A stretch of DNA of 31,947 nt, from positions 1-31,947 of IMG/VR virus record IMGVR_UViG_3300013010_000040. The stretch is one strand, 5' to 3'. Each line of letters starts with the position of its first letter. The first letter of the stretch is position 1. Shown piece by piece: positions 1 through 31,947 of this stretch. The notes under the pieces are model-generated. The model had not been told where the DNA came from, made no database searches, and worked only from the letters and a program-made list of their open reading frames with translations. The translations under genes were made by a program, and so were the position numbers. This DNA is from a virus.

Positions 1-150
1 AAGAAAAACATCTATCTCATGCCCGCTGGTGAGACTCGAGAAGAGTTGTCTTTAATTAGAAACAATGTGGTTGACTTAGCTATACTCCATGGATTTCAAT
101 ATAGTGATCGGCTTCATATTGTCATCTGGAACAAGAAGACCGGAGTATGA
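1..150 (+). CDS. queE: 7-carboxy-7-deazaguanine synthase QueE, C-terminal end (partial)
   Basis: Only the last 49 residues are present; the gene starts before the window. The tail reads IYLMPAGETREEL, then YSDRLHIVIWNKKTGV, which I recognise as the C-terminus of QueE radical-SAM enzymes. QueE rearranges 6-carboxy-tetrahydropterin to 7-carboxy-7-deazaguanine, the precursor of preQ0, queuosine and the 7-deazaguanine bases that some phages put into their DNA. The cysteine motif that binds the iron-sulfur cluster lies outside the window, so it cannot be checked. The stop overlaps the start of the primase gene (ATGA at 147-150), so the two are probably co-translated. Identity rests on a short segment and on memory of the family. 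Confidence 0.82.
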   Translation, partial: KKNIYLMPAGETREELSLIRNNVVDLAILHGFQYSDRLHIVIWNKKTGV

Positions 151-2336
151 GCCAAATTTCATTTTTTAAGTCGCTGCCCGAAAAAGGGCAATCGCATAAG
201 CCGACAAAGTCAATCACTATCGATGAGCTCTTCGAGGCTATCAAAAAAGGAAAATGGAGGGCGGCTCAGGATAGAGTCAGAGCAGCTAAATCTAAAGACG
301 AGCAATCGAGAGAGAAAAAGAAAGTTCCAGCAGTAACATTGTCTGGAGCTTTCTCTCCATCTCGTAAAGAAGACAACCTCATTGCTCACTCTGGATTCAT
401 TGCTCTTGACTTTGATCACATCACGGAGATGGATCACCTTATGGGAGATCCTTACACCTATGCCTACTTCAGCTCGATAAGCGGTCAAGGTAGAGTTGTA
501 GTTGTAAAAATCGATGGCAGCAAACACAAAGACTCATTTAGATGGCTTCAGAACTACTATTTCGAGAAATACGGACTAACACTCGACCCAGCACCATCGA
601 ACGTCGCCTCGCTGCGCTTTGTGTGCTCTGATGAGAATATCTTCGTCAACAAACGCTCGAAGAAATCAAAGACTAAAGCTCTAAAGCGAGAGAAACCGAA
701 ATCGCTGCCGATAGTACTTCCTCAAGATACAGTCGGAGAGATGATCAAAGAAGCAGTCCAGCTTGGAATCAACATAGCTCCAGACTATCAATCTTATTTG
801 AAGCTTGGCTTCGCTATCGCTAACGGATTCGGAGACGCTGGAGAAGATCTCTTTCACGCTCTGAGCTCTACATCAGAGAAGTATAACTCACAAGAAGCTT
901 CTAAGCAATGGAAGCACTGCCTGCGAGGAGCTCACGTTTCAGGAGTTACAGTCGGAAGCCTCTACTGGATGCTCGGCCAAGTAGGAATCCACCCACCAAA
1001 AGAAAACAAGAACAGAGCCGTCAAAGTAGCAGCTCTAGCAAAATCTTCAGGTCGAACAAAAGAAGGAGCGATTCAGCAGCTTGTAGAACTCGAAGGAATC
1101 CAAGACGTTCAAGCGAGAAACCTAGTCGATGAGGTCTTCAGCAGAGATGACATCAACTTAAAGCTCATGTCAGCAGATCCAGAGCAGTTGATTGAGAATT
1201 TGCTAGAATGGATTCAGACAAACCACAAACTCAAAAAGAACCTAATCACAGGCATGATTGAAGAAGATGGTTTGAATTTAGATCGCGATGAACTGAATAC
1301 GATATTCATTAGAGCCAAGTCTTCATTCAACTCAACATCGGTTACATACGACCTGGTTGAAAGGCTTATCTTCTCGAAGTACACTCCAAGATATAATCCG
1401 CTGAAGGCCTACATCGAAACACTAAGATCACGCTGCACGACTTCTGGAAACATCGACGCGATCATTAAAACGATCAACACCTCTACTCCAGGAGCATCGA
1501 CCTTTATTCGAAAATGGCTTCTCTCACTCCCTGCTGCCATAGACGGACACCCAGTGCGCTCAGTTTTAGCTCTCACAGGAGGCCAGAACACAGGAAAAAC
1601 AGAATGGTTCAGACGCTTACTGCCTCCGAAAATCAAGAAATACTACGCAGAATCCAAACTAGACTCCGGAAAAGACGATGAACTTCTCATGTGTCAGAAG
1701 CTGATAGTCATGGATGATGAGATGGGAGGCAAGTCAAAGCAAGACGAAAAACGCTTTAAAGAACTTACCTCGAAACAAGTATTCTCACTCCGAGCACCTT
1801 ACGCTAGGGCAAACGAAGACTTCAACAGGCTCGCTCTACTTTGCGGAACCTCGAACGATCCAGAAATTGTAAACGATCCAACTGGAAACACGAGAATCCT
1901 ACCGATTGAAGTTGACTTTATAAATCACTCAGCATACAACGAAATTGGCAAAGAAGAACTCTTCATGGAATGCGTCAGACTCTACGAAGAGGGCTATGAA
2001 TGGCAACTATCTCGAGAAGAACTGCACTCACTCGCTGCTGTCTCTACTCACTTCGAGCCGATAGCTTTCGAGCAAGAACTGATCAAAAAGTTCTTCAAAA
2101 AACCGGATGGAGCAGAAGAAACACTTGCTTCCTGGTTCACCGCAACAGAAATCAAAGACGTGATTGAAACGAAAACGCGCCAAAAGATTATGTCAATGAA
2201 AAGATTCGGAGGCGAACTTCGGCGGCTTTTTGGATTGCCGGAAATGAAATCTATTAACGGATCCAAAGGGCGTAGGTACTATGTGTTCCTCTTAGAAGGT
2301 AACGAAGTGATTGATAATCAGGATCTTCCGTTTTAG
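147..2336 (+). CDS. Primase-helicase: BT4734-like N-terminal domain plus VirE/VapE-type P-loop ATPase
   Basis: A 729-residue replication protein. The N-terminal part (about 60-170) resembles the BT4734-like domain and has features expected of archaeo-eukaryotic-type primases: ALDFDH with D88 and D90, SGQG at 112-115, a histidine at 127 and a later aspartate at 147. The middle (about 200-280, with DYQSYLKLGFAIANG) resembles a primase C-terminal helical domain. The C-terminal half is a VirE/VapE-like superfamily 3-type ATPase: Walker A GGQNTGKT near residue 480 and a Walker B-like LIVMDDEMG near 520. The family is known from phages and mobile islands, where it primes and unwinds DNA. It follows queE with an ATGA overlap and precedes a repeat-rich gap and a second helicase. 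The ATPase is certain; primase activity is inferred. Confidence 0.9.
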   Translation: MSQISFFKSLPEKGQSHKPTKSITIDELFEAIKKGKWRAAQDRVRAAKSKDEQSREKKKVPAVTLSGAFSPSRKEDNLIAHSGFIALDFDHITEMDHLMGDPYTYAYFSSISGQGRVVVVKIDGSKHKDSFRWLQNYYFEKYGLTLDPAPSNVASLRFVCSDENIFVNKRSKKSKTKALKREKPKSLPIVLPQDTVGEMIKEAVQLGINIAPDYQSYLKLGFAIANGFGDAGEDLFHALSSTSEKYNSQEASKQWKHCLRGAHVSGVTVGSLYWMLGQVGIHPPKENKNRAVKVAALAKSSGRTKEGAIQQLVELEGIQDVQARNLVDEVFSRDDINLKLMSADPEQLIENLLEWIQTNHKLKKNLITGMIEEDGLNLDRDELNTIFIRAKSSFNSTSVTYDLVERLIFSKYTPRYNPLKAYIETLRSRCTTSGNIDAIIKTINTSTPGASTFIRKWLLSLPAAIDGHPVRSVLALTGGQNTGKTEWFRRLLPPKIKKYYAESKLDSGKDDELLMCQKLIVMDDEMGGKSKQDEKRFKELTSKQVFSLRAPYARANEDFNRLALLCGTSNDPEIVNDPTGNTRILPIEVDFINHSAYNEIGKEELFMECVRLYEEGYEWQLSREELHSLAAVSTHFEPIAFEQELIKKFFKKPDGAEETLASWFTATEIKDVIETKTRQKIMSMKRFGGELRRLFGLPEMKSINGSKGRRYYVFLLEGNEVIDNQDLPF

Positions 2337-2538
2337 AGGAACAGAAGGAACAGATAATTCTATCGAATACTAATCAAAAAAAATCATGTCATCTAAACAC
2401 TATGTATAAACGATTCCATATTAGTTTAATAAAAATAGTTCCTTCTGTTACTATTTATACCTTAGCTAGTGGTAACAAGGTTTTTAAGAGGAACAGATGG
2501 GTGAATTTCTTCTGTTCCTTTCTGTTACTCCGGTTCCT
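2337..2538. other. AT-rich gap with AGGAACAGA repeats: candidate replication origin or operator
   Basis: The gap between the primase and helicase genes carries AGGAACAGA at 2337-2345, again head-to-tail at 2346-2354 and at 2489-2497, and its complement TCTGTTCCT at 2511-2519. Related arrays read TTCCTTCTGTTACT at 2439-2452 and CCTTTCTGTTACT at 2517-2529. The stretch between the outer groups (about 2355-2437) is strongly AT-rich with an A-run. Iterons beside an AT-rich segment and flanked by replication genes is a common origin plan, but the same sites could bind a regulator of the helicase gene. No gene was found here. Confidence 0.5.
2489..2519 (+). repeat. 9-bp perfect inverted repeat before the helicase start
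   Basis: AGGAACAGA (2489-2497) and TCTGTTCCT (2511-2519) form a perfect 9-bp dyad around a 13-base centre; a G-T and an A-T pair can extend it. It lies 20 bases before the preferred helicase start at 2539 and could hide or expose it as RNA, or act as a protein site in DNA. Confidence 0.55.
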
Positions 2539-3969
2539 ATGATTAAGCTTAGGGAATATCAAAAGAGCACAATAGAGACTCTTAAAAAGGGCTTTTCGAT
2601 GTCTCATCGTCGGCAAGTGCTTTGTCTGCCTACTGGAGCTGGCAAGACAGTCATCTTTTCTGAGATGGTTCGAAGAGCTACGATGAAAGGAACTCGCTGT
2701 CTAGTGGTGACTGATAGAATTGAGTTGTTTGATCAGACTTTTCACGCTCTTGGAAGAATCGGAAACGAGCCTGAGATGATTCGAGCTGAGTCGAAGAATG
2801 TCGATGTTGATGCGCTGCTTCATGTCGCTATGGTCGAAACGCTGTCGAGAAGAAAGAAGCTCATCTCTGAGTTAAAGCCTGACTTGATTGTGATTGATGA
2901 GGCTCATAAAGGGAACTTCACTAAGATCATTGAAGCGTTTCCTGATGCTTATGTGATAGGAGCGACAGCGACTCCAGTCGGAAAGCACTTCTATGAGTAT
3001 TACACGAACATAGTTCAGCCAATTGATATTCCGGATCTTCAGCAGCTAGGCTTCTTGAGCCAGGTTCGAGCGTATCAGATGCAAGATAAGTTTGATGATC
3101 TAAAGACCAGCAGAGGAGATTTCACAGATGAGAGCTTGCTGCTTCACTTTGATAGGACGAACATCTATGCTGGCATGATAGAGAAATGGAAAGAGAAGAG
3201 CTTGGATAGAAAGACGCTTGTCTTCAACTGCAACATCGAACATGCTGAGAAGACTCATCAGAAGTTTCTTGAAGCTGGAATCAACTCGGCAGTCATAACC
3301 TCAAACACTGAAAAGCATGAACGAAAGCGAATTTTGGAAGCGTATCGGAGTGGCTCTATTGCTGTTCTCAATAATTGCGGTATTCTCACTACTGGCTTTG
3401 ATGATCCTACCATCGAGACAATAGTAATGAATCGAGCAACGAAGTCTCTGCCTCTATGGCTTCAGTGCTGCGGTCGAGGATCTCGAATCTCAGAAGGAAA
3501 GGAAGACTTCATGATCTTAGACTTTGGAGGCAATCATGATCGACATGGACTTTGGAACGAGCCTAGAGAATGGAAGCTCGAGAAGCCAAAGCGAAAGCGA
3601 GCTGCTGAGATGGCGGCTCCGGTGAAAGAGTGTAAGTCGTGCGGAGCAATGATGCTGCTCTCTGCTCGTGAGTGTCCTATCTGCGGTCACATTCATGAGG
3701 TTGAGAAGTATGAGAAGAAAGGAGTTCTCGTCGAAGTAGGAATGAAGTCAGAGCTAAAAGGTCGAAGACTTTCTTCGCTGTCTATCGAGGAGCTTATACA
3801 TTTGCAGCGAGTCAAGAGATTGAAAGCGGCTCTCGTTTGGCGCGTCATGCGATCACGAGGAGAGCAAGAGCTAAAAGAATACGGCTTCAAAATGCAGTAC
3901 TCTCAAGGCTGGCTTTGGAGACAGAAAAAGGAAATCAATAATTCTAAATTTGTAGACTATGAAATTTAA
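2539..3969 (+). CDS. DEAD/DEAH-box (superfamily 2) helicase with C-terminal zinc ribbon
   Basis: A 476-residue helicase. It starts MIKLREYQ, the usual Q-like opening of this family, then Walker A LPTGAGKT (31-37), DEAH (120-123), GATATP, and motif VI QCCGRGSR. Near 365-382 CKSCG and CPICG form a four-cysteine zinc ribbon. It probably unwinds or remodels branched DNA during phage replication or recombination. An in-frame ATG at 2497 would add 14 residues, but these are encoded by the repeated TCTGTT motif of the intergenic region and the family alignment begins at the 2539 start, so I prefer 2539. The last bases overlap a tiny membrane protein gene starting at 3959. Confidence 0.92.
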   Translation: MIKLREYQKSTIETLKKGFSMSHRRQVLCLPTGAGKTVIFSEMVRRATMKGTRCLVVTDRIELFDQTFHALGRIGNEPEMIRAESKNVDVDALLHVAMVETLSRRKKLISELKPDLIVIDEAHKGNFTKIIEAFPDAYVIGATATPVGKHFYEYYTNIVQPIDIPDLQQLGFLSQVRAYQMQDKFDDLKTSRGDFTDESLLLHFDRTNIYAGMIEKWKEKSLDRKTLVFNCNIEHAEKTHQKFLEAGINSAVITSNTEKHERKRILEAYRSGSIAVLNNCGILTTGFDDPTIETIVMNRATKSLPLWLQCCGRGSRISEGKEDFMILDFGGNHDRHGLWNEPREWKLEKPKRKRAAEMAAPVKECKSCGAMMLLSARECPICGHIHEVEKYEKKGVLVEVGMKSELKGRRLSSLSIEELIHLQRVKRLKAALVWRVMRSRGEQELKEYGFKMQYSQGWLWRQKKEINNSKFVDYEI

Positions 3970-4087
3970 TATCAAAAAATGGAGCAGCTTGAAGATATTC
4001 AGCTCGATCCTTTACATCACAGCATGGAGTCTCGGCTTCTTCTTCTTCAGTTGGAAGCTCGTTCTCGTTCTCTTTCTCTCAGCTTGA
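3959..4087 (+). CDS. Small one-helix membrane protein (hypothetical, 42 aa)
   Basis: A 42-residue reading frame begins MKFNIKKWSSLK and continues with a long hydrophobic segment (about residues 15-41, including SLGFFFFSWKLVLVLFL). Its ATG lies 11 bases before the end of the helicase gene, so it could be translated by coupling. A basic N-terminus followed by one transmembrane helix suggests an inner-membrane peptide with the N-terminus in the cytoplasm. It is preferred over an overlapping 61-codon frame (3979-4164) whose end runs through the promoter at 4154. No homologue recognised; the role is unknown, with superinfection exclusion or membrane stress being guesses. Confidence 0.5.
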   Translation: MKFNIKKWSSLKIFSSILYITAWSLGFFFFSWKLVLVLFLSA

Positions 4088-4153
4088 TCAACCAACGTAG
4101 AGAGAGCAGCTACTATACGAGGAATAAATTTTCAACTTTTTTCTCTTTTGTTG

Positions 4154-4183
4154 TTGTAGTATAAAATATGATACTTATATTTG
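4154..4183 (+). promoter_or_regulatory. Bacteroidota-type promoter (TTG, 19 bp, TATATTTG)
   Basis: TTG at 4154-4156 (within TTGTTGTTG), a 19-base spacer and TATATTTG at 4176-4183 match the Bacteroidota -33/-7 consensus. The spacer begins TAGTATAAAAT, the left half of the 20-bp palindrome seen in other early promoters here. It drives the structured leader and the small-gene block starting at 4371. Confidence 0.75.
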
Positions 4184-4189
4184 TTTTAT

Positions 4190-4370
4190 ACAAACGCAGA
4201 AAGAAAAGTTCTTTGAAAGGTATTTAAGTAAAGGAAGGCGGCACGTAAGTCTCAACATTCAAGATTGTGGTAGCGAAACTTTTAATAGCCACGTACACTA
4301 CTAGCGGAAACAGCAGATCTTCCTTTATTTTTAAGCCTTTTTTTAATTCAAACAAACAAACACAACGAAT
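4190..4370 (+). ncRNA. Long structured 5' leader or small RNA
   Basis: About 180 bases separate the promoter from the first good start. TAAAGGAAG (4229-4237) pairs perfectly with CTTCCTTTA (4319-4327), closing a domain of about 100 bases. Inside, GTGG (4267-4270) can pair with CCAC (4289-4292), and the near-repeats TAGCGAAAC and TAGCGGAAAC occur. T-rich runs follow the closing stem, as in an attenuator, then an A/C-rich stretch leads to ATG. It matches no RNA family I know; it could be a regulatory leader, an attenuator or a separate small RNA. Confidence 0.45.
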
Positions 4371-4709
4371 ATGCAATACAAGTACAAACAAGGAGACAAT
4401 GTCACATTCACAGACAAAGGTGGTGACAGGTACACAGGAACGATCACATCAAAAGGAGAAGAGCAAGGATTTGCGGTTTACGATCTCGACATCGGCCATT
4501 GGTGTTATGAGCATCAAATTAAAGAAGCTCAAGAGTTCATGAAGATTGATCACATTGTTTGCAAGCAGCTTACCAAGGGAAGTGAGGATGATTGCAAGGA
4601 AAGCGCCTACAATATCTGCCTTGATCAAAAGGTTGATGTGAAGCTTTTTCTGTTGAACGGAAAGACAATGATTTTTGACTACCAAATTCTAAGCGATGCG
4701 AGACTTTAA
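4371..4709 (+). CDS. Hypothetical protein with SH3/KOW-like N-terminus
   Basis: A 112-residue protein. The first 50 residues (KYKQGDNVTFTDKGG, then YTGTITSKG) look like a small beta barrel of the SH3, Tudor or KOW type that binds nucleic acid or protein; this is a judgement from pattern only. Four cysteines are spread over residues 45-85. The start is chosen because the upstream A/C-rich leader (CAAACAAACAAACACAACGA) is the style used by other early genes here; a longer frame from a GTG at 4267 is in another frame and runs through the leader structure. First gene of the small early block; its end overlaps the next gene by 14 bases. Confidence 0.85.
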   Translation: MQYKYKQGDNVTFTDKGGDRYTGTITSKGEEQGFAVYDLDIGHWCYEHQIKEAQEFMKIDHIVCKQLTKGSEDDCKESAYNICLDQKVDVKLFLLNGKTMIFDYQILSDARL

Positions 4710-5157
4710 GATCAGAAACTCAAACAAGACGCTGGTTCAAACAGCTAGGATTCAAACGGCTCTCTTCGAGTTTGGCTTCACGTGGTCTGATGGTAAGAAT
4801 TATGCTCAATATTTGTACGCTGTCGGCTACGCGGTTAGAAAAGGAGTGATTGCATATTTTGTTAGTGAACCTTATTTTGACGGATTGGAAGATGAAGAGA
4901 TCACTCTTCACCAGCTTGAATCTATGGCGGCTGAAAAGAAAAAGTGTGAGACAGCTCAAAAGATCTTAAGAGAGAAACCTGAAGTCGTCCCTCTCGATAG
5001 CATCGACTACGAAAAGAAGATTTGGACAGATGTTTATACTTCAATTGCTTCGCTAGAGTTTTTACCTTATAAGGAGCAGTCAAGAACTTGCTGTGGTTTG
5101 GCTGATCAAGCCTTAAAGGATTACAGAGAAAGATTTCCTAAAACCAAAAAGCGATGA
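4696..5157 (+). CDS. Hypothetical early protein (153 aa)
   Basis: A soluble, mixed alpha/beta protein with no recognised family. Residues 20-60 are aromatic-rich (FEFGFTWSDGKNYAQYLYAVGY), the middle is acidic and the C-terminal part is helical with a CC pair near residue 131. It overlaps the gene before by 14 bases and the gene after by an ATGA junction, so the block is one tightly coupled operon. Its place among small early genes suggests host takeover or counter-defence, but nothing in the sequence proves this. Confidence 0.83.
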   Translation: MRDFKIRNSNKTLVQTARIQTALFEFGFTWSDGKNYAQYLYAVGYAVRKGVIAYFVSEPYFDGLEDEEITLHQLESMAAEKKKCETAQKILREKPEVVPLDSIDYEKKIWTDVYTSIASLEFLPYKEQSRTCCGLADQALKDYRERFPKTKKR

Positions 5158-5360
5158 AGCGAATCACTATTCCAGCTTATGAGCTGACGAAGATCACGAG
5201 AGACGGATCTGAGAAATGCAAATTGATTTCCTACAACAGATGGGAAGGAACTTACACAGTCAAGTTCAAGAAAGGAGGCTTGATGAATTACTTTCCTCAA
5301 GAGCTTCGAGAAGTCTTCGGAGTAGAATTATCAGAAAAAGAACGGGATTTGTTGACTTAG
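5154..5360 (+). CDS. Hypothetical small protein (68 aa)
   Basis: Begins MKRITIPAYELTKI and contains a short beta-type core (KLISYNRWEGTYTVKFKKGG) followed by an acidic C-terminal helix. ATGA overlap with the gene upstream supports the start. The 3' end contains the TTG of the next promoter and the stop codon falls in the palindrome at 5358, so the gene end and the promoter share sequence. No family recognised. Confidence 0.8.
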   Translation: MKRITIPAYELTKITRDGSEKCKLISYNRWEGTYTVKFKKGGLMNYFPQELREVFGVELSEKERDLLT

Positions 5361-5383
5361 TAGAAAATTTTATACTATATTTA
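5352..5383 (+). promoter_or_regulatory. Promoter with 20-bp palindromic operator
   Basis: TTGTTG at 5349-5354 and TATATTTA at 5376-5383 flank TAGTAGAAAATTTTATACTA (5358-5377), the exact reverse complement of the palindrome in the promoters at 17463 and 30891. The last base of the -7 box is A rather than G and the spacer from the nearer TTG is 21, so it may be weaker. An A/C-rich leader follows to the ATG at 5403. Confidence 0.65.
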
Positions 5384-5402
5384 CATCATCAAACAAACGA
5401 AG

Positions 5403-5606
5403 ATGAAATTCACAAAGCAAACATCATACGATCCAGGTTACGGGTATCAAAGCGAATATGTCTTTGAAGAGTGGTCTATCTCAAAGTATTCAAGTCGAGA
5501 ATGGGATATATCAAGACGAGGGTGTTATGTTGTAACAGTAGGCAGCCTCACAATAGCAAAGAACTATGTTGAGGGTGTTATCAAAATGGAAAACAAACGA
5601 AGATGA
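5403..5606 (+). CDS. Hypothetical small protein (67 aa)
   Basis: A tyrosine- and serine-rich small protein (DPGYGYQSEYVFEEWSISKY) with a beta-type pattern and no known family. It is first after the promoter at 5352 and its leader CATCAAACAAACGAAG matches the early leader style. Its final codons (ENKRR) are encoded by a copy of that same leader, which serves the next gene through an ATGA overlap. Confidence 0.8.
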   Translation: MKFTKQTSYDPGYGYQSEYVFEEWSISKYSSREWDISRRGCYVVTVGSLTIAKNYVEGVIKMENKRR

Positions 5607-5860
5607 AAACAACGAAATTCGAATACAAGGGAACAAGCTACGAACTTCAATACTCGCTCGATCACGACGAGATTGAAATCACGGTTGATGGTAAAGATTT
5701 GCTTTATGAAGATGAGGATCTTTTTCTTGAAATCTTCTCAGCGAGTGAGCACCACATCATTGAGCAGCAAGAGTTGGTCAAGGATAATATGAGGCGAGAA
5801 TACTACGAGAGTCAGCTTCAAGAAGACTATTTGAACTACGAACTTGATCACGGCTACTAA
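5603..5860 (+). CDS. Hypothetical acidic small protein (85 aa)
   Basis: Begins MKTTKFEYKGTSYEL with beta strands, then becomes very acidic (YEDEDLFLEIF, and a C-terminal helix ending in YLNYELDHGY). Such small acidic proteins in early phage blocks sometimes mimic DNA or bind basic host proteins, but that is only a possibility. Coupled to the gene before by ATGA. Confidence 0.8.
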   Translation: MKTTKFEYKGTSYELQYSLDHDEIEITVDGKDLLYEDEDLFLEIFSASEHHIIEQQELVKDNMRREYYESQLQEDYLNYELDHGY

Positions 5861-5878
5861 TCCCCAACACCAAAGACG

Positions 5879-6124
5879 ATGAGCGAGAACAAGTACTTCA
5901 AAGCAAAGATGAGTTTCAAGGATTCGAAAGCTACTCAGCACACGATTGAAGTGGTCCACAACCTAGGTGAGGGCGATGACATTCATAGAGCCTTAAAGCT
6001 TTGGCTCACTCAGACAGAAGACTATTCTGTGAGAGATTTTTGCGAGTTTGTGATCAGTAAGTCACCAAGTGAATTTATTTGTCTAACGATTCCAGAATGG
6101 GATCACTTAATCAAACAAGAATGA
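5879..6124 (+). CDS. Hypothetical small protein (81 aa)
   Basis: A mixed alpha/beta protein (KYFKAKMSFKDSKATQHTIE, then a helical part with RALKLWLTQ and VRDFCEFVI). No family recognised. It opens with MSENK from ATGAGCGAGAACAA, the same 14 bases that start the following nuclease gene, so the two starts look like copies. Ends with an ATGA overlap to the nuclease. Confidence 0.8.
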   Translation: MSENKYFKAKMSFKDSKATQHTIEVVHNLGEGDDIHRALKLWLTQTEDYSVRDFCEFVISKSPSEFICLTIPEWDHLIKQE

Positions 6125-6459
6125 GCGAGAACAAACTTCAAGCCGAGTGCTATCAATGGGCCTACAATACCTTTCCAGAAGTGAGAGGGCTGCTCTATCA
6201 CAACTTCAACAATCCTAAGAACGCTATTCAAGGCGCACAGTTGAAAGCTGTCGGACTTGTCAAAGGAGTTGCTGATCTCACATTTCTCTGGCAAGGTCAA
6301 GCGTATTTCTTCGAGCTAAAAACGGAGACAGGAAAGCAGTCAAAGGAACAATTTGAGTGGCAGATGAAAGTGGGCGGGCATGGATTTCCTTATCTCATTG
6401 TTAGACGCTTTGAGCATTTCAAGCAACTATTTGAAGAAATTATCTACCATGGAAATTGA
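6121..6459 (+). CDS. VRR-NUC domain nuclease
   Basis: A 112-residue single-domain protein of the VRR-NUC type (PD-(D/E)XK fold). The core is KGVADLTFLW followed by AYFFELKTETGKQSKEQ, giving the D and the E-x-K of the active site and the downstream glutamine. Phage VRR-NUC proteins cut branched or structured DNA and are common near replication and packaging genes; Holliday-junction resolution before packaging is likely. The ATG at 6121 (ATGA overlap) is preferred over an upstream ATG at 6079, which would add 14 residues encoded inside the previous gene. Confidence 0.88.
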   Translation: MSENKLQAECYQWAYNTFPEVRGLLYHNFNNPKNAIQGAQLKAVGLVKGVADLTFLWQGQAYFFELKTETGKQSKEQFEWQMKVGGHGFPYLIVRRFEHFKQLFEEIIYHGN

Positions 6460-6763
6460 AGAGGAGAAAGCTCCAGTGATAAGAGCTTACAGCTACAACA
6501 CTGCGACTGAGAATAGAAGAGCCAGGAGAAGCATTCGAAAGGAAGAGAGATACTACCTTCTTGAGTACACGAAGCTGACAACTGGCTTCTTGAAGATGAT
6601 ATTCGATGAAAAGAGTCGGCTCTCTTATGATATCCTCTATCAGAATTTCCTTGACTTACATGAAGAGCTTGTTGATTATTGCGTCAAAGTGAAGAAGTTC
6701 AAATTCTTGCAGTTCAATCCGGACTTCGTTCCTTCTATTTTCAAGCCTCGAGAAAAAAAGTAG
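6449..6763 (+). CDS. Hypothetical helical protein (104 aa)
   Basis: Starts MEIEEEKAPVIRAYSYN at 6449, overlapping the nuclease by 11 bases; a longer frame from 6380 lies within the nuclease and adds nothing conserved-looking. The N-terminus is charged with an Arg-rich stretch (ENRRARRSIRKEERYY); the rest is mostly helical. Such a protein just before terminase could assist DNA packaging or replication, but no family is recognised. Confidence 0.78.
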   Translation: MEIEEEKAPVIRAYSYNTATENRRARRSIRKEERYYLLEYTKLTTGFLKMIFDEKSRLSYDILYQNFLDLHEELVDYCVKVKKFKFLQFNPDFVPSIFKPREKK

Positions 6764-6770
6764 TCATAGT

Positions 6771-6965
6771 ATGAAGCTCACGAAAGAACAAGAAGAGATG
6801 GTGATCAGCTTAGAGCCTTTCACTCTCTCGAACGGAGATACTTATCAAGTATGGGGTACAATCGGTTCTCCTCATATGCATCAAGTGGCAAACCTCAACA
6901 CAGGAGAATCAAGAGAAGTTCCTCACAAGGTTGTCAAGAAATGGCAGCGAGAAGCTATGAAATAA
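6771..6965 (+). CDS. Hypothetical small protein (64 aa)
   Basis: MKLTKEQEEMVISLEPFTL, followed by a beta-type region with TYQVWGTIGSPHMHQVANL and a basic C-terminus (KVVKKWQREAMK). Unknown function. It is the last gene before the late module; the next start follows 20 bases later, behind a TATTTTTG box. Confidence 0.78.
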   Translation: MKLTKEQEEMVISLEPFTLSNGDTYQVWGTIGSPHMHQVANLNTGESREVPHKVVKKWQREAMK

Positions 6966-6973
6966 AAGATTAG

Positions 6974-6981
6974 TATTTTTG
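6974..6981 (+). promoter_or_regulatory. Late-type -7 box four bases before terminase start
   Basis: TATTTTTG fits TAnnTTTG and is followed by exactly four bases (TTGA) and the GTG start at 6986. No TTG is visible at the usual upstream distance. If active, the mRNA would be leaderless or nearly so. Confidence 0.5.
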
Positions 6982-6985
6982 TTGA

Positions 6986-7381
6986 GTGAACAATGCTCTC
7001 TCAGATAAACTAGCAAAAGAATTTCCTGAAGCACTTGCGCAGAACTCAGGCAACATCAAGAAGACTTGCAAGCAACTTGGAGCTTCACGAGCTTGGTATT
7101 ACAGAAAGTACAACAACGAAGAAGATACGAGCTTCAAAGAGAAGATCGACGAAGTAATCAACACAACTGTCGAAGAACATCTCGACGAAGCAGAAGAGCA
7201 GCTTATCAAGTTAGTTCGCAAAGGGAATCTCGGTGCTGTTATCTTCCTTTTAAAAACGCGAGGTCAGAAAAGAGGCTACATCGAAACTCAGAACAGAACT
7301 CACAGTCTACCACCTGGAGTCATTCAATTCAATTCAATCGGAGAATCTCCAGAAGTTCATGCCAACACCATTTCTGACTAG
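6986..7381 (+). CDS. terS: Terminase small subunit (putative)
   Basis: A 131-residue protein with an N-terminal helix-turn-helix (about residues 10-40, ALAQNSGNIKKTCKQLGASR then AWYYRKY), a coiled middle and the pattern GNLGAVIFLLKTRGQKRGY that is typical of small terminase subunits. TerS binds the phage DNA at the packaging site and loads the large subunit. GTG start follows a -7 box; the end overlaps terL by 23 bases, as expected for a terS-terL pair. Its HTH suggests recognition of a pac or cos site that is not obvious here. Confidence 0.82.
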   Translation: MNNALSDKLAKEFPEALAQNSGNIKKTCKQLGASRAWYYRKYNNEEDTSFKEKIDEVINTTVEEHLDEAEEQLIKLVRKGNLGAVIFLLKTRGQKRGYIETQNRTHSLPPGVIQFNSIGESPEVHANTISD

Positions 7382-8525
7382 CAAGCTGTTCGACTTGAAC
7401 ATTCAGATTCCAGAAGGAATCGATTTGACTATCAATCAAGGTGGCACTTCGTCTGGAAAGACTTATTGCATCATGCAGGCTCTTTTTATAGTCGGCTACA
7501 TGAATCCTGGTTCTGTTATCACTGTCATAGGTCAAGACATCCCAAACTTAAAAGCTGGAGCAATTCGAGATGCTCAATCGATATTTGAGTCGAGTGAGTT
7601 CTGCCATCAGATCATATCTCACTACAATAAGAGCGATAGGATTTATCATTTCTTAAATGGATCAATTATTGAGTTCAAGTCTTACGAAAACGAGCAGGAT
7701 GCAAAGTCTGGGAAGCGTGATTTTAGTTTCTTTAATGAGGTGAATGGTATTGATTACGAGGTTTTCGAAGCAATCTATTCACGGACAAAAGTTCACACTT
7801 GGGTTGACTTTAACCCTTCGTCTACTTTCTGGCTCACGGATAGAAGGTTTGAATCTCGTGTAGGCGTTAGAACAATCAAGTCAACGTATGAACACAATCC
7901 GTTTCTTGATGAATCGCTTGTAAAAAAGATTCAAGCTTACGAGCCTACTCCAGAGAACATAGAGTCTGGAACAGCTAACGAATATCGATGGAAGGTTTAC
8001 GGCCTTGGTGAATACGCTCCACTAGAAGGTGCTATCTTTAACAGATGGAAGAGAGGAACTTTTGATGAGTCTCTGCCTTATGGCTTTGGATTGGACTGGG
8101 GTACACGAGACCCTTTTGCATTGATGAAAGTAGCAATCGACTCAAAGAAGCGAATCATTTACGTCAAGCAGGTATGCTATCAAGAAGGGCTTGCAATGTC
8201 TAATATCAAAAAGATAATGGCTCGAAATGTCACTGATGAGTTGGTTGTAGCTGATTCAGCAGATCTTAGAGGCCGTATTGATTTAATGGAAGACGGCTAC
8301 AATATTTTTCCAGCTCACAAGCAAGGAATTGGTGGCATTGTTTCTCGGATTCGTGCAATCATGGATTATCTTATCATCATTGAAGACTCCCCTGATGTAG
8401 AGCGTGAGTTGATTAATTACGTTTGGATTGATAAGCGTGGAGAAATACCGATTGACAAGTTCAATCATGCTCTCGATGCGATTGCTTATTATTTTACACA
8501 TATTCGTTTACAAGGAAATACTTAA
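7359..8525 (+). CDS. terL: Terminase large subunit
   Basis: 388 residues, rather short for the family. Walker A GGTSSGKT (28-35) and a Walker B-like FSFFNEVNG (near 130) form the packaging ATPase. The RNase H-like nuclease has three acidic residues: D246 (FGLDWGTRDPFAL), D299 (VVADSADLR) and D373 (FNHALDAIAYY). It pumps DNA into the prohead and cuts the concatemer. The order terS-terL-portal-protease-capsid is that of HK97-like phages. Confidence 0.95.
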   Translation: MPTPFLTSKLFDLNIQIPEGIDLTINQGGTSSGKTYCIMQALFIVGYMNPGSVITVIGQDIPNLKAGAIRDAQSIFESSEFCHQIISHYNKSDRIYHFLNGSIIEFKSYENEQDAKSGKRDFSFFNEVNGIDYEVFEAIYSRTKVHTWVDFNPSSTFWLTDRRFESRVGVRTIKSTYEHNPFLDESLVKKIQAYEPTPENIESGTANEYRWKVYGLGEYAPLEGAIFNRWKRGTFDESLPYGFGLDWGTRDPFALMKVAIDSKKRIIYVKQVCYQEGLAMSNIKKIMARNVTDELVVADSADLRGRIDLMEDGYNIFPAHKQGIGGIVSRIRAIMDYLIIIEDSPDVERELINYVWIDKRGEIPIDKFNHALDAIAYYFTHIRLQGNT

Positions 8526-8530
8526 TTTTG
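8523..8530 (+). promoter_or_regulatory. Late-type -7 box before portal gene
   Basis: TAATTTTG, then CAAC, then ATG at 8535. Overlaps the terL stop codon. No clear -33 element at the normal spacing. Confidence 0.45.
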
Positions 8531-8534
8531 CAAC

Positions 8535-9776
8535 ATGGCCTCATCATTTAGAAGCTTCCTTCGAGGACTTCGACACCCGTCTAAGCAGTTTCAATCATTT
8601 TTCTACGAGATCGGGAAGCCGTTTGAATTCAATCGAGTCTCGAACAGCGAAGCAATCAATCAAGGCTTTCTTTCAAATTCAGAATTTTTCTCGATAGTCG
8701 ATAAGATTGCAAAAGATTGTTCTGCTGTTCCTATTCAAGTTCTGCGAAACGATGAAGAAATTGAAGAAGGTGAATTGTATCAAGCTATTAACTTTCCAAA
8801 CTCTGAGCAGAGCAGACAACAACTTTGGTATGAGATTTTTGTCTACTTGCTTTCGACTGGAGATTCTTTTATCTGGAGAGAAAAAGAATCGCTTGGATTT
8901 GTTTCCACTTCGATGAAGACTCTTCCTTGCCAGAATGTGGAAGTTGTTAAAAGCAAAGAGGACTCAATCCTTGCTACAGTAGAGAAATACAAATTTGAAT
9001 ACGGACAAGAAAGAGTCGACATTCTTCCAGAGGAGATGATTCACTTGAGATACTTTGATCCAAGTTCAATAGGAAGAGCATTGAATGACGGCTTGTCTCC
9101 TATGCAAGCTGGAGCTGCTGTCTTGCTTGCTTCGAATAATCTTCAGATTGCAGAAGCTTCAATCTTCGAGAATCGAGGTACAAGCGCAATCATCTCAGCT
9201 GGAAAAGCTGAGATTCCTATGATGCCAAAAGACCAGAAGAATCTTGACAAAGGTTTGAATAATCGAATGGGAGGGGCGCACAGGACAAACAGTGTTATCA
9301 CAACCAGCGGAGATATTAAAGTACACCAGCTTGGAATGTCTTCTTCTGATATGAAGCTCCTTGAAAGCAAGATGGAACACCTTCGTCAGATTTGTAGATT
9401 GTTTGGAACTCCATCGATTCTTTACGGAGACCCGAAGGCAAGCACTTACAACAACATGAAAGAAGCTATGAAAGCACACTACTCTGGAGCTGTTCTCCCT
9501 AATGTTGAGCTTCTTTTGAGTACACTCAACAGAACTCTTGTTCGAGAAATCAATGAAAGAAGCACAGCAACTTTCAGCTTGAAGATTAACAAGAAAGAGA
9601 TTGAAGCTTTGAATCCATCTCAAGAAGAGATGCACGAACAAATCCGTCAAGACGTAGAAAAGAGAATTTTGACTCCGAATGAAGCTCGTGAAATGATTTA
9701 CAATCTTGAAGAAATTGAAGGAGGAGATCAGTTGAATCCATTAAAAACATCAAATTCTAATATCGATGGAAATTAA
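8535..9776 (+). CDS. HK97-type portal protein
   Basis: 413 residues, typical length for an HK97-like portal. Recognisable points are FLSNSEFFSIVDKIAKDCSA near the start, the loop STGDSFIWRE, and LFGTPSILYGDP with a conserved hydrophobic core (residues 285-300), followed by a helical C-terminus. Twelve copies form the ring through which DNA enters and leaves the head and on which the connector assembles. It lies between terminase and protease, overlapping the protease by 11 bases. Confidence 0.93.
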   Translation: MASSFRSFLRGLRHPSKQFQSFFYEIGKPFEFNRVSNSEAINQGFLSNSEFFSIVDKIAKDCSAVPIQVLRNDEEIEEGELYQAINFPNSEQSRQQLWYEIFVYLLSTGDSFIWREKESLGFVSTSMKTLPCQNVEVVKSKEDSILATVEKYKFEYGQERVDILPEEMIHLRYFDPSSIGRALNDGLSPMQAGAAVLLASNNLQIAEASIFENRGTSAIISAGKAEIPMMPKDQKNLDKGLNNRMGGAHRTNSVITTSGDIKVHQLGMSSSDMKLLESKMEHLRQICRLFGTPSILYGDPKASTYNNMKEAMKAHYSGAVLPNVELLLSTLNRTLVREINERSTATFSLKINKKEIEALNPSQEEMHEQIRQDVEKRILTPNEAREMIYNLEEIEGGDQLNPLKTSNSNIDGN

Positions 9777-10566
9777 GAAAACAGAAAACCAGTATAAAGA
9801 GAAGACTCTTTCAGCTCCTCTAGGTATGGAGTTGAAAGCGGAAGGCGATAGCCGTTCGGTGAAAGGATATTTCTCTGCCTTTAACGTGATTGATTCAGAT
9901 GGAGATATGATCATGCCTGGAGCTTTTTCGAAATCTATCAATGATCGTGGACCGCTAAGTTCTGGAAATCGAAAGATTGCTCATCTTGCCTTTCACGATA
10001 CCCGCAGACCAGTTGGAACGATTACAGAGCTGAAAGAAGATGAGAAAGGCTTGTACTTCGAATCAACTATCGGAACTCACTCTGAAGGCGAAAACGCTTG
10101 GAAAATGTATAAAGAAGGCGTAATTCGAGAGCATTCAATCGGGTTTCGCTATTTATGGGACAAAGCCGAATTTGTAGCGGTAGAAGAAGGTAAGATTGAG
10201 GCTTTGCTTACTGCTTATCCAGGTAGTGATGTTGAAGCAATCAAAACTCATGGAGGCTACTACAAGCTCAATGAGGTAAAGTTGTATGAAGGCTCTTTTG
10301 TAACCTTCGGAGCGAATCCAGAGACTCCAAACGAAACAAAATCTGAAGAGGAAATCAAGCAACTTTTTGAAGAGCTTGAAGAGAAATCAAACCTCTTTTT
10401 ATCAGATTTGAAAAAAATAACTAGTGCAGATCCTGTGAAAGAACAAGAATTTTTGCAACTTTTGCATAGTTATAAGTCACTCGCACTTCGAAAGCCGTCT
10501 ATAAAAGACACTCAAAAAGAGCAAGCCGACGAACCGAAATCAACATTTTTATCATTTATCAAATAA
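9766..10566 (+). CDS. Prohead maturation protease (HK97 family, U35-like)
   Basis: 266 residues. The protease domain (about 25-190) starts with VKGYFSAFNVIDSDGDMIMPGAF, and contains H77 in LAFHDTRRPVGTI and S124 in REHSIGFRYL, the expected catalytic histidine and serine of this serine protease family. It removes the scaffold-like N-terminus of the capsid protein and digests itself during head maturation. The C-terminal 70 residues are charged and helical and could help scaffolding. Confidence 0.92.
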   Translation: MEIKKTENQYKEKTLSAPLGMELKAEGDSRSVKGYFSAFNVIDSDGDMIMPGAFSKSINDRGPLSSGNRKIAHLAFHDTRRPVGTITELKEDEKGLYFESTIGTHSEGENAWKMYKEGVIREHSIGFRYLWDKAEFVAVEEGKIEALLTAYPGSDVEAIKTHGGYYKLNEVKLYEGSFVTFGANPETPNETKSEEEIKQLFEELEEKSNLFLSDLKKITSADPVKEQEFLQLLHSYKSLALRKPSIKDTQKEQADEPKSTFLSFIK

Positions 10567-10573
10567 TTTCAAA

Positions 10574-11848
10574 GTGAAAAAGAAATTCGAAACTTTCCTA
10601 ACGGAAAAAGGAATCACTTCTGAGGAGTTCGGTAAAAAGTCGGCTGACGAACAGTCTGAACTTTGGGCTGACTTCATCGAAGTGCAAATCAAAGCTCAAA
10701 CAGAGCTTGTAGAAAAGAAAGCCTCAAAAGAGGAGATCGCTGAACTCATCCGTGAAAAAGATGAAGCTCGTGCTGAAGAGATGAAAGTCATTAAAGCAGC
10801 AATGAAGGAGCAAGGTGAAGCGATGAAGTCAATGAGCGTGAAGCTTGTTTCTTCTAGCGCAAATCCAAAATCAGAAATTGAGGTAGCTCTCGAAGAGAAA
10901 GCTGATGCCTTCAAGAAAGAGATTGGAGAGAAAAAAGGCTCAGTTGAGTTTGAAATCAAAACCGATGTTACTGCTGCTTCAATTACCAACAGCACTGGAG
11001 CATTGCGCTTGGATTCAATTGGTCAACTTGCTCACTCGAAGCTTACCCTTCGTGACTTGTTTACCGTGATTCCAGTAGGAGCAGATTCAAATGGAGTAAT
11101 TCGTTACTCTGATTGGGATGCTGCTACTACTGCTAGAGCTGCAGCTATGGTGGCTGAAGGAGCTCTTTATACAGAATCAACAGCTGCATGGGAAGAGTTT
11201 ACTCTTGAGCTTAAGAAAATCGGTGATACTATTCCTTTAAGTGAGGAAACTATTTATGATCGTCCGCGTTTTGCTAGAGAAATAAACCAATTCTTGAGCG
11301 TAAACATCGCGATTGTAGAAGATAATCAACTTGCTATGGGTAGCGGTGGTGCTAATATGGATGGTTTATATCCAACAGCTCCAACTTACACAGCAGCAGC
11401 TTCTGGAATTGCAAGTCCATCAACTTACGATCTAATCGTGAAAATGCGTGAGGCTATCATGGGAACTTATGGTTCTAAGTATTCTCCGAACTTTGCAATG
11501 ATGAACATTTCAGAAATCACTTCAATGCAATTAACAAAGGATGCTAATGACAACTACGTCATGCCTCCTTTTGCAGATGAGCAAGGAAATGTAATCATGA
11601 ACATGGTTGTAATTGAAAATTCAAATATTGCCAACAATACTTGTGTTATCGGTGACAGTCGTTACGGAACTATCTACGAAGTAGAAGGAACAACCATCAT
11701 GACAGGTTATGTTGGAAATAACTTTGGTAAAGACTTAGTGACGATGAAAGGCCGCAAGCGCGAGGCTTTACTTCTTCGCAATGTTGACCGAACTGGTTTC
11801 CTTAAGTGTACTGACATCGCAGCTGCTAAGGTTACTTTAGCGACATAA
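10574..11848 (+). CDS. Major capsid protein (HK97 fold)
   Basis: 424 residues starting at GTG. Residues 1-125 are charged, helical and rich in Glu, Lys and Ala (LVEKKASKEEIAELIREKDE), like the HK97 delta domain that acts as internal scaffold and is cut off by the protease upstream. The remainder (from about 135, STGALRLDSIGQLAHSKLTL) fits the HK97 capsid fold, with IGDTIPLSEETIYDRP as a typical core stretch. Arg codons shift to CGT/CGC compared with neighbours, as expected of a highly expressed gene. The likely cut is near residues 125-135. Confidence 0.94.
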   Translation: MKKKFETFLTEKGITSEEFGKKSADEQSELWADFIEVQIKAQTELVEKKASKEEIAELIREKDEARAEEMKVIKAAMKEQGEAMKSMSVKLVSSSANPKSEIEVALEEKADAFKKEIGEKKGSVEFEIKTDVTAASITNSTGALRLDSIGQLAHSKLTLRDLFTVIPVGADSNGVIRYSDWDAATTARAAAMVAEGALYTESTAAWEEFTLELKKIGDTIPLSEETIYDRPRFAREINQFLSVNIAIVEDNQLAMGSGGANMDGLYPTAPTYTAAASGIASPSTYDLIVKMREAIMGTYGSKYSPNFAMMNISEITSMQLTKDANDNYVMPPFADEQGNVIMNMVVIENSNIANNTCVIGDSRYGTIYEVEGTTIMTGYVGNNFGKDLVTMKGRKREALLLRNVDRTGFLKCTDIAAAKVTLAT

Positions 11849-11849
11849 G

Positions 11850-12044
11850 ATGGCAAAGCGAAACAAACGAGTGATTGAGTTCACTACGGATTTCGCAACC
11901 AAAAAGAAGGGCGAGAAAATAGAAGTCAACTCAATGTTGGCTTCTAAGCTCGTTCATCAAAACAAAGTTGCGAAGTATGCTGATGAAGCTTCAAAAGAAG
12001 CTCCAAAAGCGAAAGCAAAATCTAAAGCGAAAGCTGAAGATTAG
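11850..12044 (+). CDS. Small capsid-associated protein (putative)
   Basis: 64 residues, one base after the capsid stop. The N-terminus is a short beta-type unit (VIEFTTDFATKKKGEKIEV) followed by a helix (MLASKLVHQNKVAKY), and the C-terminal 20 residues are a Lys/Ala tail (APKAKAKSKAKAED). Small proteins with the same shape often follow capsid genes in siphophages; a head decoration, DNA-contacting or connector helper role is possible. The Lys tail suggests contact with DNA or the acidic capsid surface. Confidence 0.8.
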   Translation: MAKRNKRVIEFTTDFATKKKGEKIEVNSMLASKLVHQNKVAKYADEASKEAPKAKAKSKAKAED

Positions 12045-12074
12045 TATTTTCAGATTCAGGTTTAGTTCGAAAAG

Positions 12075-12102
12075 GCTCAAGATAATCTCTTGAGCTTTTT
12101 TT
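12075..12102 (+). terminator. Intrinsic terminator after the head genes
   Basis: GCTCAAGA (12075-12082) and TCTTGAGC (12088-12095) form a perfect 8-bp stem with a 5-base loop, followed by seven T. It ends the head transcript; a -7 box for the next gene begins only four bases later. Confidence 0.88.
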
Positions 12103-12105
12103 GTT

Positions 12106-12113
12106 TAATTTTG
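12106..12113 (+). promoter_or_regulatory. Late-type -7 box before connector gene
   Basis: TAATTTTG followed by TTCC and ATG at 12118. Because a terminator ends at 12102, a new start of transcription is needed here, which strengthens this weak-looking site. Confidence 0.6.
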
Positions 12114-12117
12114 TTCC

Positions 12118-12630
12118 ATGGCGCAAATACTATCAACGACAGACTTCTTGAATGGAGATCTAAAATTAGCACAAGATCAAAACACGAAAGCTGCCATCGC
12201 TTCAATACTTTCTGCAGAGAAAGAGATTCACTATTTGAAGCAAATATTCGGCTCAACACTTGGACAAGCTTTGATTGATGACCTTGCTGGAGATCCGCTC
12301 GTGCCTGTTTCAGCTAAGTGGCTTGATATTTTCACTCCTTTCGACTTCGATAAGAATAGCCAGAATTGGTACTGCGAAGGAATTAAGAGAGCTTTGATGT
12401 ATCTCTTTTATCTTGAAGTCACAACTGGACAATCTGTTCGGAATTTCTCTTCAGGTAATCATGGAGTCAATCAATCAGCAGTCTCAGCTCAAGGTATCAA
12501 CAAGCTTGAAATCGTTTTATACAATCGAGGAGTTGAAGCGATTAGCTTGCTTCAGGCTTTTGTTTTGTCTGACGCTGCTACTTATCCAGATTTTAAAGGA
12601 ATAGAGTTCGAATATCAAAGTCCAATTTAG
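12118..12630 (+). CDS. Head-tail connector protein (putative, gp6-like)
   Basis: 170 residues, mainly helical (ILSAEKEIHYLKQIFGSTLG, WYCEGIKRALMYLFYLEV), placed just after the head genes and before a neck/tail protein. Size, helical nature and place match the connector (head completion) proteins that bind the portal ring in HK97-like phages. Sequence similarity itself is not obvious to me, so the call is from position and shape. Confidence 0.65.
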   Translation: MAQILSTTDFLNGDLKLAQDQNTKAAIASILSAEKEIHYLKQIFGSTLGQALIDDLAGDPLVPVSAKWLDIFTPFDFDKNSQNWYCEGIKRALMYLFYLEVTTGQSVRNFSSGNHGVNQSAVSAQGINKLEIVLYNRGVEAISLLQAFVLSDAATYPDFKGIEFEYQSPI

Positions 12631-12631
12631 T

Positions 12632-15025
12632 ATGCTACAAGTATCAACACTGCTTCGTGAGGTTATTGCTTCAATGTCAGTGACTTTGAAAATTGATTCA
12701 GTTGAAGCTTCTGGCTCAAACTGGAAAGTATATTGTTCCAACACTCAATATTTAAACACGCTCTCTGAGCTTGAAATTGGTAGCGTTCAATATGTTGTTG
12801 AAAGCTTTGTTCAAGATGAATATTTGATTCTTGAAGGAGCAGTCGAACCGACTCCAGGTATTTTCGCTCTACGGAATCCGACTTTCAAGCATGGCAAGTA
12901 TCAAGCTGTTCTGACAGAGCTTTCAGATCCGCAAGACTTGGACATCATGCCTTTGATTTGGATGCTTGAAAATCAGCAGCGCACACGGCCTTCAGAGCTT
13001 GATAGCAAAATCGAAAGCGAAGGTCAAGTCAGACTTTTCTTTGCAAATACAGATGACTGGTCGAGAGACACAGAACAGATGTATGAAGAAATCTTAAATC
13101 CGGTTCTGACTCTTGTCAATTTGTTTCTTGTAGAGCTTGAAGCGAATAAAAGAACTGGTGATTTTGGTGTGATCGAAACTACAAATCATGCGAAGTTGAC
13201 TATCGGAGGCGGAGACTTAGGAAGTACTGAAGCTCAAGGAATCTTCCAGAGAACGCTTTCAGGAATAGAGGTGACTATCAATCTTCCTATTATGGTTGAC
13301 TTTGATTGCTCTGATACTGCTTCAACTCGTGTATGTCCTCAAGTATCTATCTTAGACGCTAATGGTAATATAATTACAATGGTTGACGCAGGCTCTTCTT
13401 ACACTGTTAGCGGTGGAGGCGGTAGTGGCTTTGTTGAGAACTCAGATTCAAGCTATACTAATACAGTGGCAAGTGGTGCTACTTTAGTGCTGCCTGATAT
13501 TACAGTTACAGATTCAGATGGTTCAACTTCTTCTGTGCCTAGTGTCCAAAACGTACTTTGTACGCCTTCAGCAGATGCTACAGTAGAAAATAGCGACAGT
13601 AGTTACACTAATACTGTGGCAAGTGGTGGAACGCTTACGCTTCCTGACATCACAGTTACAGACAGCGATGGGAGCACGTTCACTCAGGCTTCTGTTGTGA
13701 ATGTAGTTTGTAGTTTAGCGGCTGATGGTACGGTGAATGTAAATAGTGTATTTTTTGACAATGTAGCTTCAGGCGGAACCTTAAACATCGAGGTAAGACA
13801 ATCGAGTGGAAGCACATTAATAGGTTCAAAACAAGGTGCACATTTTAGAATACCTGACAGCGTCATTACTTTAGACAATACGGACGGGTCTACATTATCT
13901 ACTACAAACGTCTTAGCAACTGATGCATCGACTATTACCGCTCCTGATGCTACTGCTGTAATTAAAAACACTTTAAATGCAGTTCTTAGGTCAGAGTTAG
14001 TTCCTAGCAATGTGAGCGAGGATATTATCATTGGCGATGCAACCATTAACATTAACCAGAGCGATGGAACTTTAATTGCAAGCGCAACTGTAACAGCAGA
14101 GGGTTCAGGAGTTTATAATGTCGCTGATTCAACTGTCAATGTGGTTAATACTCTTGGCACAGTTTTATCAAGTAACTCAGTAAAAGCCACAGTTACTGAC
14201 ACAGTTCTAGCACCTGATGCAAATGTTGAAAACTCAGACAACAGTTACACTAACACAGTTGAAAGTGCTGGCACGCTTACGCTTTCTGATATTACGGTGA
14301 CATATCCAAGTGGGGCAACCGAGGCATTCCCCGCAGCGATAAACATCACAGCAAGTGCCGATGTAAGCGATGAGATATTTTTAGAAGCGGATTCGGTTGT
14401 AGAAAGTGGGGGTGCGGTAAGTGTAATGACTGACCAAGGCGGAAAGAATAACAACGCGAACCAACATGTAGGCTCAACACAGCCAAGCCTTGTCGCTTCG
14501 GATGCGTCATACAATAATCAACCTGTGGTCGTTTTTGCGGCTGACCAAATGTATTTTGATAGACCATTCGCAGCACACCTGAAAGATGGGTTTTCGTTTT
14601 TCTTTGTTGGGCGGGTTGATACAGTGGCGAGATTCGATTGGCTTGGCAGTAAATACGGGAACACCGTTTGCTCGCTTGGTGGCTTTGAGGACTTAGGATA
14701 CACGAGGATTCGAACAAAAGAACTAAGCGCATCGACTAACACCACTCAGAACACAGCGACAAATTTAGATACAGACGGTATTTGGACTCTAATAGGTACG
14801 GGCGCGTCTACGAACTTATACTTAAATGGAGTTTTGGTAATTAGCGCAAGCCAACACCAAGAAAATGGTTCTTTCGGTTGGTTGGGGGCGTTGTCAACTC
14901 AATTAAGAAGTAGGGGGCGATTTGGTACAATGACTTTTAGAAACGGCTACGACCTGACACAGATAAACGCAAGAGGGTCAGCCTTCGGGACAAAGTACGG
15001 ATTCACTTGGACAACAATAGTATGA
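12632..15025 (+). CDS. Neck/tail-completion-like protein fused to beta repeats and LamG-like domain
   Basis: 797 residues in three parts. Residues 1-235 look like a stand-alone neck or tail-terminator protein of Bacteroidota phages (VTLKIDSVEASGSNWKVYCS, VRLFFANTDDWSRDTEQMYE). A glycine hinge (SGGGGSG, about 260) follows. Residues 265-580 hold beta-sandwich-like repeats with the motif VENSDSSYTNTVASG and LPDITVTDSDGST, clear twice in tandem and again near 530-560. Residues 580-797 resemble a concanavalin/LamG sugar-binding domain (FSFFFVGRVDTVARF, TNLYLNGVLVISAS, GWLGALS). It is probably displayed on the neck or tail and sticks to host or surrounding glycans. The C-terminal domain differs in codon use from the rest, suggesting domain swapping. 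Confidence 0.75.
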   Translation: MLQVSTLLREVIASMSVTLKIDSVEASGSNWKVYCSNTQYLNTLSELEIGSVQYVVESFVQDEYLILEGAVEPTPGIFALRNPTFKHGKYQAVLTELSDPQDLDIMPLIWMLENQQRTRPSELDSKIESEGQVRLFFANTDDWSRDTEQMYEEILNPVLTLVNLFLVELEANKRTGDFGVIETTNHAKLTIGGGDLGSTEAQGIFQRTLSGIEVTINLPIMVDFDCSDTASTRVCPQVSILDANGNIITMVDAGSSYTVSGGGGSGFVENSDSSYTNTVASGATLVLPDITVTDSDGSTSSVPSVQNVLCTPSADATVENSDSSYTNTVASGGTLTLPDITVTDSDGSTFTQASVVNVVCSLAADGTVNVNSVFFDNVASGGTLNIEVRQSSGSTLIGSKQGAHFRIPDSVITLDNTDGSTLSTTNVLATDASTITAPDATAVIKNTLNAVLRSELVPSNVSEDIIIGDATININQSDGTLIASATVTAEGSGVYNVADSTVNVVNTLGTVLSSNSVKATVTDTVLAPDANVENSDNSYTNTVESAGTLTLSDITVTYPSGATEAFPAAINITASADVSDEIFLEADSVVESGGAVSVMTDQGGKNNNANQHVGSTQPSLVASDASYNNQPVVVFAADQMYFDRPFAAHLKDGFSFFFVGRVDTVARFDWLGSKYGNTVCSLGGFEDLGYTRIRTKELSASTNTTQNTATNLDTDGIWTLIGTGASTNLYLNGVLVISASQHQENGSFGWLGALSTQLRSRGRFGTMTFRNGYDLTQINARGSAFGTKYGFTWTTIV
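13430..13690 (+). repeat. Tandem coding repeat in the neck adhesin
   Basis: Two units of about 150 bases beginning near 13433 and 13583 encode nearly the same stretch (VENSDSSYTNTVASG, LPDITVTDSDGST). A third, more distant copy begins near 14225. The copies differ mainly at third codon positions in the shared core, so they are selected at protein level. Confidence 0.85.
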
Positions 15026-15252
15026 TAGTATTCGAGACATTAGACTTTCAAAAGGACATCGAAGACATCGACGCTTTCCTATTCGGAAGAATAAACCAGA
15101 CTACTTGGCAGACAGAGCCCATAGAATTTGAGGGCAAAACTTACATCAAGTATAAGTCAACACTTGACGAATGGAAAGCAGTCAACACAACTGAAATAGA
15201 ATTGCCACCAATAGAAATAGAAGATCTCACGAGTGATGAAGAAAATACTTAA
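15022..15252 (+). CDS. Hypothetical small acidic protein (76 aa)
   Basis: MIVFETLDFQKDIEDIDAFL, then IEFEGKTYIKYKSTLDEW and a very acidic C-terminus (PPIEIEDLTSDEENT). The start is the ATG overlapping the adhesin stop (ATGA at 15022-15025); a TTG five codons earlier lies within the adhesin gene. Its pairing with the adhesin suggests a folding helper or partner for it, but the family is unknown. Confidence 0.75.
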   Translation: MIVFETLDFQKDIEDIDAFLFGRINQTTWQTEPIEFEGKTYIKYKSTLDEWKAVNTTEIELPPIEIEDLTSDEENT

Positions 15253-15257
15253 ATTTG
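15250..15257 (+). promoter_or_regulatory. Possible -7 box before major tail protein
   Basis: TAAATTTG fits TAnnTTTG. It overlaps the previous stop and precedes an A-rich 22-base leader to the ATG at 15280. Its upstream context AATACTT is the same as at the portal promoter (8516-8522). No TTG at normal distance. Confidence 0.4.
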
Positions 15258-15279
15258 TAGAAATCTAAAAACAATCTCA

Positions 15280-16209
15280 ATGAAAACTTGTCTTTGCGAT
15301 TTGACCTTCTTGAACACAGGACGGCCATCTTGTATGCCGATGCAAGATGCGGCTCGAAAATTAATCCTTGTTCCATTAGCTCAAGCAGATGGCACATTGA
15401 ATCGAATCCTTTTATCTGATACGCTCGACAAAGCTTATGTCGATGCAGCTATCAACAATGCGGATCCTTATCAGCGTTGGTACCCAGTCGGAAATCTTTT
15501 GAATGTCGAAGACGTTCGTGGAGATGATGTCGTTGAGACATTTGAAGACGGAACTTCTGCAAAGGTTCAAGACGCGATTGGAACATTCGCTGGAATCATC
15601 ATCAACCAGACTCCAGACTACCTTCGCAAGATCATCTCTTGGGGTTGTACTACTTTCGGAGCTTACGTTGTTGACAAGCAAGGAAACTTGATTGGTGACT
15701 CTGTTACCGATCCTCTTTACATGGCTCCTCTTCCAATCAATTCAGCAACTTGGAGCCCTAAGTACATCAAAACAACCGACACGACTGTTCCAAAAGTTCA
15801 ATTGAACTTCGAGTGGAGACAGGACTTCACCGATGATAAACTCGGAATGGTTCTTGCTTCTGAGTTCTCAGGTATTGATTTGCTTGACATCGCTGGTTTG
15901 GTTGACTTGTACGGAGCTGTTTCAAACGAAGCGACTACAGGATTCACAATGACAATCACAACCGACTACGGATCTGCAAAGACTCGTGCAAAGGTGAGCG
16001 GATTAAATGCTGCTGACTTCGATTTGAATGAGCTTACGCCTACTCCAGGCGCAGAGCCTTTCACAGTTGTAGAGTCTTCTGATGGAGTTTACGACTTCAC
16101 AATCACAACTCCAGCTTCTTCAACAGAGACATTTGCTCTAGGAATTGATGCTGCCACTTTAGGATATGATGACACATATCTTGTTAGCGAGACAATTACA
16201 ATTCCTTAA
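15280..16209 (+). CDS. Major tail (tube) protein, putative
   Basis: 309 residues. The first 200 (CLCDLTFLNTGRPSCMPMQD through FEWRQDFTDDKLGMVLASEF) have the size and beta-rich pattern of a tail tube subunit; the last 95 (from about FTMTITTDYGSAKTRAKVSG) look like an added Ig-like domain, a common decoration on tail tube proteins. Its place between neck genes and tape measure, a private promoter and a following terminator fit a highly expressed structural protein. Call is by position and architecture. Confidence 0.7.
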   Translation: MKTCLCDLTFLNTGRPSCMPMQDAARKLILVPLAQADGTLNRILLSDTLDKAYVDAAINNADPYQRWYPVGNLLNVEDVRGDDVVETFEDGTSAKVQDAIGTFAGIIINQTPDYLRKIISWGCTTFGAYVVDKQGNLIGDSVTDPLYMAPLPINSATWSPKYIKTTDTTVPKVQLNFEWRQDFTDDKLGMVLASEFSGIDLLDIAGLVDLYGAVSNEATTGFTMTITTDYGSAKTRAKVSGLNAADFDLNELTPTPGAEPFTVVESSDGVYDFTITTPASSTETFALGIDAATLGYDDTYLVSETITIP

Positions 16210-16211
16210 TT

Positions 16212-16367
16212 ATGACTAAAGCTTCACACTATCAAGTTGGTCGAATCCACATTTCTTTGAAAGCTTATTCTTCAAAGCAGAAAAAGAAATTCGTGAAATT
16301 CTTAGCTCAGAATGGAGTTAAGAGAGGATTCGATGATCACTGGGAGGCTTATAAAAAGCTGAAGTAA
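16212..16367 (+). CDS. Small basic protein (51 aa)
   Basis: MTKASHYQVGRIHISLKAYS, followed by a lysine-rich segment (SKQKKKFVKFLAQNGVKRGF) and ending AYKKLK. It starts two bases after the major tail protein stop and ends just before a terminator, so it shares that transcript. Function unknown; no family recognised. Confidence 0.65.
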   Translation: MTKASHYQVGRIHISLKAYSSKQKKKFVKFLAQNGVKRGFDDHWEAYKKLK

Positions 16368-16384
16368 GTTCTAAAAAAAGAAAG

Positions 16385-16412
16385 ACTCGGAAGAAATTTC
16401 GAGTTTTTTTTT
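16385..16412. terminator. Terminator between convergent gene blocks, probably bidirectional
   Basis: ACTCGGAA (16385-16392) pairs with TTTCGAGT (16397-16404), with one G-T pair and a GAAA loop, followed by nine T including the last stem base. On the other strand the hairpin is followed by a T-rich run, so it can also end the minus-strand genes that stop at 16443. Confidence 0.82.
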
Positions 16413-16442
16413 GCTTTTAACAGTAGAAAAAACTGGATAAGG

Positions 16443-16646
16443 CTACTCTGCTGATCTTAGAAAGTTTGGCGATAGGTTGTTGATTTCAGCCTCTAGCCTT
16501 CCGATTCTTTTATTCGCCTCCTTCTTCTCCTTTTCCGTAGAGTCTATTCCTAGATTTGCGGAAATTACCGACATCTCATGTAGTTTCTTATCTATGAGCT
16601 TTCTTACTTTCTCGTTTGTGTAATACAATGCAACTCCTTCAATCAT
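16443..16646 (-). CDS. Hypothetical small coiled-coil protein (67 aa)
   Basis: Minus-strand protein MIEGVALYYTNEKVRKLIDK, then a charged helical region with STEKEKKEANKRIGRLEAEI, likely a coiled coil. Its start overlaps the stop of the phosphoesterase gene (ATGA), so the two are co-translated. Unknown function, perhaps a partner of the enzyme. Confidence 0.72.
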   Translation of the reverse strand: MIEGVALYYTNEKVRKLIDKKLHEMSVISANLGIDSTEKEKKEANKRIGRLEAEINNLSPNFLRSAE

Positions 16647-17353
16647 AAGTCCATAAGTAAGTTAATGGGCGTTCTGCCCTGATTAAGAACAACAACGCAT
16701 CCAATAGCAGGCTTTTTGCCTCTCTTAGCGTATGCCATAGCGTAGGAATTGTGATCTATTCCACAACCTACCTGAGTGCCGAAGACCTTAAACTTCTGGC
16801 CGACAACCCATTCAGTATAAGCCTGAGTGTGTAGGTGTCCTTGAACCGTGGACATCATATCTGCCTTGCACTTGGTTCTAGCTGTTCCTGCTTCACCATG
16901 AATGTATTGCACATCGTCAATCACGAGCCTGTCTACAAAATCCCATTGATCAACCTCCAATACATCTTTATATTCTCTAATCCATTTTGTAGGAACTGCG
17001 GAGGTCTGAGCTTTGCGCATTATGATCCGGTCATGGTTTCCGATAATAACGGTAGCAACCGGAAAGTCATCGCGCCACCTTGCTATCTTTTTTATTGCAA
17101 ATTCTAGTTCGTCAGAGCCTCCGAGTCCGTTTGCGTCTGTTTCGTGATATGAGCTAAAGTGATTGTCAATTACATCGCCAATAAATACAATTTTATTGCA
17201 GTTGAATTTTTCCTTTTGCTTTATGCAGAAATCTAGATAGCCATCCAGGCAGAAAGGTTCGTGCAGGTCTCCTATTACTAGGACTCTGTTGGACTCATCT
17301 TTTAGGCTTCCCACAAGCCAGTTGAGTCCTTTGCTTAATCTCGGTCTACTCAT
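16643..17353 (-). CDS. Calcineurin-like metallophosphoesterase
   Basis: 236 residues with the full set of metal-binding motifs: GDLH (28-31), GDVID (59-63), GNHD (105-108), a histidine in YIHGE near 150 and GHLHT near 173. This family cleaves phosphodiesters or phosphomonoesters using two metal ions; phage members are varied in substrate (nucleic acids, cyclic nucleotides or protein phosphates). It sits on the minus strand in the middle of tail genes, with the terminator behind it, so it is an added accessory gene (moron). Breaking a host cyclic-nucleotide defence signal is one possible role but cannot be read from the sequence. Confidence 0.88.
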   Translation of the reverse strand: MSRPRLSKGLNWLVGSLKDESNRVLVIGDLHEPFCLDGYLDFCIKQKEKFNCNKIVFIGDVIDNHFSSYHETDANGLGGSDELEFAIKKIARWRDDFPVATVIIGNHDRIIMRKAQTSAVPTKWIREYKDVLEVDQWDFVDRLVIDDVQYIHGEAGTARTKCKADMMSTVQGHLHTQAYTEWVVGQKFKVFGTQVGCGIDHNSYAMAYAKRGKKPAIGCVVVLNQGRTPINLLMDL

Positions 17354-17448
17354 CCTCTCAATTTTTGTTATCTCATCGCGTCAATGGCTTGCTTGATGTT
17401 CAAACCCTGATTTACATAAAGATAATTTAAAAAATCTAAAAAAATGAA

Positions 17449-17521
17449 TTGCTTTTTTGTTGTAGTATAAAATTTTCTACTATATTTGTTCTATCAAACA
17501 ATCTAAAACAAACAAGATGAA
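17449..17521 (+). repeat. 73-bp exact repeat, copy 1 (promoter and leader)
   Basis: Identical over 73 bases to 30877-30949. It contains the TTGTTG, palindrome, TATATTTG box, the A/C-rich leader and the first five bases of the gene (ATGAA). Flanking bases differ. Confidence 0.97.
17457..17488 (+). promoter_or_regulatory. Strong Bacteroidota promoter with palindromic spacer
   Basis: TTGTTG (17457-17462), an 18-base spacer from the second TTG and TATATTTG (17481-17488). The near-perfect palindrome TAGTATAAAATTTTCTACTA (17463-17482) fills the spacer and touches the -7 box, as an operator would. It drives the 91-residue gene. The region 17354-17448 back to the minus-strand gene is AT-rich; a weak TATCTTTA reading on the minus strand might serve the phosphoesterase gene. 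Confidence 0.85.
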
Positions 17522-17792
17522 AGCACAAACAACGAAGAAAGTACAAATCCAACTATCAACAATAGAAGCGTCGCGGATAAACAAGAGGGTTGATGAGATC
17601 CTAGAAAGCGTGATTCACGGTGGGCATAGAAAAGCTCTTGCACAGAATCTAAGAAGAGAATTACTCACAAAGGATAACACTCTGAAAATCATAAATGATA
17701 ACACGTACCACGTTTACGACATGTTAGAGGCCGTTAATTGTAGTACCTCTACAAGGATTGTTCAATTGTTTCAAGATAATCTAGATGCATAG
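17517..17792 (+). CDS. Hypothetical small cassette protein (91 aa)
   Basis: Starts MKAQTTKKVQIQLSTIEASR behind the 73-bp repeated promoter and leader. Helical throughout and weakly basic, with RINKRVDEILESVIHGGHRK and LAQNLRRELLT; no family recognised. The end is followed within 12 bases by the hairpin element, so the gene sits exactly between two repeated flanks. The other copy of the flanks encloses an unrelated 56-residue gene. An early expressed accessory role is inferred from the promoter type, which differs from that of the tail genes around it. Confidence 0.8.
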   Translation: MKAQTTKKVQIQLSTIEASRINKRVDEILESVIHGGHRKALAQNLRRELLTKDNTLKIINDNTYHVYDMLEAVNCSTSTRIVQLFQDNLDA

Positions 17793-17803
17793 TAGATTTC
17801 CTG

Positions 17804-17853
17804 ACACCTCACTCGCTCCGCCTCCTTCATTGGTCGCGGAGCTTTTGAGGTGT
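17804..17853 (+). repeat. Conserved hairpin element, copy 1
   Basis: Outer stem ACACCTCA (17804-17811) with TGAGGTGT (17846-17853); inner stem GCTCCGC (17815-17821) with GCGGAGC (17836-17842); 14-base loop CTCCTTCATTGGTC. Forty-five bases (from 17807) recur at 31126-31170 with two pyrimidine changes. No T-run follows, so it is not a normal terminator. It lies ten bases before the next ATG (17863). Although the frame stays open through it, the two differences would change amino acids, so selection seems to be on RNA or DNA. Confidence 0.85.
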
Positions 17854-17862
17854 AAAGCTAAG

Positions 17863-18117
17863 ATGAAATCAAGAGAATCAATATTACTTGAAAGGCCAGT
17901 TTTGATAGGGCAGCACGGCAAGAAGAAGTTGACAAGTATGATTTTTACAGGGGATTTAATCACTGTCAAAGACAAAGAACTCACTTCATGTATTTTTGCA
18001 GAGCCTACACATCAGATATTTGGCTGCTTTAGTGACTACTTTAATGAGAGGTCAGAGCTTGCAGCTTTGGACTTAAAGGAATGCAAGCCAGAAATTATTA
18101 AAATTAAAAACTTATAA
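17863..18117 (+). CDS. Hypothetical protein (84 aa)
   Basis: MKSRESILLERPVLIGQHGK followed by a beta-rich middle (SMIFTGDLITVKDKELTSC) and an end rich in charged residues. The ATG after the hairpin element is preferred; a longer frame from 17785 would translate through the hairpin. Unknown function. One-base overlap (TAATG) with the next gene indicates coupling to the tail genes. Confidence 0.75.
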   Translation: MKSRESILLERPVLIGQHGKKKLTSMIFTGDLITVKDKELTSCIFAEPTHQIFGCFSDYFNERSELAALDLKECKPEIIKIKNL

Positions 18118-18401
18118 TGTTGACGAAATTATTCATTTGGCTCACGAGGTTAAAATATAAGCGCAACGCTGGAGGCGCAGAGAACGCTTTTGACAGCTCT
18201 TTCCCTTTGCGTGAATATGTTTGGGTGTTAGAAGATAAAAGACTCACACAATTAGCGGGAAACAGCAAAGAAGCAGTGATTGCTGAGGCTCACGTAAAAG
18301 GCAAGCGAGGTTGGCTACATGAACGCATTGAATATCGCCATGTGATTAGAAGCTGGAAAGAAGCTGGAATCTGGGTAAAAGCAAAAAACAATACAGCATG
18401 A
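18117..18401 (+). CDS. Hypothetical basic protein (94 aa)
   Basis: MLTKLFIWLTRLKYKRNAGG, then YVWVLEDKRLTQLAGNSKEA and a basic C-terminal helix (RHVIRSWKEAGIWVKAK). No family recognised. It overlaps the gene before by one base and the next by ATGA, so it is part of the tail-completion operon and may be a minor structural or assembly protein. Confidence 0.78.
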   Translation: MLTKLFIWLTRLKYKRNAGGAENAFDSSFPLREYVWVLEDKRLTQLAGNSKEAVIAEAHVKGKRGWLHERIEYRHVIRSWKEAGIWVKAKNNTA

Positions 18402-18838
18402 AAAGATTGATTGAAGTAGCTAGGAACATTCAAAAGACAACTGATAGAAGAGTGTTCTTTCTGACTTTTACGAGAGGGGATGCTCAAAACATGGTCATTG
18501 ATCTTAATACAGATGGCCAGTTGCGTCTTGGTATCACTTCTGATGGTTCTGCTCTTCCGGTTTATTCGAGAGCAACAGAGATCATCTCAGGAGGCGAGAA
18601 GATTGCAGGCACACCTTTCACACTTTACGACACTGGAGCTTTTTATGATTCTTTCAAAATGAGCGATGTCAGTGGAGACTTTGTGACAATATCTGCCGAC
18701 ACAGTGAAACCGAATAAAGACCTTCTTGAGTATGGTGATTTACTTGGCTTGACAGAAGGAAATCTTTCAAAGCTCGTTGATTACATTATCCCAATAGTTC
18801 GAGACATTGTAATTAAAGAAGCATTGAAATTAAAATAG
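18398..18838 (+). CDS. Putative neck/tail-completion protein (gp10-like)
   Basis: 146 residues. The segment TPFTLYDTGAFYDSFKMSDV resembles the pattern with a DTG turn found in tail-completion (HK97 gp10-like and virion morphogenesis) proteins, and the end (DLLEYGDLLGLTEGNLSKLV) recalls prophage proteins of Bacteroidota that I have seen next to tail genes. It would sit at the head-tail joint. Moderate confidence from motif and place. Confidence 0.6.
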   Translation: MKRLIEVARNIQKTTDRRVFFLTFTRGDAQNMVIDLNTDGQLRLGITSDGSALPVYSRATEIISGGEKIAGTPFTLYDTGAFYDSFKMSDVSGDFVTISADTVKPNKDLLEYGDLLGLTEGNLSKLVDYIIPIVRDIVIKEALKLK

Positions 18839-18862
18839 CGCAACTGGAAAAAGCTTCTTATT

Positions 18863-18891
18863 TTGAATAAATTGCTTAAGTTCTAATTTTG
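18863..18891 (+). promoter_or_regulatory. Promoter before tape-measure operon
   Basis: TTG (18863-18865), an 18-base spacer and TAATTTTG (18884-18891); the ATG at 18904 follows after 12 bases. Both elements fit the Bacteroidota consensus and lie in a 65-base non-coding gap. Confidence 0.7.
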
Positions 18892-18903
18892 TATTTTTAC
18901 GCA

Positions 18904-19356
18904 ATGAACGTGCACACCTCTATTGACACACTACCAATTGGTAATTACTGGAAGATCATAGAAACAGGCGACGTTCATCTTCTTCTTGACGGTAAGAATG
19001 ACGGCACAATTAAAACAGAGCATCTTCAAACTGCATGGGCGTTAATTGAAGAAGAAATGTTTGATCTACTTGCCGAGGATAAGGACTACATCGAGCAAGT
19101 AAACGATGAGCGTCGTGAATATTTGCGAAAGCTTAAAGCGTTGATTGTTGGTGACACATTATCGATCTTACAATATAAACAGACAAGCTTGTACACACAA
19201 GAAGAGTCAGGCGATCTAGAACCTTTTAAATATCACAAAAGCATTGCAGTTCTTGAGGCTCATCTTGGATTTCCAATAGATGATTCAAAAATGTCGGTTC
19301 GCAAATATTACATTCACGCACAATTGATGAAAGAAAATGGCACAAAACCGAATTGA
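18904..19356 (+). CDS. Hypothetical tail assembly protein (chaperone position)
   Basis: 150 residues beginning MNVHTSIDTLPIGNYWKIIE, soluble and helical, with an acidic middle (EEEMFDLLAEDKDYIEQVND). It is directly upstream of and overlaps the tape measure by 20 bases, the place of tail assembly chaperones; no slippery sequence leading to a second frame was seen, so frameshift production is not claimed. An upstream TTG (18889) overlaps the promoter and is not used as the start. Confidence 0.7.
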   Translation: MNVHTSIDTLPIGNYWKIIETGDVHLLLDGKNDGTIKTEHLQTAWALIEEEMFDLLAEDKDYIEQVNDERREYLRKLKALIVGDTLSILQYKQTSLYTQEESGDLEPFKYHKSIAVLEAHLGFPIDDSKMSVRKYYIHAQLMKENGTKPN

Positions 19357-21877
19357 ACGGTCAGACATAATTGCACCAGACGCGCTTATTAGTGTCATTA
19401 AAGAGGGTCGTGATCTGGAACATCAACTGATCAAGGTTCTTGAAGTGATACAACAGATCATGAAGGGTGGGTCAATCAAGTCAGGGGGTGATTTAAAGGC
19501 ATACACAGAACAGGTGCGTGACTTGAATGAAACATCAAAGACACTTGCAAAGACGCAGAATATCGTCAAAGAATCAACAAAGCAACTTGACGAATCAATT
19601 GCTGAAGAAATCGTTCTAAACAAAGAGCTGAATAAGCAAGTTGACGACGTGAACGGAAGCTTTACACAAAACGTCAAGCTGTCTGTTCGATATCGCCTTG
19701 AGTTGAAAAAGCTTGCAGAGCAGCAAAAAAATCTAACAAAGCAGCTTGATCGAGGGCTTATAAGTACAAGCAATTATGTAGAAAAGTCAACTGTTCTTTC
19801 AAAGCGACAGAAAGAATTGACAGTTGCAAACCAACAGCTTGGAATTACAATGCGTCAGCAGGTGAAGCAAGCAAATGCTGCAGGTACTTCTTTCGATCAA
19901 CTTAGTATTCATCTTGGTAAGCTTCGCGACACATACAGAAAGCTCACTGCGGAAGAACGAAAATCACCTTTTGGAGTTTCATTAAAAAAATCAATTACAC
20001 AGCTTGATAAGCAGGTAAAGGCAAACGATGAATCCATCGGAAACTTTCAGCGGTCTGTAGGTAATTATCGAAAAGGGCTTGGCAAAACAATTGAGAAACA
20101 AAATTTCATGGGTCAGTCGCTTGGCGGCTTAATGAAAAATTTCAGTGCTTTGTTGTCACCTGTTGGCCTCGTTGCTGGCGCGGTGTCTGGATTATCTGCC
20201 TTGTATTTAAGCAGCACGGGCGGCTCACTTGACCTTGCTTCAGCAACTGCGCGACTGCGTGGAAGTTTTCAGGGTTTGGCAAACGACTTTGGCGAGGCTG
20301 CTGGTGCTGACGGGAAGGGAAATGGAGTTCTTGACAAAGCTGCAGCGTGGCTTACAGCGTGGGTTGGCGTGGTGACAGGGGCGAAAACATACATTACAGG
20401 TGAGCTGGAAAAGATGGCCACAAATAGACTTGCTGACCTGGAGATTGAAGCCATCAAAGCTGAAGCACTTGCGGCAAGGCAAATTGACACACTTGAAGAA
20501 TTAAAGCAGGTGCGTGACGATACATATCTCCCATTTTCTAAAAGGTTGAAGGCCGCAAGTGATGCTGTTGACATACTCACGAAAAGAGAAGATGCAGAGT
20601 TAAAGGTTGCAGAGGAAAGGTTGAAAATGTTTCAGCAGCTCTTGAAAAATGACCCCAACAATTTGCAACGTCAGAAGCTTGTGGCACAGCAGTTGTTGGC
20701 AATCTCAAGAATTGAAAGAGAAAACGAACGACTTCGCACAGAGGCAGTCAGAGCAGTCGGGCGTGTTCAGCGTCAAATTGATGCAGACAAAGCTAAACGA
20801 GACAGAGAGGCAGCTGCATTACAGAAAAAGCGAGAAGAAGAAGCAGAGAAGGCTGCTGCAAAAAAGAGAAAAGAAGATGAACTTGCAGAGAAAGCGAGAC
20901 TAAAAGAGATAGATGACTACCAGAAGCTTGATCAACTTGTGTATGATTCACAGATTGCAACTGCTGAATTTGAAGAAAATGCAGAACAAGTCTTTGAGTT
21001 GCGTCGTGAAAAGCTTCAACAGCAAAAAGAATTTGAACTTAAAAATGAGAAGCTGACGACTGCAGAAAGGTTGATTATTCAACGTCAATACATTAATGAC
21101 TTGAACAACATTAATCGTGAAGAAGATGAATACAAAAAACAGCAGCGTGAAAAAGAGCTTAACGCAGCAATTGAGCAAGCAAATCAATTGACATCAATTT
21201 TTGAGGATGCAATGAATAGGCGAAGCGAACTGCGACAAGAACAAATCGTTCGTGAAATTGGATACGCCAAAGAAAATTTAGCGAGACAAGAAGACTTAGC
21301 CGATCGTGGATTAGCAAACACACTTGCTTTTGAGCAGAAGAAAGCCGCAGAACTTGAGGCTCAAAGAGATAGAGAGGCAAAGAAACAGGAGAGGCGTCAG
21401 AAAACTCTTGCATATTTGACAGCTTTCACAGAATACTTGAAAGAGAATCCGAATACAGCAGCAGGAAAAGCACTAGCTCAAGTAGCAATAGCTGAAACTG
21501 TTTCAGGTTTATTCTACGAAGGAACAGAGTCAGTTGGTGATGATAACGCAACTAAGTGGAGAAACACTGGAAGAGATGACTATTTGATTGGTGTGCATAA
21601 AGGTGAGCGAGTGATCAAAACCTCTGACAACAAAAGAATTGGAAACATGAGCAATGAAGATCTTGTTGCTATGGCAGAAGGTCATCGAAAAGGAGAATAC
21701 CAAGTCAACGCTTTGAATGATACGAATATCGTGAACGAGCTTCGTTCGGTTCGAAAAGCAGTCAGCTCTTCAGGACAAGTGATCGATGTTGACAAGCTCG
21801 GACAGATGATCGATAAGAGAATTGAAGATGGTATTAAGAAGACAATAGTGCATAAAAGGAAGCCGAGAAGAATATGA
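19337..21877 (+). CDS. Tail tape measure protein
   Basis: 846 residues, long coiled coils (20-250 and 370-690, e.g. EKARLKEIDDYQKLDQLVYD), a hydrophobic stretch near 268-292 (FSALLSPVGLVAGAVSG) and a conserved-looking end (YEGTESVGDDNATKWRNTGR, KGERVIKTSDNKRI). Tape measures set tail length at about 0.15 nm per residue, which would give a tail near 125 nm, and pass into the host envelope during DNA ejection. The 5' four-fifths use CGT, GGC and GGG codons much more than the tail end and the next gene, suggesting a recombination joint near 21.4 kb. ATGA overlap with the next gene. Confidence 0.9.
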   Translation: MAQNRIERSDIIAPDALISVIKEGRDLEHQLIKVLEVIQQIMKGGSIKSGGDLKAYTEQVRDLNETSKTLAKTQNIVKESTKQLDESIAEEIVLNKELNKQVDDVNGSFTQNVKLSVRYRLELKKLAEQQKNLTKQLDRGLISTSNYVEKSTVLSKRQKELTVANQQLGITMRQQVKQANAAGTSFDQLSIHLGKLRDTYRKLTAEERKSPFGVSLKKSITQLDKQVKANDESIGNFQRSVGNYRKGLGKTIEKQNFMGQSLGGLMKNFSALLSPVGLVAGAVSGLSALYLSSTGGSLDLASATARLRGSFQGLANDFGEAAGADGKGNGVLDKAAAWLTAWVGVVTGAKTYITGELEKMATNRLADLEIEAIKAEALAARQIDTLEELKQVRDDTYLPFSKRLKAASDAVDILTKREDAELKVAEERLKMFQQLLKNDPNNLQRQKLVAQQLLAISRIERENERLRTEAVRAVGRVQRQIDADKAKRDREAAALQKKREEEAEKAAAKKRKEDELAEKARLKEIDDYQKLDQLVYDSQIATAEFEENAEQVFELRREKLQQQKEFELKNEKLTTAERLIIQRQYINDLNNINREEDEYKKQQREKELNAAIEQANQLTSIFEDAMNRRSELRQEQIVREIGYAKENLARQEDLADRGLANTLAFEQKKAAELEAQRDREAKKQERRQKTLAYLTAFTEYLKENPNTAAGKALAQVAIAETVSGLFYEGTESVGDDNATKWRNTGRDDYLIGVHKGERVIKTSDNKRIGNMSNEDLVAMAEGHRKGEYQVNALNDTNIVNELRSVRKAVSSSGQVIDVDKLGQMIDKRIEDGIKKTIVHKRKPRRI

Positions 21878-23730
21878 AGCAACTGCATAAGATAAACGGC
21901 AAGTCTGTTCAAGTTCCTAAGAATCATCAAGAGCTTTCAATTGAGATAAACTTCGACAATGACAGCACAGATAGGCAAGTCAGCATAGCGGCCTTTGAGT
22001 GGGTAGATAAAGAAGCTCAAGATTTGCTTGACTACTTTAATCTTGGCATGAGTGGAGGAGCTGGAGTCTTTGAAGGAGTTCCGCACAAGATCACACTTCA
22101 AGAAAATGGAAGCTCGCTTGATTTGTTTGATGGTTACATTGACCTATCAACCGCAAATTGGGGTAGAAATCAAGTCGTTGCTGATAGCACACCAGTCGCA
22201 AAAATTGATTGGCTTAATGATATAGCTGATAGCTTCACATTTGATTACTTGCGTGAAATTGATAAAATCAAAGATTCAGACTTCGTGTTTGTTCCTTATG
22301 TTGTGAGCAGTGTTCCAAATTACTCAGATGCAATGATCACTACTGTCACGATCGTTTTCTGCTCTAATGAAATAGTGAAAGTGTATAAGTCATTAGAACC
22401 AAAACTTGCTAATATTGCAACAGTTGTTGAAGCCCCAGGTGGAGCAATAGATTTGATTTTTGAAATTATTTACGCTGTTCTGCTTCTTGTTACAGTAGTG
22501 GATTTACTTCTTGATCTTATTGCGCTTATCATTCAAAGGATAAAGTACAAGCCAGCAATGTCAGTCAATAGATTGATTGAGATTGCTTGCGACTTTAAAG
22601 GGCTCACATACACGAGCGACTTTCTTTTTGAGTCTACTTGGTCAAAGCTGCATATTATTCCAGAGAGCTTTTCAAATCCAGAAGATGTTGAAGATAATAG
22701 AATCTTGGGCTTCTTTGCTCCAAATACAACGGAGCAAAACGGATATTTCCAAGGCACATTTGGAGACTTACTTCGAGCAATCAAAGATACGTTCAATGCT
22801 AAGGTTGTAATCAATGGAAAGCAGCTTTCTATTGACAAGAGAAATAAGAAGTTGACAACAGCGAGATTCAAGCTTCCTCAATACGATGTTGAGAATTGGA
22901 AGACGAACGCTGAAGAAGTTGTTTCAAGCTATTTGATTTCATTCTCATACGATTCAGTTGAGAAGCAAACGATAAACAACTGGACTGGGAATAATATGCA
23001 AGCGATTCTTGATTTGAAAGTTTCAACAGATCCTACTTTAAAGCTTCTCAAGAATCTCAACCAAGTTCAAAGTCCGTTTGCTCGAGCGATTAGAAAAGAA
23101 AAACTGACTACTCCTGAAAAGATTGCCGATGCTTTGCTTGATGTGTTAGGTGTTAATATCAGTATTCTTATTTCACTCGCTAATGGTGTTCTTGATATAG
23201 TTAACAAAGCGATAAAGACAATCAACAAAATCAAGAAAGCTCTTGCTGTAATAGGTATAAAAATCAAAGCAGATCTAGAGCCAGTTCCAAAGTTAATAGA
23301 TCCACAACTTGGAAATATTATCGACAATAGAACAGGAATGATGCTTCTTGATACAGATATGATTACTGTTCCAAAGTTGGTTCTTCTTGATGTGAACTCA
23401 AATTATAAGCTCAATAAAATATCCGCTTTGAACGATACTAAGTTGACCGCTCTTAATCTCTTCAACGAGTTTCACATTTCGAATACTTTTGCTCCTACTG
23501 CAAACTCAGCACAGCGATATGAGTTTGAATATGATCAAGTAGAGATGAATCTTACAGACGTTAAAAACGTTATTGAAGATAGAGCCGTCAAGCTACCTTC
23601 AGGTGAAATTGTTGAAGTTGTATCTTGTAATTGGAATCCTTTCACGAGATTAGCTACTTTTGTAGTACGCCAAAGAAAGCTTTTTACTAACAATTTAAAA
23701 CAGGTGATCCTTGAGCCAATTGGAAGATGA
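21874..23730 (+). CDS. Distal tail/baseplate hub protein with hydrophobic segments (putative)
   Basis: 618 residues. The N-terminus (VQVPKNHQELSIEINFDNDS) is beta-rich like distal tail proteins; about 196-226 is strongly hydrophobic (IFEIIYAVLLLVTVVDLLLD), and a second membrane-like or amphipathic part lies near 428-465. The C-terminal part is again beta-rich with KLPSGEIVEVVSCNWNPFTR. Position directly after the tape measure fits a Dit/Tal-like hub; hydrophobic segments may be inserted in the host envelope at DNA entry. The exact family is not recognised. Confidence 0.65.
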   Translation: MKQLHKINGKSVQVPKNHQELSIEINFDNDSTDRQVSIAAFEWVDKEAQDLLDYFNLGMSGGAGVFEGVPHKITLQENGSSLDLFDGYIDLSTANWGRNQVVADSTPVAKIDWLNDIADSFTFDYLREIDKIKDSDFVFVPYVVSSVPNYSDAMITTVTIVFCSNEIVKVYKSLEPKLANIATVVEAPGGAIDLIFEIIYAVLLLVTVVDLLLDLIALIIQRIKYKPAMSVNRLIEIACDFKGLTYTSDFLFESTWSKLHIIPESFSNPEDVEDNRILGFFAPNTTEQNGYFQGTFGDLLRAIKDTFNAKVVINGKQLSIDKRNKKLTTARFKLPQYDVENWKTNAEEVVSSYLISFSYDSVEKQTINNWTGNNMQAILDLKVSTDPTLKLLKNLNQVQSPFARAIRKEKLTTPEKIADALLDVLGVNISILISLANGVLDIVNKAIKTINKIKKALAVIGIKIKADLEPVPKLIDPQLGNIIDNRTGMMLLDTDMITVPKLVLLDVNSNYKLNKISALNDTKLTALNLFNEFHISNTFAPTANSAQRYEFEYDQVEMNLTDVKNVIEDRAVKLPSGEIVEVVSCNWNPFTRLATFVVRQRKLFTNNLKQVILEPIGR

Positions 23731-23938
23731 TATAAAAAAAATAAGAGAAGGTTTGCAGGGCTCTATGGAGTTTTTGAAAGCTGCTCCAAAAGTTCTTGAG
23801 AGCTTGACAAAAGACTTGAAGCCTAAAACAGATGAAGATCTTCAGCAGTATGCTAAAATTATGGAAGGAGAAATCGAAATCCATGAAAAAGTTAAAAAAT
23901 TAAGAGATAAATATGCCAGTCTGGTTAGAGAGTCTTGA
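23711..23938 (+). CDS. Small helical tail-region protein (75 aa)
   Basis: MSQLEDDIKKIREGLQGSME, almost wholly helical and charged, likely coiled coil. It starts at TTG (23711), preceded by AGGTGATCC, one of the few Shine-Dalgarno-like sequences here; it overlaps the previous gene by 20 bases and the next by 26. It may be a tail assembly chaperone or a linker in the baseplate. Start choice is uncertain because of the TTG. Confidence 0.68.
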   Translation: MSQLEDDIKKIREGLQGSMEFLKAAPKVLESLTKDLKPKTDEDLQQYAKIMEGEIEIHEKVKKLRDKYASLVRES

Positions 23939-26264
23939 GATAAACGAAGAGAACGTCAGTGGAAATATTGACTATCTCAAAGGGAATATGTTCCAGAAGA
24001 TCGAAGTCAACATTGAAATTCGTGTTGAAACTTGGGTTGAAATGAACACTACTGACGAAGTGTATTTCGGTGACCCTGGCATGACTACGACGGACTGGAT
24101 TACTGCAACTTGGCCTTTTGCTACTGACTTTAATGTTGGAGACTCTCTTGCGGTTGTAGGCTCCAGACATGGTAATAACGATTCAGCTCTCTATGTGATT
24201 ACAGAGAAGCCAAGTGATTATGAGATTCGAATCACTGGATTCGGAATGACTTCAACGCTTGAGAATAGTGGAAAGATTCACTTGGTTCAAGAGTCTAAAG
24301 GAATCATTTTAGACTACGGCCTTATTGAAAACGCAGAAGCTACCAACTTTAACTCAAAAGTTGACGGCTCTTTAATGCGTTACGAATATGGTGCAGACCC
24401 TATCGGTGCGACTCCTATCTTGATGAATCCGCTAGGTAAAAAAGATTGGCAGCTTGGAATCACAGGCTTGGATGACGTTCTAGTTTCGAACACAACTCTT
24501 GGTGATGATCGCATAAATTATCGCTATAAGTTCACGCTAAGTCAGACGTTTATTATTCATCCAATGTTCTTAGCTCCTCAGATTACTGATTTGCTTAATT
24601 CGCCACGTCTTGCGCCAAAGTATTTTAGGCTGATAAACGCTTTAAAGTACGTCTTTAGGATTCGAGCTTTAAGAACTCTTCAAGATCCGAATGTTTATCA
24701 AGAAGGTGTCTTCGATAAAAAGATTGGAAACACTGGATGGGCAGGTGAAGAGTACAACGGAGGTGATGCCGAATATGAAATCGACAATTTAGTTTATTCC
24801 AATAGTCTAGGGATCGTCAAGGATTCAGTTGTCACAGTCTCTTTCGATGTAGTAAACACTGCTGACAACACTAACGGAGACGCTGAATTTGTTTGTGTCA
24901 ATTTTATTATGTTGCCAGAAGACGCTTCACAGTATCAGAACAAAGATGAGTTCATGTCAAGCAATTTCTGCTTTGACAGAGCAAACCAGCAAGAAGGAGC
25001 GGCAGCAATTAACGGAATACAAAACGGAACTGGCTTTCAAGCTATTACAAACTTGACAGTAACTTCAGGCGCGAGCCTAGTTACAGTCCAATTTGATATG
25101 GACTTTGGAACATCTACTCAAGCTGTTATAGACGCTCTAAATGATAAGCGTTTCATGATTGCAGCTTATGCAGTAGGCAACGCTCTTTCAGCTGAATTGG
25201 CAAATTATACTTTAATGTTTGTCGATATTGATGAAATAAAGATTGATATTCCTGACACGATAATAACCTGCACTCCAGAGCTTTTCTTTCATGATCAGAA
25301 TGATTTCACGAGCCCAGTCACATCTCCAGAGTTTACGCCTGAAGATGAAATAGTTGGGTATTCCGCTATTCTTTTAGATCGCTCAAGCTTAGACGCTCAG
25401 ATAGATACTATGAGAGGTGAAGTGTATCTTGAAAAAACTGGTGAAGATGATGTGATTCTTGATCAGATTGAATTTGATTTAACTGGCGCACCTATTATTG
25501 GCGATGTACGCTTCATAAATGAAACTCCTGACACACCTTTCGCTGTTTTGTCTACTGAGATAAGGTCAAAATATAAAGCTGTTCGAGATACTTCAACGGA
25601 TTCAGGCTCTTCTTATGGCTACTATTTACAGCATCCGTTCTTGATTCGTTGGGAATATTGGGAACAGTTGTTTCTCACTACACTGCCAGGAGACTTTCTT
25701 GACATCACAGAACAGTTCAACGGCTACAATCAAAACTGGTATCGGCTCTCTCAGCTCTCTGGCTGGTCATTAAAATATAGGCTATCCACTGATGTGACAG
25801 TCCAGAACACAACAAAAACAATAAACAAAGCTGTCGACATTACTTTAAACGATTATCTCTCAAACACTGATTGGATAAACGAAACGATTGAATGTTATGA
25901 TGGGGCAACTCTTCTCGATGTTGGTGGAACTCCTTACATTAAGTCGAAATCAACTGGAATCGATACGACTATCAGAGCAGAGTTCGAACATCTCTCAGCA
26001 GCTCCAGCAGTCGGAGATCTTTGGGGCTTGATTAGAGTAATACCAAAAGAAGTAGGAACATACATCGCAAACGACTCCGCTTCGAGCGAATACAATAGAA
26101 GCTCTCTTTCTTTCTTATCAGGCACGGGTGGTAAGGTTACAATCTCAAATCCGAGCGGTAATGTCATCAGACTTGAATGCACTGTTCAAGCTTCAGAACT
26201 ACCAGACGGAGTTGAAGAGTTTACAATCTCAGCAAGACTCGGGCAAGATTCAAGTACGATTTAA
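23913..26264 (+). CDS. Large beta-rich tail protein (putative baseplate/fibre)
   Basis: 783 residues, mostly beta strands with many Thr, Asp and Asn, and no long coiled coil. It begins MPVWLESLEINEENVSGNID; later segments such as YGYYLQHPFLIRWEYWEQLF and a C-terminal part (GGKVTISNPSGNVIRLECTV) suggest several sandwich domains of the type found in baseplate or fibre proteins. It follows the tail hub and precedes another tail protein and lysis genes, so host contact is likely. Family not recognised. Confidence 0.68.
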   Translation: MPVWLESLEINEENVSGNIDYLKGNMFQKIEVNIEIRVETWVEMNTTDEVYFGDPGMTTTDWITATWPFATDFNVGDSLAVVGSRHGNNDSALYVITEKPSDYEIRITGFGMTSTLENSGKIHLVQESKGIILDYGLIENAEATNFNSKVDGSLMRYEYGADPIGATPILMNPLGKKDWQLGITGLDDVLVSNTTLGDDRINYRYKFTLSQTFIIHPMFLAPQITDLLNSPRLAPKYFRLINALKYVFRIRALRTLQDPNVYQEGVFDKKIGNTGWAGEEYNGGDAEYEIDNLVYSNSLGIVKDSVVTVSFDVVNTADNTNGDAEFVCVNFIMLPEDASQYQNKDEFMSSNFCFDRANQQEGAAAINGIQNGTGFQAITNLTVTSGASLVTVQFDMDFGTSTQAVIDALNDKRFMIAAYAVGNALSAELANYTLMFVDIDEIKIDIPDTIITCTPELFFHDQNDFTSPVTSPEFTPEDEIVGYSAILLDRSSLDAQIDTMRGEVYLEKTGEDDVILDQIEFDLTGAPIIGDVRFINETPDTPFAVLSTEIRSKYKAVRDTSTDSGSSYGYYLQHPFLIRWEYWEQLFLTTLPGDFLDITEQFNGYNQNWYRLSQLSGWSLKYRLSTDVTVQNTTKTINKAVDITLNDYLSNTDWINETIECYDGATLLDVGGTPYIKSKSTGIDTTIRAEFEHLSAAPAVGDLWGLIRVIPKEVGTYIANDSASSEYNRSSLSFLSGTGGKVTISNPSGNVIRLECTVQASELPDGVEEFTISARLGQDSSTI

Positions 26265-26269
26265 TTCTA

Positions 26270-26277
26270 TATTTTTG
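26270..26277 (+). promoter_or_regulatory. Late-type -7 box before tail protein gene
   Basis: TATTTTTG followed by CAAC and ATG at 26282, the same four-base distance and the same CAAC as at the portal gene. No clear -33 element. Confidence 0.45.
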
Positions 26278-26281
26278 CAAC

Positions 26282-27190
26282 ATGAGCAAGTGGGGAGAGA
26301 TTCAAAAGAAAAATGTCTTAGTTATAGACGGAATCAGGGAAATCATCACTCTCCCACTGAATGATAATCCTTTCGAAAGATGTTGCTACAATCTATGTGT
26401 CTTTGCTGATCCTTCAAATTCAGACAACTATCGAAACGATTGGACTAGCTTTTTAAAAATTATTCCCAAATCTTATAGCTCTGTAAATATGGAGCTTGAG
26501 AAATATGTCAATGGAGTTTGGACAATTCAAGCTTCTCTTGTAAATGATACTTACGGAACTTTCTATCCTTTAGGCTTTGAAACGAAAGGAAACAACAATC
26601 TCATCGGCTATCGAATTAACTGGGTTGAGGTGCTTTCAGCTTTCAGCACTGGAAAGTATAGAGTCAAATTTGACTTGACATCAACAGCGATTTATTCAGA
26701 TTCTTACTGCTTGGAATTTTTCTCTCAATTTGCTGTTGACAATAGTGTGAGAATCGAATGGCTTTGGGATTCTGTAATAGGAGATAGACATTCTCAAGAT
26801 ACTCGCGATTTTGCTGGCTTAGATTGGTGGAATCAAATTAGAATCTGCAACGGAATATTTGGCTACAAAAAAGGAGGCTTTGAAACAGAGTCAAGAAGAT
26901 ACGAGAACGGTTTTGAAGATTCAGTGTCAAAAACATACTCCGAAGATTACACAATGATTCTGAGAGGATTGCCAATTGAAGTGCATGATGTTATCATCTA
27001 CGACATTCTACAAGCAGACGAAATATTGATCACTGATTATAATTCGTGGAACAACTCTGGAAGCTATATCGATAAGTCTGTCGAAATCTCGGGAGCTTAC
27101 GAACCAAACTATCAAGGAACAAACACGAAGCCGTCAATTCAACTTACATTCAAAGACCGGTTCTCGAATCGTCGAAAATTATACTCATGA
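26282..27190 (+). CDS. Minor tail protein (putative host-contact protein)
   Basis: 302 residues, beta-rich with many Trp and Tyr (NNLIGYRINWVEVLSAFSTG, RIEWLWDSVIGDRHSQDTRD), features common in sugar-binding tail tips. No signal peptide. It lies between the large baseplate/fibre protein and the lysis genes, where receptor-binding proteins often are. The family is not recognised, so receptor binding is an inference from position. Confidence 0.65.
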   Translation: MSKWGEIQKKNVLVIDGIREIITLPLNDNPFERCCYNLCVFADPSNSDNYRNDWTSFLKIIPKSYSSVNMELEKYVNGVWTIQASLVNDTYGTFYPLGFETKGNNNLIGYRINWVEVLSAFSTGKYRVKFDLTSTAIYSDSYCLEFFSQFAVDNSVRIEWLWDSVIGDRHSQDTRDFAGLDWWNQIRICNGIFGYKKGGFETESRRYENGFEDSVSKTYSEDYTMILRGLPIEVHDVIIYDILQADEILITDYNSWNNSGSYIDKSVEISGAYEPNYQGTNTKPSIQLTFKDRFSNRRKLYS

Positions 27191-27540
27191 CACAAATAGA
27201 GGAGGCGGCTTTAGAAACAAAATGGCACGATAGAATCAACATCGTTCAAATCGTTGTCGGTTTGATGGTTGGCTTCGTCATGCTCGGATCATGGGTTGGC
27301 GCGGTTGAAGTTCGATTGCAAAGCGTGGAAGAGTATCGTGAAGGAATTGAGCCGACTAGAATTGAAGCTATTAAAATTCTCGGTATGCAAGAGCAAACCT
27401 TGACAAGATTATCAAACGACTTCAATGAGTTTCTTGTACGCTATGAGAACGACAGAAAGGAAGATGTTGTATACAAACTTCAAGAGCAAAAGAATATTCA
27501 GGAGTTCTACAAGATGTATGACCTAACGCTTAAGAAATGA
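27187..27540 (+). CDS. One-helix membrane protein with coiled coil (possible holin/antiholin)
   Basis: 117 residues. Residues 19-42 are a clear transmembrane helix (IVQIVVGLMVGFVMLGSWVG), followed by a charged helical region to the end. ATGA overlaps on both sides join it to the tail protein and the endolysin. One-helix proteins with a cytosolic or periplasmic coil in this place can act as holins, antiholins or tail-linked lysis regulators. Confidence 0.72.
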   Translation: MTQIEEAALETKWHDRINIVQIVVGLMVGFVMLGSWVGAVEVRLQSVEEYREGIEPTRIEAIKILGMQEQTLTRLSNDFNEFLVRYENDRKEDVVYKLQEQKNIQEFYKMYDLTLKK

Positions 27541-28028
27541 AAGTAGCTGAGAATTTTTGCCTTCAAGAGTTTGTATCAAAAGACACTTGGGCGAAGTGGG
27601 GTGAGAAATCAATCTGGTTTGTAGATCCGAAACTCTTCTCGTTAGCTCAGTTCTACAAGGAGTTTTTTACGATGCACTATCAAGCTGATGATGTATTCAT
27701 TGTGATCAACAACTGGCACGTTGGAGGAAGCTACATCGGTAGAGGTTACAGAGAGCCGCAGCAGTACAACGAAGGTCAGTTCAGTAAAAGACCAAACTCA
27801 GAGAGCCAACACAGATATGGAAGAGCTTTCGATTGTGACATCATTATCAAGAACGGAACTAGGTACGAAGCCGACTACATTGAGATTCAGAAAATCATTA
27901 ATGATTACAAAGATTTGTTCATGCAAAAAGGCTTGACAACGCTCGAAGATCCAGCTATTGCAAAGACTTGGCTTCACTCAGATGTTCGGAACACAGGGCT
28001 TGATCACATTAAAATAGTAAGACCATGA
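27537..28028 (+). CDS. Endolysin, peptidase M15 family
   Basis: 163 residues. The zinc peptidase motif is SQHRYGRAFD (H92 and D99) and the later WLHSD (H147), giving the usual two histidines and one aspartate of M15 D-Ala-D-Ala-type peptidases. The start FCLQEFVSKDTW is also seen in this family. It cuts the peptide cross-links of peptidoglycan. No signal peptide, so it needs a holin. It lies inside the lysis operon with ATGA overlaps. Confidence 0.9.
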   Translation: MKVAENFCLQEFVSKDTWAKWGEKSIWFVDPKLFSLAQFYKEFFTMHYQADDVFIVINNWHVGGSYIGRGYREPQQYNEGQFSKRPNSESQHRYGRAFDCDIIIKNGTRYEADYIEIQKIINDYKDLFMQKGLTTLEDPAIAKTWLHSDVRNTGLDHIKIVRP

Positions 28029-28381
28029 ACGAATTTATCGCTGCTGCTCTTCTAGGTGCTATACTTAGAGAGCTCTACTTTTTTAACAAGCACCAAGAGG
28101 ATTATCTCGAGAAGTCTTACTGGAAGGATCGCTTCGATGACATTCTCTTCGGAGTAGGTTCTGCTTTAGTCTTCGGCTTTTGGGGTGGAGACATCTTCAA
28201 ATTTCTTGCCGACTTAGGAATCTCAAAGGAATGGGAATGGCTTTTTATTCTCGGAGATTCTTGGCATCCAATCTGGGCTCTAGTGCTCGGATTAATGTCT
28301 TCAGCTCTTATTGGTTGGGTAATCGAAAGCGGCTTTGAATCCATTAGAAGCTACTTCTCGAACAAGCTCTCAAAAAAATGA
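28025..28381 (+). CDS. Holin (putative, two to three transmembrane segments)
   Basis: 118 residues with a hydrophobic N-terminus (FIAAALLGAILREL), a segment at about 42-62 (LFGVGSALVFGFWGGDIFKF) and another at about 83-103 (PIWALVLGLMSSALIGWVIE), and a basic end. Directly downstream of the endolysin and overlapping the spanin-like gene; this is the classic position of a holin, which opens the inner membrane at lysis time. Family not recognised by sequence. Confidence 0.72.
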   Translation: MNEFIAAALLGAILRELYFFNKHQEDYLEKSYWKDRFDDILFGVGSALVFGFWGGDIFKFLADLGISKEWEWLFILGDSWHPIWALVLGLMSSALIGWVIESGFESIRSYFSNKLSKK

Positions 28382-28716
28382 GCGATTTTAAGCTCATCTC
28401 AGCGATTCTTTTTATCATAGTTATAGTATTACTCGGAATCATATTTTTACCCTCTTACGGGCTGCGAGATAAGCTAGAGGAAGCGAAAATAGAATCTGCA
28501 ATAGGTGAGCAAAAGCTTTCTGAGACGATTGAGCGCATGAAAGAGCTTGAGAATGTCACTGATTCGCTGCTTTCAGTAGAGTTGAAAGTTGATACAGTGA
28601 TCATTAAAACTAAAGTCTACTATGAAAAGAAATATAATGACATCAAAAACGCTGAAGCTGACACTGCTCTCGCTGCTGCTCGTAGTTTGCTCGACGGCTT
28701 TGAAATCCCAGACTGA
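28378..28716 (+). CDS. Spanin inner-membrane subunit (Rz-like), putative
   Basis: 112 residues: an N-terminal transmembrane helix (LISAILFIIVIVLLGIIFLP) without cleavage site, followed by a long charged coiled coil (DKLEEAKIESAIGEQKLSET). This is the layout of i-spanins, which link the inner membrane to an outer membrane partner. The next gene is largely out of frame but starts inside it (28622), as Rz1 does within Rz. Gram-negative hosts such as Bacteroidota need this final step. Confidence 0.72.
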   Translation: MSDFKLISAILFIIVIVLLGIIFLPSYGLRDKLEEAKIESAIGEQKLSETIERMKELENVTDSLLSVELKVDTVIIKTKVYYEKKYNDIKNAEADTALAAARSLLDGFEIPD

Positions 28717-29035
28717 CGAACTCTCAAGCGAAGACGCAAAGAAGATCTGGTATCTATTTGAAAAGAACTCGGAGCTCGATTCGCTTCTCAAGCTTAGAGA
28801 TGAAAAGCTTTCTACAAAAGATGGAATCATTTTCATGCAAAAGCTCCAGCTTGAAGAGTGTAAGAATGGACTCACTCAAAATGAGAATATCAAAATCGCT
28901 CTTCGGAAGGAAATCCAAATCATTGAAAGCCAGGCTAAAAAGGAGACAAGAAAGAAAAAGCTCTATAAATTTTCTTCAATAGGCAGCAGCTCTGTAATAG
29001 CTATCGGTATTCTTTTCTTATATTTGTCACGCTGA
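28622..29035 (+). CDS. Spanin-like protein with signal sequence and C-terminal membrane helix
   Basis: 137 residues starting within the Rz-like gene. It has a signal-like N-terminus (LKLTLLSLLLVVCSTALKSQ) with a possible but imperfect lipobox cysteine, a charged helical centre (about 30-110) and a C-terminal transmembrane helix (SSVIAIGILFLYLSR). A lipid-linked N-terminus plus a C-terminal helix is the plan of a one-protein spanin; together with the upstream gene it may form a mixed system. An alternative start at 28637 gives five residues fewer. Confidence 0.72.
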   Translation: MKRNIMTSKTLKLTLLSLLLVVCSTALKSQTDELSSEDAKKIWYLFEKNSELDSLLKLRDEKLSTKDGIIFMQKLQLEECKNGLTQNENIKIALRKEIQIIESQAKKETRKKKLYKFSSIGSSSVIAIGILFLYLSR

Positions 29036-29070
29036 TTCTTCAATCCCGAAGAAACATCTTCGTTGTTTGG

Positions 29071-29102
29071 AAGGCCGAGCTTCATCTCTCGGCCTTTTTT
29101 TT
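29071..29102 (+). terminator. Intrinsic terminator after the lysis genes
   Basis: AAGGCCGAG (29071-29079) and CTCGGCCTT (29088-29096) form a perfect 9-bp stem with an 8-base loop and an eight-T run. It ends the late transcript before the early genes. Confidence 0.93.
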
Positions 29103-29109
29103 GCGTCAA

Positions 29110-29141
29110 TAGTTTTACTTTAAAATTTTCTACTACATTTG
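29110..29141 (+). promoter_or_regulatory. Promoter with half palindrome before dnaA-like gene
   Basis: TACATTTG at 29134-29141 is a -7 box, preceded by TAAAATTTTCTACTA (29121-29135), the right half of the early palindrome. The left half and the TTG are not conserved, so this promoter may escape the factor that binds the full palindrome. Leader CAAACAAACAACAAAAG leads to the ATG at 29161. Confidence 0.6.
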
Positions 29142-29160
29142 TCCAAACAAACAACAAAAG

Positions 29161-29667
29161 ATGAACGAAACAAGAAAAAAATTCCGTGATAGATACGCTT
29201 TTTCAAAGCTTGAATCTATTTTAAACGATGTCTGTATGATCATGGGCGAAGCAAAAGAAAACGTGATCAGCAAAAGAAGAGATGGAGATTTTGTTCTCGC
29301 TAGACATTTATATCACTACATCGCAGCGAAAAACACTCCTTTCACGCTCACTCAGATCGGCAAGGTTTCAGGCGGTAGAGATCACGCGACTGTTTTGAAC
29401 TCAAAAAAGAGAATACTTGAATTGATTGAGCCAGTAGGCCCAAACAATAAGATTCCAAATCAAAATATTTTTGACATCGTCAAAGAGCTTGACAAATTTT
29501 CAAATCCTGAAGCTGTAAACTTCGAGCAAGAAGATAGCGAAGTTGAAGAAGTTGAAAAGCTATGTCGAGAAGTCCTTTCAACCTTTGATTCAATTTCAGA
29601 ACATCTTGAAGAGTTGAGAGAGAAATTCAAAATCAAATCAAAATTATACACAAGTAAATTTAGATAA
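29161..29667 (+). CDS. DnaA domain IV-like DNA-binding protein
   Basis: 168 residues. Residues 15-80 look like the DNA-binding domain of DnaA: a helical start (NDVCMIMGEAKENVISKRRD), then LTQIGKVSGGRDHATVLNSK, matching the DnaA signature with GGRDH at 71-75. The ATPase domain is missing; the remaining part is acidic and helical (EEDSEVEEVEKLC type composition). It could bind DnaA-box-like sites, start phage replication or block host initiation. It leads the early operon at the right end of the window. Confidence 0.85.
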   Translation: MNETRKKFRDRYAFSKLESILNDVCMIMGEAKENVISKRRDGDFVLARHLYHYIAAKNTPFTLTQIGKVSGGRDHATVLNSKKRILELIEPVGPNNKIPNQNIFDIVKELDKFSNPEAVNFEQEDSEVEEVEKLCREVLSTFDSISEHLEELREKFKIKSKLYTSKFR

Positions 29668-29882
29668 TGTCAGTAAAAATTGAAGAGTGGACTACTATCC
29701 AGGACTACCACGAGAAAAAAAGTACTGGAAATCTTGTTTACTTTCGAAGAGTAATCGGAGAAGCAATCAAGAACCAAGAGCCTATCATGGTAGAAGTAAA
29801 CGGAATACAAGAAGCTGTATTCATAGTCGGTCAAGCTTTAGTTCGCAAGAACGGAGGCACAATTCTTTTGAGAGATGTCTGA
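29667..29882 (+). CDS. Hypothetical small protein (71 aa)
   Basis: MSVKIEEWTTIQDYHEKKST, then AIKNQEPIMVEVNGIQEAVF and LVRKNGGTILLRDV: beta strands with helices. Overlaps with the DnaA-like gene (TAATG) and the annealing protein gene (8 bases) suggest a role in replication or recombination. Family not recognised. Confidence 0.8.
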   Translation: MSVKIEEWTTIQDYHEKKSTGNLVYFRRVIGEAIKNQEPIMVEVNGIQEAVFIVGQALVRKNGGTILLRDV

Positions 29883-30420
29883 AAAACTACCAGCGAAGAA
29901 GGAATCAGCGATCAAAGTAATTGCATCCGAACTTGAGTTGAAAGGCAAGATTGAAACTTTCAATCAACTGCTATCGAAAGAGCCTCGACCGGCTTGGGTG
30001 AGAACTCATCCATTCCAGAAGAAACTGAAGTACATTCCGATTGAGATCATCGAAGAGATGCTTCGTAAGATCTTCCAGCAGTTTGATATTGAAGTCAAGC
30101 AAGTGCAGCCGCTTTTCAATTCTGTTCAAGTGACAGTTCGAGTCAACTACTTGCATCCAATTACAAATCAATGGAGATATGTCGATGGAGTTGGAGCCGT
30201 CAACGTGCAGACTGACAAAGGAGCTTCTGCTGCTGACTTAGGAGCTATCAAAGCGAACGCTATTCAGTTAGCTGTTCCAGCCGCGAAATCGTATGCAATC
30301 AAAGACGCTGTCGAAAATCTAGGAACTATCTTTGGTGCGAACTTAAATCGTAGAGATGTTCCTGAAATCAATTCACCTTGGGTTGATCATTCTACTGCTA
30401 TGGATAAAACTAAAAACTAA
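29875..30420 (+). CDS. Rad52-like single-strand annealing protein
   Basis: 181 residues. The centre, WVRTHPFQKKLKYIPIEIIE then VRVNYLHPITNQWRYVDGVG, and the helix AADLGAIKANAIQLAVPAAK followed by DAVENLGTIFGANLNRRD, fit the Rad52/22-like (Sak) annealing proteins of phages. Such rings bind single-stranded DNA made by a 5'-3' exonuclease and anneal it to complementary DNA. A RecE-like exonuclease gene lies less than 1 kb downstream, completing the pair. Confidence 0.82.
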   Translation: MSEKLPAKKESAIKVIASELELKGKIETFNQLLSKEPRPAWVRTHPFQKKLKYIPIEIIEEMLRKIFQQFDIEVKQVQPLFNSVQVTVRVNYLHPITNQWRYVDGVGAVNVQTDKGASAADLGAIKANAIQLAVPAAKSYAIKDAVENLGTIFGANLNRRDVPEINSPWVDHSTAMDKTKN

Positions 30421-30424
30421 AATC

Positions 30425-30682
30425 ATGGAAAATATTACACACGAAATCTGGTTACATCATCATAAAAGGGAAATTATCTTCAGTTGGATTTGTAAGATGC
30501 CATTCAGATTCAATGTAGGAGACAAAATTGATCTACCAGCAATCGAGATATTAAGCAAAACAAAAAACAAAGAAGATGATTTGGAACAACTGCATCAAGA
30601 TTTTTTTGATTGTTTGTTCGTTGTTGATGAAATCACTATTGGATCTAATTATTGTATTTCTTGTTACTTAAAGCCAGAATAA
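30425..30682 (+). CDS. Hypothetical small protein (85 aa)
   Basis: MENITHEIWLHHHKREIIFS with later CKMPFRFNVGDKIDLPAIEI and three cysteines near the C-terminus. The ATG four bases after the previous stop is chosen; a longer frame begins inside the annealing gene. Unknown function. TAATG overlap with the next gene. Confidence 0.76.
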   Translation: MENITHEIWLHHHKREIIFSWICKMPFRFNVGDKIDLPAIEILSKTKNKEDDLEQLHQDFFDCLFVVDEITIGSNYCISCYLKPE

Positions 30683-30867
30683 TGGAAAAACAACCTCTTG
30701 ACAATAAGAACCAGCTCAAGACTCAAATCGAGAAACTGAAGCTGAAGCTCTCAGGAGACATGATAAAAGACATGGAAATCCGTGATCAGATTCATAATCT
30801 TGAAATGAAGATCAATGGAACGAAGCCGATGGATAGTCATATCGACTGCGAAGGTTGCGGATCTTGA
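30682..30867 (+). CDS. Small helical protein with C-terminal cysteines (61 aa)
   Basis: MEKQPLDNKNQLKTQIEKLK, a helical coiled-coil-like protein ending in DCEGCGS. The one-base overlap (TAATG) fixes the start at 30682. The CxxC end might bind metal with another protein. Family unknown. Confidence 0.74.
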   Translation: MEKQPLDNKNQLKTQIEKLKLKLSGDMIKDMEIRDQIHNLEMKINGTKPMDSHIDCEGCGS

Positions 30868-30876
30868 AAAATAAAT

Positions 30877-30949
30877 TTGCTTTTTTGTTGTAGTATAAAA
30901 TTTTCTACTATATTTGTTCTATCAAACAATCTAAAACAAACAAGATGAA
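30877..30949 (+). repeat. 73-bp exact repeat, copy 2 (promoter and leader)
   Basis: Identical to 17449-17521, including the promoter, the palindrome, the leader and ATGAA. Located between early recombination genes here, in contrast to the tail-region setting of copy 1. Confidence 0.97.
30885..30916 (+). promoter_or_regulatory. Strong promoter with palindromic spacer, copy 2
   Basis: TTGTTG (30885-30890), palindrome TAGTATAAAATTTTCTACTA (30891-30910) and TATATTTG (30909-30916). It drives the 56-residue cassette gene and probably the exonuclease. Confidence 0.85.
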
Positions 30950-31115
30950 TACAGTAACTTTTAATTGTCATTGCGGATCAACAGTTTTCAATTGGAGAAA
31001 AGGAGATGTGTTAGTGGTAACAAGGGAAACTAAAAAAACAATTCAACACATAGCGAAGGACGGAAAAAAGCACGTTTTTAGTAAACGCTTATTTTCTGAA
31101 TTTTCAGATAAGTAA
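30945..31115 (+). CDS. Small cassette protein (56 aa)
   Basis: Begins MNTVTFNCHCGSTVFNWRKG; a small beta-type protein with a CHC pair and a basic C-terminus (KKHVFSKRLFSEFSDK). It sits between the repeated promoter and the repeated hairpin, the same place as the unrelated 91-residue protein at 17517. The first codons (Met-Asn here, Met-Lys there) are within the repeat only for ATGAA. Function unknown; anti-host or regulatory roles are possible. Confidence 0.75.
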   Translation: MNTVTFNCHCGSTVFNWRKGDVLVVTRETKKTIQHIAKDGKKHVFSKRLFSEFSDK

Positions 31116-31124
31116 AAACAAACC

Positions 31125-31170
31125 ACCTCACTCGCTCCGCTTCCTTCATTGGTCGCGGAGCTTTCGAGGT
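31125..31170 (+). repeat. Conserved hairpin element, copy 2
   Basis: ACCTC (31125-31129) with GAGGT (31166-31170) as outer stem; GCTCCGC (31134-31140) with GCGGAGC (31155-31161) as inner stem; loop TTCCTTCATTGGTC. Two differences from copy 1: one in the loop, one next to the outer stem. Located 16 bases before the exonuclease start. Confidence 0.85.
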
Positions 31171-31185
31171 AAAAAACGACGAAAG

Positions 31186-31947
31186 ATGAAACAAATCAGA
31201 ACAGATCTAACGATTGAAGAATACCACCAACTGCCAGCGATATCAGCCTCGACGCTGAAAAAAGCTGCTCATTCAGAGCTTTCACTAAAGCACTACATGA
31301 GTACAAAAATGACAGAAGAGCATATTCCGCACCTCGACTTCGGAAACGCTTTCGAGCTTGCTCTCATGGATGAAGCAAACAAAACTCAAGAGTTTGATAA
31401 AAAAGTCAAAGTCGAGCCAACAAAAGAATGGATCGAGAAAGCTCTCGAATCAAATCCAGAACTGAAATCTCCAACAGCTTCGAAAGTCTACAAAGAAGCA
31501 AAACAAGAATGGTTCGATAAGCTGCCTGAAAACTGCTACGTCATAGCAGATGAAGGAAAAGAATCAATGGAGTCAATCAACGGAATGATTGCACAACTCA
31601 AGAAAGATCCTACTGTCTGGGCTTTACTAGGAGCTACGACTTACCAAGTTTCGTGCTTCTGGAAAGATGAAGAAACAGGACTTGATCTAAAGTCTCGGCC
31701 AGACGTGGCAAAAGCAAATAAAAATGTTCAGCTCGACATCAAGACAACGAGAGACGCTTCTCCACACGCTTTTGCAAGACAAGCGACTCAACTGCTATAT
31801 CCTATTCAAGCAATTATGCAAATAGATGGAGCAATCAAGTCAGGACTTATGGAGTCAGTCGAAAAGTATTACTGGCTTGCAGTTGAAAAAGAAGCTCCTT
31901 ACAATTATGCTCTCTACTACTTCACTGATGTAGATCGCTCGATTGTA
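31186..31947 (+). CDS. RecE-like PD-(D/E)XK exonuclease, N-terminal 254 residues (partial)
   Basis: The gene runs off the window. It begins MKQIRTDLTIEEYHQLPAIS with SASTLKKAAHSELS, an opening typical of RecB/Cas4/RecE-type phage exonucleases; HLDFGNAFELALMD (49-62) gives the first motif, and the core is D173 (KSRPDVA) with D184-I-K186 (QLDIKTT), followed by QATQLLYPIQAIMQ. It would resect double-stranded ends for the Rad52-like annealing protein. The gene follows the second hairpin element and so may be regulated by it. Confidence 0.87.
   Translation, partial: MKQIRTDLTIEEYHQLPAISASTLKKAAHSELSLKHYMSTKMTEEHIPHLDFGNAFELALMDEANKTQEFDKKVKVEPTKEWIEKALESNPELKSPTASKVYKEAKQEWFDKLPENCYVIADEGKESMESINGMIAQLKKDPTVWALLGATTYQVSCFWKDEETGLDLKSRPDVAKANKNVQLDIKTTRDASPHAFARQATQLLYPIQAIMQIDGAIKSGLMESVEKYYWLAVEKEAPYNYALYYFTDVDRSIV

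Follow-up and report, generated by a model that had tools for sequence, protein, structure and literature searches.

A Predicted Neck Fibre with a Tail-Terminator Base and an Exchangeable Repeat Shaft in an Uncultured Tailed Phage

Introduction

What does a protein of 797 amino acids do when its gene lies where a phage encodes the junction of head and tail? The ORF in question occupies positions 12632-15025 on the plus strand (ATG to TGA) of a virus record of 31947 bases, which was analysed as a whole and is referred to here as the window. An initial annotation divided the product into an N-terminal domain of its own, a hinge rich in Gly, a series of repeats, and a domain at the C-terminus, and all four parts are present in the ORF. 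The analysis below indicates that the protein is probably an adhesive fibre mounted on the neck, with a tail terminator as its base and a predicted binding domain as its tip. The exchange of anchor, shaft, and tip in the manner of cassettes is considered more important than the earlier reading of the single protein.

Results

The Fibre Gene and Its Neighbours

The gene order around the ORF is siphophage-like and consists of the large terminase, portal, protease, capsid, connector, fibre gene, and tail genes. A tape-measure-like gene, followed by tail-tip genes and lysis, lies 3' of the tail genes. The upstream neighbour (12118..12630, plus strand) is a probable head-tail connector, based on its position and on same-slot genes elsewhere that match DUF6712. 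The downstream neighbour (15280..16209, plus strand) is a probable major tail protein by position and size only, and a search for a family match to its product returned none. The fibre gene is located in the slot between the head-tail connector and the tail tube genes, the tube gene being placed by position only.

The source of the fibre gene is an uncultured tailed phage. No match to the full-length protein was found among cultured phages, where the only relative is a stand-alone one of another anchor type in Nonlabens phages P12024S/L. Neither the N-terminal domain nor the shaft was confirmed in the 84,980 bacterial and archaeal genomes scanned.

Two other features of the window were observed. 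A metallophosphoesterase gene (phrog_221) and a 67-aa ORF lie inside the tail block at 16443-17353 on the minus strand, opposite to the surrounding genes, an arrangement like that of a moron insertion. The major capsid protein (10574-11848) is only 69% identical to that of the close relative L002 (2967-4217 in that locus), while the main genes on either side of the capsid gene are 95-100% identical. This divergence amid near-identical flanks suggests that the capsid gene was recently exchanged.

The N-Terminal Anchor

The virion anchor is assigned to residues 1-225 (12632..13306, plus strand) as a predicted tail-terminator domain of the Tc1 or lambda gpU type. Residues 1-235 have no family match in Pfam, PHROGs, or NCBIfam, and a profile search of the N-terminus against PDB sequences returned only chance matches. 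An AF2 model of the domain, built from an alignment of seven relatives, has a mean pLDDT of 65 and is of moderate confidence. Foldseek alone gave a weak list with no convincing top match, which nonetheless includes terminator or neck chains of Chi, T5, SaPI1, A-1(L), and lambda.

After realignment of the Foldseek candidates with VIA-align 2, all of rows 1-36 are chains whose structure entries describe a terminator, cap, or neck of a phage or tail-like particle. Chains from entries titled only 'neck' were counted as terminators because they superpose on the same fold. The best row is Bxb1 (Z 11.5, 2.6 A over 123 residues), followed by NF5 (Z 10.8), lambda gpU (Z 10.4), and then SaPI1, T5, Mu, T4 gp15, and others. 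The first unrelated proteins appear at Z 7.0. The list contains no BppU row, although absence from the list is no proof. The modelled fold and these top 36 rows back the earlier suggestion that the N-terminus is a neck or tail-terminator protein.

A predicted beta-barrel is inserted after the first terminator helix at residues ~16-81 (12677..12874, plus strand). This segment of ~65 residues is the best-predicted part of the model, with pLDDT values mostly of 75-92. It is apparently skipped in the terminator alignments, which align 123 residues over the model range 1-225. The barrel aside, the predicted elements of the domain agree with the terminator fold. Some rows match only residues ~16-81 (ATP synthase barrels and the T1 and FCWL1 chains, Z ~6.5-7), and no functional assignment was drawn from them. 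The barrel might take the place of a separate head-closure (stopper) protein, given that a stopper gene is not evident between the connector and tail genes.

On the basis of the model, the N-terminus is concluded to be a tail terminator. Terminators are located at the top of the tail tube, and the remainder of the protein should therefore project from the neck. The placement of the fibre at the neck would thus follow from the terminator fold together with the gene order.

The Hinge and Repeat Shaft

A linker at residues 226-267 (13307..13432, plus strand) joins the anchor to the shaft and ends in a GGGGSGF hinge at residues 261-267. The Gly hinge described initially occurs in L010 as well as the window group and is absent from the L009, L011, and L013 lineages.

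The shaft, defined here as residues 268-579, is made of 50-aa and 30-aa repeats, all on the plus strand. It begins with two 50-aa VENSD repeats (residues 268-367, 13433..13732), continues with one unit of ~40 aa and four 30-aa units (residues 368-531, 13733..14224), and closes with a last repeat of the 50-aa type (residues 532-579, 14225..14368) just before the tip. A search with the unit HMM (hmmsearch) located the 50-aa unit at 268-317, 318-367, and 532-579. The 30-aa periodicity at 408-532 (periods 30 and 60) is higher than in all 500 shuffles. Across the relatives, the 50-aa unit has from one to five copies, and the main difference between L002 and the window gene is one extra 50-aa unit.

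The repeats were previously called Ig-like. Ig domains are roughly 80-100 aa in length, and the units of the shaft are too short to be classical Ig domains. Because the units are 50 and 30 aa long and lack a match to an Ig family, with BIG and PKD families also searched and none found, the Ig-like label is withdrawn. Structure prediction gave a terminator fold for the N-domain and a pLDDT of only 32 for residues 313-797, which cover part of the shaft and the tip.

The Tip

The tip (residues 580-797, 14369..15022, plus strand) has no direct match in Pfam, PHROG, or NCBIfam, LamG included, and its profile search against PDB sequences returned only chance matches, antibodies being among those for the N-terminus and tip taken together. 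A profile of three tips aligned by hhalign with a family of phage tail-end proteins over 187 columns (Prob 98.2, E 4.7e-14). The HMM of this family scores 43-44 bits on the three known tips and at most 10 bits on 900 shuffled tips. The tip is homologous to the tail-end family over most of its length.

Members of the family include Gordonia phage Lucky10 gp27, whose gene lies directly after the tail genes, and Aphanizomenon phage CL131 gp026 (phrog_10356). Both proteins match PF09206 (alpha-L-arabinofuranosidase B, catalytic) above the cut-off over ~75-80 residues, and Lucky10 gp27 weakly matches the arabinofuranosidase PDB chains 1wd3 and 6sxt. The alpha-L-arabinofuranosidase B domain has a concanavalin-A-type beta-sandwich fold. 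By this homology, the tip is a probable concanavalin-A-like beta-sandwich binding domain. The LamG-like tip proposed at the outset was right in kind, as the profile homology leads to tail-end proteins related to a beta-sandwich glycosidase, but the tip itself does not match Pfam LamG.

Other tips occur in related proteins. L070, which has another anchor in the same gene slot, carries a LamG_3 tip (1.3e-9), and L085, likewise with another anchor, carries an Lcl_C tip (35.9 bits against a cut-off of 34.9). L010 and L015 have different anchors, yet one further tip type is common to both. The tips of the window and L005 are just 36% identical, whereas the connector (93%), terminator domain (97%), shaft (91%), tail protein (93%), and capsid (95%) of the two are closely similar. 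Replacement of the tip between close relatives is what would be expected if the tip were a receptor-recognition domain.

The extension might instead serve as passive decoration, stabilising the neck or keeping particles apart, with tip variation reflecting neutral drift. This would agree with the freely varying number of 50-aa units (one to five) and with L074, L077, and L084, which stop after one or two units and have no tip. The replacement of the tip between near-identical genomes, the homology over most of the tip, and the reuse of the tip by other phages in their tail-end genes argue for recognition, and passive decoration is considered unlikely.

It is quite unlikely that the tip is an enzyme, a neck-mounted arabinofuranosidase-like glycan hydrolase that trims surface polysaccharide and does not merely bind it. 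The family does include phage proteins that exceed the PF09206 cut-off and match 1wd3 and 6sxt, but the match of these relatives to the enzyme (GH54) covers only ~75 residues near the start of the 315-residue catalytic profile and leaves most of the catalytic domain unmatched. The tip is also only ~200 aa long, and the other tips, LamG_3 or Lcl_C, are usually binding modules. A binding tip is the reading retained here.

The Companion ORF

An ORF of 76 aa (15022..15252, plus strand) overlaps the stop codon of the fibre gene (ATGA). Homologues of this ORF, at 62-86%, are found behind every tip of the window type (window, L005, and L009 groups). None was found behind other tip types in the loci searched. 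This co-occurrence indicates that the 76-aa ORF is probably a helper for the window tip type. A tip-specific chaperone, akin to the Tfa-type proteins of other phages, would be a reasonable guess.

Sharing of the Shaft between Divergent Phages

The shaft region compared between phages comprises residues 315-575. Between the window and L009, L010, L011, and L013, this region is 84-90% identical at the protein level and 59-81% identical at fourfold-degenerate sites. The flanks tested in the same comparisons (terminator domain, connector, tail protein, and capsid) are 25-52% identical as proteins and 12-49% identical at fourfold-degenerate sites, which is near saturation. In L015, the shaft is found on a different anchor (90% protein, 80% fourfold), and in L019 and L051 it has almost no anchor and is found at another genome position (86% protein, 66% fourfold).

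Descent of the shaft in the vertical line under purifying selection, with no horizontal exchange, would account for protein identities of 84-91% in all close copies among the phages compared. It would not account for fourfold sites of 59-81% in the shaft (window against L009, L010, L011, L013, L015, and L019) beside 12-49% in the neighbouring genes tested, nor for the differences in anchor and genome position of L015 and L019, and it is very unlikely. Because the fourfold sites of the shaft are alike while the neighbouring genes are saturated, recent horizontal exchange is the only simple reading. The synonymous-site identity thus identifies the shaft DNA as an exchangeable cassette, whose role in adaptation would be a further step.

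A wider search identified 61 loci with shaft units. Elsewhere the shaft is either free-standing or combined with other anchors and tips, and shaft and tip together also occur in genes that have no anchor. The pre-unit sequence, defined here as everything N-terminal to the first unit, was sorted by single-linkage clustering into a 29-member group of other anchors, a 16-member group of the window type, and several small groups. This clustering also yields free-standing genes with short N-termini. No sequence link was found by hhalign between A2, the window-type terminator, and A9, the other anchor type. Counting the A9-type anchors as terminators rests only on their slot and on the neighbouring connector-like gene, which has DUF6712 in several cases.

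Other arrangements of the units were also observed. L092 has three genes with repeat units of the shaft type (4172-5446, 8514-9590, and 10054-11214). One carries an anchor domain and follows a DUF6712 connector, and the other two are free-standing fibres that share a C-terminal part, with a small overlapping ORF behind each of them. Many related phages (L074, L077, L078, L084, and L086) have short tipless versions, in which the anchor is followed by a single repeat-like unit or a few of them and the sequence closes with ETFNIVWQ or a similar motif.

A broader proposal is that the shaft segment of ~0.9 kb is a recombination platform that unrelated phages have in common. By homologous exchange inside this segment, phages would trade tips, and the fibre would shift from a free-standing gene to the tail terminator or back, which would turn this core tail protein into a second, neck-mounted adsorption device. 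The chances for and against this proposal are judged to be about even.

Integrity of the Fusion

Seven contigs (L003, L012, L014, L017, L018, L022, and L023) end inside the shaft repeats. Such breaks are expected of sequence that is common to several genomes, and short-read assemblies probably contain too few fibre tips of this kind. The whole protein has intact relatives in independent contigs at 93%, 55%, and 54% identity, and these contigs keep the flanking gene order. Although the breaks indicate that assemblers struggle in the shaft, the recurrence of the intact architecture in contigs of different samples with the same neighbours shows that the fusion of anchor, shaft, and tip is real, and an in silico joining of a fibre gene to a terminator gene is extremely improbable.

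Discussion

The neck-mounted fibre may be pictured as follows. Residues 1-225, modelled as a terminator fold, would assemble on top of the tail tube where the head joins, probably as a hexamer like other terminators. The repeat shaft would project outward from this ring. The predicted beta-sandwich tip, which is homologous to tail-end proteins, would most likely bind a surface glycan belonging to the host or to its environment, and the product of the overlapping 76-aa ORF would probably assist tips of the window type. Polysaccharide or mucus, the targets named in the initial annotation, would be plausible ligands. Horizontal sharing of the shaft would allow anchor, shaft length, and tip to be recombined among divergent phages, so that the tip may change while the virion structure stays constant, possibly to adaptive effect. 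A ring of six subunits is not easily reconciled with a trimeric fibre, and six monomers or two trimers would be the arrangements to consider.

Neck fibres with sugar-binding tips are familiar from dairy phages, where, in the literature consulted, they are mounted on a dedicated collar protein. The mount here appears to be the tail terminator, a core assembly part, and the fibre should therefore be present on all particles whose tails terminate correctly. The synonymous-site evidence provides a clear natural case of an adhesin cassette that passes between phages whose capsid proteins differ greatly. What neck fibres are for in environmental phages can be tested with expressed tips and does not require phage culture.

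The literature searched, mainly open-access, contained no terminator-mounted fibre. The window protein resembles the tail terminators of lambda (gpU), T5 (p142), Bxb1, and SaPI1 in the predicted fold of residues 1-225 and in the location of its gene ahead of the tail genes. It differs from them in the inserted beta-barrel and in ~570 extra residues of shaft and tip. According to a structural study of the T5 terminator, larger terminators with additional domains exist, the example given being sheath interaction, and the passages on these terminators describe no adhesins (PMC11784142).

Homology links most of the tip to phage tail-end proteins that carry an ArfB/LamG-like domain (phrog_10356; Lucky10 gp27 and CL131 gp026). 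Those proteins are encoded at the end of the tail block, whereas the window domain is fused to a terminator. The Legionella collagen-like protein Lcl, which recognises sulphated glycosaminoglycans (PMC11162425), likewise has a terminal binding domain on a repeat shaft, and its domain (PF07603, Lcl_C) is present in the anchored relative L085, although the window tip is of another type. The Ig-like modular adhesins of gut phages, many of them in phages of Bacteroidota and built of BACON, PKD, or Ig domains (PMC13370021), and T4 Hoc are also modular surface adhesins with possible mucus binding. The window repeats are of another kind, and no link to a terminator is reported for those adhesins.

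The nearest functional analogue is the neck passage structure of lactococcal 936 and P335 phages. Its N-terminus is constant and is followed by a shaft, and its carbohydrate-binding tips can be exchanged. A GFP fusion of one such tip bound host cells (PMC6669499), and domain shuffling has been documented for the structure (PMC10684548). Its base is predicted to be a BppU-like beta-sandwich forming a collar of its own, carries a coiled-coil shaft, and is dispensable in TP901-1 (PMC6669499). The window fibre shares with it an exchangeable tip on a constant base and, by prediction, a neck location and carbohydrate binding, and differs from it in having a base with a predicted tail-terminator fold and a shaft of short repeats.

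Follow-up and report, generated by a model that had tools for sequence, protein, structure and literature searches.

Repeated phage promoters as probable anchors of exchangeable accessory-gene cassettes

Outside the T4-type phages, little is understood, to our knowledge, of how phages acquire and lose small accessory genes while keeping expression undisturbed. The stretch of DNA analysed here (the window, an entire IMG/VR virus record of 31,947 bases) raises this question at two loci, at which the same promoter region and the same hairpin enclose different small genes. We consider it probable that these loci carry accessory-gene cassettes which can be exchanged and which have repeated phage promoters as their anchors. 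The window was compared with related IMG/VR phages, which are few and all metagenome assemblies. One of them (L004) spans the end-start joint of the window and adds ~530 bases absent from it, which points to a nearly complete, circularly permuted genome. The phage was assigned to Bacteroidota on the basis of its promoter type. The sites are numbered s1 to s5 and their features are listed in Table 1.

Table 1. Positions of the cassette features in the window.
Feature	Positions	Strand	Remarks
s1 repeat copy	17449-17521	+	promoter, near-palindrome, leader, start codon
s2 repeat copy	30877-30949	+	second of two
s1 operator-like near-palindrome	17463-17482	+	TAGTATAAAATTTTCTACTA; 9/10 positions pair
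s2 operator-like near-palindrome	30891-30910	+	
s1 -7 box	17481-17488	+	TATATTTG; Bacteroidota sigma-A type
s3 operator	29116-29135	+	directly behind intrinsic terminator
s4 operator	4157-4176	+	degenerate; contents vary among relatives
s5 operator	5358-5377	+	67-aa gene variably present in relatives
s1 cargo gene, 91 aa	17517-17792	+	
s1 hairpin	17807-17851	+	among relatives, window only
84-aa gene	17863-18117	+	3' of s1 hairpin; absent in relatives
94-aa gene	18117-18401	+	diverged homologue (54-57% aa) of L080 gene directly behind promoter
Putative Rad52-like annealing protein gene	29875-30420	+	PF04098, E 0.008; weak, below Pfam cut-off
258-bp block identical to L004	30890-31147	+	putative exchange footprint
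s2 cargo gene, 56 aa	30945-31115	+	unrelated 62-aa gene instead in L081
s2 hairpin	31126-31170	+	conserved in L004, L006, L081
Exonuclease VIII-like gene	31186-31947	+	phrog_412, E 7e-36; truncated by window end

The first-pass annotation had described an exact repeat of 73 bp at s1 and s2, and the maximal exact repeat has indeed this length and the same coordinates. Such a match within 32 kb cannot be due to chance. The repeat contains a 20-bp near-palindrome which extends into a -7 box, followed by an A-rich leader and a start codon. The consensus of the Bacteroidota sigma-A -7 box was given as TANNTTTG and later revised to TAHHTTTG (PMC6847099), and the corresponding TATATTTG is present in both repeat copies; at s5, the box deviates from this consensus (TATATTTA). 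The near-palindrome was also found at three more promoters of the window (starting at 4157 for s4, 5358 for s5 and 29116 for s3), with between 7 and 9 of the 10 positions pairing across the sites. Composition-shuffled windows searched at the same stringency gave 0, 0, 0, 0 and 1 matches. Instead of the two-copy affair first noted, the window contains at least five operator-bearing promoters, each bordering changes in gene content.

We infer that the palindrome is the site of a putative regulator. The palindrome together with the -7 box was also observed in four phage contigs (L086, 4182-4207; L088, 3152-3177; L089, 6326-6351; L092, 136-161) that have at most two genes in common with the window and are apparently unrelated to it, indicating that the operator also occurs beyond this group of phages. 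Scanning the loci of distant relatives for a palindrome beside TANNTTTG gave no convincing operator, and comparison of the promoter with GenBank phages gave weak matches only. The sole match inspected, in Flavobacterium phage FpV4, precedes an HNH endonuclease gene and is devoid of the full palindrome. A host regulon was also set aside: the palindrome with the -7 box matched once in a genome collection of 84,980 species, on a Desulfobulbaceae contig where no phage gene is visible near the palindrome.

The location of s2 in recombination genes was confirmed, since it lies between the genes of a weakly Rad52-like protein and of an exonuclease VIII-like protein. Promoter and hairpin are kept there in the window, L004 and L081. 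The window, L004 and L006 carry the same 56-aa gene between these elements (the L006 contig starts within this gene and contains the hairpin), and L081 carries an unrelated 62-aa gene. The window and L004 share no exact run longer than the 258 bp which begin one base before the s2 operator and end in the hairpin loop. On the left of this block, 120 bp are ~97% identical, and the exonuclease gene on its right is mostly 75-95% identical per 60-bp bin. This identical block with more diverged flanks looks like the trace left by a recent exchange of the cassette. The second-longest exact run between these two genomes, 201 bp from position 5357, begins one base before the s5 operator.

The other copy lies, as annotated, in tail genes, between a metallophosphoesterase gene on the minus strand and a tail protein gene (phrog_6195). 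The left flank of s1 is 93-95% identical across relatives and the contents on its right differ, the four genomes compared (the window, L080, L003 and L078) having four different contents, one of them empty. In the window, the 91-aa gene is followed by the hairpin and by genes of 84 and 94 aa. In L080, the site is empty and the homologue of the 94-aa gene comes directly behind the promoter. L003 carries a methyltransferase, a PLP enzyme, a 90-aa protein and a second methyltransferase, and L078 carries proteins of 110, 60 and 92 aa and then an L003-like block, so that the 90-aa-type gene is present twice there; this doubled gene type around the L078 block is possibly another recombination anchor. 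The hairpin is absent from s1 in all three relatives. The earlier claim that the flanks are conserved and the contents are not thus stands for the promoter at s1 and for promoter and hairpin at s2, and fails for the hairpin at s1, suggesting that at s1 the promoter is the fixed frame and that the hairpin came with the cargo. With two unrelated cargos between promoter and hairpin at s2 and four different contents behind the s1 promoter, the swap-site reading withstands the check proposed with it in the first-pass annotation and as a whole appears largely supported by the related IMG/VR phages.

The two cargo ORFs of 91 and 56 aa between repeat and hairpin were confirmed, and no similarity between them was detected by BLASTP, in agreement with their annotation as unrelated genes. 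Neither the 91-, 84- and 56-aa proteins nor the s1-region DNA matched GenBank phages, and the 91-aa protein is without known relatives. Structure prediction yielded low-confidence models for the two cargo proteins, and a fold search with them found nothing; PADLOC gave no matches for the small cargo proteins.

Both annotated 45-nt hairpins are present, with exactly two differences between them. Their folding energies are -31.4 (s1) and -24.6 (s2) kcal/mol, corresponding to z = -5.4 and -4.3 against dinucleotide shuffles, of which 0/200 were equally stable. The next start codon follows the end of the hairpin after 11 nt at s1 and 15 nt at s2. The inner stem is followed by 3-4 T, and terminator prediction does not call the hairpin. 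Stem changes in L081 retain pairing as G-U, the pair changes being too few to test the fold. Nothing was found in Rfam, the hairpin DNA had no match in GenBank phages, and a near-exact hairpin pattern had none in IMG/VR. With a looser pattern, IMG/VR returned the relatives plus one further match, L084, which has nothing visibly in common with this phage. The hairpin may act in RNA, either as an insulator that shields the downstream leader when upstream genes change or by weak termination; control of the exonuclease is a further candidate role.

At s3, the promoter is directly followed by a DnaA-C-domain gene in the window and L081, and L004 carries two additional genes (61 and 72 aa) between them. 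At s4, a 47-aa gene is found in L004 and L006 and nothing in L008 and L010. At s5, the 67-aa gene is present in the window and L004 and missing in L010. A further difference in L010 is the insertion of a promoter along with a 90-aa gene. Gene content differs directly behind all five operators, and all five are at changed borders (13 of ~46 borders changed), giving p about 0.001, a rough guide as the borders were counted by hand and their set was not fixed beforehand. Not all gene changes are at operators, and structural genes contain long identical runs as well: the phages of this group are generally mosaic.

The leaders were then compared across loci. The s1 leader of the window is identical to the s2 leaders of the window and of L004, the s1 leader of L003 groups with s2 of L081 (alignment score 30/32), and the leader nearest to s1 of L078 is that of s3 in L004. 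Upstream of the operator, s2 of the window carries the s1-type GTTGTAG, versus GATGGTAG or GATGGTGG at s2 of L004 and L081. Two loci of one genome thus resemble each other more than their counterparts in other genomes, which is what exchange between loci would produce. Since promoter and leader alleles are common to different loci, exchange would also be ectopic. As the s1 hairpin is found in the window only, together with an s2-type leader, we think that an s2-type cassette was copied into s1.

The following mechanism could account for such exchanges. Each promoter, with its near-palindrome running into the -7 box, its A-rich leader and its start codon, would provide a common left homology arm, and at s1 and s2 the 45-nt hairpin before the next start codon would provide a common right arm, one that relatives share at s2 only. 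Recombination in the arms could take place at one locus between two phages or between different loci; the intervening gene would be replaced, and the new one would end up in the right place behind a promoter. The arms may be used by the exonuclease and the annealing protein that the phage encodes, and these exonuclease VIII-like and weakly Rad52-like proteins could thereby drive cassette exchange. Rad52-like recombinases of phages are known to generate mosaics via diverged homology (PMC3945230). More tentatively, one repeated, regulated promoter-leader and the hairpin might serve as standard plug-in connectors, crossing over moving genes between loci or phages and the hairpin insulating the downstream core gene from the plugged-in one.

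Another explanation could be that ordinary mosaicism is combined with a shared regulon: genes would change at harmless borders, one regulator would keep the promoters alike, and the repeats would be regulatory rather than swap arms. The conservation of the palindrome at five sites and its presence with the -7 box in apparently unrelated contigs fit this explanation, as do the gene changes and long identical runs away from operators. However, regulator binding accounts for the palindrome and not for leaders that are identical beyond it across loci, and it leaves an identical block terminating in the hairpin loop unexplained. We regard this explanation as quite unlikely. The possibility that similar promoters were merged or misjoined during assembly, making copies identical or misplacing cargo, deserves mention because the record is metagenome-assembled and exact repeats are typical failure points. 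It is highly improbable, given that the order of the flanks on both sides of s1 and s2 matches contigs from other samples, that the same leader allele is present at s2 in L004, and that several contigs show varying contents.

The s2 hairpin could also serve the exonuclease gene, as a regulatory or processing element (a weak terminator, an RNase site or an insulator of the leader) which is unrelated to exchange and reached s1 once by chance. In the contigs covering s2, it always lies ~15 nt before the exonuclease start codon, and both the pairing retained in L081 and the T residues behind the inner stem agree with such a role. But the identical block stops within the hairpin loop, the s1 copy precedes an unrelated gene, and the hairpin is not called as a terminator. 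A role of this kind to the exclusion of exchange seems somewhat doubtful. A function for the exonuclease gene and the promoter-anchored cassettes that we favour can, moreover, be true together.

Several known systems resemble these cassettes. In T4-type phages, promoter early stem-loop elements (PeSLs) were reportedly described by Arbiol in 2010 and Comeau in 2014. According to papers citing this work, these are repeated promoter and stem-loop motifs between small variable genes, for which homology-based modular shuffling was proposed (PMC4503421, PMC3950731, PMC5931544). Repeated promoter motifs beside small variable genes are the common trait, with five operator promoters here and varying contents behind all of them. 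Early transcription, a further PeSL trait, is predicted for the present promoters in the first-pass annotation. The differences lie in the phage, which is a ~32-kb non-T4 phage with a Bacteroidota-type promoter and head/packaging genes of other PHROG families, in the hairpin, which lies behind the cargo instead of next to the promoter and does not clearly form a terminator, and in the palindrome, which overlaps the promoter. PeSLs are described there as composites of promoter and terminator stem-loop; here, the s3 promoter is directly preceded by a called terminator. By analogy, the cassettes would work like T4 PeSLs; we do not file them as such because the setting is not T4-type and the composite promoter-terminator form is not established.

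Morons, known from lambdoid and other phages, are small additional genes that bring their own promoter and sit between two genes which are neighbours in related phages; a terminator of their own and expression in the lysogen also characterise them. The empty s1 of L080 and the s3 insertion of L004 likewise involve extra genes between neighbours of relatives, and in L010, alone here, a promoter was inserted together with its gene. In contrast to morons, at s1 to s3 the promoter stays and the gene alone changes, the promoter being already present in empty s1 and s3, and the hairpin is not a clear terminator. In the archaeal virus HGTV-1, many ORFs are preceded by a conserved promoter-like motif that contains an inverted repeat and for which roles in regulation and shuffling were proposed (PMC3950731). 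This arrangement resembles ours, although HGTV-1 is an archaeal virus and the available text of that source gives no exchange footprint for its motif. In cluster K mycobacteriophages, the start-associated sequences (SAS/ESAS), repeats with inverted repeats, precede the start codons of different gene families and a role in translation initiation was proposed; unlike here, neither a -7 box nor a swap model is described for them in the available part of that source (PMC3203893).

In one small phage group, the arms can thus be seen alongside an empty site, several alternative contents and a seemingly fresh exchange footprint, which makes the cassette model testable. Searching behind the operator is also a route to accessory genes of unknown function in Bacteroidota phages, possible counter-defence genes included.

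Some further observations concern individual sites. Directly behind the s3 operator, positions 29161-29667 encode a protein of 168 aa that carries the DnaA C-terminal DNA-binding domain (PF08299, E 1e-14) and may be a DNA-binding regulator or act in replication. At s4 of the window (4183-4370), ~150 bp without an ATG ORF precede the next gene and are absent in L008 and L010; they are perhaps a decayed cargo gene. A non-coding RNA cargo there (4190-4345) was rejected, its fold being not unusual (z -0.9). The metallophosphoesterase gene and a 67-aa gene (16443-17353) lie on the minus strand and are surrounded by structural genes of the plus strand, which makes s1 a divergent promoter region. The tail-region stretches 13712-15238 and 18834-21246 are diverged or replaced between relatives that are >90% identical around them. 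Finally, the s1 cargo of L003 (1738-4674) and L078 (6205-9911) comprises two N6/N4 methyltransferases and a PLP-dependent enzyme.
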